From: Paracoccus solventivorans
Lineage (GTDB): Bacteria > Pseudomonadota > Alphaproteobacteria > Rhodobacterales > Rhodobacteraceae
NCBI RefSeq assembly: GCF_900142875.1
Contig: NZ_FRCK01000005.1
Location: 1-64,000 of the forward strand
Direction of reading: 5' to 3'
Length of the DNA: 64,000 nucleotides
In this document: one piece after another, positions 1 through 64,000 of the stretch
Layout: each line of letters opens with the position of its first letter
Numbering within the stretch: position 1 is the stretch's first letter
Position numbers and translations under genes: made by a program
Notes under the pieces: generated by a model
What the model was told of the DNA's origin: nothing
Seen by the model: only the letters and a program-made list of their open reading frames with translations
The model's database searches: none

Positions 1-87
1 GTTCGTATCATGGGATCGAAGTCCCGGCTGCTACAGACGCTCGTGGCGGGAAGTGGCGTAAACTCAGTGCCCACTCAGGGACTGAAG

Positions 88-177
88 TGGCGGAGAGGGT
101 GGGATTCGAACCCACGGAACCCGTGAAGGCTCAACGGTTTTCGAGACCGCCCCGTTCGACCACTCCGGCACCTCTCC
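88..177 (-). tRNA. tRNA-Ser (anticodon CGA)
   Basis: On the minus strand a 90-nt class II tRNA with encoded CCA folds cleanly: acceptor GGAGAGG pairs with CCTCTCC, discriminator G. The anticodon loop is CTCGAAA, giving CGA, which reads the serine codon UCG. The T arm GGGTTCGAATCCC is canonical and a long variable arm is present, as expected for tRNA-Ser. Confidence 0.96.
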
Positions 178-591
178 GCGCTTTGGGGTGGTGAGGGCGG
201 GATTTATCGGTGCGGTGGGCGAAGCGCAAGGGGGATTTCGCAAATATTTGCCGCCTTTGGGGGGCGCTGCAGAACGGCGGCCGGCTGCGGGACCCGTGGC
301 GGCGCAAGCCCGTGCGGGCGGGTGGGAAGACAGGTGTCGTCGCTGACCTTCCGCCGCTCGGACGTCGCTCAAGCCCGCGCGGACGGGGCGTCAGCTCAAG
401 CCGGCCCCCGCCGGTGGCGCCGGTCCAGCCTCGACCCGCGCGGACGGGGCGGCGGCTCCGGGAGGGTTCCGAGGGGGCTCTCTCAGCACCCGAACCCGCA
501 CGGACGACGGGGCGGCGGAATCGGGCCGGGCGACGCGCCTGCGACCTTCCGCGGCTTGCGGGACGGCGGCGGGTAGGGCACAGGGGCAGGG
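178..591. other. Intergenic region with spaced direct repeats, no gene seen
   Basis: No convincing gene lies between the tRNA-Ser and the DUF2059 gene. Reading frames cross it only because the GC content suppresses stops. It holds three spaced copies of a GC-rich motif (separate entry). The leader just before 592 could hold the promoter of the following gene, but no clear -35/-10 pair is visible. Confidence 0.6.
374..514 (+). repeat. Three ~60-bp-spaced copies of a 17-20 bp motif
   Basis: The motif CCCGCGCGGACGGGGCG occurs exactly at 374-390 and 435-451. A third copy at 495-514 has one substitution and a 3-nt insertion. Start-to-start spacing is 61 and 60 bp. The copies are separated by unrelated GC-rich sequence. 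Function is unknown; it could be a decayed tandem repeat or a protein-binding array. Confidence 0.6.
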
Positions 592-1503
592 ATGAGCAGA
601 TCCACCGTCAGGGCTGTTTGCATTGCCGCGGCGTTGTCGGGGCTGGCCGCCATGCCCGGCATTCCGGTGGCGCCGGGGCGTGCCGCCGCGCAGCAGCCGG
701 ATCTGCCCGCCCGGCCTCCAGCCGAGTTTCGCGCCGTCGACCCCGCGCGGGTGGAACAGGCGATGCGGCTCGACCTGCTGGCAACGGTGCTGGCGGCCGA
801 GATCGCGGCGGCGGGCGACCCGTTGCGCCCGCCTCCCCCCGGCGTCCGCGATCCGCGCTGGCAGGCGATCGCGACCCGCATCGCCTCGCCGCAGCGGATC
901 CTGGCCGGGCTGCGCGCGGGCGTGGCCGAGGGGCTGGCGGCGCTGGACCAGCAAGCGCAGCGGGCGGCGGTGGCCGAGGCGCTGGGCTTCTGGGAAGCGC
1001 CGCTCGGGCGGCGGGTGATCCTGCTGGAACTGGCCGCGCGCGAGGCGATGATCGCCCCGGGGTTCGACGCCGCCGCCCGCGCCGATTTCGCCGGCGCCGC
1101 GGCGCGCAACCATCCGCGGGCCGAACAGGTGCGCGCGCTGATCGCCGCGGGCGATCTGGTCGAGCCGGCGGTCGCCGCCGCGCTGAACATGAGCGTGGCG
1201 CTGCTGGAAGGGGTGGCGCAGGCCGAGCGCCGGCCGGTCGACCGCGATACGCTGCTGCGCCGGGCCTGGGCGCAGGAACCCTCCATCCGCGCCGACCAGT
1301 CCGGCTGGATCGAGGCGCTGCTCCATGTCGCCACCGGGCCGCTGAGCGATGCCGAGATGGCGCTGCTGGTCCGGGCGGCCGGGCGGCCGGGGCACCACCG
1401 GCTCAACGCGATCCTGCAACAGGCGGCGGCCGGGGCGTTCGCCGAGATCGCCCGCGATCTCGGTCGCGCTTCGGCGCGGCGCGGGCGGGGGGCTCCGTGG
1501 TAG
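592..1503 (+). CDS. DUF2059-family exported protein
   Basis: 303 aa. A positively charged start followed by a hydrophobic stretch (about residues 8-25) and an Ala-Gln-Gln region around residue 33 indicates a Sec signal peptide, so the protein is probably periplasmic. The segment around ALGFWEAPLGRRV (about residues 125-140) matches the helical DUF2059 family as I remember it from Rhodobacter-type genomes; no catalytic residues are known for this family. It starts at ATG after GGGGCAGGG. Its stop overlaps the GTG start of the next gene by seven bases (GTGGTAG), so the two are probably cotranslated. Biochemical function is unknown. Its place immediately before a trgB-cysK pair suggests a role in the same envelope or oxyanion-stress locus, which is inference. 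Confidence 0.75.
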   Translation: MSRSTVRAVCIAAALSGLAAMPGIPVAPGRAAAQQPDLPARPPAEFRAVDPARVEQAMRLDLLATVLAAEIAAAGDPLRPPPPGVRDPRWQAIATRIASPQRILAGLRAGVAEGLAALDQQAQRAAVAEALGFWEAPLGRRVILLELAAREAMIAPGFDAAARADFAGAAARNHPRAEQVRALIAAGDLVEPAVAAALNMSVALLEGVAQAERRPVDRDTLLRRAWAQEPSIRADQSGWIEALLHVATGPLSDAEMALLVRAAGRPGHHRLNAILQQAAAGAFAEIARDLGRASARRGRGAPW

Positions 1504-2597
1504 GCCCGGCCGGGACGGTGCTGCTGGTCGGGGTGCTGGCGGCGCCCGAGATGCTGGCGGCGCTGGGGCTGGCGCCGGCGGGGCCCGACATCGCGCTGCC
1601 CGGGGCGCTGCGCGGCGGCGGCGCGGGGATCGGCGCCGGGGACTGGCCGCAGTGGGATCGCGACGCGCCGGGGACGGTGGCGGCGACCCCGGTCACGTCC
1701 AACCCGCAGCTGGCGCGCTATGCTGCGATCATGGGGCTCGCGCCGGTCGAGACCGGGCAGGGCAGGGTGCTCGGCATCCGCCCGCCCGGCGACCCTGACC
1801 CTGAGGCCGCCCCTCCCCCTGACCCGGCGCTGGCCGCAGGGGTGGCGGCGGAACTGCTGGCCCTCGACCCCGCCATCCCGGCAGAGCTGCTGCGGGCGCA
1901 TCTGCCGGGGATCGCTTGGCGGGCGGATTCGCGGCGCCGCGCGCGGGGCGCGCCACCCCGCGGCGAGCTTGTGCCCACCCCCGGCGAGCCCGCCCCCGAC
2001 CGGCTGCGCATCGAACACCGCTCTACCCCCTATCTGGGCCATTTCGCCGTCGAACAGCTGCGCCTGCGCCACCTCCTGCACCACGGCGGCTGGAGCGGGG
2101 AGATCGAGCGGGCGGTGTTCATCTCGGGCGATGCGGTGGTGGTGCTGCCCTGGGATCCGGGCCGCGACCGGGTGCTGCTGGTCGAGCAGTTCCGCGCCGG
2201 CCCGGCCGCGCGCGGCGACCCGCAGCCCTGGCTGCTCGAACCCGTCGCCGGCCGCATCGACCCCGGCGACACCCCGGCTCAAACCGCAAGGCGCGAGGCC
2301 GCGGAGGAGGCAGGGCTGACGCTGTCGCGGCTGATCCCGGTGCCGGGCAGCTACCCCTCGCCGGGCAGCGTGGCCGAATATATCTACGCCTTTATCGGCA
2401 TCGCCGAACTGCCGGACGGGGCGGCGGGGATCGGGGGGCTCGAGTCGGAATCCGAGGATATCCGCAGCCATGTCCTCGACCGCGCCCGGCTGACCGAGAT
2501 GGCGCTGGCCGGGCAGATCGTGAACGCGCCGCTGATGATCCTGGCGCTGTGGCTCGACCGCATGGCCGGGCGGCTGCGCTGCGACATGGCCCGCTGA
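1497..2597 (+). CDS. trgB: TrgB-like NUDIX hydrolase (ADP-sugar diphosphatase type)
   Basis: 366 aa from GTG 1497. That start is preceded by a GGGCGGGGGG Shine-Dalgarno and overlaps the previous stop, so I prefer it to longer frames. The N-terminal ~110 residues begin like a gamma-glutamylcyclotransferase-type domain (VLLVGVLAAPEML). The C-terminal ~200 residues are a NUDIX domain of the ADP-ribose pyrophosphatase type. Its box runs GRIDPGD...REAAEEAGL: the first box Glu is Asp, a conservative change, while the REXXEE metal-binding core is intact. LLVEQFRAGP is typical of ADP-ribose diphosphatases. In Rhodobacter sphaeroides, trgB lies beside cysK and was named for tellurite resistance; the same order occurs here. 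The trgB symbol rests on architecture and synteny. Confidence 0.75.
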   Translation: MVGPAGTVLLVGVLAAPEMLAALGLAPAGPDIALPGALRGGGAGIGAGDWPQWDRDAPGTVAATPVTSNPQLARYAAIMGLAPVETGQGRVLGIRPPGDPDPEAAPPPDPALAAGVAAELLALDPAIPAELLRAHLPGIAWRADSRRRARGAPPRGELVPTPGEPAPDRLRIEHRSTPYLGHFAVEQLRLRHLLHHGGWSGEIERAVFISGDAVVVLPWDPGRDRVLLVEQFRAGPAARGDPQPWLLEPVAGRIDPGDTPAQTARREAAEEAGLTLSRLIPVPGSYPSPGSVAEYIYAFIGIAELPDGAAGIGGLESESEDIRSHVLDRARLTEMALAGQIVNAPLMILALWLDRMAGRLRCDMAR

Positions 2598-2615
2598 CAG
2601 CTTCTTCCTTGCCCC

Positions 2616-2657
2616 AATATCCCGCGGGGGGGCGGGGGCGCGAAGCCCCCGCCCGCA
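2616..2657 (-). repeat. Intergenic palindrome, GGGATATTT family (inverted copy)
   Basis: AATATCCCGCGGGG is followed by the GGCGGGGGCG/CGCCCCCGCC-like palindrome. This is the reverse orientation of the dispersed gene-end element found about a dozen times in the window. It lies 20 bp after the trgB-like stop and before cysK, so it may also attenuate read-through. Confidence 0.6.
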
Positions 2658-2741
2658 GCCGTGCAACCGCCGCCCCCGCCGCAGGGTTGCCTGATCCCGC
2701 CCCCGCTGGTTTAACGGCAGGGCAAGAGGAAAGGCCCGACC

Positions 2742-3782
2742 ATGCGCAACTGCCCCGACCTGGCCGCCGCCATCGGCCACACCCCGCTGATCCGCCTCAA
2801 CCGCGCCTCGGAGGCGACGGGCTGCGAGATCTGGGGCAAGGCCGAGTTCATGAACCCCGGCCAGTCGGTCAAGGACCGCGCCGCACTCTACATCATCCGT
2901 GACGCGGTGGCGCGGGGCGAGCTGCGCCCGGGCGGCACCATCGTCGAGGGCACGGCCGGCAATACCGGCATCGGGCTGGCGCTGGTCGGGGCCTCGATGG
3001 GGTTCCGCTCGGTCATCGTGATCCCGGAAACCCAGAGCCAGGAAAAAAAGGACATGCTGCGGCTGGCCGGCGCCGAGCTGGTCGAGGTCCCCGCCGCCCC
3101 CTACAAGAACCCCAACAACTACGTGCGCTATTCCGGGCGGCTGGCCGCGGCGCTGGCGCGCGATCTGCCGGGGGGCGCGATCTGGGCCAACCAGTTCGAC
3201 AACACCGCCAACCGGCAGGCGCATGAGGAAACCACCGGCCCCGAGATCTGGGAACAGACCCAGGGCCGCGTCGACGGCTTTGTCTGCGCGGTGGGGTCCG
3301 GGGGCACGCTGGCGGGGGTGGCGGCGGCGCTGCAGCCCCGCGGCGTCAAGATCGGGCTGGCCGACCCCGAGGGCGCGGCGCTGCACGCCTATTACACCAC
3401 CGGCCAGTTCGACAGCCCCGGCAGCTCGATCACCGAAGGCATCGGCCAGGGCCGGATCACCGCCAACCTCGAAGGCTTCACCCCCGATTTCAGCTGGCGC
3501 ATCCCGGACGCCGAGGCGCTGCCGGTGATCTTCGACCTGCTCGAGTTCGAGGGGCTGTGCCTGGGCGGCTCGTCCGGGATCAACGTCGCCGGCGCGATCC
3601 GCATGGCGCGCGAGATGGGGCCGGGCAAGACCATCGTCACCGTGCTGGCCGATTACGGCAACCGCTATCAGACCAAGCTGTGGAACCCGGCGTTCCTGCG
3701 GGACAAGGGCCTGCCGGTGCCGCATTGGCTGGACCGCGACGCCGGCACCCCGGCGGCGCTGCCGGACGTGACCGAGGGCTGA
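2742..3782 (+). CDS. cysK: Cysteine synthase A-type PLP enzyme
   Basis: 346 aa. O-acetylserine sulfhydrylase fold: it makes L-cysteine from O-acetylserine and sulfide in the cytoplasm. The PLP-binding lysine is K44 in QSVKDRAA. The substrate/PLP loop EGTAGNTGIG (about 69-78), the glycine-rich phosphate loop GSGGTLAGV (about 190) and GGSSGINVAGA (about 275) are all present. It is slightly longer than the usual 310-330 aa, as in the Rhodobacter CysK beside trgAB. Start ATG follows AAGAGGAAAGG. It is separated from the TrgB-like gene by 144 bp carrying a palindrome, and the MscS gene follows after four bases. Cysteine supply is a known determinant of tellurite tolerance, which fits the neighbourhood. 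Confidence 0.92.
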   Translation: MRNCPDLAAAIGHTPLIRLNRASEATGCEIWGKAEFMNPGQSVKDRAALYIIRDAVARGELRPGGTIVEGTAGNTGIGLALVGASMGFRSVIVIPETQSQEKKDMLRLAGAELVEVPAAPYKNPNNYVRYSGRLAAALARDLPGGAIWANQFDNTANRQAHEETTGPEIWEQTQGRVDGFVCAVGSGGTLAGVAAALQPRGVKIGLADPEGAALHAYYTTGQFDSPGSSITEGIGQGRITANLEGFTPDFSWRIPDAEALPVIFDLLEFEGLCLGGSSGINVAGAIRMAREMGPGKTIVTVLADYGNRYQTKLWNPAFLRDKGLPVPHWLDRDAGTPAALPDVTEG

Positions 3783-3786
3783 GCCG

Positions 3787-6243
3787 ATGCAAGGCGCCCG
3801 CATCCCGCAGGCCGGGCGGCTGCGGCCGGTGCTGCTGGCCGCGCTGCTGTGGCTGGCGCTGGCGGTGGCGGTGCTGGCGCAATCCGCCGCCACCGAGCCC
3901 GATTATGCGGACTGGGAACGCGAGGCCAGCCGCGCCGAAGAGCTGGTCGAGGCCAGCGACACCCCTCCGGACGTGCTGGGGGCGGTGCGGGCGGAAATCG
4001 TCGCCTGGCGCGACCAGTTCCAGCAGGCGCAGACGCTGAACGGCACCCGCATCGCCACGCTGCGCGAACAGATCGGCGCGCTTGGCCCCGCGCCGGCCGA
4101 GGGCGAGACCGAGGCCGAGGACATCGCCGCCCGCCGCCGCACCCTGAACGAGCAGCTGTCGGAATTGCAGGCGCCGGGGCTGCGCGCGGTCGAGGCGTAC
4201 AGCCGCGCCGACAGCCTGGTGCGCGGCATCGACGACGAGTTGCGCACCCGCCAGACCAGCGCCCTGCTGCGCCACGGTCCCTCGCCGCTCATGCCCGGCA
4301 GCTGGGCCGAGGCGGTGTCCGCGGCGGTGCAGCTGGCGCGCGGCATCGCCGCGGATGTGCGCGAGCGCTGGGTCGGCCCCTCTGGGGAAACCCTGCCCGC
4401 CCGCCTGCCCGAGGTGGCGCTGTATCTGGCGCTGGCGCTGGGGCTGCTGGTGTTTGCCCGCGGCTGGGTGGAGGCGCTGCCGCGCCGGATGTCGGAACGG
4501 GCCAGCGACTATGCCCGCGACGCGGTGGGGTTCGCGGCCTCGCTGGGGCAGATCGCGATCCCGACCGCGGGCGCCTATCTGCTGGTGCGGGCGCTGGATG
4601 CGACGGGGCTGGCCGGTCCCTGGGCGCGGCCGATCCTGATGGCGCTGCCGGTGGCGGCGCTGATCCTGTTCGGGGGCCGCTGGCTGGCGCGGCGGCTGTT
4701 CCCGGCCAGCGGCGACCCGCCGGTCTGCTTCCCCGAGCCGATGCGGCTGCGCGGGCGGCTTTACGGCACCGGGCTGGCGCTGGCGCTGGCGCTGCACCAT
4801 GTCGCGGCCCGGGCGCTGCTGCCGCTGTCGGGGACGCGGGGCGGCGGACCGCAGGACAGCCGCATCCCGCTCGAGATCGACCCGGGCGCGGCGGCGGTGT
4901 TCCACCTGCCGCTGGTGGTGATGGGCGCGGTGATGCTGTTCCGCCTAAGCCATATCCTGCGCCGCGCCCGCGAGTTCACCAACACCAACACCCCCGATTA
5001 CGGCGATGCGGCGCTGGCGCTGCTGGGACATGCCGGGCGCTTCGTGGCGCTGGTGGCGCCGGCGCTGGTGCTGGTCGGCTTCGTCACCATGGCCAATGCG
5101 ATCCTGTGGCCGACCGCGATGACGCTGGGGCTGCTGGCGCTGCTGGTGGTGCTGCAGGAGTTCGTGGCCGACCTGTGGGTGCTGGTGACGCGCAACCGCG
5201 ACGGCTCGCGCAACGAGCTGGCGCCGGTGCTGATCGGCTTTGCCATGGTGCTGCTGTCGCTGCCGCTGTTCGCGATGATCTGGGGCGCCAGCGTCACCGA
5301 CCTGACCGAGACCTGGACCCGGGTGCGACAGGGGATCTCGCTGGGCGGGATCCGGCTGTCGCCGGGGGCGATCCTGACCTTCGTCGTCGTGTTCGCGCTG
5401 GGGTACATGGCGACGCGGCTGCTGCAGGGCACGGTGCGCAACACCATCCTGCCCCGCACGCGCCTGGACGAGGGCGCGCAGAACGCCGCCGTGGCCGGGC
5501 TGGGCTATGTCGGCATCGTGCTGGCGGCGCTGTTTGCGATCACCTCGGCGGGGATCGACATGTCGAGCCTGGCCATCGTCGCCGGGGCGCTGTCGGTGGG
5601 GATCGGTTTCGGCCTGCAGAACATCGTCTCGAACTTCGTCAGCGGCATCATCCTGCTGGTGGAGCGGCCGGTGGCGGTGGGCGACTGGATCCAGGTCGGC
5701 GGCGCGCAGGGCTATGTGCGCAGCATCTCGGTGCGCTCGACCCGCATCCAGACCTTCGACCGCACCGATGTGATCGTGCCGAACTCGGACCTGATCTCGA
5801 AAGAGGTGGTGAACTGGACGCGCGGCAACCTGCAGGGCCGGATCATCGTGCCGGTGCGGGTGGCTTACGGTTGCGATTCCCGCCGGGTAGCGCAGATCCT
5901 GACCGAGATCGCCGAGGACCAGCCCACCGTGCTGATCAACCCCGCGCCGGTGGTGGTGCTGGCCGGTTTCGGCACCGACAGCCTGGATTTCGAGATCCGG
6001 GCGGTGCTGGCCGACATCAACCAGGGCGTCACCGTCGCCTCGGAGATCCGCCACCAGATCGTCGAGCGCTTCGCCGCCGAGGGGCTGGCGATTCCCTTCA
6101 CCAACCGGCAGGTGCGCATCGTCAGCGGCGATGGCGCCGTCTTTGGCGTGCCCCCCAAGCCTGCGCCGCCGGCCGAGGCGGGCAGCGCCGGCGGCGACGA
6201 GGAGGCGGGCGAGGGCGAGGGCAAGGGCGCCGGCCAGCGCTAG
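3787..6243 (+). CDS. Large mechanosensitive channel (DUF3772 + MscS)
   Basis: 818 aa inner-membrane protein. Order: signal peptide (about 1-32); a charged, coiled-coil-rich periplasmic DUF3772-like domain (about 35-200) containing the ADSLVRGIDDELR motif; roughly ten hydrophobic segments from residue 210 on; then the conserved MscS core. In the core, the pore helix carries IVAGALSVGIGFGLQNIVSNF (shown in two pieces as GALSVGIGFGLQ and NIVSNF), followed by the beta domain with VGDWIQVGG and VPNSDLIS. This places it with the MscK/YbdG-like long channels that release solutes on hypo-osmotic shock. The C-terminus ends in an acidic, Gly/Glu-rich tail. It starts four bases after cysK, so it is probably in the same operon. 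Confidence 0.88.
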   Translation: MQGARIPQAGRLRPVLLAALLWLALAVAVLAQSAATEPDYADWEREASRAEELVEASDTPPDVLGAVRAEIVAWRDQFQQAQTLNGTRIATLREQIGALGPAPAEGETEAEDIAARRRTLNEQLSELQAPGLRAVEAYSRADSLVRGIDDELRTRQTSALLRHGPSPLMPGSWAEAVSAAVQLARGIAADVRERWVGPSGETLPARLPEVALYLALALGLLVFARGWVEALPRRMSERASDYARDAVGFAASLGQIAIPTAGAYLLVRALDATGLAGPWARPILMALPVAALILFGGRWLARRLFPASGDPPVCFPEPMRLRGRLYGTGLALALALHHVAARALLPLSGTRGGGPQDSRIPLEIDPGAAAVFHLPLVVMGAVMLFRLSHILRRAREFTNTNTPDYGDAALALLGHAGRFVALVAPALVLVGFVTMANAILWPTAMTLGLLALLVVLQEFVADLWVLVTRNRDGSRNELAPVLIGFAMVLLSLPLFAMIWGASVTDLTETWTRVRQGISLGGIRLSPGAILTFVVVFALGYMATRLLQGTVRNTILPRTRLDEGAQNAAVAGLGYVGIVLAALFAITSAGIDMSSLAIVAGALSVGIGFGLQNIVSNFVSGIILLVERPVAVGDWIQVGGAQGYVRSISVRSTRIQTFDRTDVIVPNSDLISKEVVNWTRGNLQGRIIVPVRVAYGCDSRRVAQILTEIAEDQPTVLINPAPVVVLAGFGTDSLDFEIRAVLADINQGVTVASEIRHQIVERFAAEGLAIPFTNRQVRIVSGDGAVFGVPPKPAPPAEAGSAGGDEEAGEGEGKGAGQR

Positions 6244-6341
6244 GCCGTCCAGGACACAAGTTTTCGCGGGCGATGGAACGATTGCCGCCACGACCGGGTT
6301 CGGATGCCATAAGCAAATCCCTTCGTGGAAAGGAAGATGAA

Positions 6342-6773
6342 ATGGCCAATCAAGACAACGCCTCGAACGCCGGCAAGACCATCAAGGACACCGCGCGGGA
6401 TGCTGCGGACGATCTGAAGCAGGGCGCCTCGAAGCTGGCCAGCGGCGCGAAGGAGGCCTGGGACGAGGCGACCGATGGCTCGACCGCCCAGCGGCTCAAG
6501 CAGGATGCCTCGGAGATGGCGCAGACCGTGCGCGACAAGGGCGCCGAGGCGGTCGACGCCGCCCGCGAGAAGGGGACGGAATATGTCGAGCGCGCCCGGC
6601 ACGAGGCCGACCGCCTGTATCGCGCCGCCGACCGCCGCGTCCACGAGGTCGCCGACCACGCCGAGGAATATTACGACGAGCTGTCCGACATGGTGCGCCG
6701 CCGCCCCGCGCAGGCGCTGGGGATCGCGGCCGGCGTCGGCTTCCTGGTCGGCCTGATCCTGGCGCGGCGCTGA
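6342..6773 (+). CDS. YqjD/ElaB-like DUF883 membrane-anchored protein
   Basis: 143 aa from ATG 6342, preceded by AAAGGAAG. The body is a long, charged, alanine-rich amphipathic helix (DTARDAADDLKQ, VRDKGAEAVDAAREKG), and it ends in one hydrophobic C-terminal segment (about 124-140) with terminal arginines. This is the architecture of E. coli YqjD/ElaB (DUF883), a tail-anchored inner-membrane protein reported to bind ribosomes in stationary phase; whether this copy does so is not shown. Four bases separate it from the following YqjE-like gene, mirroring E. coli yqjD-yqjE order. Confidence 0.78.
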   Translation: MANQDNASNAGKTIKDTARDAADDLKQGASKLASGAKEAWDEATDGSTAQRLKQDASEMAQTVRDKGAEAVDAAREKGTEYVERARHEADRLYRAADRRVHEVADHAEEYYDELSDMVRRRPAQALGIAAGVGFLVGLILARR

Positions 6774-6777
6774 ACCC

Positions 6778-7536
6778 ATGTTCGACTATGCGCGCAACCT
6801 GAAGCTCGCCGCCCAGGACACCGGCCGCAGGGTCGCCATCAAGGCGGCCGCCGGCGGCGCGGTGATGCTGGGCGCCGGGTTCCTGCTGGCGGCGCTGTGG
6901 ACGTTCCTTGCGCGCACGCTGGGCTGGGGGCCGCTGGTCGCCTCGCTGCTGATCGGGGTGGTGTTCGTCGGCGCGGGCATCGCGCTGCTGGCCAGCTCGC
7001 ACGAGGTCAAGCACCCGGTGCCCACCACCGACGAGCTGAAGGCCGAGATCGAGACCCGGCTGGAGCTGGCCACCGACGCGGCGCTGGAAAAGGCGCGGCT
7101 GAAGGCGACCGAGGTGGTGGACACGGTGGAAAACCGCGTGCACTCCGTGGTCGACGAGGTGACCCACAAGGCCAACCGCTTTGCCGACAGCGCCGAGGCC
7201 CGGGTGCAGGGCTTTGCCAGCAGCATCGCCGGCCAGGCCGGGAAAGCGGCGGAAAAGGTCGGCCTGACGCCCCAGCGGGTGGCGCGCGCCGAGGCGCGGG
7301 TCAAGTCGGGGGCGGAACGCTTCCGCCACTCGAACGCCGCCACCATCCCGCCGCTGGTCGGGGCCTTCGCCGTGGGCATCGCGCTGGCCAACCGCCTGCA
7401 ATCCTGGCGCCACGGCGACGATGCCGGGGCAGAGGATGACAGCGCCTGGGACAGGGAATGGGAAGAACAGTGGGACGATCCCTACGGCAACCCCTATCCC
7501 CCCGACGAGCCCTATGACGGCGACCGCTACGCCTGA
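6778..7536 (+). CDS. Phage-holin-superfamily III / YqjE-like membrane protein with helical tail
   Basis: 252 aa. Two closely spaced hydrophobic segments (about 22-45 and 54-75) form the holin-III/YqjE-type module. A long helical region follows (about 85-185; TRLELATDAALEKARL, VENRVHSVVDEVTHKA). A weaker hydrophobic stretch sits near 185-200, and the tail is very acidic and aromatic (WDREWEEQWDDPYGNPY). The tail is unusual for the family. Despite the name, chromosomal YqjE proteins are not lysis proteins. The 3' end of this gene is part of a tandem duplication with the terminator and the end of grxD (7460-7847), so 26 codons of the tail are echoed downstream out of any gene. Confidence 0.72.
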   Translation: MFDYARNLKLAAQDTGRRVAIKAAAGGAVMLGAGFLLAALWTFLARTLGWGPLVASLLIGVVFVGAGIALLASSHEVKHPVPTTDELKAEIETRLELATDAALEKARLKATEVVDTVENRVHSVVDEVTHKANRFADSAEARVQGFASSIAGQAGKAAEKVGLTPQRVARAEARVKSGAERFRHSNAATIPPLVGAFAVGIALANRLQSWRHGDDAGAEDDSAWDREWEEQWDDPYGNPYPPDEPYDGDRYA

Positions 7537-7570
7537 GCCGGGGCGCCGCCCGGGCGGACACAGACAAACG

Positions 7571-7602
7571 AAAAAGGGCCGCGGATTCCGCAGCCCTTTT
7601 TC
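7571..7602. terminator. Bidirectional rho-independent terminator, copy 1
   Basis: The hairpin AAAAAGGGCCGCGG-ATT-CCGCAGCCCTTTTT has an A-run before and a T-run after the stem, so it can end transcripts from both the holin-like gene (+) and grxD (-). Confidence 0.85.
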
Positions 7603-7777
7603 ATGTGTCCCCGATGCCGGGGCGCTGGTCCCGGACGGGCGCTCAGCCGCCCATCTTGCTCGAGGATCGGGAAGAGCAGTGGGGCGATCCCTATGGCCAC
7701 CCTCTCCCCCGGACGAACCCCATGACGGCGACTGCTACGCGCGAGCCGGGCGCCGCCCGGGCGGGCACAACAGAACG

Positions 7778-7808
7778 AAAAAGGGCCGCGGAAGCCGCAG
7801 CCCTTTCT
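7778..7808. terminator. Rho-independent terminator, duplicated copy 2
   Basis: The same stem as copy 1, GAAAAAGGGCCGCGG-AAG-CCGCAGCCCTTTC. The T-run on the plus side is interrupted by C, so it is probably weaker rightward but intact leftward for grxD. Confidence 0.75.
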
Positions 7809-7843
7809 CATGCGTTCCCGGGGCGCTGGTCCCGGACCGGCGC

Positions 7844-8206
7844 TCAGCTGTTGGCTTCGCGGATCTTGTTGGCGGCGTCCTTGTCGTAGGCGACGTCGGT
7901 GCGGTCGAACAGCTGGTCGAGCTCGCCCGACAGCGTCATCTCGGTCACGATGTCGCAGCCGCCGACGAACTCGCCCTTGACGTAAAGCTGCGGCACGGTC
8001 GGCCAGTCCGAGAAATCCTTGATGCCCTGGCGCATCTCGTCGCTGGCCAGCACGTTCACGTCGCGATAGGCAACGCCCATGTAGTTCAGCACCCCCGCCA
8101 CGCGGCTGGAAAATCCGCATTGCGGGACGTCGCGCGTGCCCTTCATGAACAGCACGACGTCATTGCCGTCGATGAGTTCCTGGATCTCGGTGCGGGTGTC
8201 GGTCAT
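7844..8206 (-). CDS. grxD: Monothiol glutaredoxin (Grx4 type)
   Basis: 120 aa. CGFS active site at residues 30-33, with the cis-proline loop WPTVPQLYV and the glutathione-binding GGCDI motif. CGFS glutaredoxins carry [2Fe-2S] clusters with glutathione and partner BolA proteins in iron sensing and Fe-S delivery. I chose ATG 8206 (MTDTRTEI), which matches the usual family start. An in-frame ATG at 8236, directly after the bolA stop, would add ten residues. It lies just downstream of bolA on the same strand, so the partners are cotranscribed. The stop codon lies at the edge of the duplicated terminator segment. Confidence 0.95.
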
Positions 8207-8236
8207 TTCGGGTGTATCCCCAGAGATTGGTTGCAT

Positions 8237-8479
8237 TCAGTCGGGCACGCGGGTGGTCAGCGCCAGCGCGTGCAGCGCCCCGGCGGGCCCGTCCATCCGG
8301 CCCTGAAGCGCCGCATAGACCATCCGCTGCTGCTGGACCCGGTTCTTGCCGCGGAAACTTTCGTCCACGACCTCGGCGGCATAGTGGTTACCGTCGCCCG
8401 CCAGGTCGGTGATGGTGATGCGGGCGTCGGGAAAAGCCTCGCGGATCAACGCCTCGATCTCAAAGGCTTCAATCGCCAT
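8237..8479 (-). CDS. bolA: BolA family protein (Grx4 partner)
   Basis: 80 aa. The compact BolA fold is recognisable from GDGNHYAAEVVDESFRGK and the RVQQQRMVYAALQGRM helix. The position typical of BolA2/BolA3-like proteins holds a conserved His. Start ATG 8479 follows an excellent GGAGGA site. The grxD gene follows directly; BolA-monothiol glutaredoxin complexes with a shared [2Fe-2S] cluster are well established. Divergently placed to pcm, with 177 bp between for promoters. Confidence 0.93.
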   Translation of the reverse strand: MAIEAFEIEALIREAFPDARITITDLAGDGNHYAAEVVDESFRGKNRVQQQRMVYAALQGRMDGPAGALHALALTTRVPD

Positions 8480-8656
8480 GACGCATCCTCCGTAGCTTGC
8501 CAGTGCCTGACTTAGGACGCGGGCGATGGGGGCGCAAGCCCGGCGGCGGGGAATGCGGGCCTGCTGCGGGGCAAAGGGGCGGGAACATTGGCCGGGCAGG
8601 GCGGTTCGTGCTAGGATCGCGGGCAAAGCGCGGGGAACCACTTGGGGGTGTGCGCC

Positions 8657-9325
8657 ATGCCGGACCGCAGCAGCGACCGCCAGCTTATGGTGGCCAGCCA
8701 GATCGCGCCGCGGGGCGTCGCCGACGCCAGGGTGCTCGACGCCATGCGCAGCGTCCCGCGCGAAGAGTTCGTGCCGCCGGCGCAGCGCGCCGATGCCTAT
8801 GCCGACCACCCGCTGCCGATCGGCTCGGGGCAGACCATCTCGCAGCCCTATATCGTGGCGATGATGCTGGAAGCGGCCGAGATCGCGCCCGAGGACCGCG
8901 TGCTCGAGATCGGCGCCGGCTCGGGCTATGCGGCGGCGGTGGCCAGCCGGCTGGCGGCCAGCGTCTGCGCGGTCGAGCGTATCGGCGATCTGGCCCGGGC
9001 CGCGGCCGGGCGGCTGGCCCGGCTGGGCTACGGCAATGTCGAGGTCCGCCACGACGACGGCACCGGCGGCTGGCCCGGCGGCGGCAGCTTCGACGTGATC
9101 CTGGTCGCCGCCGCGGGCCCCGAGATCCCGGCGCCGCTGCTGGCGCAGCTGGCCCCCGGCGGGCGGCTGGTGATGCCGGTGGGGCCGCGGGGCGAGGCGC
9201 AGCGGCTGACCCGCATCCGCCGCACGCCCGAGGGCGACCGCCACGAGGATCTGGGCGCGGTGGTCTTTGTTCCCCTGATCGGCGCGGCCGGCTATGCTGA
9301 TGATGGCGGGTCCGCGCCCGGCTGA
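8657..9325 (+). CDS. pcm: [20 protein letters not shown] O-methyltransferase
   Basis: 222 aa from ATG 8657, five to eight bases after GGGGG; a TTG at 8642 is a less likely start. Class I SAM-dependent fold: the SAM-binding loop VLEIGAGSGYAAA (about 81-93) and the PCMT signature GSGQTISQPYIVAMM (about 55-69) are clear. It methylates abnormal L-isoaspartyl residues to start their repair in the cytoplasm. In many proteobacteria pcm sits beside surE and tolC; here the partner is a pirin-like gene 39 bp downstream. Confidence 0.93.
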   Translation: MPDRSSDRQLMVASQIAPRGVADARVLDAMRSVPREEFVPPAQRADAYADHPLPIGSGQTISQPYIVAMMLEAAEIAPEDRVLEIGAGSGYAAAVASRLAASVCAVERIGDLARAAAGRLARLGYGNVEVRHDDGTGGWPGGGSFDVILVAAAGPEIPAPLLAQLAPGGRLVMPVGPRGEAQRLTRIRRTPEGDRHEDLGAVVFVPLIGAAGYADDGGSAPG

Positions 9326-9364
9326 CCGCTTCCGCCCGCTGTTGTTCCTTGCAGGAGACCCGAG

Positions 9365-10312
9365 ATGAGCTGGATGCCCGACCTGGAACCCGTCTGCCCC
9401 GATGCCGGGGCGCTGGACGACATCGAGCTGCTGATCGTGCCGCGCGCCCGGGACATCGGTGGTTTCGAGGTGCGCCGTGCGCTGCCCGCGCCCCGGCGGC
9501 AGATGGTCGGCCCGTTCATCTTCTTCGACCAGATGGGCCCGGCCGAGTTCATCCACGGCGGCGGCATCGACGTGCGCCCGCACCCGCATATCGGGCTGGC
9601 GACGCTGACCTATCTGTTCCGCGGCGCCTTCCAGCACCGCGACAGCCTGGGTTCGGACCAGATGATCCAGCCCGGCGCGGTCAACTGGATGGTGGCGGGC
9701 AACGGCGTCACCCATTCCGAACGCACCGACGCCGCCACCCGCGCCGCGCCGCACACGCTGTTCGGCATCCAGACCTGGGTGGCGCTGCCCGAGGCGCAGG
9801 AGGACGCGCCGGGCAGCTTCGAGCACCACGGCGCGGATGCGCTGCCGGTGCTGGAGGCCGAGGGCAAGCAGCTGCGGCTGATCGCCGGGCGCGGCTGGGG
9901 GGCGCGGGCGCCGGTGACCGTGCACAGCGACCTGTTCTATGCCGATGCGGTGCTGGCCCCCGGCGCCCGCCTGCCGCTGCCGCTCGACCACGAGGACCGC
10001 GGGCTATACGTCACCGAGGGCTCGGTGTTGGTGGCGGGCGAGGAGTTTCCCGCCGGCCGCATGATGGTGTTCCGCCCCGGCGACGAGATCACCGTGACGG
10101 CGGGCGAGCAGGGTGCGCGGTTCGTGGCACTGGGCGGCGAGACGCTGAACGGGCCGCGCTACATCATGTGGAACTTCGTCGCCTCGTCCCGCGAACGGCT
10201 GGAGGCGGCGCGCGAGGCGTGGAAGGCGGGCGATTTCGAGCACGGCCGTTTCCGGCTGCCGCCGGGCGATGATGCGGAGTTCGTGCCCTATCCGGGCGGG
10301 CCGGGGCGCTGA
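9365..10312 (+). CDS. Pirin family protein
   Basis: 315 aa bicupin. The N-terminal cupin keeps the metal ligands of pirins (VRPHPHIGLATLTY and HSERTD), and the C-terminal cupin follows with RYIMWNFVASS near the end. Bacterial pirins bind iron, and some act as quercetin 2,3-dioxygenase; the physiological substrate here cannot be read from sequence. Start ATG follows GCAGGAGACCC. It probably forms a two-gene unit with pcm, closed by a palindromic repeat before the convergent J-domain gene. Confidence 0.9.
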   Translation: MSWMPDLEPVCPDAGALDDIELLIVPRARDIGGFEVRRALPAPRRQMVGPFIFFDQMGPAEFIHGGGIDVRPHPHIGLATLTYLFRGAFQHRDSLGSDQMIQPGAVNWMVAGNGVTHSERTDAATRAAPHTLFGIQTWVALPEAQEDAPGSFEHHGADALPVLEAEGKQLRLIAGRGWGARAPVTVHSDLFYADAVLAPGARLPLPLDHEDRGLYVTEGSVLVAGEEFPAGRMMVFRPGDEITVTAGEQGARFVALGGETLNGPRYIMWNFVASSRERLEAAREAWKAGDFEHGRFRLPPGDDAEFVPYPGGPGR

Positions 10313-10321
10313 TCGCGGCGG

Positions 10322-10404
10322 CTGGGGGCTTTGCCCCCGGCCCGTGCCGGGCCTCCCCCAGGATATTTGCGGCACGGTGAAAGGGCGCCGGGCGCCCCCG
10401 GGCG
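10322..10404 (+). repeat. Intergenic palindrome, GGGATATTT family (short form)
   Basis: GGGGGCTTTGCCCCC, GGCCCGTGCCGGGCC and CCCCCAGGATATTTGC follow one another, then AAAGGGCGCCGGGCGCCC. The run is a string of small hairpins between the convergent pirin and J-domain genes. The middle part is nearly identical to the copies at 12484 and 58516. Confidence 0.8.
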
Positions 10405-10405
10405 G

Positions 10406-11032
10406 TCAGTCCTTGAAGCTGCGGCTGTCCTTGATCTGGTCCCAGGCCCAGACGACCTCTTGCAGCCGATCCTCGTCCGAGCGGTCGCCGCCGTTCATGT
10501 CGGGATGAAGATCCTTGACCAGGGACTTGTATTGCTTGCGGATTTCCACCTTGGTCCAGGTGTCCTTGGCGTCGAGGATCTCGAGCGCGCGGCGCTCGGT
10601 CGGGGGCAGCTTGCGGGCGGTGCGCAGCCGCTGTTCGGGGTTGGTGCCGTTGGCGCCCAGGATTTCCAGCGGGTCGCTGATCCCGTGCCGCGCCCAGGCC
10701 TGTTCCTGCGCCGCCCGGCCAAAGGGGCGGGTCGGGCGTTCCCACACCGTGGCGTTGTCCAGAAACTCCTGGAACTCGGCCTCGGACTGGCCCTGGAAGT
10801 AATTCCAGTTGGTGTTGTACTCGCGCACATGCTCCTTGCAGAACCAGTAATAGTCGTCGAGCTGCTTGGGCGATTTGGGCGCGCGGTATTGGCCCGGCTG
10901 CGTGCAGCCCGACTTGTCGCACTGGCGAGTCGACGTCTCGAAGGCGCCCGACATGCCGCGGCGCCCCCTGGACCGCCGCTTCTTGTCCGAGGCGGCGGAG
11001 ATATCGAAATCGAACGGGTCGCTGGTAGTCAT
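10406..11032 (-). CDS. J-domain (DnaJ) protein
   Basis: 208 aa from ATG 11032 (upstream AAGAAGG). The N-terminal half is basic and then contains two cysteine pairs (CDKSGCTQPG and YWFCKEH). The J domain is at the C-terminus (about 140-208), with the HPD motif in KDLHPDMNGGDRS that stimulates Hsp70 ATPase. This C-terminal J-domain layout is the common small DnaJ-like protein of Rhodobacterales, not DnaJ itself (no G/F or zinc-finger region). It is divergent from the second BolA gene over 73 bp, an interesting pairing because J-proteins and BolA proteins both serve Fe-S and redox maintenance. Confidence 0.87.
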   Translation of the reverse strand: MTTSDPFDFDISAASDKKRRSRGRRGMSGAFETSTRQCDKSGCTQPGQYRAPKSPKQLDDYYWFCKEHVREYNTNWNYFQGQSEAEFQEFLDNATVWERPTRPFGRAAQEQAWARHGISDPLEILGANGTNPEQRLRTARKLPPTERRALEILDAKDTWTKVEIRKQYKSLVKDLHPDMNGGDRSDEDRLQEVVWAWDQIKDSRSFKD

Positions 11033-11105
11033 GCAAGGCCTTCTTTTCGACTCGGGACCGGAAGTGTAGGGGTTTTGCACCGCTTGGGAAGGGGTGAAGG
11101 GTATC

Positions 11106-11366
11106 ATGCAGCGATCTATCGCCGAGGAAATGAACAAAAGACTGGCGGAACTGTCGCCGACCGCGCTGGAGGTGATCGACGAAAGCGAGCTGCACCGCGG
11201 CCACGCCGGCTGGCGCGAGGGCGGGCAGACGCATTTCCGCATCCGCATGGCCGCCCCGGTCTTTGCCGGGCTGAACCGGGTCGAGCGGCACCGGCTGGTC
11301 AACCGCACGCTGGGCGATATCGTGCCGCGCATCCACGCGCTGGCGCTGGAACTGTCGGAACCGTAA
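11106..11366 (+). CDS. BolA family transcriptional regulator/Fe-S protein (second copy)
   Basis: 86 aa from ATG 11106, preceded by GAAGG; a GTG at 11094 is an alternative. BolA fold residues: SELHRGHAGWREGGQTHFRI and the RVERHRLVNRTLG helix, including the HAGW motif of BolA1-like proteins. It differs clearly from the grxD-linked BolA at 8237. BolA1-type proteins have a CtrA/morphology or Fe-S role depending on the species. Divergent from the J-domain gene. Confidence 0.9.
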   Translation: MQRSIAEEMNKRLAELSPTALEVIDESELHRGHAGWREGGQTHFRIRMAAPVFAGLNRVERHRLVNRTLGDIVPRIHALALELSEP

Positions 11367-11507
11367 GCGCCGATGTGGGCGCGCGGGCGCCCGGGTTCAA
11401 CCCCGCGGTGCGCCGGCGCAGCCGCCGTTAGCGCACACAGTCTGGACGCCACCCGGGGCGGGGCCTAAGAGCCGGCAGGACGGCTGCTGCAAGCAAGGGA
11501 TCGACCG

Positions 11508-12476
11508 ATGACCGACACCAGGGATTTCAACGACCGCATGCTCTCGCTGGGCCTGGCCCGGGTCAGCGAAGCCGCGGCCCATGCCTCGGCCCGGCTGGTC
11601 GGGCGCGGCGACGAAAAGGCCGCCGACCAGGCGGCGGTGAACGCGATGCGCGACCAGCTGAACATGCTGGACATCAAGGGCACGGTGGTGATCGGCGAGG
11701 GCGAGCGCGACGAGGCGCCGATGCTGTTCATCGGCGAAGAGGTCGGCACCGGCAACGGCCCCGAGGTGGATATCGCGCTGGACCCGCTGGAAGGCACCAC
11801 CCTGACCGCCAAGGACATGCCGAACGCGCTGACCGTGATCGCCATGGCCCCGCGCGGCACGCTGCTGCACGCGCCCGACGTCTATATGGACAAGCTGGCG
11901 GTGGGGCCGGGCTATCCCAAGGACGTGGTCAGCCTGGAGATGTCGCCGCGCGAACGGGTGCTGGCGCTGGCCGCCGCCGGTGGCGTCAAGCCCTACGACA
12001 TCACCGTCTGCATCCTCGAACGCCCCCGCCACGAAGAGATGATCGCCGAGGTGCGTTCCACTGGCGCCGCGATCCGGCTGATCACCGATGGCGACGTGGC
12101 CGGCGTGATCCATGTCGCCGAATCGGACAAGACCGGCATCGACATGTACATGGGTTCCGGCGGCGCCCCCGAGGGCGTACTGGCGGCATCCGCGCTGAAA
12201 TGCATGGGCGGGCAGATGTGGGGGCGGCTGCTGTTCCGCAACGACGACGAACGCGGCCGCGCTGCCAAGGCCGGGATCACCGACCTGAACCGCATCTATA
12301 CCCGCGACGAGATGGTCACCGCCGACGTGATCTTTTCGGCGACCGGCGTCACCAACGGCTCGATCGTCAAGGGCCTGCGGCGCGAGCCGCATTTCGTTGA
12401 AACCGAAACCATCCTGATGCGCTCCAAGACCGGCTCGGTCCGGCGGATGATCTATCGCAACCCGGTTCGGGCATAA
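11508..12476 (+). CDS. glpX: Class II fructose-1,6-bisphosphatase
   Basis: 322 aa. GlpX-type Li+-sensitive phosphatase: metal and substrate motifs IGEGERDEAPML (about 52-63) and DPLEGTT (about 85-91) are intact, as is GSGGAPEGVLAA (about 210). It dephosphorylates fructose 1,6-bisphosphate in gluconeogenesis, and in some autotrophs also sedoheptulose bisphosphate. Start ATG follows CAAGGGA. It is followed by a palindromic repeat and a strong terminator before recJ, so it is probably monocistronic. The adjacent homoserine dehydrogenase/recJ order of Rhodobacter is partly conserved (recJ is next). Confidence 0.95.
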   Translation: MTDTRDFNDRMLSLGLARVSEAAAHASARLVGRGDEKAADQAAVNAMRDQLNMLDIKGTVVIGEGERDEAPMLFIGEEVGTGNGPEVDIALDPLEGTTLTAKDMPNALTVIAMAPRGTLLHAPDVYMDKLAVGPGYPKDVVSLEMSPRERVLALAAAGGVKPYDITVCILERPRHEEMIAEVRSTGAAIRLITDGDVAGVIHVAESDKTGIDMYMGSGGAPEGVLAASALKCMGGQMWGRLLFRNDDERGRAAKAGITDLNRIYTRDEMVTADVIFSATGVTNGSIVKGLRREPHFVETETILMRSKTGSVRRMIYRNPVRA

Positions 12477-12483
12477 GGGCAGG

Positions 12484-12553
12484 GAGGCGCTGCCCCCGTC
12501 CCGTGCCGGGACTCCCCCGGGATATTTTTCCACCAAAGATATTTTCCACCAAG
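12484..12553 (+). repeat. Intergenic palindrome, GGGATATTT family (short form)
   Basis: Consists of GGCGCTGCCCCC, GTCCCGTGCCGGGAC and TCCCCCGGGATATTTTTCC, then an echo AAAGATATTTTCCACC. Located between glpX and its terminator. GTCCCGTGCCGGGAC is identical to the copy at 58516. Confidence 0.82.
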
Positions 12554-12557
12554 GAGG

Positions 12558-12585
12558 GGCCGTCCGCCGCGCGGGCGGCCTTTTC
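12558..12585 (+). terminator. Rho-independent terminator after glpX
   Basis: The stem GGCCGTCCGC-CGC-GCGGGCGGCC is followed by TTTT. It lies downstream of glpX and 40 bases before the recJ start. Confidence 0.8.
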
Positions 12586-12625
12586 GCATCTTGCCCTTGC
12601 GGCGGGCTGTGGCGACAAGGCGCCC

Positions 12626-14389
12626 ATGTCTGCTTTCCTGAACGTCGAATCCTCGCTGACCGGCCGCCGCTGGGCCGGTCCCGATCCCATGGAAGAGCGG
12701 TTGGCCGAGGGGCTGGCGCAGGCCGCGCTGCTGCCCCTGCCGGTGGCGCGGGTGCTGGCCGCGCGCGGCGTGGCTGCCGAAGAGGCCGCCGGTCACCTGG
12801 AGCCGAAGCTGCGCGACCTGCTGCCCGACCCGCTGCGCCTGCGCGACATGGAGCTTGCGGCCGAGCGGCTGGTCGCCGCCGTGGTGGCGGGCGAGCGGAT
12901 TGCGGTGTTCGCCGATTACGACGTGGACGGCGGCGCCTCGGCGGCGCTGCTGCTGGGCTGGCTGCGCGCACAGGGGCGCGAGGCGACGCTGTATATCCCC
13001 GACCGCATCGACGAGGGCTACGGCCCCAACCCCGCCGCGATCGAGCAGCTTGCGCGCGACCATGCGCTGATCGTCTGCGTCGACTGCGGCACGCTGAGCC
13101 ACGAGGCGCTGGCGGTGGCCGAGGGCCGCGCCGACGTGATCGTGCTGGACCATCACCAGGGCGGCGAGACCTTGCCGCCGGTGCTGGCGGTGGTGAACCC
13201 CAACCGCGCCGATGAGGACGGGGCGCTGGGGCATCTCTGCGCCGCGGGGGTGGTGTTCCTGACGCTGGTGCAGGCCAACCGCGGCCTGCGTGCGCGCGGG
13301 CTGGCCGAGCCGGATCTGATCCGGATGCTGGATCTGGTGGCGCTGGCGACGGTGGCCGACGTGGCGCCGCTGCTGGGGGTGAACCGCGCCTTTGTCCGGC
13401 AGGGGCTGGCGATCATGGCGCGCCGCGCCCGCCCGGGGCTGGTGGCGCTGTCCGACGTGGCGCGGCTCGATTCGGCGCCCTCGGCCTTTCATCTCGGCTT
13501 CCTGCTGGGGCCGCGGATCAACGCCGGCGGCCGCGTCGGCCGCGCCGATCTGGGCGCGCGCTGCCTCTCGGCCACCGACCGCGCCGAGGCCGAGGCGCTG
13601 GCCGCCCAGCTGGATGCGCTGAACCATGAGCGCCGCGAGATCGAGGCGCTGGTCCGCGAATCCGCCTTTGCCCAGGCCGAAGCGCATGGCGACCCGGCGC
13701 TGTCCTGGGCCGCGGGCGAGGGCTGGCACCCCGGTGTCGTCGGCATCGTCGCGGCACGTCTGAAAGAGGCGACCGGCCGGCCGTCGGTGGTGATCGGCGT
13801 CGCGGGCGGCGTGGGCAAGGGCTCGGCCCGCTCGGTCCCCGGCTTCGACATCGGCCGCGCGGTGCAGCGGCTTCAGGCCGAGGGGCTGGTCACCCGCGGC
13901 GGCGGCCACGCCATGGCCGCGGGGCTGACGGTCGAGCCCGCGCAGATCGCCCCCGCCATGGCGCGGCTGTCCGAACTGGCGGCGGCGGCGCTGGCGGGAA
14001 GGGCGGCCGGGGCGCTGCGAATCTCGGGCCTGCTCGACGCGCGCGCCGCCACCCCCGAGATGATCGAGGCGCTGGAGCGCGCCGGTCCCTTCGGCGCTGG
14101 CGCCCCCGCGCCGCGCTTTGCGCTGAGCGACCTGATTCTCGAACAGGTGGACACCATGGGCGAGGGCCACCTGCGCCTGCGCGCCCGCAGCGGGGCCGGG
14201 GCGCTGGATGCGGTCGCCTGGGGTGCGATGCAGGGCGCGCTTGGCCCGGCGCTGCTGCGCGCGCGCGGGCGGCGTTTCCACCTGGCCGGGCGGCTGGAGC
14301 TGTCGCTGTGGGGCGGCCGCCAGCGCGTGCGCCTGCGCCTGGACGACGCCGCCGAGCCCGCGGGCAACGGAACGCCCCGGGCCGATTGA
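12626..14389 (+). CDS. recJ: Single-stranded-DNA-specific 5'-3' exonuclease RecJ
   Basis: 587 aa from ATG 12626. DHH-family metal motifs are present: FADYDVDGGASAALL (motif I, about 93), VDCGTLSHEAL (motif II region) and LDHHQGGE (DHH motif, about 172). The DHHA1/OB region includes GPRINAGGRVGRADLG and GGGHAMAAG. RecJ degrades ssDNA 5' to 3' in RecF-pathway recombination, mismatch repair and base excision. In motif I the usual DADG is DVDG, as is normal in RecJ. It is separated from glpX by a terminator, so it should have its own promoter, and tRNA-Glu lies about 100 bp downstream. Confidence 0.95.
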   Translation: MSAFLNVESSLTGRRWAGPDPMEERLAEGLAQAALLPLPVARVLAARGVAAEEAAGHLEPKLRDLLPDPLRLRDMELAAERLVAAVVAGERIAVFADYDVDGGASAALLLGWLRAQGREATLYIPDRIDEGYGPNPAAIEQLARDHALIVCVDCGTLSHEALAVAEGRADVIVLDHHQGGETLPPVLAVVNPNRADEDGALGHLCAAGVVFLTLVQANRGLRARGLAEPDLIRMLDLVALATVADVAPLLGVNRAFVRQGLAIMARRARPGLVALSDVARLDSAPSAFHLGFLLGPRINAGGRVGRADLGARCLSATDRAEAEALAAQLDALNHERREIEALVRESAFAQAEAHGDPALSWAAGEGWHPGVVGIVAARLKEATGRPSVVIGVAGGVGKGSARSVPGFDIGRAVQRLQAEGLVTRGGGHAMAAGLTVEPAQIAPAMARLSELAAAALAGRAAGALRISGLLDARAATPEMIEALERAGPFGAGAPAPRFALSDLILEQVDTMGEGHLRLRARSGAGALDAVAWGAMQGALGPALLRARGRRFHLAGRLELSLWGGRQRVRLRLDDAAEPAGNGTPRAD

Positions 14390-14486
14390 AGAAATCGCGC
14401 GCGCCGAAATTTTCTGCTTGCGGTCCCCGCGCGCATTGCCTAGATACCGCTCCACGCCACGCAGCAACGCTGCAAGCGCAAAAGGT

Positions 14487-14561
14487 GGCCCGTTCGTCTA
14501 TCGGTTAGGACGCCAGGTTTTCAACCTGGAAAGAGGGGTTCGACTCCCCTACGGGCTGCCA
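14487..14561 (+). tRNA. tRNA-Glu (anticodon UUC)
   Basis: 75 nt with encoded CCA. Acceptor GGCCCGT pairs with ACGGGCT (first pair G-U, usual in alphaproteobacterial tRNA-Glu). The anticodon stem-loop CCAGG-TTTTCAA-CCTGG gives TTC, and the T arm GGGGTTCGACTCCCC is canonical. It is directly followed by the integrase remnant, so it is a candidate old attachment site. Confidence 0.97.
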
Positions 14562-14658
14562 ATTTTCCGCCTAGACGGCTGATCTTGCTAGAGATTATTG
14601 CCAGCATGGCGTACCCGTGGGGATGCGGGTAGCCATAACTCGTACTGGGCCTACTTCG

Positions 14659-15799
14659 TCATCTAGGCGAGTTTCCTGTAAGCAACTGCATGGCGCGGTC
14701 TGCTAGACCGGCCCGGCGCATCTTTTCCGTGTATCGCTCAACTTCTGCAAGTGTCTTGTGCCTACACCACGTTCCGATGGTCCGCGGAGTCCGTCCCGAA
14801 CACCGCAATGTTGAACGTGGTGCTGCATTGCATGAGGGATGCGGTACCTACGATATAGCGGTCCACGTCCGCGGTCAGCGTGTCTGCGCCGTCTTTGCGA
14901 GGTACGTTGTTGCGCGGGCGGTGGCTGCGTGCGCTCGGATTGTGCTGTCGTCGCCGTCGTCGTCCACGATGATCGAGGCCACCAAGAATGTCTGCCCGCC
15001 CTTGAGCCGGTCCAGTGCCTCCTTGATGGTCTCCCGATCGTCCTCCCACGCCTCCGCATAGCCTGGCATGGGGTTGGCTCATGGCACATATGCGATTCCC
15101 CCCGTCTTGGACTGCTGGAATGTCAGGATGCCGTTCGGTCCCACATTGCGCGGCCCGAGGGTCACGGCGTCATTCGTGCGCGCCGCCGTCCAGTATAGCA
15201 GCTCGAACGCTGCCCGCTGCACGGTGCCGATCTTCCAATGCGCGCGAACATCGCGATATCGTCGCTGTCCCATGCCGCGAATCCCTCAACCTTCACCTCG
15301 CGGCGCTTGACCTCAAGCGCGGGGTTGGGCGTCACGCGAGCATGGCTCATCAGCGCGTGCCGAGCCGTCAGCCGGTCGTTCGCAGGGTTGACCTCGGTCC
15401 ACTCGCGCACGATCACCGGCGGCTGCCTTCCCGGTGGTGTCCAGCTTGGCGCACAGGCGCTTCTTGCTCGCCAAGGCCACCAGCCGGGACGCGGCCTTCT
15501 CTGCATCTTTGATGATCGAGGCCACGTGATACTTGTACGCAGCTGGGATCACACGCTCGTACGCCGGGAAGCTCCCGTCGATGCAGCGGGATCGGATCAA
15601 CCACGTCCCGGAGGGTAAGGCGCAAGAGACATGCCGCGGCACGGATATCCACGACGGGACTGCGGGGAGTCTCCGAAGTTCTAAGGGAGAACTCACGGGG
15701 AACAGGCGTTGCCGGAATCTCGCCACGGATCGATGCGTGTTCCTGCTTCGCCCTGCGAAAGGGGCCCTCGGCGGGTTGGGGCTTATTTGGTGGCGACAT
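14659..15799 (-). pseudogene. Frameshifted phage-type tyrosine recombinase (integrase)
   Basis: Pieces of one integrase lie in order on the minus strand in different frames. The start at 15799 is MSPPNKPQPAEGPFRR after an AGGGGG site. Then come SFPAYERVIPAAYKYHVASI (about 15590-15500), RHALMSHARVTPNP and VEGFAAWDSDDIAMFARIG (about 15370-15240), and LLYWTAARTNDAVTL with QQSKTGGIAYVP (about 15210-15085, catalytic box I Arg present). These are followed by WEDDRETIKEALDRLKGG (about 15050) and finally HKTLAEVERYTEKMRRAG, ending at 14659 with the catalytic Tyr in VERY. At least four frame changes are needed to join them, so no active recombinase can be made. It lies between tRNA-Glu and tRNA-Ser. 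Confidence 0.9.
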
Positions 15800-15847
15800 G
15801 CAATTCCCCCTTGTTTCCCGCCGCCTCGTGCTGCTAGACCCCGCCGC

Positions 15848-15937
15848 GGAGACGTGGCCGAGTGGTCGAAGGCACACCCCTGCTAAGGGTGCAGGCGGGA
15901 AACCGCCTCGAGGGTTCGAATCCCTTCGTCTCCGCCA
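15848..15937 (+). tRNA. tRNA-Ser (anticodon GCU)
   Basis: 90 nt with encoded CCA. Acceptor GGAGACG pairs with CGTCTCC. The anticodon loop CTGCTAA in the stem CACCC/GGGTG gives GCT, reading AGC/AGU. There is a long variable arm and T arm GGGTTCGAATCCC. The start of the degraded integrase lies 48 bp upstream, on the other strand. Confidence 0.97.
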
Positions 15938-15959
15938 CATTCAGTTGCCGAAGCCGTCC

Positions 15960-15985
15960 AAGGACCCCGATTGGGCCTTTTTTCT
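15960..15985 (+). terminator. Probable terminator after tRNA-Ser(GCU)
   Basis: The imperfect stem AAGGACCC-CGATT-GGGCCTT (one mismatch) runs into a long T-rich tract TTTTCTTTTTG. This fits rho-independent termination of the tRNA transcript. Confidence 0.6.
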
Positions 15986-16324
15986 TTTTGTTTCAAAGGG
16001 CGTTGGCAGGTCCATCCGCCCTTCGGAGACTGGGCGCTTGGCGCGGAATGGGGCTCCGAATGGCCTGTGTCTCTCTTCGAACGCCCCTCGATGGTCACGG
16101 GACGGCGTAAGACATCCTCGCATTTCCAATAGGTTGCCGCGTTCATGGGGTCGTCCCGTTCGCGAGATAATCCGGTGGCGGAGACTGATACAAAAGCGCA
16201 GGACGGTCGGGAGGACGGCTCGGTGGCGGCCGATCACTAGGTCCGGCGGAAGCGTCCGTAGCGAGCCAAGACCCTGCCGGAAGTCTCTTATAACAAATGG
16301 ACTTCGTGCTCATATCCTGGCGAA
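15986..16324. other. Gene-poor remnant DNA
   Basis: No open frame here resembles a protein I recognise, and both strands have scattered stops. Base composition is slightly less GC-rich than the neighbouring core genes. Given the degraded integrase on one side and a truncated gene on the other, this is probably decayed mobile-element DNA. Confidence 0.5.
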
Positions 16325-16477
16325 ATGTCAAACGGGCCCTGGACGGATGAAGAGAACGACCTGATCGTCGCGGATTACTTCGCGATGGGGTTAAACGATC
16401 CGGGCGACCGGACCTGCACCTGCGGTTCATCTATTGCCGCCGGGGTCCGAGCCTGCTTGTGGACGAGAGGCGGCTGA
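16325..16477 (+). pseudogene. Truncated N-terminus of an HNH-endonuclease-associated protein (tentative)
   Basis: ATG 16325 opens 50 codons beginning MSNGPWTDEENDLIVADYFAM. I associate the PWTDEENDLIVADYFAM pattern with the N-terminal domain of a family of proteins often annotated as HNH endonuclease or restriction-like in alphaproteobacteria. That family normally continues with a KAEHNR-type segment. Here the similarity stops after residue ~22 and the frame ends at TGA 16475-16477. I read it as a 3'-deleted gene fragment of the mobile-element remnant. The family assignment is from memory only. Confidence 0.4.
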
Positions 16478-16883
16478 ACACGAAGGGTCGTGCGGTGGCG
16501 CCGCGATCAACGATAGGCCGGGGCCTCGTGATGGCGCGGATCTTCCTCCTGGTGTTACAGCCCAAGCTGTCCTGGCGGCTCGACTTTAGTGCGGGGCCTG
16601 GAGGCGCACGCGCATGCCAGCATCACCTTCACCTCGCACGCCATCTACCTGCCGCGCCCCGAGTCCTGCGGCCTGCGCCCGCCCGCAGGATATCGAGGCG
16701 GCGCTGCAATCGGTGATGGCAAAGCAGGGGCGGCCGTTGTCCTGATGGCTTTGCGAGGCTTTCGGTGATGGCAGACCAGGGGTGGCTATTGCCCTGCGGA
16801 GCCGCCGAGCAGGGGTTGTCCAAGCACCCTTTCCCGTTGCCCAAGCGCCGTTACAGCACCCAAGCATCCTTCGTTAACGGAAA
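16478..16883. other. Unrecognised remnant with a short direct repeat
   Basis: No gene is supportable. Coding-like fragments are visible (for example SITFTSHAIYLPRP around 16620-16660 and DIEAALQSVMAKQG around 16690-16730, in different frames), which suggests a decayed gene of unknown kind. An imperfect 35-bp direct repeat lies at 16710-16744 and 16762-16796 (29 of 35 positions alike). The stretch ends at the clpA terminator. Confidence 0.5.
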
Positions 16884-16910
16884 AAAAGGGGCGCTCGTGG
16901 CGCCCCTTTT
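16884..16910 (-). terminator. Rho-independent terminator of clpA
   Basis: The perfect stem AAAAGGGGCGC-TCGTG-GCGCCCCTTTT is flanked by A7 on the left, which is a T-run on the minus strand. It starts just after the clpA stop codon. Confidence 0.92.
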
Positions 16911-16911
16911 G

Positions 16912-19230
<2,319 letters not shown>

Positions 19231-19417
19231 TTCACTGCTCCTGTCAGTCGGCTGGCGGTCTGGGCCGGGCGTTTCGACCCACCTGACCAGACTGTCACGA
19301 TACCATTAAGAATTGGTGCATTTCGGCGCGACGCAAGGGGGTAACGTCGAGGTTGGGGCCGAAGTTGCGGCGGTTGAGCGGGATGTGATCACGACCGGCC
19401 CCGGTTTCAAGCGCCGC

Positions 19418-20155
19418 TCAGCCCCGGAACGCATCCTTTTCGGCCCGCAGCCGGGTGAAACTGGCCAGCGCGTCCTCGCCCGGCCGCGCCAGCGCCTGCG
19501 CGCGCAGAAAGGGATTCGTGGCCTTTTCCTCGGCCAGCGTCGCAGGCGCCGCGGGGCGCTGCCCGGAAAGCGTCGCGACCAGCCGGTCCTTGAGCGCCTG
19601 ATTCCCCGAGTCCACCGCCAGGGCAAAACCGCCGTTGCCGCGCGCATAGTCGTGGCCCGAACAGATCAGCGTGTCGTCGGGCAACGCCGCCAGCCGGGAA
19701 AGCGATTCCCACATCTGCGCGGGCGTGCCCTCGAACAGCCGTCCGCAGCCCATCGCCATCAGGCTGTCGGCGGTAAAGGCCAGCCCGGCCTGCGGCAGGT
19801 GATAGGCGACATGACCGACGGTATGGCCCGGCACGTCGATGACGCGCAGCGGCTGGCCGCAGAGCTCGGTGTCGGCCCCCGGCTCCAGCGCCCGGTCCAG
19901 CGGCGGCAGGCGCGCGGCGTCGGCGCCGTTGCCCCAGACCTGCGCCCCGGTCGCGGCCACGATCTCGGCCACCGCCTGGATATGGTCGTCGTGGTGGTGG
20001 GTCAGCAGGATCACGTCCAGCCCCCAGCCGCGGCGGTCGAGTTCCGCCAGGATCGGCGCGGCCTCGGGGGCGTCGACCAGCAGGGTGCAGCCGCGGTCGT
20101 GGACCAGCCAGGCATAGTTGTCGGTCAGGCAGCGGATGCTGAGCAGCTCGGCCAT
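19418..20155 (-). CDS. gloB: Hydroxyacylglutathione hydrolase (glyoxalase II)
   Basis: 245 aa from ATG 20155 with a strong GGAGGAG site. Metallo-beta-lactamase fold with the binuclear metal motif THHHDDH (about 55-61), further metal ligands in PGHTVGHV and SGHDYARGN, and the C-terminal glyoxalase II helix region. It hydrolyses S-lactoylglutathione to lactate and glutathione, the second step in methylglyoxal detoxification. Divergent from a methyltransferase gene 120 bp away, an arrangement I recall for this pair in Rhodobacterales. Confidence 0.93.
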   Translation of the reverse strand: MAELLSIRCLTDNYAWLVHDRGCTLLVDAPEAAPILAELDRRGWGLDVILLTHHHDDHIQAVAEIVAATGAQVWGNGADAARLPPLDRALEPGADTELCGQPLRVIDVPGHTVGHVAYHLPQAGLAFTADSLMAMGCGRLFEGTPAQMWESLSRLAALPDDTLICSGHDYARGNGGFALAVDSGNQALKDRLVATLSGQRPAAPATLAEEKATNPFLRAQALARPGEDALASFTRLRAEKDAFRG

Positions 20156-20275
20156 CGTCTCCTCCTTGGTCGATGGGCCGAGGATAGGCGCGGGCCGGGA
20201 CCGAGACCACCCCCGAAGCGGCCCGTTGAGGCGGGCGGACTTGACGCCGCCGCGGCCCCGGTCCCTGTTGTCGCC

Positions 20276-21067
20276 ATGCACCACGATGTCGCCGCGCTGC
20301 GCAGTTTCTATTACGACCGGCCGCTGGGCCGGGTGGTGCAGCGCATCCTGCGCGAACGGCTGACGGCGCTGTGGCCGCCTTCACGGGCCACCGGCATGAC
20401 GGTGGCGGGCTACGGGTTCGCGGCGCCGCTGCTGCGGCCCTATCTGGCGCGGGCGCGGCGGGTGATGGCGTTGATGCCGGGGCAGCAGGGGGTGATGGCC
20501 TGGCCCGCCGGGCTGCCCAACCACAGCGTGCTGGCGGACGAGGACGCCTGGCCGCTGGAGACCGGCAGCGTCGACCGGCTGCTGGTGCTGCACGCGCTGG
20601 AGACCGCCGACCACGCCGCCGGGCTGCTGACGGAATGCGCGCGGGTGCTGGGGCCGGGGGGGCGGATGGTGGTGATGGTCCCGAACCGCGCCGGGCTGTG
20701 GGCGCAGACCGACACCACGCCCTTTGGCATCGGGCGCAGCTATACCCGCGGTCAGCTGGAAGCCCAGGCCCGCGCCGCCGGCTTCGTGCCGGAAACCGCG
20801 GGGGCGGCGGTCTATATCCCGCCCTCGGACCGGCGCTTCTGGCTCAAGACCGCGCAGCTGTGGGAACGCACGGGCACGCGCATCGCCTCGGTGCTGATCG
20901 CGGGGGTGGTGGTGGCCGAGTTCTCCAAGCAGACGCCGGCGCCGGTGGGGCCGGCGCAGCGGGTGGTCATCCCCAGCCCGCTCGAGCTGCTGGACGGGAT
21001 CCGCCGCCCGCGGCCCTCGGCCGAGCCGAGCCGCTCGGGCGGCCCCAGCCGGCGCCGCGACGACTGA
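20276..21067 (+). CDS. Class I SAM-dependent methyltransferase (UbiE/Methyltransf_11 type)
   Basis: 263 aa from ATG 20276. The C-terminal half has the methyltransferase 11 pattern ECARVLGPGGRMVVMVPNRAGLWA (given as ARVLGPGGRMVVMVP). The acidic segment EDAWPLETGSVDRLLVLHALE precedes it. The first glycine-rich SAM motif is poorly conserved (TVAGYGFAAPLL in place of the classical motif I), which is usual for this small family. Substrate unknown. The tail (about 235-263) is Pro/Arg/Ser-rich and likely disordered. It faces gloB divergently and precedes the ATP synthase operon. Confidence 0.75.
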   Translation: MHHDVAALRSFYYDRPLGRVVQRILRERLTALWPPSRATGMTVAGYGFAAPLLRPYLARARRVMALMPGQQGVMAWPAGLPNHSVLADEDAWPLETGSVDRLLVLHALETADHAAGLLTECARVLGPGGRMVVMVPNRAGLWAQTDTTPFGIGRSYTRGQLEAQARAAGFVPETAGAAVYIPPSDRRFWLKTAQLWERTGTRIASVLIAGVVVAEFSKQTPAPVGPAQRVVIPSPLELLDGIRRPRPSAEPSRSGGPSRRRDD

Positions 21068-21413
21068 ACCGGCGCGCCCCGCCGCGGGAAACGATTCGGC
21101 GCGGCCGGGGGCCGGGGCAGGGCGCGGGGACGGGGCGATGCCGTGGCGGCACGGTGCCCGTCGGGGCCTTGCGAGCGGACTGTTAGCGCTGCACCCTTGG
21201 AGGTTGCGCGGCTGCCGGGCCGGATATGCGCGTTTCCGGCCACGATGCTGCTGAATCCAACCTTCGCATGGTTGCGCGGTCCCGTGATCTGCTGTTAGAG
21301 ACGCCGCATCTTGAGGGGTGCGCCGTCCACAGGCCGCCCTGCCGTTGTCAGCACCTCGCGACCGGCCGCCGCCACTGGCAGCCCGCCCGCGGGGCTACGC
21401 GCAAACCAAAGGG
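21068..21413. other. Leader region upstream of the F1-ATPase operon
   Basis: 346 bp without a gene. The region should contain the atp operon promoter, but I cannot fix a -35/-10 pair with confidence. Two hexamer candidates lie in 21170-21290, for example TTGCGC followed 15 bases later by TATGCG near 21205-21232. No riboswitch-like fold was recognised. Confidence 0.45.
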
Positions 21414-21979
21414 GTGTCCGTGGCCAATACCGCTTCGATTTCCGCAAATATCGCCGGGCGTTATGCGCAGGCCGTGTTCGACCTGGTGAAGGAACAGGGC
21501 GGGCTGGACCAGCTTGCCGCGCAACTGGACGACCTGCGCACGGCCCTGTCGGGCAGCGCCGATCTGCGCACGCTGATCACCTCGCCGCTGTACTCGCGCG
21601 AGCAGCAGGAAACCGCGATCGCCGCCATCGCCGCCAAAATGGGGCTGTCGGCGACGCTGTCGAACACCCTGCGGCTGATGGCGCAGAACCGCCGCCTGTT
21701 CACCCTGCCGCAGCTGGTCGCACGGCTGGGCGAGCTGATCGCCGAGGCGCGCGGCGAGGTCACCGCCGAGGTGGTCAGCGCCGCCGCGCTGTCGGCCGAG
21801 CAGCAGAAGCGGCTGACCGAAACGCTTGCCGCCAAATCCGGCAAGACCGTGAAACTGAACACCAGCGTCGATGAAAGCCTCATCGGCGGAATGATCGTCA
21901 AGCTGGGCTCGCAGATGATCGACAGCTCGATCCGCTCGAAGCTCGCTTCTCTCCAGAATGCCATGAAAGAGGTCGGATA

Positions 21980-21980
<1 letters not shown>
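21414..21980 (+). CDS. atpH: ATP synthase F1 delta subunit
   Basis: 188 aa from GTG 21414. A second GTG at 21420 has better spacing to AAGGGG, so the start may be two codons later. The OSCP/delta fold is recognisable from [16 protein letters not shown] at the N-terminus and [21 protein letters not shown] at the C-terminus. It forms part of the peripheral stalk joining F1 to F0 at the inner membrane. First gene of atpHAGDC; the stop codon of this gene overlaps the start of atpA by one base (TAATG). Confidence 0.95.
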
Positions 21981-23515
<1,535 letters not shown>

Positions 23516-23527
23516 GAGGAGGGATAG

Positions 23528-24400
23528 ATGCCCAGCCTCAAGGATCTCAAGAACCGGATCGGAAGCGTCAAGAACACGCGGAAGATCACCAAGGCGATGC
23601 AGATGGTCGCCGCCGCCAAATTGCGCCGCGCGCAAGAGGCGGCGGAGGCCGCGCGCCCCTATGCCGAGCGCATGGCCGTGGTGATGGCGGGGCTGACCGC
23701 CGCCACCGCCGGGTCGGAAAGCGCGCCGCGGCTGCTGGCCGGCACCGGCGCCGACCAGCGCCACCTGCTGGTGGTGCTGACCTCGGAACGCGGGCTTGCC
23801 GGCGGGTTCAACAGCTCGATCGTCAAGCTGGCCCGGAGCCATGCCGAGGCGCTGCTGGCCCAGGGCAAGGAGGTGGCGATCGTCACCGTGGGCAAGAAGG
23901 CCCGCGAGCAGCTGCGCCGCGACATGGGCAAGCGCTTCGTCCATCATGTCGACATGTCCGAGGTCAAGCGCGTGGGCTATGAAAACGCCCGCGAGATCGC
24001 GCAAGGTATCCTCGACCGCTTCGACGCGGGCGATTTCGACGTGGCGACGCTGTTCTACAGCCGCTTCGAATCGGTGATCAGCCAGGTGCCGACCGCGCGC
24101 CAGATCATCCCCGCCGTGATCGAGGGCGAGGCGACCGAGGTGTCGTCGCTCTACGACTACGAACCCGGCGAGGAGGCGATCCTGTCCGAGCTGCTGCCGC
24201 GCTCGATCACCACCCAGGTGTTCGCGGCGCTGCTGGAAAACGCGGCCTCGGAACAGGGCGCGCGGATGACCGCCATGGACAACGCCACCCGCAACGCGGG
24301 CGACATGATCGACAGGCTGACGACGGTCTACAACCGCTCGCGTCAGGCCGCGATCACCAAGGAACTCATTGAAATCATTTCGGGCGCCGAGGCGCTCTGA
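23528..24400 (+). CDS. atpG: ATP synthase F1 gamma subunit
   Basis: 290 aa. The N-terminal helix [20 protein letters not shown] and the C-terminal signature [19 protein letters not shown] are typical. Gamma is the rotating central shaft. Strong GAGGAGGG site 12 bases after atpA. Confidence 0.98.
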
Positions 24401-24417
24401 CCGTAACGCAGGGGTAG

Positions 24418-25842
<1,425 letters not shown>

Positions 25843-25851
25843 GGGGGCGAC

Positions 25852-26301
25852 ATGGCCGACACGATGCAGTTCGACCTCGTCTCGCCGGAACGGAGCCTCG
25901 TCTCCGTCCCGGTGCGCGAGGTGCGCCTGCCGGGCACCGACGGCGACATGACCGCCATGCCCGGCCATGCCGCGACCATCGTCACGCTGCGGCCGGGTCT
26001 GGTCACGGTGGTGGACGCGCAGGGCAATGCGACGGAATTCGCGGTGACCGGCGGTTTTGCCGAGATCAACGGCGAATCCGTCAGCCTGCTGGCCGAGCGC
26101 GGGCACCCGCGCGCCGAGATCACGCAGGAGGTCTATAACGAGATGATGCGCGAGGCCCGCCGCGCGCATCAGACCGCCGAGACCCGCCGCGAATCGCTGG
26201 GCGACGAGGTCGTCGCCGCCGCCGCCAAGCTGCTTGGCGATATGGAGGCGCTTGGCACCCATATCGGGCTGGACCCCAACCAGGCGACGTTTCCCGACTG
26301 A
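25852..26301 (+). CDS. atpC: ATP synthase F1 epsilon subunit
   Basis: 149 aa, slightly longer than the usual 130-140. N-terminal beta sandwich with LVSPERSL and VRLPGTDGDMTAMPGHA, then a C-terminal helical hairpin region. The rotor subunit couples gamma to the c-ring and can inhibit ATP hydrolysis. Ribosome site AAGGGGG. Last gene of the operon, with a terminator 36 bp after the stop. The F0 genes (atpIBEF) are elsewhere, as is normal in alphaproteobacteria. Confidence 0.96.
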   Translation: MADTMQFDLVSPERSLVSVPVREVRLPGTDGDMTAMPGHAATIVTLRPGLVTVVDAQGNATEFAVTGGFAEINGESVSLLAERGHPRAEITQEVYNEMMREARRAHQTAETRRESLGDEVVAAAAKLLGDMEALGTHIGLDPNQATFPD

Positions 26302-26336
26302 TCTTCTGTCAGCGGATCGGCGATCTGACGAACCAA

Positions 26337-26370
26337 CCCCTCCCGGCCGGACGCCGGGAGGGGCTTTTTC
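26337..26370 (+). terminator. Rho-independent terminator of atpHAGDC
   Basis: The stem CCCCTCCCGG-CCGGACG-CCGGGAGGGG is followed by CTTTTTC, downstream of atpC. Confidence 0.93.
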
Positions 26371-26578
26371 ATTTCTGCGCCAGTGCTTGCGATAACCGCA
26401 GTTCGCGGGGCGGGAGGTGCCCTGTTGCCAAGCGTGGACACATGGATCGCCCCGGTGGGAGGCCGGCTGGCGAACGGCGGCGCCGGGCACGAGGGGAGGC
26501 CGTGCTGGAATGAAACTCCCTGCTCTCGGCCCGGCTGCCAGCCGGGCGGCCCCCTATGCCCCGCTCAGCCAGCCCGCG

Positions 26579-27364
26579 TCACGACCGGTCCAGGTTCACC
26601 GCGATCAGCCCGGCCACCTGTGCGGGGTGGGTCATCGGCAGCATATGCCCGGCGCCCGGCACGCTGGCACGCCCGACGTCGGCCAGCCGCGCCGCCAGGG
26701 TCTCGGCGATCTCGGCGATCACCGGCGGGCTGTCGGCGCCTGCGATCAGCATCACCGGCGCTAGGATGCCCTCGAGCCCGCCCGGGCGCAGGATGTGGTG
26801 GCAGTCGCCGGACATCGCCGGGCCGGTTTCCAGGATCAGCGGCACCTGCGCAACGGCGGCCTGCCGGGTGGCGGGTGGCAGGGCGTCGAAGCCGCCGGGG
26901 CCGCCCCACATATCCATGAACAGCCGCGTCGCCTGTTCCATCCGCCCCCCGGCCGCCAGCTCGGCCAGCTGCCCGTCGAGCGGGTGGCCGCGGGGAGAGG
27001 CCGCAAACAGCACCGGCTCGATCAGCGTCAGCGAGCGCACCAGCGCCGGCCTGTCCACCGCGATCCGCAGCGCCACGGTGGCGCCGATGGAATGGCCGAT
27101 CAGGTCCAGCGGCCCGTCGCCGGTGATGTCGCGGATCAGCCCCCGCGCGATGCGGGTGACGGTGCTGTGGTAATCCTCGCCCGCCTCGGGGCGCCACTTC
27201 GCGCTGCGCCCGTGCGAGGGCAGGTCGAATCCGTGCAGCGCCACCCGTCCCCCCAGCCGCGCCGCCACCGGGTCGAAGGCGCGGCTGCTGCCCATCATGC
27301 AATGGATCGCCAGCGCCGGGCGCGCGGGATCGCCCGGCCAGTGCCGCAGATGCACGGGGCTCAC
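26579..27364 (-). CDS. Alpha/beta-fold hydrolase
   Basis: 261 aa. The nucleophile elbow GHSIGA places Ser at about residue 92. The oxyanion region IHCMMGSSRA (about 20-29) and the late catalytic His in GAGHMLPM (about 239) complete the triad. Substrate unknown; the family includes esterases, lactonases and C-C hydrolases. The GTG start overlaps the stop of the upstream DsbA-family gene by four bases (GTGA), so the two are translationally coupled. Their pairing suggests joint work on an aromatic or glutathione-linked compound, which is inference. Confidence 0.85.
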   Translation of the reverse strand: MSPVHLRHWPGDPARPALAIHCMMGSSRAFDPVAARLGGRVALHGFDLPSHGRSAKWRPEAGEDYHSTVTRIARGLIRDITGDGPLDLIGHSIGATVALRIAVDRPALVRSLTLIEPVLFAASPRGHPLDGQLAELAAGGRMEQATRLFMDMWGGPGGFDALPPATRQAAVAQVPLILETGPAMSGDCHHILRPGGLEGILAPVMLIAGADSPPVIAEIAETLAARLADVGRASVPGAGHMLPMTHPAQVAGLIAVNLDRS

Positions 27365-27960
27365 AGCGTGCCGAGATGGCGGTCGAGGAACTCCAGCTGG
27401 TCCTGCCCCCAGAACCGCTGGTCGCTGTCGAGCACGTGATAGAAGGGCACGCCGAACACCCCGGCCTCGACCGCGCGTTCCAGGTTGCGCCCATAGGTCT
27501 CGGCGCCGACGAACAGCCCGCGGTCGGCAAGTGTGGGGTCGAAGCCGGTGGCCGCCAGCACCTCGCGGATCACCGCATCCTCGGCGATGTCGCGCCCGTC
27601 CACGAACCGTGCCGCCAGCAGCCCGCGCACCAGCGCGCCCACATCGCCGCCGGGCTGCGCCTCGGCCTGCGCGGCGATGATCGCATAGGAGGCCGGCGCC
27701 GGGTTGGTGACCGTCACGTCCATGCGCAGGGGCATCCCCAGATGCTCGGCCCAGCGGGGCAGCTCCTGCGCGCGATAGGCCAGCCGCGCGGGGTGGCGCG
27801 ATTCCGGGCGGGTACCGCCGGTGCGGTCGAACAGCGCCATGATGTCGAGCGGGCGATAGGTGACGCTTGCCCCGTGCGCCTGCGCGATCCGCTCCAGCCG
27901 GTCGCCGGCCAGATACGCCCAGGGGCTGATCGGGCTGAGGTAATAGTCGATCGCGGCCAT
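27361..27960 (-). CDS. DsbA-family 2-hydroxychromene-2-carboxylate isomerase-like protein
   Basis: 199 aa from ATG 27960 (upstream AAAGGGGAAAC). Thioredoxin/GST-kappa fold: [19 protein letters not shown] at the N-terminus has SPISPW in the active-site position. There Ser replaces the first Cys of a CXXC, as in HCCA isomerase/GST kappa. The C-terminal motif [10 protein letters not shown] holds the cis-proline loop. HCCA isomerases act in naphthalene degradation with glutathione, but many chromosomal homologues have unknown substrates. Coupled to the downstream hydrolase by a GTGA overlap. Divergent to prs. Confidence 0.86.
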
Positions 27961-28070
27961 GGCCAGTTTCCCCTTTCGCCGGTTTGCCCGGACGCTATCG
28001 CGGTGGTAAGCGGGGCGCAATCCGGCGAGTCGCCGGGTGCTTCACCCCCAGAAAGCCGCCGAGGATGCCG

Positions 28071-29090
28071 ATGCCCGCCATGACCGAACCCAAGCTGATC
28101 GCCGGGAACGCCAATCGCCCGCTGGCCACCGCCATCGCGCGGCGGATGTCGATGCACCGCGGCATGAACGTCGGGCTGGTGGATGCGCGGGTCGAGCGGT
28201 TCAACGACCAGGAAATCTTCGTCGAGGTCTATGACAACGTCCGCGGCGAGGACATGTACATCATCCAGCCGACCTCGAACCCGGCCAACGACAACCTGAT
28301 GGAGCTGCTGATCATGACCGACGCGCTGCGGCGCAGCTCGGCCAATCGCATCACTGCGGTGATCCCCTATTTCGGCTATGCGCGGCAGGACCGCCGGGCC
28401 AAGGCGCGCACGCCGATCTCGGCCAAACTGGTGGCCAACCTGCTGACCCAGGCCGGCGTGGACCGGGTGCTGACGCTGGACCTGCACGCCACCCAGATCC
28501 AGGGGTTCTTCGACATCCCGGTGGACAACCTCTATGCGGCGCCGATCTTTTCGCTGGATATCATGCACCATTTCAAGGGTCGCATGGACGATCTGATGAT
28601 CGTGTCCCCGGACGTGGGCGGCGTGGCGCGGGCGCGCGAGATCGCGGCAAGGATCGACGCGCCGATGGCCATCGTGGACAAGCGCCGCGAAAAGGCCGGC
28701 GAGATCGCCGAGATGACGGTGATCGGCGATGTCGCGGGCAAGACCTGCGTCATCGTCGACGACATCTGCGACACCGCCGGCACGCTGGTCAAGGCCGCGC
28801 AGCTCTTGGCCGACCACGGCGCGACCGAGGTCCATGCCTATATCACCCACGGGGTGCTGTCCGGCCCCGCGGTCGAGCGGATCGAGAAATCGGTGATGAA
28901 ATCGCTGGTCGTCACCGATTCGATCAGCCAGCCCGAGCCGGTCAAGAACGCCCGCAACATCCGCATCGTCCCCACCGCGCCGCTGTTCGCGCAGGCGATC
29001 ATGTCGACCTGGAACGGCACTTCGGTGTCGTCGCTGTTCGAGCTGGAGACGCTGCTGCCGATCTACGAGGGAATGTATTCGGCGGCCTGA
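28071..29090 (+). CDS. prs: Ribose-phosphate pyrophosphokinase (PRPP synthetase)
   Basis: 339 aa from ATG 28071, six bases after GAGG; ATG 28065 and 28080 are alternatives. Signatures are [11 protein letters not shown], the ATP-binding flexible loop [13 protein letters not shown] (about 100-112), the [18 protein letters not shown] region and the PRPP-binding [10 protein letters not shown] (about 226-235). It makes PRPP from ribose 5-phosphate and ATP for purine, pyrimidine, His, Trp and NAD synthesis. purD, an enzyme using the product of PRPP amidation, lies next to it, but convergently. Confidence 0.97.
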
Positions 29091-29102
29091 GCGCGGGCGA
29101 GC

Positions 29103-29211
29103 CGGGGGCCTCATGCCCCCCCCCCGCGGGCCACTGCGGTGGCCTTCCTCGCTGAAAATGGACCGTTTCCGGGCGCTCGGAAGCCCGCGGGATATTCATG
29201 GCAAGATGAAA
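29103..29211 (+). repeat. Intergenic palindrome, GGGATATTT family (long form)
   Basis: Order: CGGGGGCCTCATGCCCCC, then CCACTGCGGTGG, GCCTTCCTCGCTGAAAA, a very short insert, CCGGGCGCTCGGAAGCCCGC and GGGATATTCATGGCAAGATGAAA. Between the convergent prs and purD genes. The long form is shared with 40186, 45611 and 62654. Confidence 0.85.
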
Positions 29212-29285
29212 GCGCGGGCGCGCCGGCGGGCACGCAATTTACAGCGGGTTGGTAAATGGTGCGTGGTCTCCACGCACCTCTGCTT

Positions 29286-30545
29286 TCAGAGCGCGCGCCA
29301 GCCGATGTCGCGGCGGTAGAAGCCGCCGGGCCAGTCCACCGCCTCGGCCAGCGCATAGGCGGCGTCGCGGGCCTCGGCCAGGGTGGCGCCGCGGCCGGTG
29401 GCGTTCAGCACCCGCCCGCCGGTGGCGACCAGCTGCCCGTCGCGCAGGGCGGTGCCGGCGTGAAAGATCATCCGCGACGAGCTTTCGGTCAGTTCGGGCA
29501 GGCGGATCGCCGTGCCCTTTTCGTAATCGCCCGGATAGCCGTTGGCGGCCAGCACCACGGTCAGGGCGTGATCCTCGGCCCAGTTGGCGGTCACGCTGTC
29601 CAGCCGCCCTTCGGCGCAGGCCTGGATCAGGTCCAGCGCCTGCGCGCCCAGCCGCATCATCAGCACCTGCGCCTCGGGGTCGCCGAAGCGGGCGTTGTAT
29701 TCGACCAGCCGCGCCCGGCCGTCCGCGATCATGAGCCCGGCATAGAGCACGCCCTGGAACGGCGTGCCGCGGCGGGCCATCTCGGCGACGGTAGGCTCGA
29801 CGATCTCGGCCATCACCTGCGCCTGGATCGCCGCGGTCAGCACCGGGGCGGGGGAATAGGCGCCCATGCCGCCGGTGTTGGGGCCGCTGTCGCCTTCGCC
29901 GACGCGCTTGTGGTCCTGGGCGGTGCCGATGGGCAGGCAGTTGGTGCCGTCGACCAGCACGAAGAAACTGGCTTCCTCGCCGGCCATGAACTCCTCGATC
30001 ACCACCTCGGCGCCCGCCTCGCCAAAGGCGCCGCCAAAGGCCGCATCGACGGCGGCGACGGCCTCGGCCTCGGTCATGGCGACGGTGACGCCCTTGCCGG
30101 CGGCGAGCCCGTCGGCCTTGACCACGATCGGCGCGCCGACCCGGGCGATATGGTCGCGCGCCGCGGCAGCGTCGGTAAAGCGGGCCCAGGCGGCGGTGGG
30201 GGCGCCGCAGGCGTCGCAGATTTCCTTGGTGAAGCTCTTCGACGCCTCGAGCTGCGCCGCCGCGGCCGAGGGGCCAAAGGCGAGGATCCCGGCCGCGCGC
30301 AGCGCATCGGCGACGCCGGCGGCCAGCGGCGCCTCGGGGCCGATCACCACCAGGTCGATGGCGTTCTCCTCGCAGAAACCCACCACCGCGGCGCCGTCGG
30401 TGATCGCCAGCTCGGCGCAGCGGGCGATCCCGGCGATCCCCGCGTTGCCGGGGGCCACGATCAGCCGGTCGCATTTCGGGTTCTGCCGTATCGCCCAGGC
30501 CAGCGCGTGTTCACGCCCGCCGCCGCCGAGGATCAGGATGTTCAT
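29286..30545 (-). CDS. purD: Phosphoribosylamine-glycine ligase (GAR synthetase)
   Basis: 419 aa. ATP-grasp enzyme, second step of de novo purine synthesis. It opens with MNILILGGGGREHALAW, the usual PurD start, and has the GARS signature RFGDPEAQVLMMRL (about 285-298). Start ATG follows GGGGGCGC. Convergent with prs, with a long-form palindrome in between. Confidence 0.97.
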   Translation of the reverse strand: MNILILGGGGREHALAWAIRQNPKCDRLIVAPGNAGIAGIARCAELAITDGAAVVGFCEENAIDLVVIGPEAPLAAGVADALRAAGILAFGPSAAAAQLEASKSFTKEICDACGAPTAAWARFTDAAAARDHIARVGAPIVVKADGLAAGKGVTVAMTEAEAVAAVDAAFGGAFGEAGAEVVIEEFMAGEEASFFVLVDGTNCLPIGTAQDHKRVGEGDSGPNTGGMGAYSPAPVLTAAIQAQVMAEIVEPTVAEMARRGTPFQGVLYAGLMIADGRARLVEYNARFGDPEAQVLMMRLGAQALDLIQACAEGRLDSVTANWAEDHALTVVLAANGYPGDYEKGTAIRLPELTESSSRMIFHAGTALRDGQLVATGGRVLNATGRGATLAEARDAAYALAEAVDWPGGFYRRDIGWRAL

Positions 30546-31058
30546 GCGCGCCCCCTTGTCGATGTCGCGCCTGCTCTAGGCCGCGCCCGGCGCGCCTTCA
30601 ACCCGTCCTTCTTCCTTGCGGACATATCCCGGGGGCCGGGGCAAAGACCCGGTCCGGCATTCTCCCCCGTGAACCTCCCTGCGGCAGACCTGCCGGCAAC
30701 GCGCCGTCCTGCCGCCGAGGGATTGCAGGCGAAGGGCTCCGGCATGACACCCAAAACCCTTCGCCGCCGCATGCCCCCGGCAACCCCAGGCCCACCACAC
30801 GCGATGCGAAATCGGTTCCGGCCGCTCTCGCCGTGCTGCGATTCATGCCCGAGGTCCCGGCGCCGCCGCAACCGCGGGATCCGCGGCATTCGATACAAAT
30901 GCCTCGTATCTCAACCGCGGCCCGCCGCGGCCCTTGGTTCCCCGGCCGCGGCAGGCTATCCCGGGGCGACACCAGCCGGGCCGCTCTCATGCCATTCCGC
31001 CTTTCACGCTGTTCCCGCCATCAGGGCGCGCTGCCGTCCCCGTCCTGCGGAATGCACC
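30546..31058. other. 513-bp gene-free region between purD and waaA
   Basis: Divergent promoters for purD (left) and the waaA-lpxK pair (right) are expected here. A reverse-orientation copy of the GGGATATTT palindrome lies at 30612-30654. The rest (30660-31050) is GC-rich with no recognisable gene or RNA; open frames that cross it look like extensions of shadow frames. Confidence 0.5.
30612..30654 (-). repeat. Intergenic palindrome, GGGATATTT family (inverted copy)
   Basis: CTTGCGGACATATCCCGGGGG is followed by CCGGGGCAAAGACCCGG. The minus-strand reading gives CCCCGGGATATGTCC, the family signature with one change. Confidence 0.6.
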
Positions 31059-32252
31059 ATGCCCGGCTTCGGTGAACTCGCCCAATGGCTGCAAAAACGC
31101 GTGCCGCGCAGCGATGGGGCCGCGGCCGAGCCGGTAATTCCGCCCGGCGACGGGCCGCTGGTGCTGCTGTGCGGGCTCGAGACCGGCGCGGTCGCCACCG
31201 CGCTGCGCCGCCTGTGCCCGCCGCTGCGGGTCGGCGCCCTGGGGCAGGTCGCGGTCGAGCGGGGCGCGCGCGCCGTGCCCATGGTGCTGCCCGAGCCGCC
31301 CGGCGACCCGCAGGCGGCGCGGCGGCTGCTGGAGCTGACCTCGCCCGGGGCGGTGCTGCTGAGCAACGACGCGCTGCCGGCCGCGCTGGTCGCCGCCTGC
31401 GAAGAGGCCGCGGTGCCGGTGACGCTGGTCACCGACGCCAGCGGCCTGGCCGCGGCGGCGGCGCGGCGGGTCTGGCGCGGCGGCAGGCGCGGGCCGCTGG
31501 CGCGGCTCAGCCGGGTGCTGGTCCCCGACGCGCCTGCGCGCGAGGCGGCGCTGCGCGAAGGCATCGCGCCGCTGCGGGTGGAGATCATCGGCACGGCGCT
31601 GCCGATCCTGCCGCCGCTGCCCTGCAACCCGCGCGAGCTGGCGGCGCTGCGCCCGCATTTGCGCGACCGCCCGGTGTGGCTGGCGGCGGCGCTGCCGCTG
31701 CGCGAGCTGACCGCGGTGATGGCCGCCCACGAAGGGCTGCTGTCGGCTCGCCACCGCGCGCTGCTGATCATCGCCCCCGCCCGCGCCGGCGACGCCGACG
31801 CGATGGCCGCGGCGCTGGCCGAGCGCGGCCTGACCGTCGCCCGCATCGAGGATGCCGACCCCGGCCCCGAGGTGCAGGTGCTGCTGGCCGAGGACAGCTC
31901 GGAACTGGGGCTGTGGTATCGGCTGGCGGCGGTCACCTATGCCGGCGGCACGCTGATCCGCGGCGCCGACCCGGCGCCCCGCCACCCGTTCGAGCCCGCG
32001 GGGCTGGGCACCGCCATCGTCCACGGCCCGGCCATGGGCGAGCACGCCGCGCATTGGCAGGCGCTGGACCGCGCCGGCGGCGCCCGCCAGATCCACGGCC
32101 CGCTGGCGCTGCCGCGGGTGATCGAGGAACTGGCCGAGCCCGATACCGCCGCCCGCCTCGCCCGCGCCGCCTGGGAGGTCGCGACCGAGGGCGCCGAAAT
32201 CACCCGCCGCATCGCCGAAGCGGTGCTGTCGGACCTGCAGGAGAGCTGCTGA
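31059..32252 (+). CDS. waaA: 3-deoxy-D-manno-octulosonic acid transferase (Kdo transferase) family
   Basis: 397 aa from ATG 31059. GT-B glycosyltransferase. The C-terminal donor-binding part is diagnostic: [20 protein letters not shown] corresponds to the GGSL...HNPLEPA motif of WaaA, and [13 protein letters not shown] follows. It is a little shorter and less conserved in the N-terminal acceptor domain than canonical WaaA (~420 aa), as in other Rhodobacterales. It would add Kdo to the lipid A precursor at the inner membrane. It overlaps lpxK by one base (TGATG), which strongly supports a lipid A role. Confidence 0.82.
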
Positions 32253-33241
32253 TGCCCCTCGCCCTTACCGCCCCCGGTTTCTGGAACCGCCCGCCCGGGC
32301 TGGCCGCCCGCGCCCTGCAACCGCTGGGTGCGCTTTATGCCGCGGCGACCGCGCGGCGGCTGGCGCGGGGCGGGCGCGCGAGGGTGGGGGTGCCGGTGAT
32401 CTGCGTCGGCAACCTCGACGCCGGCGGCACCGGCAAGACGCCCACCGTGATCGCGCTGATCGAGCGTCTGGCCGCCCGCGGCATCGCCGCCCATGTGGTC
32501 AGCCGCGGCCATGGCGGCACCGAGACCGGCCCCACGCTGGTGGACGAACGCAGCCATTCCGCCACGCAGGTGGGGGACGAGCCGCTGCTGCTGTCGGCCT
32601 TCGCGCCGGTGGTGGTGGCGCGCGACCGGGTGGCGGGCGCGCGCGCGGCGGTGGCGGCGGGGGCGGGGGCGATCCTGCTGGACGACGGGTTCCAGGACCC
32701 GGCGCTGGCGCATGACCTGGCGCTGGTGGTGGCGGATGCGGCGCGCGGCTGGGGCAACGGGCTGTGCATCCCGGCCGGGCCCTTGCGCGAGCCGGTGGCC
32801 CGGGGCCTGGCCCGCGCCGACATGGTGCTGACCATCGGCACCCCCGAGGCGCAGGCGGCGTTTTCCGCCCGCTGGCCCGCGCTGCCGGTGCCGCGGCTGA
32901 CCGGCCAGCTGCAGCCGCTGCAGACCGGGATGGACTGGCAGGGGCTGCGGGCGCTGGCCTTCGCCGGGATCGGCCATCCGCAGAAGTTCTTTGCCACCCT
33001 GCGGGCTCTGGGCGCGCAGGTGGTGCGGGCCGAGGCGCTGGCCGACCACCAGCCGTTTTCCCGCCAGATGCTGACGCGGCTTGAAACGGAATCGCGGCTG
33101 CTGGGGGCGCAGTTGGTCACCACCGAAAAGGACGCAGCAAGGCTGCCGCGCAGTTTCCGCCCCAAGGTTCTGACCCTGCCGGTGCGGCTGCGGCTGGATG
33201 ATCCGGCGCCGCTGGACGCCGCGCTCGACCGGCTGTTCTGA
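32252..33241 (+). CDS. lpxK: Tetraacyldisaccharide 4'-kinase
   Basis: 329 aa. P-loop kinase of lipid A synthesis, inner-membrane associated. Walker A variant [13 protein letters not shown] (about 53-65), the HVVSRGHGG segment and the substrate motif [14 protein letters not shown] (about 141-154) match LpxK. Translationally coupled to waaA, and the pair is closed by a bidirectional terminator. Confidence 0.96.
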
Positions 33242-33245
33242 CGAA

Positions 33246-33270
33246 AAAGGCCGCCCCCGGGGGCGGCCTT
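33246..33270. terminator. Bidirectional terminator between lpxK and dsbA
   Basis: The perfect stem AAAGGCCGCCCCC-GGGGGCGGCCTTT is flanked by A and T runs, placed between two convergent genes. Confidence 0.9.
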
Positions 33271-33292
33271 TCCGGTCGGGATGGTTGGCGGT

Positions 33293-33958
33293 TTACTGCG
33301 CCGCGGCCAGTTTCTCGTCCAGCTTGGCCTTGAGCTGCTCCCACGGCAGGTTGGACACTTTCTCGCCCGCGATGATGAAGGTGGGCGTGCCCTCGATCTG
33401 GTCGGCGACCGCGTTCTGCTGGAAGGTCGCGACCAGGCTTTGCACCTTGGCCTCGTCCTGCCAGCAGGCGTCCATCTGCTCGGCCGAATAGCCGGCCTTG
33501 GCGCCGATCTTGCGCAGGTTGGCGGCAAGCTCCTCGCCGTTCTTGGCCGACAGCCATTCGCGCTGGCTTTCGAACAGCATCCCGGCGACCGGGTAGAACT
33601 TGGACTCGTCGCCGCAGCGGGCCAGGATTCCGGCCCACAGCCCCACGTCGTCGAAATACACATCGCGCTGCGCAAAGCGGATCTTGCCGGTGTCGATGTA
33701 TTCCGCCTTGAGCTTGGGGAACACCTCGGTGCTGAAATCGGCGCAATGCGAACAGGTGAAGCTGGCGTATTCGATGAAATCGACCGGCGCGTCCGCGGCC
33801 CCCAGCCACAGGTCGGGCAGGATCTGCGGGGCGGCGGCCTCGGCGGTGGCGGCCGGGGCAGGTTCCGGGGCGGCGGTCTGCGCCGTGGCGGGCAGGTGGA
33901 ACGCGGTGGCAAGCGCCGCAAGGGCTGCGGCCGGGGCGAGGCGGCGGATCAGGGTCAT
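33293..33958 (-). CDS. DsbA family thiol-disulfide oxidoreductase
   Basis: 221 aa from ATG 33958. A cleavable signal peptide (about 1-27, ending ATAQTA) makes it periplasmic. The thioredoxin active site is CSHC (about residue 70, in ASFTCSHCADF), with a VEGTPTFIIAG-like cis-proline loop (QIEGTPTFIIAGEK). Likely introduces or isomerises disulfides in exported proteins, similar to BdbD/DsbA-like proteins rather than E. coli DsbA. Upstream on the same strand lies the dciA-like gene, 38 bp away, so they may be cotranscribed. Confidence 0.92.
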   Translation of the reverse strand: MTLIRRLAPAAALAALATAFHLPATAQTAAPEPAPAATAEAAAPQILPDLWLGAADAPVDFIEYASFTCSHCADFSTEVFPKLKAEYIDTGKIRFAQRDVYFDDVGLWAGILARCGDESKFYPVAGMLFESQREWLSAKNGEELAANLRKIGAKAGYSAEQMDACWQDEAKVQSLVATFQQNAVADQIEGTPTFIIAGEKVSNLPWEQLKAKLDEKLAAAQ

Positions 33959-33996
33959 GTCTGGCCTTTCGTTGGGTTTTTCGGGAATGCCGCCCG

Positions 33997-34578
33997 TCAG
34001 CGCCGGGCCGCCCGCGCCGCACGGGCAAGGGCCAGCCGTCGCATCGAGTCGGCAAGTTTCGGGTCGTCGAACCGCGCCGCCACCGCCTCGGCCGCGGCCG
34101 CAGCCTCGGGCGGCAGGGGGGCGGCACAGGGGGTAGGGGGGCGGTGCAGGAACTCGGCCTGCCCCTCGGCGAACCCCTGCGCGGCGGTCTGGGTGATGGT
34201 GACGCGGGCGATGGCGTTGAAGCCGTAGACCGCGTTCACCCGCTCGCGGATGCGCGGCAGCTCCATCTGCACCAGGGGCGCGTGGGCGCCGTCGGTCAGG
34301 ATGGTCAGGGTGGCGCCCAGCCCCTGGGTGCGGCTGTGGCTGACCTTGACCGGGCGGGTGTGGGCGGCGGTCTGCGCGCCGACGATTTCCGGCCAGTCGG
34401 TCAGCAGCCGCGCCACCGCAAAGCCGCGCGATTCGGCGCTGCGGCGCAGCTGCGGCGCGATCAGCGTCGCTGCCGGCTCGAAGCCGCGCATCCGGCGGCG
34501 CGGCGGCGCATCCTCGGCCGCCGCGGGCTTGCGCCTGCGGGTCTTGGGCGGCGAGGGGGGCGTGGGCGTGTCGGTCAT
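33997..34578 (-). CDS. DUF721 / DciA-like protein
   Basis: 193 aa from ATG 34578. The DUF721 domain (about 40-135) is shown by LLTDWPEIVGAQTAAHTRPV and a VNAVYGFNAIARVTITQT segment. DciA proteins of this family load or assist the replicative helicase DnaB in bacteria lacking DnaC. The first ~30 residues are basic and Pro-rich. Function inferred from the family. Divergent with mutY (65 bp apart), a common alphaproteobacterial arrangement together with a DsbA-like gene. Confidence 0.86.
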   Translation of the reverse strand: MTDTPTPPSPPKTRRRKPAAAEDAPPRRRMRGFEPAATLIAPQLRRSAESRGFAVARLLTDWPEIVGAQTAAHTRPVKVSHSRTQGLGATLTILTDGAHAPLVQMELPRIRERVNAVYGFNAIARVTITQTAAQGFAEGQAEFLHRPPTPCAAPLPPEAAAAAEAVAARFDDPKLADSMRRLALARAARAARR

Positions 34579-34642
34579 CGGCCTTGCAGTTCGTGATCGG
34601 CTTACTCTGGACCGGACGCGCCGGGGATGCCAGACCGGCGCG

Positions 34643-35689
34643 ATGAACAACCGGGCAAACTTGCGTGAAACCTCGGCCGTCGGGCCGGACCCCGTGGCGG
34701 TGGTCCCGCGCCTGCTGGGCTGGTACGACCGCCACGCCCGCGTGCTGCCCTGGCGGGCGCCGCCGGGGACCGCACCGATGGACCCCTATCGCGTCTGGCT
34801 GTCCGAAGTGATGCTGCAACAGACCACCGTCGCCGCGGTGCGGGCATATTTCGAGCGGTTCACCACGCTGTGGCCCACGGTGCAGGCGCTAGCCACGGCC
34901 GAGGAGACGCAGGTGATGGGGGAATGGGCGGGGCTGGGCTACTATGCCCGCGCCCGCAACCTGCTGGCCTGCGCGCGGCAGGTGGCGGCGATGGGCGGGT
35001 TTCCCGACACGAGGCAGGCGCTGGCGCAGCTGCCGGGGATCGGCCCCTATACCTCGGCCGCGATCGCCGCCATCGCCTTTGACCGCGCAGAAACCGTGGT
35101 CGACGGCAATGTGGAGCGGGTGGTGGCGCGGCTGTTCGCGGTGGACACCCCGATGCCCGCGGCCAAGCCGCAGCTGGTGGCGCTGGCCGCGACCCTGACC
35201 CCCGACCGCCGCCCCGGCGATTTCGCGCAAGCGATGATGGACCTTGGCGCCACCATCTGCACCCCGCGCAACCCCGCCTGCGCGCTGTGCCCGCTGAACG
35301 ACCTGTGTCGCGCCCGCACGCTCGGCCTTGCCGCCGAACTGCCGCGCAAATCCCCGAAACCGCCGAGGCCGCAGCGCCGCGGCACCGCCTGGCTGGCGCT
35401 GGACGCGAGCCACGTGCTGGTGGAACGCCGTCCCGCCAAAGGGCTGCTGGGCGGCACGCTGGCCTTCCCCTCGACCGGCTGGGACGGATCAGAGCACCCC
35501 GCCCCCGCCGCCGGCCCGTGGCAGGAGCTGGGCGAGGTCCGCCACATCTTCACCCATTTCGAGCTGCATCTGACCGTGCTTGCCGGCCCGCCGCAGGGGG
35601 TCAGCCGCGGGCTGCTGCTGCCGCGGCGGGATTTCGATCCCGCCACGCTGCCGGGGCTGATGCGCAAGGTCTGGGCGCTGGCGCCCTGA
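34643..35689 (+). CDS. mutY: Adenine DNA glycosylase MutY
   Basis: 348 aa from ATG 34643. HhH-GPD fold with catalytic Glu in WLSEVMLQQTT (about 52), the hairpin LPGIGPYTSAAIAAIAF and catalytic Asp in VVDGNVERV (about 155). A [4Fe-4S] cluster motif C-X6-C-X2-C-X5-C is formed by CTPRNPACALCPLNDLC (about 210-226), and the C-terminal NUDIX-like 8-oxoG recognition domain contains FTHFELHLTV. Removes adenine mispaired with 8-oxoguanine. Convergent with argF, three bases apart. Confidence 0.97.
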   Translation: MNNRANLRETSAVGPDPVAVVPRLLGWYDRHARVLPWRAPPGTAPMDPYRVWLSEVMLQQTTVAAVRAYFERFTTLWPTVQALATAEETQVMGEWAGLGYYARARNLLACARQVAAMGGFPDTRQALAQLPGIGPYTSAAIAAIAFDRAETVVDGNVERVVARLFAVDTPMPAAKPQLVALAATLTPDRRPGDFAQAMMDLGATICTPRNPACALCPLNDLCRARTLGLAAELPRKSPKPPRPQRRGTAWLALDASHVLVERRPAKGLLGGTLAFPSTGWDGSEHPAPAAGPWQELGEVRHIFTHFELHLTVLAGPPQGVSRGLLLPRRDFDPATLPGLMRKVWALAP

Positions 35690-35692
35690 AAA

Positions 35693-36619
35693 TCAGACCC
35701 CCAGGCACCAGCGCATCACCGCCTTTTGCGCGTGCAGGCGGTTCTCGGCCTCGTCCCAGACCACCGAATGCGGGCCGTCCATCACCTCGGAGGTCACCTC
35801 GTCCTCGCGATGCGCGGGCAGGCAGTGCATGAACAGCGCATCCGGCTTGGCCCGCGCCATCAGCGCCGCGTTGACCTGATAGGCACGCAGCTGGTTGTGG
35901 CGGCGTTCCTTGGCCGATTGCGGGTCGTGCATCGACACCCAGGTGTCGGTGACCACCAGATCGGCGCCCTCGACCGCGCGGGCCGGGTCACGCTCGATCA
36001 GCGCCTGCACCCCCTGCGCGCGGGCGAACTCCAGCCACTCGGCCTCGGGGTCCAGCGGCTTCGGGCCGGTAAAGGTGAAGTCGAAGCCGAACTGCCCCGC
36101 CGCCTGGATCAGGCTGGCGCAGACATTGTTGCCGTCGCCCGACCACACCACCTTGCGCCCGCCGATGGGGCCGCGGTGCTCTTCGTACGTCAGCACGTCG
36201 GCCATGATCTGGCAGGGATGGGTGCGGTTGGTCAGCCCGTTGATCACCGGCACGCTGGCGTATTCCGCCATCTCCTGCAGGGTCGCTTCCTCGAAGGTGC
36301 GGATCATGATCATGTCGACATAGCGCGACAGCACGCGGGCGGTGTCGGCGATGGTCTCGCCATGGCCCAGCTGCATCTCCTGGCCCGACAGCACCATGGT
36401 CTGCCCGCCCATCTGCCGCACGCCCAGATCGAAGCTGACCCGGGTCCGGGTCGAGGGCTTTTCGAAGATCAGCGCCACCATGCGGTTCGCCAGCGGCTGT
36501 TCTGCGTCCGGGGTGCCGCGCGGGCAGCCGTTGCGCGCCTCTTTCATCGCGCGCGCATTGTCGATGATCGCGCGCAGCTCGTCACGCGGCGTGGTGTGAA
36601 TGTCTAGAAAACTCGGCAT
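35693..36619 (-). CDS. argF: Ornithine carbamoyltransferase
   Basis: 308 aa. Carbamoyl-phosphate motif [12 protein letters not shown] (about 54-65), [11 protein letters not shown] (about 132) and the ornithine-side MHCLPAHR (about 264) identify it. It forms citrulline in arginine synthesis. In many Rhodobacterales it follows argD directly; here argD is 8.7 kb away (44396) and on the other strand. Its upstream neighbour on the same strand is arginase, 254 bp away with a palindrome between. Confidence 0.97.
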
Positions 36620-36806
36620 CTTTCAACGTCCTGTCTGTTCCGGTATCTGGCGGCGCCGGATGCCGTCGTCGGCGCCTGGCGCGCGCGGGCGCCGGAACGG
36701 AACGGAACTTCGGGGCGGTCGGCAGAGGCTTGCACATGATCGCGGCACTTCACCGCCAGCGCCGGGCGGGGTCAAGCCCCCCACCGCCGCAATTTCACGG
36801 GTTTCT

Positions 36807-36871
36807 TCATCACGAAAATATCCCGCGGGGGAGCCCGAAGGGCGGGGGGCGCGCAGCCCCCTTGTCCCGCC
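36807..36871 (-). repeat. Intergenic palindrome, GGGATATTT family (inverted copy)
   Basis: TTCATCACGAAAATATCCCGC is followed by GGGGGAGCCC and the hairpin GGGGGGC-GCGCA-GCCCCC. Between arginase and argF; the signature end faces argF. Confidence 0.75.
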
Positions 36872-36873
36872 CC

Positions 36874-37794
36874 CTATCCCGCCCGCGTCGGCCGGTCGAA
36901 GACCTTGCGCCCCATCAGGCTGCCGACCAGGTCGACCATCATCCGCGCCGTGCGCCCGCGCTCGTCCAGGAACGGGTTCAGCTCGACCAGATCCAGCGAA
37001 CACATCAGCCCGCTTTCGTGGATCAGCTCGCAGACCAGATGCGCCTCGCGGAAGGTCGCGCCGCCGGGGACGGTGGTCCCCACCGCCGGCGCCACCGAAG
37101 GGTCGAGGAAATCCACGTCGAGGCTGACATGCAGCATCCCCCCCGCCGCCTGCACCCGGTCCAGGAACTCGCGCATCGGGGCGGCGAAGCCCCGTTCGTC
37201 CAGCACCCGCATGTCGTTGACGATGATGTCCGAGCGTTCCAGCGCCGCATGTTCCGCCGGATCGACGCTGCGGATGCCGAACAGGCAGATATTCGCCTCG
37301 GCCACCGGGGCGGGAAAGGGCGGAAACGGCTCGAACCCCGGCCGCCCGGCCAGATAGGCCAGGGGCGTGCCGTGCAGATTGCCGCTTTCGGTCGAGCTGA
37401 GGCTGTGGATGTCGGAATGCGCGTCCAGCCACAGCACGAAAAGCGGCCGCCCCACGGCCGCCGCATGGGCCGCAACCCCGTGGATGCTGCCGAGCGACAG
37501 CGAGTGATCGCCGCCCAGAAAGATCGGCAGCCCCTCCGCCATCGCGCGCGCGCTGGCATCGGCCAGCGCCCGGGTCCAGGCCAGCGTCTCGGGCAGGGAA
37601 TGCACGGTCGGGTTCGGGCAGCTTTCCCGACCCAGAGCCCCCGGCACCACGTCGCCCCGGTCCTCGACCGTATGGCCAAGCGCCGCCAGAACCTCGGCGA
37701 TCCGCGCCACGCGATAGGCCGCCGGTCCCATCAGACAGCCGGGCCGCTGCTGGCCGCTGTCCACCGGCGCGCCGATCAGGATGCAATGGGTCAT
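36874..37794 (-). CDS. rocF: Arginase
   Basis: 306 aa. Ureohydrolase fold with a binuclear Mn site: GGDHSLSLGSI (about 95), WLDAHSDIH (about 122-130) and SLDVDFLDPSVAP (about 224) are intact, with ESGNLHGTPL as the substrate-binding loop. It hydrolyses arginine to ornithine and urea. Start ATG follows GGGGGAA. The gene sits next to argF, so a degradative and a biosynthetic enzyme sharing ornithine are neighbours on one strand. Confidence 0.94.
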   Translation of the reverse strand: MTHCILIGAPVDSGQQRPGCLMGPAAYRVARIAEVLAALGHTVEDRGDVVPGALGRESCPNPTVHSLPETLAWTRALADASARAMAEGLPIFLGGDHSLSLGSIHGVAAHAAAVGRPLFVLWLDAHSDIHSLSSTESGNLHGTPLAYLAGRPGFEPFPPFPAPVAEANICLFGIRSVDPAEHAALERSDIIVNDMRVLDERGFAAPMREFLDRVQAAGGMLHVSLDVDFLDPSVAPAVGTTVPGGATFREAHLVCELIHESGLMCSLDLVELNPFLDERGRTARMMVDLVGSLMGRKVFDRPTRAG

Positions 37795-37864
37795 CTGTTC
37801 CCCCGCTCAGGACCTGCCGCATCATGCGATGCAAGGCGCCGGGGTTCCACCCCGCTGCAACGGG

Positions 37865-37890
37865 AAAGGGCCGCCAGTCGGCGGCCCTTT
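37865..37890. terminator. Terminator after the TonB receptor gene
   Basis: The perfect stem AAAGGGCCGCC-AGTC-GGCGGCCCTTT lies between the TonB-receptor stop (37914) and the arginase start (37794), both on the minus strand. Confidence 0.9.
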
Positions 37891-37913
37891 GGAATATTGC
37901 GCAGGGTGACGAA

Positions 37914-39983
37914 TCAGAACCGGGTGGTGACGCCGAGGGTGAACACGCGCCCGTCCTCGCGATAGTCGACGTCGGATTCGGGCTGATCGTCGAACAGGTT
38001 GTCGATGCCGAAGTTCAGCGTCGCGCTGTCGGTCAGGTCATAGGCGGCCGCAACATTGACCAGGAAATAGGCCTTGCTGTTCTGGCCTGCGGGCACGGAT
38101 GCCTGCTCGCCCTCGCCGACCACAAGCCCGTCCGCGACCACATAGCCGGCCTGCTTGCCGACATAGGTCACGTCGCCCGACAGCTTCAGCCGGTCGTTGG
38201 TCTGCCAGTCGAGCCCGGTGGTGACGTTCCATTTCGGCGTCGTCGCCATCGGATAGGCAGTGTCAAAGTCGCCATACTTGAACTCGGACTTGGCGATATA
38301 GGTGCCCGAGGTCACCCAGGTCAGGTCGTCGCTCAGCTGATGGTCCAGCCCGAACTCGACGCCGGCGGTCTTGCCATAGTCGAAGTTGTCGCGCACGAAG
38401 ATCGGGTTGTCGTTTCCGGCCACCTCGTCCGTGCGGCGGGCGCTGATCATGTTCTCGACATCGTTGTAGAAGGCAGTGACCTCCCAGCTGGTGCGCTCGC
38501 CCTGGTAGTTCAGCCCGATCTCGAAGTTGTCCGAGGTTTCCGGCTGAAGATCGGGGTTGCCGATGATCGTGCAGGGGCCGCGATAGGGTTTGCAGCCGTT
38601 GCCGCGAGAGCCCATCTGGTAATTCGGGTTCAGGTTGCGCAGGTCCGGCGCCACGAAGGCCTGCGAATAGCCGGCCTTGAGCATCAGCCCGTTGCCGAAG
38701 TCGTAGTTGGCATAGATCCGCGGCGTGACATGGGTGCCGAAGCGCTCGTGATGGTCCACGCGCAGGCCGCTGGTCAGGCTCAGCGCCTCGGTCGCCTGAT
38801 AGCGGCCTTCGGCGTAGATTGCGGCGGTATCGACCGAACCCTCGATCAACGCGTTGGCGGTGGTCTGGGGGTCGCTCAGCTTTTCATGCGCCACCAGCCC
38901 GCCAAGCGTATAGTCCAGCGTCCGGCCGCCGATGCTGGTCTGCGAGGTATAGCGGCTTTCCAGCGTCAGCGTGTCGTATTCGATCGGGTCGTTCCACCCC
39001 GAGGTGGTGGTGTTCCAGCTCTGGTTCTCGGAGGTCTCGTAGCGAAGATAGCTGCTGACCGAGCCGGTGCCGAGCGTCCAGTCGTGGTTCAGCGCGATGC
39101 TGTTCTTGGTGACCTCGTTGGAATCGGGGCCGCCGAGATCATCGAGATAGTTGTCGACCGAGGTCTGCGCCTCGAGCCCCCATTCCTGCCCGTCCAGCGG
39201 CGTCCAGCTGAGCCTTGCACCCAGCGCCTTGGTGCGGATGCCGTTGGTCGAGAAAAGCGGCGCGGGCGGGGTGGCGGTCGAATAGGCGTAGGGTTCGTCC
39301 GGCGCCTCGGTTTCCGCGATCTTGCCCCAGGCCGACATGCTGAGGTTCTCACCCAGCGGCCCTGACACATAGGCCGAGATCGAGCGGTTGTCGGCGGTGG
39401 TGCTTTCGTCGGCAAAGCCGAACTCGGTGGTCAGCGAGCCCGACCAGACCTCGGTGTTCTTCTTGGTGATGATGTTGATGACGCCGCCCATCGCGTCCGA
39501 GCCGTACAGCGTCGACATCGGACCGCGCACGACCTCGATCCGCTCGATCGCGTCCAGCGGCACGTTCTGGAGATCGCCCTGATAGTGGCGGGCAAAGGTG
39601 TTGCGGCTGCTGATCCGCTTGCCGTCGACCAGCGTCAGCGTCCGGCTGGACGACAGCCCGCGGAACGAGACCTGCGAGTTGCCGTCGTTGCTGCGGGTCA
39701 GGTTCAGCCCGGGCACCCGGCGCAGCACGTCGTTGAGGCTGCGCCCGCCGCTGGCGAGGATCTCGCTCTGGTCGATGACGGTGATGGAGGCGGGCGCGTC
39801 CTGCACCGAGGTGGCGATGGACGACGCCGAGGTGACGTAGATCGGATCCAGCACGATCTGGTCGGGCGTTTCCTGCGCCAGCACCAGCGCCGGCGAGGAC
39901 AGGGCGGTCAGCGACAGCAGCGCCACGCGCAGGCGGCTGCGGCTGCCGGATGGCAGGGACGGAAGGACGGGAGGGGACGGCAT
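37914..39983 (-). CDS. TonB-dependent outer-membrane receptor (siderophore/CirA-FepA-like)
   Basis: 689 aa. A signal peptide ends near residue 36 (SSPALVLAQ). A TonB-box-like segment (IYVTSAS) and plug domain follow (about 40-165; SITVIDQSEI, LNDVLRRVPGLNL, VEVVRGPMSTLYGSDAMGGVINIITK in pieces). A ~22-strand beta barrel ends in ...FTLGVTTRF with terminal Phe. The barrel has a YSQAFVAPDLRNLNPNYQ segment and a loop Cys pair (GNGCKPYRGPC) as in enterobactin/colicin I receptors. The plug and barrel pattern suggests ferric-siderophore import, but cobalamin or other ligands are not excluded. No TonB or ABC partner is adjacent. The leader (39984-40110) has two strong hairpins. Confidence 0.88.
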   Translation of the reverse strand: MPSPPVLPSLPSGSRSRLRVALLSLTALSSPALVLAQETPDQIVLDPIYVTSASSIATSVQDAPASITVIDQSEILASGGRSLNDVLRRVPGLNLTRSNDGNSQVSFRGLSSSRTLTLVDGKRISSRNTFARHYQGDLQNVPLDAIERIEVVRGPMSTLYGSDAMGGVINIITKKNTEVWSGSLTTEFGFADESTTADNRSISAYVSGPLGENLSMSAWGKIAETEAPDEPYAYSTATPPAPLFSTNGIRTKALGARLSWTPLDGQEWGLEAQTSVDNYLDDLGGPDSNEVTKNSIALNHDWTLGTGSVSSYLRYETSENQSWNTTTSGWNDPIEYDTLTLESRYTSQTSIGGRTLDYTLGGLVAHEKLSDPQTTANALIEGSVDTAAIYAEGRYQATEALSLTSGLRVDHHERFGTHVTPRIYANYDFGNGLMLKAGYSQAFVAPDLRNLNPNYQMGSRGNGCKPYRGPCTIIGNPDLQPETSDNFEIGLNYQGERTSWEVTAFYNDVENMISARRTDEVAGNDNPIFVRDNFDYGKTAGVEFGLDHQLSDDLTWVTSGTYIAKSEFKYGDFDTAYPMATTPKWNVTTGLDWQTNDRLKLSGDVTYVGKQAGYVVADGLVVGEGEQASVPAGQNSKAYFLVNVAAAYDLTDSATLNFGIDNLFDDQPESDVDYREDGRVFTLGVTTRF

Positions 39984-40060
39984 CAGGACCTCGAAACTGA
40001 AAGCGGAAGGTTGCCTGGGCCGAGAGCGCGGAGGGAAACGCCGTTACCTGGGTGTCGGGC

Positions 40061-40105
40061 CCGGTTCCCCCAACCGGTCCCCGGGGTCAAGCGTGCCCGG
40101 GGACC
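40061..40105. promoter_or_regulatory. Two adjacent hairpins in the TonB-receptor leader
   Basis: CCGGTT-CCCCC-AACCGG (40061-40077) abuts and partly overlaps a 10-bp perfect stem GGTCCCCGGG...CCCGGGGACC (40076-40105, loop 10). They share the bases GG and are mutually exclusive at the junction, the look of an attenuator or leader switch about 80-120 bases upstream of the receptor start. I checked for the cobalamin-riboswitch core and do not see it. Function is unknown. Confidence 0.45.
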
Positions 40106-40185
40106 CGGTGGCGAGGCTGTGGCCGGAATGTGACAGGCGGCGAGTTTTTGGGATGGCGCGCAAAGGGTCGCAGTGGGGGCGGGTC

Positions 40186-40351
40186 TGGGCTTTGCCCGGG
40201 GGCCGCTGGCAGGGCCTCCTCGCTGAAAACCGTCCTCCCAAACCATCCGAGGGAGAAACAGCCCTCATGGCCGGTTTTCCGATCCACCCCTTGTCCGGGC
40301 GCTCGGAAGCCCCGGGATATTCGCGGCAAGATGAACATCCCGCCGCGGGCG
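40186..40351 (+). repeat. Intergenic palindrome, GGGATATTT family (long form)
   Basis: GGGCTTTGCCC and GGGGGCCGCTGGCAGGGCC come first, then CTCCTCGCTGAAAACC. A ~45-base insert and GGTTTTCCGATCC follow, then TCCGGGCGCTCGGAAGCCCC and GGGATATTCGCGGCAAGATGAA. It fills the gap between metG (ending 40361) and the TonB-receptor leader. Confidence 0.85.
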
Positions 40352-40360
40352 GGCGCGGGG

Positions 40361-42088
40361 TCAGTCCCGGGTGCCCTTGAACCGCTCCTGCCATTCCGCG
40401 CGGCTGTCGTCGCTGATCTTGGCGAACAGCACCTCGGGGACATCAAAACCGTGGCCGGGGGACAGGGCCGCCAGCGCGGCGGCCACGTCGTCGGGCCAGC
40501 TGCGGTCGTCGCTGCGCATCGCCTGCAGCATGGAATCGGCGGCAAACGGGATGAACGGGGCCGAGAGCACCGCGTAGAGCCGGATCAGGTTCAGCCCCAG
40601 CCGCACCTGCATCGCCGCGCGCTCGGGGTCGGTCTTGAAGCTGGCCCAGGGCGCGGCGGATTGCAGGTATTCGTTGCCCAGCACCCAGATCGCGCGCAGC
40701 TCATTGGCGGATTTGCGGACCTCCATCGCCTCCATGAAGCCCTCATAGGCGCGGATGCGGGTGGTCAGCGCCGCGACCAGCGCCGCTTCCTCGGGGCCGT
40801 AGTCGCCGCCCGCGGGGACGGTCTCGCCGAACTTGCTGCGGCAGAACTTGGTGATTCGGCTGACGAAATTGCCCAGCACGTCGGCGAGGTCCTTGTTCAC
40901 CGAGGTCTGGAAATTCTCCCAGGTGAACTCGGCGTCCGACCCCTCGGGGGCGTGGCTGAGCAGCCACCAGCGCCAGTAATCCGCCGGCAGCACCTCGAGC
41001 GCCTGATCCTGGAACACCCCGCGCCCCTGCGAGGTCGAGAACTGCCCGCCGTCATAGGTCAGGTAGTTGAAGGACTTGATGTAGTCGACCAGCTTCCACG
41101 GCTCGCCCGAGCCGATGATCGTGGCCGGGAAGGACAGGGTGTGAAAGGGCACGTTGTCCTTGCCCATGAACTGGGTGTAGCGCACGTCGCCCGCGCCCTC
41201 GTCCAGTCGCCACCAGCGGCGCCATGCCTCGGGCTCGCCGCGGGCCTCGGCCCATTCGGCGGTGGCGGCGATATATTCGATGGGGGCGTCGAACCAGACG
41301 TAGAAGACCTTGCCCTCCATCCCCGGCCAGGGCTGGTCGCCCTTTTTCACCGGGATCCCCCAGTCGAGGTCGCGGGTGATGCCGCGGTCCTGCAGCCCGT
41401 CGCCATCGTTCAGCCATTTTCGGGCGATCGAGGTGGTCAGCACCGGCCAGTCGGTCTTGCTGTCGATCCATTCCGACAGTTTCCCGCGCATCGCGGACTG
41501 GCGCAGGAACAGATGCTTGGTTTCGCGCACCTCGAGGTCGGTCGAGCCGGAAATGGCGCTGCGCGGGTTGATCAGGTCGGTCGGGTCCAGCTGCTTGGTG
41601 CAGTTCTCGCACTGGTCGCCGCGGGCCTTGTCATAGCCGCAGTTGGGGCAGGTGCCCTCGATATAGCGGTCGGGCAGGAAGCGGCCGTCGGTCAGCGAAT
41701 AGACCTGGCGCTCGCTGACTTCGGCGATCAGCCCGTTCTCGGCCAGCCTGCCGGCGAAATGCTGGGTCAGCCGGTGGTTCTGCGGGCTGGAGGAGCGCCC
41801 GAAGTGGTCGAAGCTGAGCCCGAAGCGGCGCGCGATGTCGGCCTGGGTGTCGTGCATCCGCGCGCAGAAATCCGCGACCTTCTGCCCGGCCTTGGCGGCG
41901 GCCAGCTCGGCCGGGGTGCCGTGCTCGTCGGTGGCGCAGACGAACATGACCTCGTTGCCGCGGCCGCGCTGAAAGCGGGCGAACAGATCCGCGGGCAGCT
42001 GGCTGCCGACGAGGTTCCCCAGGTGCTTGATGCCGTTGATATACGGCAGGGCCGAGGTGATGAGATGGCGCGTGCGCGTCTTGGGCAT
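40361..42088 (-). CDS. metG: Methionine-tRNA ligase
   Basis: 575 aa from ATG 42088 (upstream AAAGGACG). Class I synthetase: HIGH-equivalent KHLGNLVGS (about 22-30); a four-Cys zinc knuckle [17 protein letters not shown] (about 143-159); the editing/CP region; and the KMSKS loop as [10 protein letters not shown] (about 340), the normal variant in this MetRS group. It charges initiator and elongator tRNA-Met. No C-terminal tRNA-binding domain, unlike E. coli MetG. Confidence 0.97.
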
Positions 42089-42497
42089 GGTGTCGTCCTT
42101 TGGATGACCGGCTCTTACCCCCATGCGCCGCGCAGGGGAAGGGCGGTGGGCACCGCTTGCCGCCTGCATCCCGCAACCGCCGCCCGGCGGCCCCGCGCTC
42201 AGCGGTCCATGGCGCACGCCCCCGCAACGGTCAGAAGGCCCGGAACTCCACCCATCATCCCCTCCATCCTCAGCCTGCGAAAAGAACGCCCCCGATCCGG
42301 CTCGCAATGAAGCCAGGCGGGACGAAGGCGCCCTGGTCCGGAGCGGTCATCGGTGTTCCCGCCGGTGCCGCCCGTTCCTGATCGCAGGCAAAGATGAAGA
42401 TTCGGTGAATCTGCCTCAGGCCGGGAAAAAATATCCTCGAGGCAAACGGCCCCCGGCTCCGGCCGCGCTGAAATCGCGAGGTCTGCCCCGGCCGAGG
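42089..42497. other. 409-bp gene-free region between metG and gcrA
   Basis: Contains the metG promoter region near its right side and, at about 42415-42460, a degenerate palindrome-like segment (AAAAAATATCCTCGAGGC followed by GGCCCCCGGC) resembling an inverted GGGATATTT element. No open frame is convincing, and no RNA fold was recognised. Confidence 0.45.
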
Positions 42498-43184
42498 TTA
42501 CCGCCGGCGGTCGCGCCTCGCGCTCATCGGCTGGAAGGCGACGCCGACATGGGCCTCGCAATAGGGTTTGCCGGGCTGGCTGGGCAGGCCGCAGAACCAG
42601 AACTTGTCGGTCGCGGGGTCGCCGATCGGCCATTTGCAGGTGCGCTCGGTCAGCTCCATCAGCGACAGTTTCAGCGAGGTCTTTTCGACCTCGCGCACCG
42701 AGGCCAGCGCCTCGGGGGAAATTTCGTTGGCCGAGGGCTGCGGCGGCAGCGGCTGGCCGGCGGGCACGATCGGGCGGCGCGGGGTGAACACCGGCTGCGG
42801 CGCGGGGGCGGGCTCGGGGGTCTCGGCCGCGGGGCGCGCCTCGGCGGCGGGGGCCTCGGGGCGCGGCTCTGCGCGCGACTCGGCGGATTTTTCCGCGGCG
42901 GGCTCGGCGCGGGCCGGGGCTTCGGCGCGCGGCGCGGCGGCGCGGGGGGCGGGCTGCGGTGCGGGCGCAGGGTCGGCGGCAGGCGCGGCAGCGGCTGCGG
43001 GGGCCGCGGCTGCGGGCTTGGCGGGCTCTTCGCCCTCGGTGCGGTTCGACAGGCCCAGGCGGTGGACCTTGCCGATGACCGCGTTGCGGGTGACGCCGCC
43101 CAGTTCCTTGGCGATCTGGCTGGCCGACTGGCCTTCGGCCCACAGGCGTTTCAGCGTCTCGACGCGGTCGTCGGTCCAGGACAT
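42498..43184 (-). CDS. gcrA: GcrA cell-cycle regulator
   Basis: 228 aa from ATG 43184. The N-terminal DNA-binding region MSWTDDRVETLKRLWAEG with the helix-turn-helix GGVTRNAVIGKVHRLGL (about 30-46) is diagnostic. The C-terminal part keeps the RNA-polymerase-contacting segment with Cys/Trp residues (RTCKWPIGDP, FWFCGLPSQPGKPYCEAH). The linker (about 55-140) is a long Ala/Pro/Glu-rich low-complexity stretch, longer than in Caulobacter GcrA (173 aa total). GcrA binds sigma70 holoenzyme at methylated GANTC promoters. Confidence 0.95.
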   Translation of the reverse strand: MSWTDDRVETLKRLWAEGQSASQIAKELGGVTRNAVIGKVHRLGLSNRTEGEEPAKPAAAAPAAAAAPAADPAPAPQPAPRAAAPRAEAPARAEPAAEKSAESRAEPRPEAPAAEARPAAETPEPAPAPQPVFTPRRPIVPAGQPLPPQPSANEISPEALASVREVEKTSLKLSLMELTERTCKWPIGDPATDKFWFCGLPSQPGKPYCEAHVGVAFQPMSARRDRRR

Positions 43185-43372
43185 GGCGGTCTCTCCACGG
43201 GCAGATGGTGTCCCAAGGGGGCTTGGGGGCGGATGGTCTGAGTTACGCGCCCCCGCCCCGGGAATCAAGGTCCGGGCGGGAAATCGGCGGTTGCAGCTGC
43301 GGTCCGGGCGCCCCTCTCGTCCCCGGCGCGCGGGCCGGCTATGCTGGCCCGATCTGTGCTAAGGACCCAGCG

Positions 43373-44221
43373 ATGCCCCCTACCGATGCGCCCCCCATTT
43401 CCTCGCCCGACCATGCCGCCCCCGATTATGGCCAGATGCCGCTGCGCCGCTTTGGCCGCATCAACTGGCTGGGCACGGCGACGCTGGCCGAACGCGAGAT
43501 CCGGCGCTTCATGTCGGTGTGGCAGCAGACGGTGCTGGCGCCGCTGATCACTGCGGGGCTGTTCGTGGTGGTGTTCGTCGTGGCGCTGGGGAGCGGGCGG
43601 GGTGAGGTGATGGGCCTGCCCTTCGTCGAGTTCATCGGCCCCGGCATCCTGATGATGACGGTGATCCAGACCGGCTTCGCCAACAGCTCGTCCTCGCTGA
43701 TCTCGGCCAAGATGCAGGGCAACATCATCGACACGCTGATGCCGCCGCTGTCGGCGGCCGAGATCCTGGCGGGCTATCTGACCGGCAGCCTGGTGCGGTC
43801 GCTGATGGTGGCGGCGGTGATCTCGGCCGGGCTGGCGCTGGTGGTGGGGCACGGCCCGGCGCATCCGCTGCTGGCCCTGCTCTATATCGTGCTGGGGGCG
43901 CTGCTGCTGGGAGGACTGGGCATCCTGGGCGGGATCATCGCGCAAAAATTCGACCACATGGCGACGCTGACCAATTTCGTGGTGACGCCGCTGTCGTTCC
44001 TGTCGGGCACCTTCTATTCCGTGCAGGCCCTGCCCGAGCCGTTCCGCACCCTGTCGCACTGGAACCCGATCTTCTACCTGATCGACGGGGCGCGCTATGG
44101 TTTCGCCGGGGTGGGCGACGCGCCGGTGCTGCGCGGGCTGGCGGTCAGCGTGGTCTCGGTCGCGGCGGTGAACGGCTTGTGCTGGTGGTGGCTGCGCACC
44201 GGTTATCGGATGAAGCCCTGA
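43373..44221 (+). CDS. ABC-2 type transporter permease
   Basis: 282 aa from ATG 43373 (upstream AAGGACC). Six hydrophobic segments; the ABC-2 signature with FIGPGILMMTVIQTGFANSS and DTLMPPLSAAEILAGYL, and the late motif LSFLSGTFYSVQALPEPFRTL plus HWNPIFYLIDGARYG, as in the YadH/NodJ exporter family. The ATPase partner is not adjacent, which is unusual for this family in which yadG-yadH often form an operon. In Rhodobacterales the gene often stands alone next to gcrA and argD, as here. Substrate unknown. Confidence 0.88.
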   Translation: MPPTDAPPISSPDHAAPDYGQMPLRRFGRINWLGTATLAEREIRRFMSVWQQTVLAPLITAGLFVVVFVVALGSGRGEVMGLPFVEFIGPGILMMTVIQTGFANSSSSLISAKMQGNIIDTLMPPLSAAEILAGYLTGSLVRSLMVAAVISAGLALVVGHGPAHPLLALLYIVLGALLLGGLGILGGIIAQKFDHMATLTNFVVTPLSFLSGTFYSVQALPEPFRTLSHWNPIFYLIDGARYGFAGVGDAPVLRGLAVSVVSVAAVNGLCWWWLRTGYRMKP

Positions 44222-44395
44222 GCGGGCGGCAGGGGGCGTTGAACCGGAAGGGCGGGCTTGGTAACGCTGCGCCCATGACGACGATTCGCCCCTGTCTCCG
44301 ACGCTGACGCGTTTCCCCGGACGCCGCGCGCAAGCTGCGCGCCTGGGCCTTCGCCGCCCGATCCTATTTCGCTTTCCGACCAGAGGGACAGACCC

Positions 44396-45565
44396 ATGAT
44401 CGACGCCGTGCTGCCGACCTACAACCGCGCGCCCATCGCCTTTGAGCGTGGCGAGGGCGCCTGGGCCATCGCCACGGACGGCACGCGATACCTGGACCTG
44501 GGCGCCGGCATCGCGGTGAATGCGCTGGGGCACGCCAACCCCGAGCTGGTGGCGGCGCTGACCGCGCAGGCGGGGCGGATCTGGCATGTCTCGAACCTCT
44601 ACCAGATCCCCGAGCAGCAGCGGCTGGCCGAGATGCTGGTGGACAGGACCTTTGCCGACACGGTGTTCGTGACCAATTCCGGCACCGAGGCCGCCGAGCT
44701 GGCGATCAAGATGGTGCGCAAATACTGGCACAGCAAGGGCCAGCCCGAGCGGATCGAGATCCTGACCTTCGAGGGCGCGTTCCACGGCCGCTCCACCGGC
44801 GCCATCGCCGCGGCGGGGTCGGAAAAGATGACCGCGGGCTACGGACCGCTGATGCCGGGGTTCCGGGTGCTGCCCTGGGGCGACATGGCGGCGCTGGAGG
44901 CCGCGATGTCCGACAGCACCGCCGCGGTGATGCTGGAGCCGGTGCAGGGCGAGGGCGGCATCCGGGTGCTGCCCGACGCCGACTTGCGCCGCATCCGCGA
45001 GCTGTGCGACGCCACCGGCGCGCTGCTGGTGCTGGACGAGGTGCAAAGCGGCATGGGCCGCACGGGCCGGCTGTTCGCCCATGAATGGGCCGGGATCACC
45101 CCCGACATCATGATGATCGCCAAGGGCATCGGCGGCGGCTTTCCGCTGGGCGCGGTGCTGGCGACCGAAGCCGCGGCCGCGGGGATGGTCGCGGGCAGCC
45201 ACGGCTCGACCTATGGCGGCAACCCGCTGGCCTGCGCGGTGGGTGCGCGGGTGATGGAAATCGTTGCGGATGATGCGTTCCTGGCCGAGGTTGCCCGCAA
45301 GGCGGCGCTGCTGCGCCAGCGGCTCGAGGGGCTGGTCGCCGCCCATCCCGAGGTCTTTGACGAGGTGCGCGGGATGGGGCTGCTGCTGGGGCTGCATTGC
45401 AAGGTGGCGCCGTCTGAGCTGGTCGCGGCGGCTTATGCCGAGCAGCTGTTGACCGTGCCGGCGGCCGACAACGTGGTGCGGCTGCTGCCGCCGCTGAACA
45501 TCAGCGACGAGGAGATCGCCGAGGCGGTGGCGCGGCTGGACCGCGCTGCGGCGCGGCTGGAGTAG
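44396..45565 (+). CDS. argD: Acetylornithine/succinyldiaminopimelate aminotransferase
   Basis: 389 aa. Class III PLP transaminase: NSGTEAAELAIKM (about 98-110), HGRSTGAIAAAG, EPVQGEGGI (about 183), LVLDEVQSGMGRTG (about 211-224) and the PLP lysine in MMIAKGIGGGFPLGA (K about 245). It converts N-acetylglutamate semialdehyde to N-acetylornithine, and probably acts in lysine synthesis too. Unlike in many relatives, argF is not downstream; a long palindrome and the kinase operon follow instead. Confidence 0.95.
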   Translation: MIDAVLPTYNRAPIAFERGEGAWAIATDGTRYLDLGAGIAVNALGHANPELVAALTAQAGRIWHVSNLYQIPEQQRLAEMLVDRTFADTVFVTNSGTEAAELAIKMVRKYWHSKGQPERIEILTFEGAFHGRSTGAIAAAGSEKMTAGYGPLMPGFRVLPWGDMAALEAAMSDSTAAVMLEPVQGEGGIRVLPDADLRRIRELCDATGALLVLDEVQSGMGRTGRLFAHEWAGITPDIMMIAKGIGGGFPLGAVLATEAAAAGMVAGSHGSTYGGNPLACAVGARVMEIVADDAFLAEVARKAALLRQRLEGLVAAHPEVFDEVRGMGLLLGLHCKVAPSELVAAAYAEQLLTVPAADNVVRLLPPLNISDEEIAEAVARLDRAAARLE

Positions 45566-45610
45566 GCGGCGGTTTCAGGGCGGAGGGAGCTGCGCCCCCG
45601 AGTCTTTTGC

Positions 45611-45731
45611 AGAGGGGGCTCTGCCCCCGTCGCGCAAGCGCGGCCACTGCCGTGGCCTTCTTCGCTGAAAACGCGCCACTGGCGCGTTTTCCGGGCGCTC
45701 GGAAGCCCCGGGATATTTGGGACCGCCCGAA
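45611..45731 (+). repeat. Intergenic palindrome, GGGATATTT family (long form, best preserved)
   Basis: GAGGGGGCTCTGCCCCC is followed by GCGCAAGCGC, CCACTGCCGTGG, CCTTCTTCGCTG, a perfect inner hairpin AAAACGCGCC-ACT-GGCGCGTTTT, CCGGGCGCTCGGAAGCCCC and GGGATATTTGGGACCGCCCG. The last block also follows the copy at 54322. Confidence 0.9.
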
Positions 45732-45738
45732 ACCGGGG

Positions 45739-46638
45739 TCAGAGTTCGTCGGCCCAGGGCGGGTCGGCGCCGGGGCGCGAGACGGTGATCGCCGCCGCTT
45801 TCGTGGCAAGGGCGAGGGCGGCGGTGACTGCGGCGCTGTCGGGAGCGTCGAGGGCGTTGCTGTGGAGGAGGCTGGCGAGGAAGCCCGCGTTGAAGCTGTC
45901 GCCGGCGCCGATGCTGTCGGCCACCGTGGCCGGGACGGCGGCAGCGTAAAGGCGGTGCTGCCGGGTCAGAGCCAGCGCGCCCTGGGCGCCGCAGGTCAGC
46001 ACCACGATGCCGGGGCCGCGGGCGAGGATCCGGCGGGCGGTCTCTTCCGGCGCCATGCCGGGGGCAAGCCAGACGGCATCCTCGGCCGAGAGCTTCACCA
46101 GATGCGACAGGGCGAACAGGCGGTCGAGCCGGGCGCGGTATTTCGGTTCGTCATGAATGGCTTGCGGGCGGATATTCGGATCGAGCATCAACGGGACGCC
46201 CCGGCGGGCGGCGCTGGTGGCGAACCGCTCGACGGTGCTGCCGCAGGGCTCGGCGGCCAGGCTGATGCCGCCGATCAGCAGCGCGCGGCAGTCCGGCGGC
46301 AGCGGCGGCAGTTGCGCGGGGGCGAACATCCGGCCGGCGGAGTTTTCGTAGTCGAAACGATAGCTTGCATCGCTGGAGTTCAGGTCAATTCTCGCCAGTG
46401 CGGTGGGGCGGTCGCTGCGAGGGCAAAGCGAGGTCTCGACCCCGGCCGCGGCCAGCGGCCCCAGCAGCAGCGCCCCATAAGCATCGCGCGAGATCGGCCA
46501 GGCAAAGCTGGTCGCCACCCCCAGCCGCCCCAGCGCCAGCGCGGTGTTCCAGGCGCCGCCGCCGGGTAGCGGGCGGATGCTGCCATCGGGCCGGGGAACC
46601 AGATCGACCAGCGCCTCGCCCATGCACAGCACGGTCAT
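45739..46638 (-). CDS. PfkB-family carbohydrate kinase (fructokinase-like)
   Basis: 299 aa from ATG 46638, which overlaps the stop of the zinc-ribbon gene by four bases (ATGA). An upstream ATG at 46650 is possible. Ribokinase/PfkB fold: N-terminal GEALVDLVPR, the substrate motif GGGAWNTALALGRLG (about 29-43) and the catalytic anion hole GAGDSFNAGFLA (about 243-254) with the catalytic Asp. Phosphorylates a sugar such as fructose; the exact substrate is not readable. No sugar transporter or catabolic genes are nearby. It may therefore be a passenger in the tellurite/SPFH operon or serve it in an unknown way. Confidence 0.9.
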   Translation of the reverse strand: MTVLCMGEALVDLVPRPDGSIRPLPGGGAWNTALALGRLGVATSFAWPISRDAYGALLLGPLAAAGVETSLCPRSDRPTALARIDLNSSDASYRFDYENSAGRMFAPAQLPPLPPDCRALLIGGISLAAEPCGSTVERFATSAARRGVPLMLDPNIRPQAIHDEPKYRARLDRLFALSHLVKLSAEDAVWLAPGMAPEETARRILARGPGIVVLTCGAQGALALTRQHRLYAAAVPATVADSIGAGDSFNAGFLASLLHSNALDAPDSAAVTAALALATKAAAITVSRPGADPPWADEL

Positions 46639-47924
46639 GTGACGGTCCATGGCGGTGCGGGCGCGGCTGCGGTGATCGCGGGCGCGGGAGTGACGGCGGG
46701 CGCCGCGCCGAGGTCGAAGCTGCCGCCGCCCTCGCTCAGCAGCATCAGCATCGCCCCGGCCAGCAGCGCCGCCAGCACCGCCAGCGCGATTTTCCACACC
46801 GACCAGGGGCGGTCGCCCTGCACCCGCCCCGACTGCCCGTTGACCACGAAGCGATAGCTGCGGCCGTTGTATTTATAGGCGGCGAGCCAGATCGGCAGCA
46901 GGACATGTTTGAAGGTCTCGGCCTCGTGCCTTGTCTCGGCCGAGGTGATCCGCTGTTCGTCGCCGCCGATGTCGCGGCGGATGTCCACGGCGATCACCGC
47001 GGCCATTTCCTGCCGGGCGATCTGGTGGCCCTCGGCCAGGGGGACGGTATAGCCCTCGGCCGAAAACCCCGACAGGTAGCGCGGGTCGTAGGGGGTCAGG
47101 TGCGAAAGTTCCCACGGCGCCAGCGCATCGGTGAAGCGGCGCGGCAGCGAGGCCGAGGCCAGCACCAGCACATCGTCGAAGGCGCGCGCCACCTGCCCCG
47201 AGCGCGGGGTCCAGCGGGTGCGCCGGACCTGCTGCGCCACCTGCCGCGGGCGGCCGTCGACCACCTGCGTGACATAGATGGTGTCGTAATAATAATCGCC
47301 GCGCTGGCCGTGATAGCGCGTGTGGGTGTCGGCGTCGAAGGTCCAGAACGGCGAATACACCCCCTGCATCCGCCGCCCGCGGCGGGCGTATTGCACCAGC
47401 CCGTTGGGGGCGAACCACAGCCCGCGCAGCCAGTCCTCGAGCGCGGCGCGGGCCTGCGCCTCGGTCAGCACGAAGGGCAGCACCGCCTGCGGCTTGATCA
47501 GCCGGGTGGCGCCGGTGTCGGTGACCACCGGGGTAGCGCAGAACGGGCAGGTGCTGGCGTGGCGTGTGCTGTCCTGTTCGATCTTTGCGCCGCAGTTGGG
47601 GCAGGAGAGCGTGCGCACCGTTTCCGCAAGGTCGCTGGTTTCGTCCAGCCGCAGCCCGCGCGCCAGCGGGATCTCGTCCAGCCCCGGCGCCTTGTGGCCG
47701 GCGTCCCACTGGATCGCCCGCCCGGTCGCGCCTGTGCCGAGCAGCGCGTCCTGCCCCTCGGGGCCGCCGGCGTGCTGGCGGGCCGGGGCCTGGGCGGCGC
47801 CGGGCGAGATCTTCTGCACATGGCCGCAATAGGGGCAGACCAGCGCATCCTGTCCCGGCGCAAAGGCAAGGGCGGCGCCGCAGTTGTCGCAGGGGTAGCG
47901 GTGTTCGATCGGGGCGGTGGGCAT
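46635..47924 (-). CDS. Zinc-ribbon membrane protein (YdjG-like)
   Basis: 429 aa. Two pairs of zinc knuckles: CDNCGA...CPYCGH (about 12-34) and CPNCGA...CPFCAT (about 108-130), of TFIIB/rubredoxin-like type. A middle domain contains GVYSPFWTFDADT and LLPIWLAAYKYNGRSYRFVVNGQSG-type residues (written in parts LLPIWLAAYKY, YRFVVNGQSG). A single transmembrane helix lies at about 385-405 with a short Pro/Ala tail. This resembles B. subtilis YdjG, encoded with the SPFH protein YdjI. Function is unknown; often mislabelled as a helicase or primosomal protein from the zinc ribbons. It stands between SPFH and kinase genes. Confidence 0.75.
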   Translation of the reverse strand: MPTAPIEHRYPCDNCGAALAFAPGQDALVCPYCGHVQKISPGAAQAPARQHAGGPEGQDALLGTGATGRAIQWDAGHKAPGLDEIPLARGLRLDETSDLAETVRTLSCPNCGAKIEQDSTRHASTCPFCATPVVTDTGATRLIKPQAVLPFVLTEAQARAALEDWLRGLWFAPNGLVQYARRGRRMQGVYSPFWTFDADTHTRYHGQRGDYYYDTIYVTQVVDGRPRQVAQQVRRTRWTPRSGQVARAFDDVLVLASASLPRRFTDALAPWELSHLTPYDPRYLSGFSAEGYTVPLAEGHQIARQEMAAVIAVDIRRDIGGDEQRITSAETRHEAETFKHVLLPIWLAAYKYNGRSYRFVVNGQSGRVQGDRPWSVWKIALAVLAALLAGAMLMLLSEGGGSFDLGAAPAVTPAPAITAAAPAPPWTVT

Positions 47925-47950
47925 GTGGGGCAGATGTCCGGTGGGGCCGT

Positions 47951-48013
47951 CGGACCGGGGGCCAGCCCCCGGACCCCCGGGATATTTCGGGTAGGATGAA
48001 AGCGCCCGGGGGC
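47951..48013 (+). repeat. Intergenic palindrome, GGGATATTT family (short form)
   Basis: CGGGGGCCAGCCCCCGG is followed by ACCCCCGGGATATTTCGGG, TAGGATGAAAGC and GCCCGGGGGCGC. It lies in the 96-bp gap between the SPFH gene and the zinc-ribbon gene, so inside a probable operon. Confidence 0.82.
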
Positions 48014-48020
48014 GCGCGGC

Positions 48021-49163
48021 TCAGGCTTGCGGCAGCGGCGGCGGCAGGCCGGCGAAAAGCGGGGCGAGGGCGGGAAGCTCGCCGGCGCGCTGCCAGCCGT
48101 CCTGGCCCTGGGTCCAGGCCAGCGTGTCGGCGGTCAGCCGGCCCTGGTCGCGCAGCCGTTCGAGCTCGGCGCGGGTGAAGGGGCCGGCGGCGGCGCCGTC
48201 GAGCGCGAGATGCCAAGGCGGATCCTCGGGCGCCGCGGGGTGGAGGGGCGGCGGCGAGGACGGGCCGGCCGGCGGGGTATCGTGCTGCGGGGCCCCATTC
48301 TGCGGGGCGGTGCCCCAGGGGCCGCGCATGGCGCCGGCCATGCCGATGGCGGCACCCATCCCGGCGCCGAGCCCGGCGCCCATGGCGTTGTCGCCGGTCG
48401 ACGCGTTCAGCATCGATTCCGCCTGAGCATATTGTCCGAAGCGGTTGAGATCGCCGACGATTCCCATAGAGGTTCGCTTGTCGAGCATCTTTTCGACCTC
48501 ATCGGGAAGGCTGATGTTCTCGATATAGAACTCGGGGATGGTCAGCCCGTATTGGGCAATGGTGGGCGCGATGGCGGTGGCGACGATGCGGCCGAGATCG
48601 GCGGTGTTGACGGCCATGTCCAGCACCGGGATCCCGGCGCTGGCGATCATGCGCGAGAATTCTTGCACGATGACGTTGCGCAGCTGGAAGCTGATCTCGT
48701 CGGCGGTGAACTCGCCATCGGTGCCGACGATCTCGGTCATGAAGACGCCGGGGTCGGTGACGCGCATCGAATAGGTGCCGAAGGCGCGCAGCCGCACCGG
48801 GCCGAACTCGGGGTCGCGGGTGATGACCGGGTTGCGGGTGCCCCATTTCAGGTCGTTGAAGCGGGTGGTGCTGACGAAATACACCTCGGACTTGAAGGGC
48901 GAGCGGAAGCCGTGGTCCCAGTGCTGCAGCCGGGTCAGCACCGGCAGGTTGTTGGTTTCCAGCATGTAGAGCCCGGGGGTGAACACGTCGGCGAGCTGGC
49001 CTTCGTGGACGAACACCGCCGCCTGGCCCTCGCGCACGGTCAGCTTGGCGCCGTATTTGATGGCGCGGCCGCGGGTTTCGTAGCGCCAGACCATCGTGTC
49101 GCGGGTGTCGTCCACCCATTCGATGACGTCGATGAACTCGCCGGTCAGGAAATCGAGGACCAT
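48021..49163 (-). CDS. SPFH/virion-core-like protein with C-terminal GYF_2 domain (YdjI-like)
   Basis: 380 aa from ATG 49163, with a strong AGGAGGAAG site. The SPFH (band 7-like) domain spans about 35-235 (LTVREGQAAVFVHEGQLADVF, RAFGTYSMRVTDP, VQEFSRMIASAGIPV). A Gly/Ala-rich stretch (about 262-290) and a Pro-rich linker follow. The C-terminal GYF_2-type peptide-binding domain (about 320-370) contains WHLALDGAAAGPFTRAELERL and GQDGWQRAGELP. Homologues (B. subtilis YdjI, 'virion core protein') are membrane-proximal scaffolds of unknown job, recurrent with zinc-ribbon proteins and with TelA or PspA. No transmembrane helix here; targeting may be by partners. Confidence 0.85.
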   Translation of the reverse strand: MVLDFLTGEFIDVIEWVDDTRDTMVWRYETRGRAIKYGAKLTVREGQAAVFVHEGQLADVFTPGLYMLETNNLPVLTRLQHWDHGFRSPFKSEVYFVSTTRFNDLKWGTRNPVITRDPEFGPVRLRAFGTYSMRVTDPGVFMTEIVGTDGEFTADEISFQLRNVIVQEFSRMIASAGIPVLDMAVNTADLGRIVATAIAPTIAQYGLTIPEFYIENISLPDEVEKMLDKRTSMGIVGDLNRFGQYAQAESMLNASTGDNAMGAGLGAGMGAAIGMAGAMRGPWGTAPQNGAPQHDTPPAGPSSPPPLHPAAPEDPPWHLALDGAAAGPFTRAELERLRDQGRLTADTLAWTQGQDGWQRAGELPALAPLFAGLPPPLPQA

Positions 49164-49247
49164 GGCTTCCTCCTATGCAGGCGGTCTATGCAGGCGGCGG
49201 CGCGGTGCGGGCCCGGGGGACCATTGCCGGGCGGCGCCGGGGGTTTG

Positions 49248-50279
49248 TCAAGGTGCCAGCTCGGCGGCGATGCGGGCGACGATGGGGCGGGCCTCGGCCT
49301 CGGTCATGCCGGGGCGCAGGCGCTTGTCGTAGAGGATCTTCAGCAAGAGCTCGTCATGCGGGGTGAGGAAGGCGAATTCCTCGTCGTCGTTGAAGATCGA
49401 GGGGCGCACGTCGGGGCTGTCGTTGGCGAGGCCGAGGCCCTGGGCCAGTTCCTCGTGGATGCAGCTGAGCCGCAGCCGGTCGGGCAGTTCGGCGCGGATC
49501 ACCGCGACGGCGTTGGAATAGGGCTGGCCGGCGCCGGGGGAATAGGCGAAGACGGTGCAGTAATTCTGCGGCGCAAGCTCTTGGATTGCCATGATATCTG
49601 CGGCGGGGATGCCGGGGATGAGCTGCGCGAGCCGCGGGCCGATGGCGCGGCGTTCGTCCTCGGCCAGCAGCAGCACCACGAAATTGCCGGACTCGGCGGT
49701 CATGGCGATGGGGTGGCCGGTGACCCGCGACAGCCGCTGCACATAGTCGGCGATGTCGTTGCGGTCGCGGATGCGGGTGGCGGGGGGGACGGAATCGCCG
49801 AACTCGGTCACCACACGGACCGGGCGCTCCCAGCGGCGCAGCGGCGCCGGGCGGGATTCCGGCACCAGCCGGCCGTTGCGGCGGACATATTCGTCGTGGA
49901 GCGCGATCTGGATGAAATCCTCGGTCAGCTGCGCGGCGCTGGCCGGGGGGATGCCGTCGGCGCCGGGGCGCAGCAGCCCGCGGGCGAGCAGCGCGTCCTG
50001 CACGTTGCCCATGTATTGCGCCATGGTGAGGCTGGCGGGGCCCGGGGCGTGGCCGGCGGCCTCGCGCGCCGCCTGTGCGCGGTCGCGGCGCATCTGGGCA
50101 AGGTCGTCGGGCCGCGGCTCGGGGGCGGGGACCGCCGAGGGGCGCGGCGCCGGCAGCGGCGCCGGGGCCGGATCGGGGGCGCAGGCGGCCAGCGCCAGCG
50201 CCCCGGCCAGTGCCGCCAAGGCTGCCGGCCGCCATCCCCGTGGGGGGGCGGCGCAGGCGATGTCCATGCTGTCGGTCAC
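49248..50279 (-). CDS. DUF2927 lipoprotein, putative metallopeptidase-like
   Basis: 343 aa. The start is GTG 50279, with ATG 50267 as an alternative. A lipobox LALAAC (Cys at about residue 33) follows a hydrophobic run, so it is likely a lipoprotein. A Pro/Ala-rich linker precedes the DUF2927 domain (about 105-340) with FIQIALHDEY, FGDSVPPATRIRDRND and the conserved HEELAQGLGLANDSP (about 273). The His-Glu-Glu there suggests a zinc-peptidase-like site, which is inference. Gene order telA-DUF2927-SPFH suggests an envelope component of the same module. Confidence 0.78.
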   Translation of the reverse strand: MTDSMDIACAAPPRGWRPAALAALAGALALAACAPDPAPAPLPAPRPSAVPAPEPRPDDLAQMRRDRAQAAREAAGHAPGPASLTMAQYMGNVQDALLARGLLRPGADGIPPASAAQLTEDFIQIALHDEYVRRNGRLVPESRPAPLRRWERPVRVVTEFGDSVPPATRIRDRNDIADYVQRLSRVTGHPIAMTAESGNFVVLLLAEDERRAIGPRLAQLIPGIPAADIMAIQELAPQNYCTVFAYSPGAGQPYSNAVAVIRAELPDRLRLSCIHEELAQGLGLANDSPDVRPSIFNDDEEFAFLTPHDELLLKILYDKRLRPGMTEAEARPIVARIAAELAP

Positions 50280-50349
50280 GATGGTCGGGTCCCGTGTGAT
50301 GGGCGTTCGGGGGTGGGCGGCTGGCCGACTGGAAGGGCGCGCGCGGGGA

Positions 50350-51558
50350 TCAGCCCCGCGGAGTCACCCTTGCCTCGCCCATGTCGGCAGCGGTGCCGGG
50401 CGGCAGCGTGGCGCGGGCGCGCGAGGCGGCGAGCGTCTGGCGCAGGTCGCTTTCCATCTTCTGCAGGTCCAGCTCGGCGGCGGCGCGGCGGGCCTTGCCC
50501 TCGTCGGCGATGCGCAGGCTGTCCTCGATGGTGGCGATCAGCTCGGCGTTGGCGGTGCGCACCGATTCGATGTCGAAGACGCCGCGTTCCATTTCGGTGC
50601 GGATGCGGGCGTTGGCCTCGCGCAGGTTCCTGGCGTTCGCGGTCAGCAGGTCGTTGGTCAAGTCGCTGGCCTGCTTGACCGCCTGCGCCGCCTGTGCGCC
50701 GCGCTGGATGGTCACCGCCTGCGCCAGCTGGGTTTCCCACAGCGGCACCGTGTTCACCAGCGTCGAGCTGATCTTGGTGACCAGCGACTTGTCGTTTTCC
50801 TGCACCAGCCGGATCGAGGGCAGCGACTGCATGGTCACCTGCCGGGTCAGCTTGAGGTCGTGGACCCGGCGCTCCAGATCGTCGCGCATGGCGCGCAGGT
50901 CGCGCAGCTGCTGGGCCTCGATCACGTCGCCGTCGGTGGTCGAGGCCTGCACCTCGGCCTCTTTCGCGGGGATGGTCTTGGTGTCCAGCTCGTGCAGCTT
51001 TTCCTCGCCCGCGGCGATGTAGAGCGCGAGTTCGTCGTAGAAATCCAGCGTGCGTTCATAGAGCACGTCCAGCGACTTGATGTCCTTGAGCAGCGTGTGC
51101 TGGTGGCTTTCCAGGTCGCTGGTGATCTTGTCGATCTGGCCCTGCACCTGTTCGTAATTGGCGACGAACTTGGCGAAGGGGGCCGAGCGGCCCAGCAGCT
51201 TTTCCCACCAGCTGCGTTCGCGGCGCACGTCGAGTTCGCTGATCGAGAAGCCGCGGATCGTGGTCACGATATCGCGCAGGGAATCGCCGGCCGGGCCGAC
51301 GTCCTTGTTCTTGACGTCGGCCAGCATCGCCTGGCTGATTTCCTGCAACCCCGCCTGCGCGCGCGAGCCGAAATGCACCACCGAGCCGGTGTCGCGCAGG
51401 TCGATTTCGTCCATGCGGCGGCGGATTTCCTCGGCCACCGGGGCGGGGGCCTGTTCCAGCGGCACCACCTCGGCCGCCGGTTCGGGCAGCACGACGGAGG
51501 TGACCGCCTGAAGCTCGGGCAGGGTGGCCTCGGCGCGGGTCTGGGTTTCGATGCTCAT
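50350..51558 (-). CDS. telA: TelA/KlaA toxic anion resistance protein
   Basis: 402 aa from ATG 51558. TelA family (pfam TelA): a mostly helical protein with SRAQAGLQEISQAML, the WWEKLLGRSAPFAKFVANYEQVQGQI segment (as WWEKLLGR and FVANYEQVQGQI), ESHQHTLLKDIKSLDVLYE and LPSIRLVQENDKSL. Coiled-coil content is high; no membrane segment. TelA proteins give resistance to tellurite and to some membrane-active agents by an unknown mechanism, and R. sphaeroides has a telA locus. First gene of the leftward operon 51558-45739. Confidence 0.93.
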   Translation of the reverse strand: MSIETQTRAEATLPELQAVTSVVLPEPAAEVVPLEQAPAPVAEEIRRRMDEIDLRDTGSVVHFGSRAQAGLQEISQAMLADVKNKDVGPAGDSLRDIVTTIRGFSISELDVRRERSWWEKLLGRSAPFAKFVANYEQVQGQIDKITSDLESHQHTLLKDIKSLDVLYERTLDFYDELALYIAAGEEKLHELDTKTIPAKEAEVQASTTDGDVIEAQQLRDLRAMRDDLERRVHDLKLTRQVTMQSLPSIRLVQENDKSLVTKISSTLVNTVPLWETQLAQAVTIQRGAQAAQAVKQASDLTNDLLTANARNLREANARIRTEMERGVFDIESVRTANAELIATIEDSLRIADEGKARRAAAELDLQKMESDLRQTLAASRARATLPPGTAADMGEARVTPRG

Positions 51559-51873
51559 CGGGCGGTTTCCCTTGTTCGGCGGTCGGGGTCGGCGGGATCG
51601 GAAGGCCGGGTCCGCGGTTCAGCCGCGAATCCCCGCCGGGGCGGGCAGTTTCAGGTTGGGAGGATGGCGGTGTCTGTGCAAGTGGCGGCAGATGCGATTT
51701 TAATGGCGGACGGTCAACCGGATTAGGGGCAGAAAAGTTCCGAAAAAGCAACGCAGAGCCCCGAACCGCCGCCGGATGTGGCAAAACCGCGCGCCCTTGG
51801 TTCTCGCCTGCGTTGCGCGCGCGGGGGGGCGCGTGTATTCAGCCCGCAAGAATGTGTCGGGGAAGGATCGCGA
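51559..51873. other. Divergent promoter region between telA and fabF
   Basis: 315 bp. A relatively AT-richer patch (51690-51760) has GATTTTAATGG and GAAAAAGC and may hold the telA promoter. A GGGGAAGGA site precedes fabF. acpP, which usually precedes fabF, is absent. Confidence 0.5.
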
Positions 51874-53136
51874 ATGCGCAGGGTTGTCGTTACCGGACTG
51901 GGAATGGTCACACCGCTGGCCTGCGGGGTCGAGGAGACCTGGGCGCGGCTGCTGGACGGGCAATCCGGGGCCGGACCGATCACCCGGTTCGATGCATCCG
52001 ACGTGGTGACGAAATACGCCTGCGAGATCCCGTTCGGGGACGGCAGCGGCGGGACGTTCAATCCGGACGACTGGATGGAGCCCAAGGACCGCCGCAAGGT
52101 CGACGACTTCATCCTGTACGGGATGGCCGCCGCCGCGCAGGCGGTCGAGGATTCCGGCTGGGTGCCGCAGGCCGACGAGCAGCGCGAGCGCACCGGGGTG
52201 ATGATCGGCTCGGGCATCGGCGGGCTGACCACCATTGCCGACGCGGCGGTGCTGCTGAAGGAAAAGGGGCCCAAGCGGGTGTCGCCGTTTTTCATCCCCG
52301 GCGCGCTGATCAACCTGGCCAGCGGGCAGGTCTCGATCCGCTACGGGTTCAAGGGGCCGAACCATGCGGTGGTGACGGCGTGCTCCACCGGCGCCCATGC
52401 CATCGGCGACGCGGCGCGGCTGATCGCGGTGGGCGACGCCGACGTGATGGTCGCGGGCGGCACGGAATCGCCGATTTCCGAACTGGGCATTGCCGGATTC
52501 AACGCCTGCAAGGCCCTGTCCACCAAGCGCGACAACGACCCCAAGGCCGCCAGCCGCCCCTGGGACAAGGACCGCGACGGCTTCGTCATGGGCGAGGGCG
52601 CCGGGGTGATGGTGCTTGAGGAATACGAGCACGCCCGCGCCCGCGGTGCCAAGATCTATGCCGAGATCCTGGGCTATGGGCTGTCGGGCGACGCCTATCA
52701 CATCACCGCCCCCAGCGAGGATGGCGACGGCGGTTTCCGCTCGATGGCGGCGGCGCTGAAGCGGGCGGGGCTGGAACCCTCGGCCATCGACTACATCAAC
52801 GCGCATGGCACCTCGACCATGGCCGACGTGATCGAGCTGGGCGCGGTCGAGCGGCTGCTGGGCGATCACGCCGGCAACGTCACCATGTCGTCCACCAAAT
52901 CCTCGATCGGGCATCTGCTGGGCGCGGCGGGGGCGGTCGAGGCGATCTTCTGCACGCTGGCGGTGCGCGACCAGATCGCGCCGCCGACCCTGAACCTGGA
53001 CGACCCGCAGCGCGAGACCGCCATCGACCTGGCCGCCAACGCCGCGGTGCGCCGCAAGATCGAGGTGGCGCTGTCCAACAGCTTCGGCTTTGGCGGCACC
53101 AATGCCACGCTGGTGATCGGCAAGGTCCGCGACTGA
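51874..53136 (+). CDS. fabF: Beta-ketoacyl-ACP synthase II
   Basis: 420 aa from ATG 51874. Condensing-enzyme triad: Cys170 in VVTACSTGAHAIG, His in INAHGTSTMADVIE (about 309) and His in SSIGHLLGAAGAVEA (about 345). Elongates acyl-ACP in fatty acid synthesis, important for C16:1 to C18:1. It overlaps mltG by one base (TGATG), as in many alphaproteobacteria, but lacks the usual acpP immediately upstream. Confidence 0.97.
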   Translation: MRRVVVTGLGMVTPLACGVEETWARLLDGQSGAGPITRFDASDVVTKYACEIPFGDGSGGTFNPDDWMEPKDRRKVDDFILYGMAAAAQAVEDSGWVPQADEQRERTGVMIGSGIGGLTTIADAAVLLKEKGPKRVSPFFIPGALINLASGQVSIRYGFKGPNHAVVTACSTGAHAIGDAARLIAVGDADVMVAGGTESPISELGIAGFNACKALSTKRDNDPKAASRPWDKDRDGFVMGEGAGVMVLEEYEHARARGAKIYAEILGYGLSGDAYHITAPSEDGDGGFRSMAAALKRAGLEPSAIDYINAHGTSTMADVIELGAVERLLGDHAGNVTMSSTKSSIGHLLGAAGAVEAIFCTLAVRDQIAPPTLNLDDPQRETAIDLAANAAVRRKIEVALSNSFGFGGTNATLVIGKVRD

Positions 53137-54311
53137 TGTGGCGGGCCATCGCCTCGAACGCGCTGACGCTGCTGATCGTCATCCTGGTGGCGGTCGCGGT
53201 GGCGGTGGCCTGGGGCCGCAACCAGTATCAGGCGCCCGGCCCCAGCGAGGTGGCGCAATGCGTCGAGATCCCGCAGGGCGCGCGGCTGAACGAGGTGAGC
53301 AAGCAGCTTGAGGCGCAGGGGGTGATCACCTCGCCCTATATCATGCGCACCGGCGCCGATTACGCCGGCAAGGCCGGGCAGCTGAAGTTCGGCAGCTATC
53401 TAGTGCCGCCGCACGCCAGCATGGAAGATGTGGTCGATGTGATCACCGCCGGCGGGCCGTCCACCTGCGGCACCGAGGTGATCTTTCGCGTCGGCGTGCG
53501 GGCCAACACCGTGGTGCTGCGCGACCTGAACCCGGAAAACGGCCGCTACGAGGACCGGATCCGCCACGATCCCGCCACGGGCGAGCTGCCCGAGGCGCTG
53601 GAACAGGCGGTCGACAAGCCCGGCGCGCGGCTGCGCGTCGCGGTGGCCGAGGGCACCACCGCCTGGCAGGTGGTCGAGGGGCTGAAACAGGCGCCCTTCC
53701 TTGAGGGCACCACCGGCCCGATGCCGCCCGAGGGCACGCTGGCGCCCGATACCTACGAGGTCGGCCGCGGCGCCAACCGCCGCGAATTGCTGGACCGGAT
53801 GCGGGCGGCGCAGGACTCGATCCTCGCCGCCGCCTGGGAGGCTCGGCCCTTCGGGCTGCCGTATCAGACGCGGGAAGAGGCGCTGACCATGGCCTCGATC
53901 GTCGAGAAGGAAACCGGCGTCCCCGAGGAGCGCACCACCGTCGCGGCGGTGTTCGTGAACCGGCTGCGCGAGGGGATGCGGCTGCAGACCGACCCGACGG
54001 TGATCTATGGGGTGACCAACGGCCGCGAGGTCCTGGACCGCGGGCTGCGGCGCTCGGAACTGGACCGGCGCACGCCCTATAACACCTATCTGATCGCCGG
54101 GCTGCCCCCCACCCCCATCGCCAACCCGGGACGGGCGGCGATCGAGGCGGCGCTGAACCCGGCCGACAGCGATTACCTGTATTTCGTGGCCGACGGCTCG
54201 GGCGGGCACGCCTTTGCCCGCACGTTGGAAGAACACAACGCCAATGTCGCCCGCTGGCGCGAGATCGAGCGGGCGCGGGGCGAGGCGGAGGCTCCGGTCC
54301 AGACGGACTGA
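53136..54311 (+). CDS. mltG: Endolytic murein transglycosylase MltG
   Basis: 391 aa. One N-terminal transmembrane anchor (about 9-27); a LysM-like domain; then the YceG domain with TLAPDTYEV and catalytic Glu in MASIVEKETG (about 255), FVNRLREGMRLQTDPTVIYG and NTYLIAGLPPTPIANPG. It cuts nascent peptidoglycan strands at the inner membrane and ends their elongation. Coupled to fabF. Confidence 0.96.
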   Translation: MWRAIASNALTLLIVILVAVAVAVAWGRNQYQAPGPSEVAQCVEIPQGARLNEVSKQLEAQGVITSPYIMRTGADYAGKAGQLKFGSYLVPPHASMEDVVDVITAGGPSTCGTEVIFRVGVRANTVVLRDLNPENGRYEDRIRHDPATGELPEALEQAVDKPGARLRVAVAEGTTAWQVVEGLKQAPFLEGTTGPMPPEGTLAPDTYEVGRGANRRELLDRMRAAQDSILAAAWEARPFGLPYQTREEALTMASIVEKETGVPEERTTVAAVFVNRLREGMRLQTDPTVIYGVTNGREVLDRGLRRSELDRRTPYNTYLIAGLPPTPIANPGRAAIEAALNPADSDYLYFVADGSGGHAFARTLEEHNANVARWREIERARGEAEAPVQTD

Positions 54312-54321
54312 GAGTTGCGCG

Positions 54322-54372
54322 GCCGGAGCGGGGGCCAGCCCCCGCGCCCCCGGGATATTTGGGACCGCCCGA
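54322..54372 (+). repeat. Intergenic palindrome, GGGATATTT family (short form)
   Basis: GCGGGGGCCAGCCCCCGC is followed by GCCCCCGGGATATTTGGGACCGCCCG. The last 23 bases match the end of the copy at 45611. Just downstream of mltG. Confidence 0.85.
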
Positions 54373-54526
54373 ATCTCTCAGGCGCTGGTCTTTCGGGATC
54401 AGGGGCGAGTCTTGGGAGGCGGGTTCCGGGGGTGTTGCGTGCGGGGCGGTGGCGTGTTGCGTCGTGTAATTTGCTGATCTTATGTAATTAAATTGTGCGG
54501 ATCGCGGGTTCGCCTGCTGTTGCGGA

Positions 54527-54555
54527 TTGACTTTGCGAACGGTCTCGGATACACA
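54527..54555 (+). promoter_or_regulatory. Candidate sigma70-type promoter upstream of the GTA genes
   Basis: TTGACT (54527-54532), 17 bases, TACACA (54550-54555). It stands at the edge of an AT-rich patch (GTAATTTGCTGATCTTATG, TAATTAAATTG at 54465-54495), the least GC-rich stretch nearby. A terminator follows within 30 bases. Confidence 0.5.
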
Positions 54556-54582
54556 TTCCGACATGCTGGGAGAGATGGGCAA

Positions 54583-54614
54583 GCGGCCGGGTCGGTGACC
54601 CTCGGCCGCTTTTT
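54583..54614 (+). terminator. Terminator-like hairpin 48 bases before the GTA g1 gene
   Basis: GCGGCCG-GGTC-GGT-GACC-CT-CGGCCGC (2-base bulge) followed by TTTTTCG. Placed ~30 bases after the candidate promoter, it would release a ~55-nt RNA or attenuate transcription into the GTA cluster. Confidence 0.7.
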
Positions 54615-54661
54615 CGTTTCTCGCTCGTGCGGACAGGCACCGAGGGCAGGGCATCACATAA

Positions 54662-55060
54662 ATGGACATGAGTTTCGAGCCGGGGGGCGCACCGGAGGGG
54701 CCGTTCGTTTCCGCAAGGGACGGCGGCGCCGCGGGGCTGGAGCCGGGGCAGGCGATCGACGTGGCGGGCGAGATGTTTCGCGAGCTGGCCGAGGAGCTGC
54801 ACCGGCTGAGGGTCGGGCTGCGGGCCGGGCTGAAGGAGGGCGCGGCGGCAGAGCCCGGCGAGCTGTCCGGCGAGGTCAGGGAAGCGGCGAAGCTGGTGCG
54901 CGACCTGCGGGCCGCGACGCAGCTGGTGCTGGAGGAAAGGAACCGAGTTGACAAGCTTCGCAAGGAAATCGGCGGTCAGGCCGGAGCGGGCGGCCTTGAC
55001 CTTGACGCCGCACGAGACGAGATCGGGCGCCGCCTGGCTTGCCTGCGCCGGGCAGGCTGA
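54662..55060 (+). CDS. GTA g1-like small terminase
   Basis: 132 aa (ATG 54662; a second ATG at 54668). A central coiled coil is evident (FRELAEELHRLRVGLRAGL; VRDLRAATQLVLEERNRVDKLRKEI in parts). By position and character it matches RcGTA g1, the small terminase subunit that in GTAs has lost specific pac-site recognition, giving near-random packaging. Its last 113 bases overlap the start of g2, as in R. capsulatus. It is functional in appearance, but the cluster downstream is broken. Confidence 0.8.
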   Translation: MDMSFEPGGAPEGPFVSARDGGAAGLEPGQAIDVAGEMFRELAEELHRLRVGLRAGLKEGAAAEPGELSGEVREAAKLVRDLRAATQLVLEERNRVDKLRKEIGGQAGAGGLDLDAARDEIGRRLACLRRAG

Positions 55061-56357
55061 GGTCGACGAGTTCATCGGCGGGCTGTCGGACAATGCGCTT
55101 GCCAGCCTGCCGTGGCTGTTCGAGTTCTGGGCGCTGCCGCATCAGCTGCCGCCCGAGGGCGACTGGAAGTCCTGGGTGATCATGGGCGGGCGCGGAGCGG
55201 GCAAGACCCGCGCCGGGGCCGAGTGGGTGCGCGCGCAGGTCGAGGGCGCGAGCCCGGATGCGCCGGGGCGGGCGCGGCGGGTGGCGCTGGTGGCCGAGAC
55301 CTTCGACCAGGGGCGCGACGTGATGGTGATGGGCGACAGCGGCATCCTTGCCTGTTCGCCGCCCGACCGGCGCCCGGTGTGGGAGGCGGGGCGGCGGCGG
55401 CTGCTCTGGCCGAACGGCGCGACCGCGACGGTCTATTCGGCGCATGAGCCGGAGGCGCTGCGGGGGCCGCAGTTCGACGCGGCTTGGGTCGACGAGCTGG
55501 CCAAGTGGAAGAAGGCGGAGGAAAGCTGGGACATGCTGCAATTCGCGCTACGGCTGGGCGAGCATCCGCAGCAGGTGGTGACGACGACCCCGCGCAACGT
55601 GGGCGTGCTGAAGGCGATCCTGCGCAACCCGTCCACGGTGGTGACGCACGCGCCGACCGATGCGAACCGGGCCTATCTGGCGGAAAGTTTCCTGGCCGAG
55701 GTGCAGGCGCGCTATGCCGGCACGCGGCTGGGCCGGCAGGAGCTGGAGGGCGTTCTGCTGGAGGATGTCGAGGGCGCGCTGTGGACCACCGCGATGCTGG
55801 AGGGGTGCCGGGTGGATGCCGCGCCCGCGCTCGACCGGGTGGTGGTGGCGGTGGACCCGTCGGTCACCGGCGGTCCGGGCAGCGATGAATGCGGGATCGT
55901 GGTGGCGGGGGTGGTCTGCGAGGGGCCGCCGCAGGAGTGGCGGGCCTATGTGCTGGAGGATGCCAGCGTCCGCGGCGGGCCGGTGGACTGGGCGCGGGCG
56001 GCGATCGCCGCGATGGCGCGGCACGGGGCCGAGCGGCTGGTGGCCGAGGTCAACCAGGGCGGCGATCTGGTGGAGAGCGTGATCCGGCAGCTGGACCCTC
56101 TGGTCCCGTTCCGGGCGCTGCGGGCCGGGCGCGGCAAGGGCCTGCGGGCCGAGCCGGTGGCGGCGCTGTACGAGCAGGGCCGGGTCCGGCATCTGCGTGG
56201 GCTGGGCGCTTTGGAGGACCAGCTGTGCCGGATGACGGTGCGCGGGTTCGAGGGGCGGGGTAGCCCCGACCGGCTGGATGCGCTGGTCTGGGCGATCCAC
56301 GAGCTGATGATCGAACCGGCGGCGCATTACCGGCGGCCTCAGGTTCGGAGGCTGTAG
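54948..56357 (+). CDS. GTA g2-like large terminase
   Basis: 469 aa from TTG 54948, supported by a strong GGAGGAAAGG site inside g1. ATPase domain with Walker A GGRGAGKTRAG (about 78-88) and Walker B-like FDAAWVDELAKWK (about 173). Then the RNase H-like nuclease domain with VVAVDPSVTGGPGSDE (about 307) and RLDALVWAIHEL near the end (about 444), which holds late acidic residues. It packages host DNA into GTA heads. Intact in sequence. Confidence 0.93.
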   Translation: MTSFARKSAVRPERAALTLTPHETRSGAAWLACAGQAEVDEFIGGLSDNALASLPWLFEFWALPHQLPPEGDWKSWVIMGGRGAGKTRAGAEWVRAQVEGASPDAPGRARRVALVAETFDQGRDVMVMGDSGILACSPPDRRPVWEAGRRRLLWPNGATATVYSAHEPEALRGPQFDAAWVDELAKWKKAEESWDMLQFALRLGEHPQQVVTTTPRNVGVLKAILRNPSTVVTHAPTDANRAYLAESFLAEVQARYAGTRLGRQELEGVLLEDVEGALWTTAMLEGCRVDAAPALDRVVVAVDPSVTGGPGSDECGIVVAGVVCEGPPQEWRAYVLEDASVRGGPVDWARAAIAAMARHGAERLVAEVNQGGDLVESVIRQLDPLVPFRALRAGRGKGLRAEPVAALYEQGRVRHLRGLGALEDQLCRMTVRGFEGRGSPDRLDALVWAIHELMIEPAAHYRRPQVRRL

Positions 56358-56379
56358 GCGGCGGCGGCGGCTGGGGTGG

Positions 56380-56412
56380 TGCGGTCGCGGGGGTATTTGG
56401 GCCAGAAAGAAG
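56380..56412 (+). repeat. Degenerate GGGATATTT-family element inside the GTA cluster
   Basis: GCGGTCGCGGGGGTATTTGGG followed by CCAGAAAGAAG. The signature has lost one A. Lies in the 113-bp gap between g2 and g3. Confidence 0.5.
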
Positions 56413-56470
56413 CGGGAAGCGGTGGGGTCGTCCTTGGGGGGTGGCCCTTTTTCATGGACAGGAGGCACGC

Positions 56471-57733
56471 ATGGCGATGCGGTGGTTCGGGCGGCGTGGG
56501 CCGCGGGATGTCGGGAACGCGCCGCCGCGGGCGGTGGGTGAGGTCGAGGCGATGCCGGTGCCGGTGGCGGCGGTGCCGCCCGAGGTCAAGGCAAGCGCGG
56601 CCGGGCGGGTCGCGGCGGCGGCGCAAGGGGCCGGGCGGGCGCTGTGGGGCGGGCGCGACACCGGCGGGCTGACGAGATCGGGGTTCCTGGGCAACCCGGT
56701 GGGGTTCCGGGCGGTCAAGCTGATTGCCGAGGCCGCGGCGGCGGTGCCGCTGGTCTGTCAGGACGCCGAGCGGCGCTACGAGGTGCATCCGGTGCTGGAC
56801 CTGATGCGGCGGCCGAACCCGGCGCAGGGGCGGGCCGAGCTGTTCGAGGCGCTGTTCGGGCAGATCCTGCTGACCGGCAACGGGTATCTGGAGGCGGTGG
56901 ACGTGACCGACTCGGGCCTGCCCGCAGAGCTGCATGTGCTGCGCTCCGACCGCGTGAGCGTGGTTCCCGGGGCGGATGGCTGGCCGGTGGCCTATGAATA
57001 TGCGGTGGGCGGGCGCAAGCATCGCTTCGACATGACCGGCAGCCCCGACCCGATCTGCCATATCCGCAGCTTTCACCCCTCAGACGACCATTACGGGATG
57101 TCGCCGATGCAGGCGGCGCAGGTGGCGGTCGAGGTGCACAACTCGGCCAGCAGCTGGTCGCGGGCGCTGCTGGACAATGCGGCACGGCCCAGTGGCGCGA
57201 TCATCTACAAGGGGGCGGACGGGCAGGGGGTTCTGAGCCCCGAGCAATACGACCGGCTGGTCAGCGAGATGGAGAGCCACCATCAGGGCGCGCGCAATGC
57301 CGGGCGGCCGATGCTGCTGGAGGGGGGGCTCGACTGGAAGCCGATGGGATTCTCGCCCTCGGACATGGAGTTCCACCAGACCAAGCTGGCGGCGGCGCGG
57401 GAGATCGCCATGGCCTTCGGGGTGCCGCCGATGCTGATCGGGATCCCCGGCGAGGCGACCTATGCCAATTATGCCGAGGCGCATCGGGCGTTCTATCGAC
57501 TGACGGTGTTGCCGCTGGCGACGCGGGTGGCGGCGGGGATCGGCTGGTGGCTGAGCGAGCATCTGGGGGCCGAGATCGACCTGCGCCCGGACCTGGACCA
57601 GATCCCGGCGCTGGCGGAAGAGCGCGACCAGCACTGGCGGCGGGTCGGTGCGGCCGGGTTCCTGACCGAGGCCGAGAAGCGCGCGGCGCTGGGGCTGCCG
57701 CCGCTGGCCGCGGCCGATCCTGCGGGGGGCTAG
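56471..57733 (+). CDS. GTA g3-like portal protein (HK97 type)
   Basis: 420 aa from ATG 56471 (upstream CAGGAGGC). Phage portal (HK97 gp3) signatures: FRAVKLIAEAAAAVPL, LLTGNGYLEAVDV (about 140), HPSDDHYGMSPMQAA (about 195), and MAFGVPPMLIGIPGEATYANYAEA (given as AFGVPPMLIGIPG; about 315). It forms the dodecameric DNA gate of the head. Intact. Confidence 0.95.
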   Translation: MAMRWFGRRGPRDVGNAPPRAVGEVEAMPVPVAAVPPEVKASAAGRVAAAAQGAGRALWGGRDTGGLTRSGFLGNPVGFRAVKLIAEAAAAVPLVCQDAERRYEVHPVLDLMRRPNPAQGRAELFEALFGQILLTGNGYLEAVDVTDSGLPAELHVLRSDRVSVVPGADGWPVAYEYAVGGRKHRFDMTGSPDPICHIRSFHPSDDHYGMSPMQAAQVAVEVHNSASSWSRALLDNAARPSGAIIYKGADGQGVLSPEQYDRLVSEMESHHQGARNAGRPMLLEGGLDWKPMGFSPSDMEFHQTKLAAAREIAMAFGVPPMLIGIPGEATYANYAEAHRAFYRLTVLPLATRVAAGIGWWLSEHLGAEIDLRPDLDQIPALAEERDQHWRRVGAAGFLTEAEKRAALGLPPLAAADPAGG

Positions 57734-57734
57734 G

Positions 57735-57965
57735 ATGGAAGGGTCGAAGTTCGTCGACCGGCCGGGAATCTGGCATGAGCAGAAGCTCGAGGCGCAAGAG
57801 CGGATCATGGCGCTGCAATTCGGGCAGGTGGACCGGCGGCTGGAACGGATCGAGGCGCTGATCGAGGGGCTGGAGCGGCGGCTGTGGATGACGGTCTACG
57901 GCGTGGTCGCGGTGATCCTGACCCAGGCGGTGCAGTCGATCCTGCAATTCGCGCCGAAGGGATGA
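57735..57965 (+). CDS. GTA g3.5-like head formation protein
   Basis: 76 aa. A charged helical region (residues ~15-48; GQVDRRLERIEALIEGLERR) is followed by a C-terminal hydrophobic segment (VYGVVAVILTQAVQSIL). Matches by place and size the RcGTA g3.5 protein (RCAP_rcc01685 family). One base after the portal gene, and 11 bases before the protease start. Confidence 0.85.
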   Translation: MEGSKFVDRPGIWHEQKLEAQERIMALQFGQVDRRLERIEALIEGLERRLWMTVYGVVAVILTQAVQSILQFAPKG

Positions 57966-57976
57966 GGGAGAACGGA

Positions 57977-58516
57977 ATGGATGATCCGGGGCTGGAGCTG
58001 AAATATGCGGGCGGGCTGCCCTTGCAGGCCGAGACCGGCGCGGAGGGCTGCGTGATCGAGGGTTATGCCAGCCTGTTCGGGGTTGCCGACCAGGGGGGCG
58101 ACATGATCGCGGCGGGGGCCTATGCGGGCAGCCTGGCGCGGATCGCGGCGCGGGGGGACCGGGTGCGGATGCTGTGGCAGCACGACCCCGCCCACCCGAT
58201 CGGCGTGTGGGAGGAGATCCGCGAGGACAGCCGCGGGCTGTGGGTGCGCGGGCGGCTGCTGCCCGAGGTGGCGCGGGCGCGCGAGGCGGCGGCGCTGGTC
58301 GCGGCGGGCGCCATCGACGGGCTGTCGATCGGCTATCGCACCCTGCGGGCCGAGCGCGACGGCCAGGGGCGGCGGGTACTGACCGAGGTCGATCTGTGGG
58401 AGGTGTCGCTGGTCACCTTCCCGATGCTGCGCGAGGCGAAGCTGGGGCAGAAGTCCCGGGCGGATCCGGCTGGGGTGCTGCGGGCGGCGGCGGAGGTTTT
58501 GCGCGCGGGGCGGTAG
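57977..58516 (+). CDS. GTA g4-like HK97 prohead protease
   Basis: 179 aa from ATG 57977 (upstream GAGGGAG); ATG 57962 would add five residues. Herpesvirus/HK97-type serine protease fold: VIEGYASLFGVADQGGDMI, catalytic His in LWQHDPAHPIG (about 63) and Ser in GAIDGLSIGYRT (about 117). It trims the capsid protein N-terminus (delta domain). Its natural substrate is truncated in this genome. Confidence 0.93.
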   Translation: MDDPGLELKYAGGLPLQAETGAEGCVIEGYASLFGVADQGGDMIAAGAYAGSLARIAARGDRVRMLWQHDPAHPIGVWEEIREDSRGLWVRGRLLPEVARAREAAALVAAGAIDGLSIGYRTLRAERDGQGRRVLTEVDLWEVSLVTFPMLREAKLGQKSRADPAGVLRAAAEVLRAGR

Positions 58517-58580
58517 GGGGCTTTGCCCCCGTCCCGTGCCGGGACTCCCCCAGGATATTTTCAGACAGAAGATGTTTTCT
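58516..58580 (+). repeat. Intergenic palindrome, GGGATATTT family, between GTA protease and capsid
   Basis: GGGGGCTTTGCCCCC, GTCCCGTGCCGGGAC, TCCCCCAGGATATTTTC, then AGACAGAAGATGTTTTCT. The core is identical to copies at 10322 and 12484, and it starts in the stop codon region of the protease gene. Confidence 0.85.
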
Positions 58581-58638
58581 GCGGCTTGTCGGCTGGGGGG
58601 CAGAGAGGATGCGGCGGGGCCCGGGCTCCGCCGACGGC

Positions 58639-58671
58639 AGGCGGCGTTCCCTTGGGAGCGGCCGCCTTTTT
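58639..58671 (+). terminator. Terminator-like hairpin just before the capsid/g15 chimera
   Basis: AGGCGGC-GTTCCC-TT-GGGAGC-G-GCCGCCT followed by TTTTTC, ending 20 bases before the ATG at 58691. It could reduce read-through or be an mRNA-processing hairpin ahead of the capsid gene. Confidence 0.65.
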
Positions 58672-58690
58672 CAGATGAGGAGAGACGGCG

Positions 58691-61600
58691 ATGACCGAGG
58701 TTAAGGCCGCAGGGGCCGGGGCCGCTGCCGGGGCCATGCCGGCCGGCGTGGAGGGTGCGATGGCGGAGTTCGTCAGTGAACTCAAGGGCTTTCGCGAGAC
58801 GATCGAACAGAAACTGCAAGCACAGGACAGACGCATGACCATGCTGGACCGCAAGACCGCCCTTCGGGGCCGCTCGCCGCTTTCGCAGGCCGCCGAGATC
58901 GAGGCGCCGCATCAGAAAGCCTTTGCCGCCTATCTGCGCCGCGGCGACGACGCTGGGCTGCGCGGGCTGGCGGTCGAGGAGAAGGCCATGGCCTCGGGGA
59001 CCGACGGCGGCTATCTGGCCGCGCCGGTGATTTCCGACACCGTGCAGGAGGCGCTGCGGGGCGCGGGCTCGCGGGCGATAAGGGCCTCGGGCAAGTCGGC
59101 GGTGTTCTATCCGTTCATCCTGTTGGAGCAGCTGGCGGGGAACGGCCTGCCTGATCCGTGGAGCGTGCCGGATGAGGACGGGGTGATCCCCGAGCAGCCG
59201 GTGATGCCGTGGCGGGGGCGGATCACCAGCTCGGTCGCGGCGGGGCGGGCGGGCTCGCCGCAAGGGACGGCGGCGGCTGAGGCCGAGGTGGCGGCGTTTT
59301 TCGGCCGCGCGGCGCCGGGGGATTTTGCCGTGCAGGCCGGGCGCGTGGTCTATTCCGGGCCGGATGAGTGGTCCTATCGCCGTTTCATCCTGCATTACGC
59401 GCATCTGTGCCGGCTGGCGGGGGGCGTGGGGGCATTCCTGATCGGGTCCGAGATGGTGGCGCTGACGCAGATCCGCGGCGCTGCCGGCTATCCGGCGGTG
59501 GCGGCGCTGCGGCAGCTGGCCGCGGATGTGCGCGGCATTCTGGGGCCGGGCGTCAAGCTGAGCTATGCTGCGGATTGGAGCGAGTATTTCGGCCATCATC
59601 CCGGTGGCGACGAGGCGCGGTTCCATCTGGACCCGCTGTGGGGCGACGAGAACATCGATTTCATCGGCATCGACAATTACATGCCGCTGTCGGACTGGCG
59701 CGAGGGCGATGCGCATCTGGACGCGCATTGGGGCGATGTGCGCAACCCCGATTACCTGCGCGCGAATGTCTGCGGCGGCGAGGGCTACGACTGGTATTAC
59801 GCCAGCGAAGAGCACCGCGAGGTGCAGACCCGCACCCCGATCACCGACGGGCAGGCCGAGCCGTGGATCTGGCGCACCAAGGACCTGCGCGGCTGGTGGT
59901 CGAACTGGCATTATGAGCGCCGGCCCGGCGGCGAGCGCGCGGCCGAGCCGACCGCCTGGGTGCCGGGCTCGAAGCCGATCTGGTTCACCGAATACGGCTG
60001 CGCCGCGCTGGACCGCGCCACGAACCAGCCCAACAAGTTCCTGGATGCGATGAGCAGCGAATCCTCGCTGCCGCGCTATTCGCGGGGGCTGCGCGACGAT
60101 GCGATGCAAGCGGCCTATGTCGAGGCGGTGAACTCCTACTGGGCCGATCCGGGGAACAACCCCGAGATGGAGGGCGGCGGGCGCATGGTCGATCTGTCGC
60201 GCGCCCATGTCTGGGCCTGGGACGCGCGGCCTTATCCGGCGTTTCCGGCGCTGGGCGATCTGTGGTCGGACGGGCCGGCGTGGGAGCGTGGGCACTGGCT
60301 GAACGGGCGTGCGGGCGCGATGGCGCTGGCGGATGTGGTGCGCGATATCTGCGCGGGCTCGGGGCTGGGGGCGGTGGATGCCGGCGGGCTTTACGGGGTG
60401 GTGCGCGGCTATGCGGTGCAGGGGCCGGAAACCGGCCGCGCCGCCTTGCAGCCGCTGATGCTGGCCCATGGGTTCGACGCGGTGGAACGCGAGGGCGTGC
60501 TGCGCTTCGTCATGCGCGACGGGCGGGCGGCGGCGGTGCTGGAGGAGGGCGTGCTGGCCGTGGCCGAGGGGCAGGGCGGGTTCGAGATCACCCGCGCGCC
60601 CGACGCCGAGATGCCGGGCCGCATCCGGCTGAGCCATATCGAGGCCGGTGCCGATTACGCGCTGGGCACGGCCGAGGCGGCGATGCCGGAACGGGCGCGC
60701 ATCTCGACCGCGGACAGCGAGTTTCCGATGGTGCTGACCCGCCCCGAGGCGCAGGCGACCGCGCTGCGCTGGCTGGCCGAGACGCTGGTCGCGCAGGAGG
60801 CGGCGCGGTTCGCGCTGCCGCCCTCACTGGGGCATCTGGGGCCGGGGGATGTGGTGGCGATGGCGGATGGCACCGGCGCGGGCGGGCGCTGGCGCATCGA
60901 CCGCATCGAGCGCGCGGGGGCGCTGCTGGCCGAGGCGGTGCGGGTTGAGCCGGGCGTCTACCGGCCGTTGCCGTTCGTTTCCGGGACGCTGCAGGGGAAA
61001 CCTTATGTAGCGGCGGGGCCGGTCTGGCCGCTGTTTCTGGACCTGCCGCTGCTGACGGGGGACGAGGCCCCCCATGCGCCGTGGCTGGCAGTGGCGGCGA
61101 CGCCCTGGCCGGGGGCGGCGCGGGCCTGGGTCTCGGTCGACGCGGCGGCGGGGTATCAGCCGAACGTGATCCTGCCGGGGCCTGCGGTGATGGGGGTGAC
61201 GCTTGCGCCGCTGGTGGCGGCGCGGCCGGGGGTGGTGGACCGCGGCCCGGCGCTGCGGCTGCGGCTGAAGGGCGGCAACCTGCGCTCGGTGACGGCGAAT
61301 GCGCTGCTGGCCGGGGGGAACCTGCTGGCGATCGGCGACGGCTCCCCGGACCGGTGGGAGCTGATGCAGTTCGCGCAGGCGCGGCTGGTGGCGCCGGGCG
61401 AGTGGGAGGTTTGGGAGCGGCTGCGCGGGCAGGCGGGGACCGATGCGCTGATGCCGGCGGAATGGCCCTCGGGCAGCGTGTTGGTGCTGCTGGATGGCGG
61501 GCCGCGGCAAGTGGAACTGCCTGCGTCCGCGCGGTTGCAGCTGCGGCATTGGCTTGTGGGGCCGGCAAGCCTGTCGCCCGAGGATGCGGCCTATCGCCAT

Positions 61601-61939
61601 CAGGCGGTGGTGGCGGGCGGCGCCGGGCTGCGGCCGCTGTCGCCCTGCCATCTGCGGATTGAGGGGCGGGTGGTGCGCTGGATCCGGCGCACGCGGGTCG
61701 ATGGCGACAGCTGGGAGGCGCCCGAGGTGCCGCTGGGCGAGACCTCGGAACGCTATCTGCTGCAGTTGCTGCGGGGTGATATCGAGCTGCATCGCGCCGA
61801 GGTCACGGGGCCGGAGTATGAAATCCCGGCCTCAGTCTGGGCAGCGGCGCGCGCGGGCGGCGGGTTTGCCGTCGCGGTGGCGCAGCTGTCGGAACTTTAC
61901 GGGCCGGGCCCGTCTGTCAGGAGGAATGTCGATGTCTGA
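58691..61939 (+). CDS. In-frame chimera: GTA g5 major capsid N-terminus fused to g15 megatron C-terminus
   Basis: 1082 aa, ATG 58691 after GAGGAGAGACGG. Residues 1 to ~128 are the start of the HK97-type major capsid protein: a coiled-coil delta region (SELKGFRETIEQKLQAQDRR), then KAFAAYLRRGD, KAMASGTDGGYLAAPVISD and ALRGAGS. At about residue 128-132 (nt ~59070-59090) the sequence changes abruptly to the g15 baseplate protein: SAVFYPFILLEQLAGNGLPDPW, the GTA TIM-barrel/glycosidase-like domain (YRRFILHYAHLCRLAGG, SYAADWSEYFGHHPGGDE, DFIGIDNYMPLSDWREGD, WFTEYGCAALD), then the tail-hub and C-terminal domains to residue 1082. Missing: ~270 aa of capsid, g6 to g14, and ~350 aa of g15. The frame stays open through the joint. 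Such a protein cannot build a capsid; whether it is made is unknown. Confidence 0.9.
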   Translation: MTEVKAAGAGAAAGAMPAGVEGAMAEFVSELKGFRETIEQKLQAQDRRMTMLDRKTALRGRSPLSQAAEIEAPHQKAFAAYLRRGDDAGLRGLAVEEKAMASGTDGGYLAAPVISDTVQEALRGAGSRAIRASGKSAVFYPFILLEQLAGNGLPDPWSVPDEDGVIPEQPVMPWRGRITSSVAAGRAGSPQGTAAAEAEVAAFFGRAAPGDFAVQAGRVVYSGPDEWSYRRFILHYAHLCRLAGGVGAFLIGSEMVALTQIRGAAGYPAVAALRQLAADVRGILGPGVKLSYAADWSEYFGHHPGGDEARFHLDPLWGDENIDFIGIDNYMPLSDWREGDAHLDAHWGDVRNPDYLRANVCGGEGYDWYYASEEHREVQTRTPITDGQAEPWIWRTKDLRGWWSNWHYERRPGGERAAEPTAWVPGSKPIWFTEYGCAALDRATNQPNKFLDAMSSESSLPRYSRGLRDDAMQAAYVEAVNSYWADPGNNPEMEGGGRMVDLSRAHVWAWDARPYPAFPALGDLWSDGPAWERGHWLNGRAGAMALADVVRDICAGSGLGAVDAGGLYGVVRGYAVQGPETGRAALQPLMLAHGFDAVEREGVLRFVMRDGRAAAVLEEGVLAVAEGQGGFEITRAPDAEMPGRIRLSHIEAGADYALGTAEAAMPERARISTADSEFPMVLTRPEAQATALRWLAETLVAQEAARFALPPSLGHLGPGDVVAMADGTGAGGRWRIDRIERAGALLAEAVRVEPGVYRPLPFVSGTLQGKPYVAAGPVWPLFLDLPLLTGDEAPHAPWLAVAATPWPGAARAWVSVDAAAGYQPNVILPGPAVMGVTLAPLVAARPGVVDRGPALRLRLKGGNLRSVTANALLAGGNLLAIGDGSPDRWELMQFAQARLVAPGEWEVWERLRGQAGTDALMPAEWPSGSVLVLLDGGPRQVELPASARLQLRHWLVGPASLSPEDAAYRHQAVVAGGAGLRPLSPCHLRIEGRVVRWIRRTRVDGDSWEAPEVPLGETSERYLLQLLRGDIELHRAEVTGPEYEIPASVWAAARAGGGFAVAVAQLSELYGPGPSVRRNVDV

Positions 61940-62648
61940 ACAGGTCACGGGGCGCCACTTCCTGCCCTTGCTGCAGCCGGCGCAGGCGCAGAAACACGTC
62001 ACGGTGAACGAGTCGCTGCTGCGGCTGGACGGGCTGGTCAATCTGGTGCTGCAGGGCGCGGCGCGGGTCCAGCCCCCGGCGGTGGTCGAGGGCGAGTGCT
62101 GGGGCGTGGGTGCTGGCGCCACGGGTGCGTGGGAGGGGCAGGCGGGCCGCATCGCCATCGGCGCCAATGGCGGCTGGGTGTTCGCGACGCCGCAGCGCGG
62201 GCAGCGGGCGTTCCTGCTTGACCGTGGCGCGGAGGCGGTCTGGGACGGGCAGGAATGGCGCGGCGGTGCGCTGACGCTGGGCCTGTGGGGTGGCGGCATC
62301 AGCGCCGGGATTCTTGAGGCAGAGGTTTCGCTGGGTGCGGGCGCGGTGGTGGCGACGGGGGTGGAAATTCCCTCGCATGTGCTGGTGCTGGGGGTGACCG
62401 CGCGGGTGGTCGAGGCGATCACCGGGACGCTGGGCGCCTGGGCGCTGGGGGTCGAGGGCGCGGCGGACCGCTATGGCTCGGGGCTGGGGCTGGGGGTGAA
62501 CTCGTGGTCGCAGGGGCTGCTGTCGGCACCGATGGCGATTTGGGCGCCCGAGGAACTGCTGCTGACCGCCTTGGGCGGCGCGTTCGCCGGGGGGCGGCTG
62601 CGGCTGGCGGTGCATTACCTGGCGCTGCGGGTGCCGGATGCGGTGTGA
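61932..62648 (+). CDS. DUF2793 protein of the GTA cluster
   Basis: 238 aa from ATG 61932. It overlaps the g15 end by eight bases and has an AGGAGG site. N-terminal DUF2793 (about 1-105): FLPLLQPAQAQKHVTVNESL, GECWGVGAGATGAWEGQAG and WVFATPQRGQRAFLLD. The C-terminal part (about 125-238) is Gly/Ala/Leu-rich with GVNSWSQGLLSAPMAIWAPEEL. It lies directly after g15 in R. capsulatus too (where the product is a putative tail fibre/attachment component). Intact reading frame. Confidence 0.86.
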   Translation: MSEQVTGRHFLPLLQPAQAQKHVTVNESLLRLDGLVNLVLQGAARVQPPAVVEGECWGVGAGATGAWEGQAGRIAIGANGGWVFATPQRGQRAFLLDRGAEAVWDGQEWRGGALTLGLWGGGISAGILEAEVSLGAGAVVATGVEIPSHVLVLGVTARVVEAITGTLGAWALGVEGAADRYGSGLGLGVNSWSQGLLSAPMAIWAPEELLLTALGGAFAGGRLRLAVHYLALRVPDAV

Positions 62649-62653
62649 AAGAC

Positions 62654-62790
62654 GGGGCCGCTGCCGTGGCCTTTCTCGCTGAAACGCTCCACTGGATCAT
62701 CCGGCGGGAAAACAGCCTTGGGGGCTGTTTTCTGATCCGCCTTCTATTCCGGGCGCTGGGAAGCCCCGGGATATTGCGGCCAGATGAAAA
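62654..62790 (+). repeat. Intergenic palindrome, GGGATATTT family (long form)
   Basis: GGGGCCGCTGCCGTGGCC, TTTCTCGCTGAAACGCTCC, an insert with the hairpin AAAACAGCC-TTGGG-GGCTGTTTT, TCCGGGCGCTGGGAAGCCCC, GGGATATTGCGGCCAGATGAAAAAGG. Between the end of the GTA cluster and cobS. Confidence 0.85.
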
Positions 62791-62795
62791 AGGAT

Positions 62796-63554
62796 TCAGG
62801 CGATGAGGGCGGCGAGGGCGGCGATTTCGGCGGTGATCTGAGCGGCGCCGAGGACGTCGCCGGTGATGCCGCCGAGGCGGCGGCGGGCGTGGCACAGTAG
62901 CAGGAGCTGGGTCAGTGCCACGGCGGCGAGCAGGGTGAGCGCTTGGGTGAAGGGGAGCGTGGCCAGCGCCAGCGCCGCGGCGAGGGCCAGCGCGGCGGTG
63001 GCACGCGGGGCGGTCAGGCCGTCCGTTGCGGCGGCGGCGAAGCCGCGGGGGCGGGCTTGCGGGCCGGCGAGGTTCATCAGGCCGAGGCCGGCGCGGCTGG
63101 CGGTTTGCGCGGCGATCAGGGCGGCGAATATGGCGGCCGGGTGCCAGGCCGCGATGGCGGCGAGCGCGGCCCAACGCAGGCCGAGGGCGGTGATCAGCGC
63201 CACGGCGCCGTGGCTGCCGATGCGAGAGTCCTTCATGATTTCAAGCCGTTGCGCGGGGCTGCGCCCGCCGCTGAGCCCGTCGGCGAGGTCGGCGAGCCCG
63301 TCCTCATGCAGGGCCCCGGTCAGCAGCAACCCGGCGGCGAGCGCCAGTCCGGCAGCCATGGCGGGCGGCAGGACCGCCGCGGCGGCCAGCAGCACCGCGG
63401 CCTGCAGGCCGCCCACCACCACCCCGGCCACCGGCCACGCCCAGGCCGAGGCGCCGACCGGCGGGCAGTCGCGCAGCTGCGGGACCGGCAGGCGGGTGAG
63501 CATGGCAAGGGCGAGGGTGGCCTCGGCCGCGCGGCGGTGCAGGGGGGAGGTCAC
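62796..63554 (-). CDS. cobS: Adenosylcobinamide-GDP ribazoletransferase
   Basis: 252 aa, GTG start 63554 overlapping the cobT stop by four bases (GTGA). Polytopic inner-membrane enzyme with the CobS motif HEDGLADLADGLSGG (about 83-97) and KDSRIGSHGAVAL (about 107). It joins the alpha-ribazole from CobT to adenosylcobinamide-GDP in the last stage of cobalamin synthesis. Very rich in Ala and Leu. Confidence 0.95.
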   Translation of the reverse strand: MTSPLHRRAAEATLALAMLTRLPVPQLRDCPPVGASAWAWPVAGVVVGGLQAAVLLAAAAVLPPAMAAGLALAAGLLLTGALHEDGLADLADGLSGGRSPAQRLEIMKDSRIGSHGAVALITALGLRWAALAAIAAWHPAAIFAALIAAQTASRAGLGLMNLAGPQARPRGFAAAATDGLTAPRATAALALAAALALATLPFTQALTLLAAVALTQLLLLCHARRRLGGITGDVLGAAQITAEIAALAALIA

Positions 63555-64000
63555 GCGATCCCGGCCTCGGCGAAGGTGGCCATGCCGTCGTGCATTGCCA
63601 CGGCGTGACGTAGCAGCGACAGGGCCACGGCGGCGCCGGAGCCTTCGCCGAGGCGCATGTCGAGGGACAGCAGCGGGCGCTTGCCGAGCTGCCGGACCAG
63701 CGGCGCGTGGCCGGGTTCGGCGCTGGCATGGGCGATCAGGCAGTGGTCGAGCAGGGCGGGGTCCTGCGCGTGCAGCACGGCGGCGGCGGCGCAGCAGATG
63801 AAGCCGTCGAGCAGCACCGGGATGCGGGACGCGCGGGCGGCGAGGATGGCGCCGCAGATCGCGGCCTGTTCGCGGCCACCGATGGCGGCGAGCAGGTCCA
63901 GCGGCGCCAGCCCCTGATGGCGGGCGGCGCCGGTGGCGACGGCGGCGATCTTGCGCGCCATGGTGTCGCCCTCGGCGCCGGTGCCGGCGCCGGTCCAGTC
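63551..64000 (-). CDS. cobT: Nicotinate-nucleotide-dimethylbenzimidazole phosphoribosyltransferase, 5' part outside the window
   Basis: The C-terminal ~149 residues are present; the gene runs off the right edge. Seen motifs: TGAGTGAEGDTMARK at the edge, GREQAAICGAILAARASRIPVLLDGFI, and the catalytic glutamate in LGEGSGAAVAL. It makes alpha-ribazole phosphate from DMB and nicotinate mononucleotide. Translationally coupled to cobS. Confidence 0.94.
   Translation of the reverse strand, partial: DWTGAGTGAEGDTMARKIAAVATGAARHQGLAPLDLLAAIGGREQAAICGAILAARASRIPVLLDGFICCAAAAVLHAQDPALLDHCLIAHASAEPGHAPLVRQLGKRPLLSLDMRLGEGSGAAVALSLLRHAVAMHDGMATFAEAGIA

What the first reader, a model, noticed from the sequence alone, without database searches (positions are those of the whole stretch)
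58691..61939. GTA major capsid and g15 baseplate protein joined in one open reading frame by a large deletion
One uninterrupted 1082-codon frame starts as the HK97-like GTA capsid (residues 1 to ~128) and continues as the C-terminal ~950 residues of g15. All of g6-g14 (head-tail connectors, major tail protein, tape measure, hub genes) are gone. The junction near nt 59070-59090 keeps the reading frame. Genes g1-g4 upstream and DUF2793 downstream look intact, so the loss is either recent or the remaining parts are under some selection. A capsid coiled-coil region fused to a TIM-barrel/cell-wall-active-like protein under a capsid-strength ribosome site would be a new protein type, possibly exported or membrane-bound or simply debris. 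R. capsulatus-type clusters are normally conserved, so an in-frame collapse is notable.
Basis: partly seen in the sequence, partly recalled or inferred. Interest (0 to 1): 0.88.

Follow-up and report, generated by a model that had tools for sequence, protein, structure and literature searches.

The report
Gene transfer agent cluster, recently gutted
A bacterium of the genus Paracoccus has recently lost the middle of the gene set that builds its virus-like DNA-carrying particle, and the cut happened to splice the start of the shell gene onto the end of a tail gene; other cuts of this kind are seen in related species, so the spliced gene is most likely debris rather than a new kind of protein.

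Summary
Window 58691-61939 is one 1,082-codon frame: capsid codons 1-127 joined at 59070-59073 to g15 codons 342-1297. Against Paracoccus alkenifer DSM 11593, the nearest genome found, whose cluster is whole, this is one clean 7,078-bp deletion with a 2-bp overlap at the break. The lost DNA was not found elsewhere in the genome. g2-g4 and DUF2793 are intact.

The reading as a new protein type is not supported. The chimera was seen in this genome only. Of 125 Paracoccus genomes at least seven others have their own, different internal deletions or truncations of this cluster. One (P. salipaludis) also joins capsid to g15, independently and out of frame. Others join an amidase to g15 and g15 to DUF2793, both in frame. 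Substitution rates in the retained genes are as constrained as in relatives, so the deletion is probably very recent, though continued use would look the same.

Most likely this is a newly GTA-null lineage, a loss-of-production "cheater" of the kind already proposed in print. It is a clean example of a known kind. It also gives a GTA-minus/GTA-plus species pair and a genus with several stages of GTA decay.

The parts
54662..55060 (+). g1, probable small terminase (name recalled, from its place in the cluster)
   Evidence: ORF; first gene of the cluster, in a stretch collinear with P. alkenifer; identity not tested by profile
54948..56357 (+). g2, terminase large subunit, intact (start codon uncertain)
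   Evidence: Pfam Terminase_6N and 6C; 100% coverage, 97% identity to P. alkenifer
56441..57733 (+). g3, portal protein, intact (start codon uncertain)
   Evidence: Pfam Phage_portal E 1.4e-86; 100% coverage, 97% identity to P. alkenifer
57914..58516 (+). g4, prohead protease, open (start codon uncertain)
   Evidence: Pfam Peptidase_S78 E 2.5e-30; 89% identity to P. alkenifer
58677..58684 (+). Shine-Dalgarno-like GAGGAGAG of the capsid gene, now in front of the chimera
   Evidence: sequence; same or one-base variant in P. alkenifer and five other species
58691..59071 (+). 5' part of the capsid gene g5, codons 1-127
   Evidence: 95% identical to P. alkenifer capsid over query 1-131; matches RcGTA capsid 6tba_C5
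59070..59073 (+). deletion junction; 7,078 bp missing against P. alkenifer; break ambiguous over 2 bp (GC), inside an 11-bp word (CGCTGCGGGCG) that P. alkenifer has at both ends
59072..61939 (+). 3' part of g15 (megatron), codons 342-1297 and stop
   Evidence: 93% identical to P. alkenifer g15; RcGTA megatron 350-1301
59369..60247 (+). GTA_TIM domain (residues 227-519), whole
   Evidence: Pfam PF13547 positions 1-299 of 299, E 2.6e-139
60425..60910 (+). Phage-tail_3 domain (residues 579-740)
   Evidence: Pfam PF13550, E 7.7e-46
61184..61486 (+). Rcc01698_C domain (residues 832-932)
   Evidence: Pfam PF23666, E 9.2e-32
61932..62648 (+). DUF2793 gene, intact
   Evidence: Pfam PF10983, E 9e-27; 100% coverage, 92% identity to P. 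alkenifer

Best explanation
An RcGTA-type gene transfer agent head-tail cluster that lost 7,078 bp in one recent illegitimate (short-homology) deletion. The lineage can no longer make a capsid, connectors, tail tube, tape measure, distal tail or hub, so it is GTA-null. The chimera keeps the capsid gene's ribosome-binding site and start and is in frame by a one-in-three chance. If the cluster is still switched on, a polypeptide made of the capsid N-terminal region and a megatron lacking its iris, adhesin-like and first peripheral segments could be made, but with no particle to join. Shown: the deletion, its ends, absence of the lost DNA elsewhere in the assembly, the intact relative, other deletions in the genus, and no rate relaxation. 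Inferred: loss of particle production, recency, and lack of function of the chimera.
For: Single clean break against P. alkenifer. No copy of the lost DNA or of g13 elsewhere (control). Of 115 genus genomes with a g15 orthologue, 104 have g3-g15 complete by coverage (102, P. alkenifer, and G085, whose g7 covers 69%), 8 are cut by contig ends (5 fetched, 3 not) and 3 have internal deletions. Among the other 10 genomes, 5 more show internal deletions or truncations. The 250-residue junction query found nothing in the other 393 family genomes at E<=1e-60 (a much diverged fusion could fall below that). omega on the window's branch for the six retained genes together is 0.085 against 0.091 in the background; 0.11 is rejected (2dlnL 4.9), so if neutral after the deletion about 2% or less of the branch since P. 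alkenifer has passed; for the fused frame alone 0.14 is rejected, about 5%. Capsid remnant omega about 0 and g15 part 0.092, neither different from background.
Against: One draft assembly (27 contigs), no reads. The same unrelaxed rates would be seen if the remains were still useful. My optimiser was not perfect: a few likelihood differences came out slightly negative or odd (g2 and g3, one point). Two independent deletions join capsid to g15 with ends about 35 and 10 codons apart; a uniform-end simulation (run with 38 and 8 codons) gives 0.0024, chosen after the fact. Particle production was not tested.
Confidence: 0.87

Rival explanations
1. The g15 C-terminal part (with DUF2793) has a use of its own after the particle is lost, and selection keeps it; the capsid ribosome site now drives it.
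For: In 7 of the 8 genus genomes with deletions or truncations some 3' part of g15 remains. In P. methylarcula g15 is whole and unrelaxed (omega 0.100 vs 0.107; 0.14 rejected) while the broken g2 is relaxed (0.174 vs 0.077, p 0.004; 0.011 after trimming).
Against: Remnants are as short as 119 residues (G020) and 227 (G074). DUF2793 is frameshifted in P. methylarcula and split over two frames in G103, yet shows no relaxation in P. methylarcula (0.044 vs 0.103, p 0.06), so the rate test is blunt there. The g2 signal sits in its first half only (second half p 0.52), the inverted g3 piece is not significantly relaxed (p 0.17), and P. methylarcula g15 does have more unique changes at otherwise invariant columns than its neighbour G087 (39 of 710 against 22 of 693). 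Four clusters complete by coverage have a nonsense codon in g15. g15 is the longest and last large gene, so internal deletions end in it by size. In P. salipaludis it is out of frame with the capsid start. Finding these clusters through g15 favours its survival, although g3 and g13 were also searched in the ten genomes without full g15.
Confidence: 0.07
2. Assembly error: the real cluster is complete and the contig skips 7 kb.
For: Draft genome; no reads available.
Against: 2-bp overlap only. The skipped DNA is nowhere in an assembly scored 99.5% complete.
Confidence: 0.04
3. Deletion hotspot or programmed excision between capsid and g15.
For: Two independent capsid-g15 joins with nearby ends; three of six right ends lie within about 35 codons of g15 (332, 342, about 365).
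Against: Overlaps at the breaks are 2 and 1 bp with different sequence. Three of six within 42 codons has chance 0.054 under uniform ends. Other species break elsewhere. No recombinase or shared repeat pair was seen, but none was specially searched for.
Confidence: 0.02

Closest known systems
RcGTA head-tail cluster of Rhodobacter capsulatus (rhodogtaviriform type)
   Same: Gene order of the remaining genes; capsid and megatron sequence
   Different: Lacks two thirds of capsid, g6-g14 and the first 341 codons of g15, so no particle can be expected
Pseudogenised or lost GTA clusters of Alphaproteobacteria, proposed as recent cheater lineages (PMC10883770, Discussion read)
   Same: Same kind of event: structural genes lost while other GTA genes remain
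   Different: Here the single break, its size and an upper bound on its age are resolved, and it makes an in-frame chimera
Paracoccus salipaludis WN007 capsid-g15 join (G065, L036)
   Same: Capsid 5' part joined to g15 3' part at nearby positions
   Different: Independent: other ends, 6,869 bp against P. chinensis, out of frame, g2-g4 not found upstream
In-frame chimeras elsewhere in the genus: g15-DUF2793 (G034), amidase-g15 (G074)
   Same: In-frame joins involving the same cluster
   Different: Other partner genes; each seen in one genome

Membership tests
Functional RcGTA-type gene transfer agent | Complete head-tail genes g2-g15 | tested here: not met
   g6-g14 absent, capsid 32% and g15 74% covered
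Functional RcGTA-type gene transfer agent | Missing genes encoded elsewhere in the genome | tested here: not met
   deleted DNA and g13 protein not found; control; other lost proteins not searched one by one
Functional RcGTA-type gene transfer agent | Particle production and DNA transfer | not testable with these tools
   needs culture
Recently pseudogenised GTA cluster | Collinear with an intact cluster in a close species | tested here: met
   P. alkenifer
Recently pseudogenised GTA cluster | Loss of genes needed for a particle | tested here: met
   that these genes are needed is established knowledge of RcGTA, not tested
Recently pseudogenised GTA cluster | Remaining genes open and not yet relaxed (recent) | tested here: met
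   also compatible with continued use
New fused protein family | Fusion shared by more than one species | tested here: not met
   not seen in the other 124 genus genomes, of which 3 contig-edge cases (G075, G086, G016) could not be judged; 0 of the other 393 family genomes at E<=1e-60; 0 exact junctions in viral contigs
New fused protein family | Selection on the fused reading frame after fusion | tested here: inconclusive
   No relaxation, but too recent to tell
New fused protein family | Expressed product | not testable with these tools
   needs RNA or protein data

The most novel reading that the evidence does not exclude
In Paracoccus the C-terminal part of the GTA megatron protein (TIM barrel, central and fibre-binding parts) outlives the particle and has its own use, for instance as a cell-surface or released polysaccharide-binding or -cutting protein; the window's chimera is one way to keep it expressed from the capsid ribosome site.
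Probability: 0.06. Interest if true: 0.75.

Novelty: new member of a known kind. Interest (0 to 1): 0.33.

Why it matters
Why bacteria keep suicidal GTA genes is an open question, and a published model predicts non-producing cheater lineages (PMC10883770). This genome and P. alkenifer form a close pair in which one cluster is whole and the other is stopped by a single deletion. The genus holds a graded series from nonsense mutation to near-complete loss, so rates and order of GTA loss can be measured. The chimera itself is probably of no consequence.

Tried and rejected
Tried without use: the 250-residue junction query in 394 family genomes found only this genome. The exact 30-base junction was found 0 times in viral contigs. 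In the phage collection 32 records match, none over more than 32% of the query in the rows listed, and the features named there are g15-like tail proteins. The AlphaFold2 model of the chimera from 15 sequences has mean pLDDT 58.6 and under 50 over most of residues 1-135, so nothing is taken from it. PF11351 (GTA-type holin) occurs in all 12 genomes asked, including one with no cluster left (G066), so it does not tell producers from non-producers. mltG was found in only two of the eight genomes' fetched DNA and could not serve as a rate control. IQ-TREE did not run (thread setting); the trees are FastTree trees. The first junction calculation used a wrong offset; one search replaces it. The simulations stand, run with 38 and 8 codons where the final ends differ by about 35 and 10.

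Rejected: G028 looked like an internal g15 deletion but is a run of N in the assembly. G030 (79% complete, 6% contamination, many frameshifts; g2 next to g9) is not counted. Stops reported near the ends of g3, g8, g9 and g13 I take to be natural gene ends. Inner stops or frameshifts in G124, G047, G089, G001 and G093, and the stop flagged in contig-edge G016, were not followed, so 'complete' in my counts means covered, not open in every frame. A shared ancestry of the window's and P. salipaludis' deletions is rejected: different ends, and intact relatives beside each on the tree.

Full report
What is there. The frame at 58691-61939 is real: ATG, 1,082 codons, no stop. Its N-terminal part is the GTA major capsid protein and the rest is the megatron protein g15. 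Against solved RcGTA chains, residues 15-132 match the capsid (6tba_C5, 5-124) and 126-1079 match the megatron (6tba_8A, 350-1301). Pfam finds the whole GTA_TIM domain, Phage-tail_3 and Rcc01698_C. The genes before it (terminase, portal, prohead protease) and after it (DUF2793) match their families and cover the P. alkenifer proteins fully.

How it arose. Its cluster is whole. The window runs collinear with it to 59072 and again from 59067 at about 90-92% DNA identity, with 7 kb of P. alkenifer DNA between. The best placement is a break at 59070-59073, capsid codon 127 to g15 codon 342, 7,078 bp, 2-bp overlap. P. alkenifer has an 11-bp word, CGCTGCGGGCG, at both ends, and the break lies in it, but the product is shorter than simple recombination at that word would give. 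The missing DNA is not elsewhere in the assembly: 18 of 25 matches fall on one dispersed repeat, the best two covering 70 and 93 query bases, and the other 7 are 29-48 bases long. g13 gives no hit, although the same query finds g13 in P. alkenifer.

How common such events are. All 125 genomes of the genus that the tool holds were searched with the g15 part; 115 have an orthologue. For 111 of these the surrounding DNA was examined with 15 P. alkenifer proteins; P. alkenifer is the 112th; three contig-edge cases (G075, G086, G016) were not fetched. Complete by coverage from g3 to g15: 102, plus P. alkenifer, plus G085 (only g7 at 69%). Cut by contig ends: L006, L123, L125, L162 and L176 besides the three. 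Internal deletions: this genome, P. salipaludis (G065) and P. methylarcula (G017). The other ten genomes were searched with the chimera, g3 and g13, and the region was read in seven of them. G020 has g2 codons 1-83 next to g15 1179-1297, out of frame. G074 has an amidase gene joined in frame to g15 from about 1068 (Pfam Amidase then Rcc01698_C). G034 (88% complete) has g2-g14 and g15 1-255 joined in frame to DUF2793 59-236. G103 has g3, a short frame I take for g3.5, then g15 from about codon 365 in another frame, with a further in-frame loss inside the TIM barrel. G081 has a full capsid and 175 bp on g15 from codon 825, then a contig break. G066 has no match to g3, g13 or the chimera. G028 is an N gap; G030, G033 and G040 are too poor or carry only a distant copy. 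So at least 8 of 125 genomes have lost part of the cluster by internal deletion or truncation, in ways that differ from each other. Four further genomes have a nonsense codon in g15 (G032, G004, G042, G062). In an independent collection the same two named species, P. salipaludis and P. methylarcula, stood out among 80 loci, of which 8 were cut by contig ends.

The twin. P. salipaludis WN007 joins capsid to g15 too. Its deletion is 6,869 bp against P. chinensis with a 1-bp overlap (against two less similar relatives the fit is poorer and the overlap reads 2 or 6 bp). Its ends lie about 35 codons away in the capsid and about 10 in g15, the two parts are in different frames, and g2-g4 were not found in the 10 kb upstream. 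The tree of the g15 part puts it apart from the window and P. alkenifer with full support, among intact species (the order inside that group is weakly supported). It is independent. Nearby ends may hint at a weak spot, but the test was chosen afterwards.

Selection. I wrote a codon model with one omega for a chosen tip and one for the rest. For the window's branch: g2 0.044 (background 0.048), g3 0.030 (0.071, p 0.01, lower), g4 0.229 (0.160, not significant), capsid part about 0 (0.153, not significant), g15 part 0.092 (0.082), DUF2793 0.086 (0.094). All six together: 0.085 (0.091), with 0.11 rejected. Some likelihood differences came out slightly negative or odd, so the last decimals are soft. 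The capsid fragment in P. salipaludis, which can hardly serve a capsid, is just as constrained (0.018), which argues that both deletions are simply recent. In P. methylarcula, where the cluster is scrambled, g15 is whole and unrelaxed (0.100 vs 0.107) while g2 is relaxed (0.174 vs 0.077, p 0.004). This is the best hint that g15 could be kept for its own sake, but it rests on one half of one gene, the inverted g3 piece (p 0.17) and the frameshifted DUF2793 (0.044 vs 0.103, p 0.06) do not show it, and g15 itself has more unique changes at invariant columns than a neighbour (39 of 710 against 22 of 693).

What the chimera could do. RcGTA megatron has iris/penetration 1-46, adhesin-like 47-229, peripheral 230-744, central 745-984 and fibre-binding 985-1304 parts (PMC7296036, passages seen). 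The chimera lacks the first two and the first part of the third. A 2026 preprint says in its introduction that the exact function of the peripheral TIM-barrel domain has remained unknown (PMC13420450, passages). A product could be made from the old capsid ribosome site, but there is no head, tail tube or hub for it to join. The structure prediction was too poor to use.

Place among known things. [quoted passage not shown] PMC9662315 notes that RcGTA-like regions are often annotated as intact or incomplete prophages (passage). PMC9836097 cites purifying selection on RcGTA-related genes (passage). PMC3925955 describes a 14.7-kb GTA cluster of 18 putative genes in P. aminophilus (passage). In five searches of the paper library (titles and abstract starts) I saw no report of this fusion or of repeated internal deletions in Paracoccus; subscription papers are mostly not held.

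Verdict. The chimera is most likely a by-product of a recent deletion that silenced the GTA. The better finding is the series of separate losses in the genus.

Noticed in passing
window 58515-58562; also 10347-10369 and 12506-12528: A dispersed repeat (core CCGGGACTCCCCCAGGATATTTT) lies between g4 and the capsid gene, matches 18 places in the genome search, and also sits between g11 and g12 in P. alkenifer.
   Followed up: partly
L034, L163, L170, L175: Four Paracoccus genomes (G032, G004, G042, G062) with clusters complete by coverage each have one TAG codon inside g15, at different places; probably further GTA-null strains.
   Followed up: partly
L265 about 8880-9977: In G074 an amidase gene is joined in frame to the g15 C-terminal end, an amidase-g15 chimera in a genome of two contigs.
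   Followed up: partly
L269 about 12892-14166: In G034 g15 codons 1-255 are joined in frame to DUF2793 codons 59-236, with g2-g14 present.
   Followed up: no
L121: P. methylarcula has a scrambled cluster: frameshifted g2, an inverted g4-g3 piece, the end of g14, and a full-length g15.
   Followed up: partly
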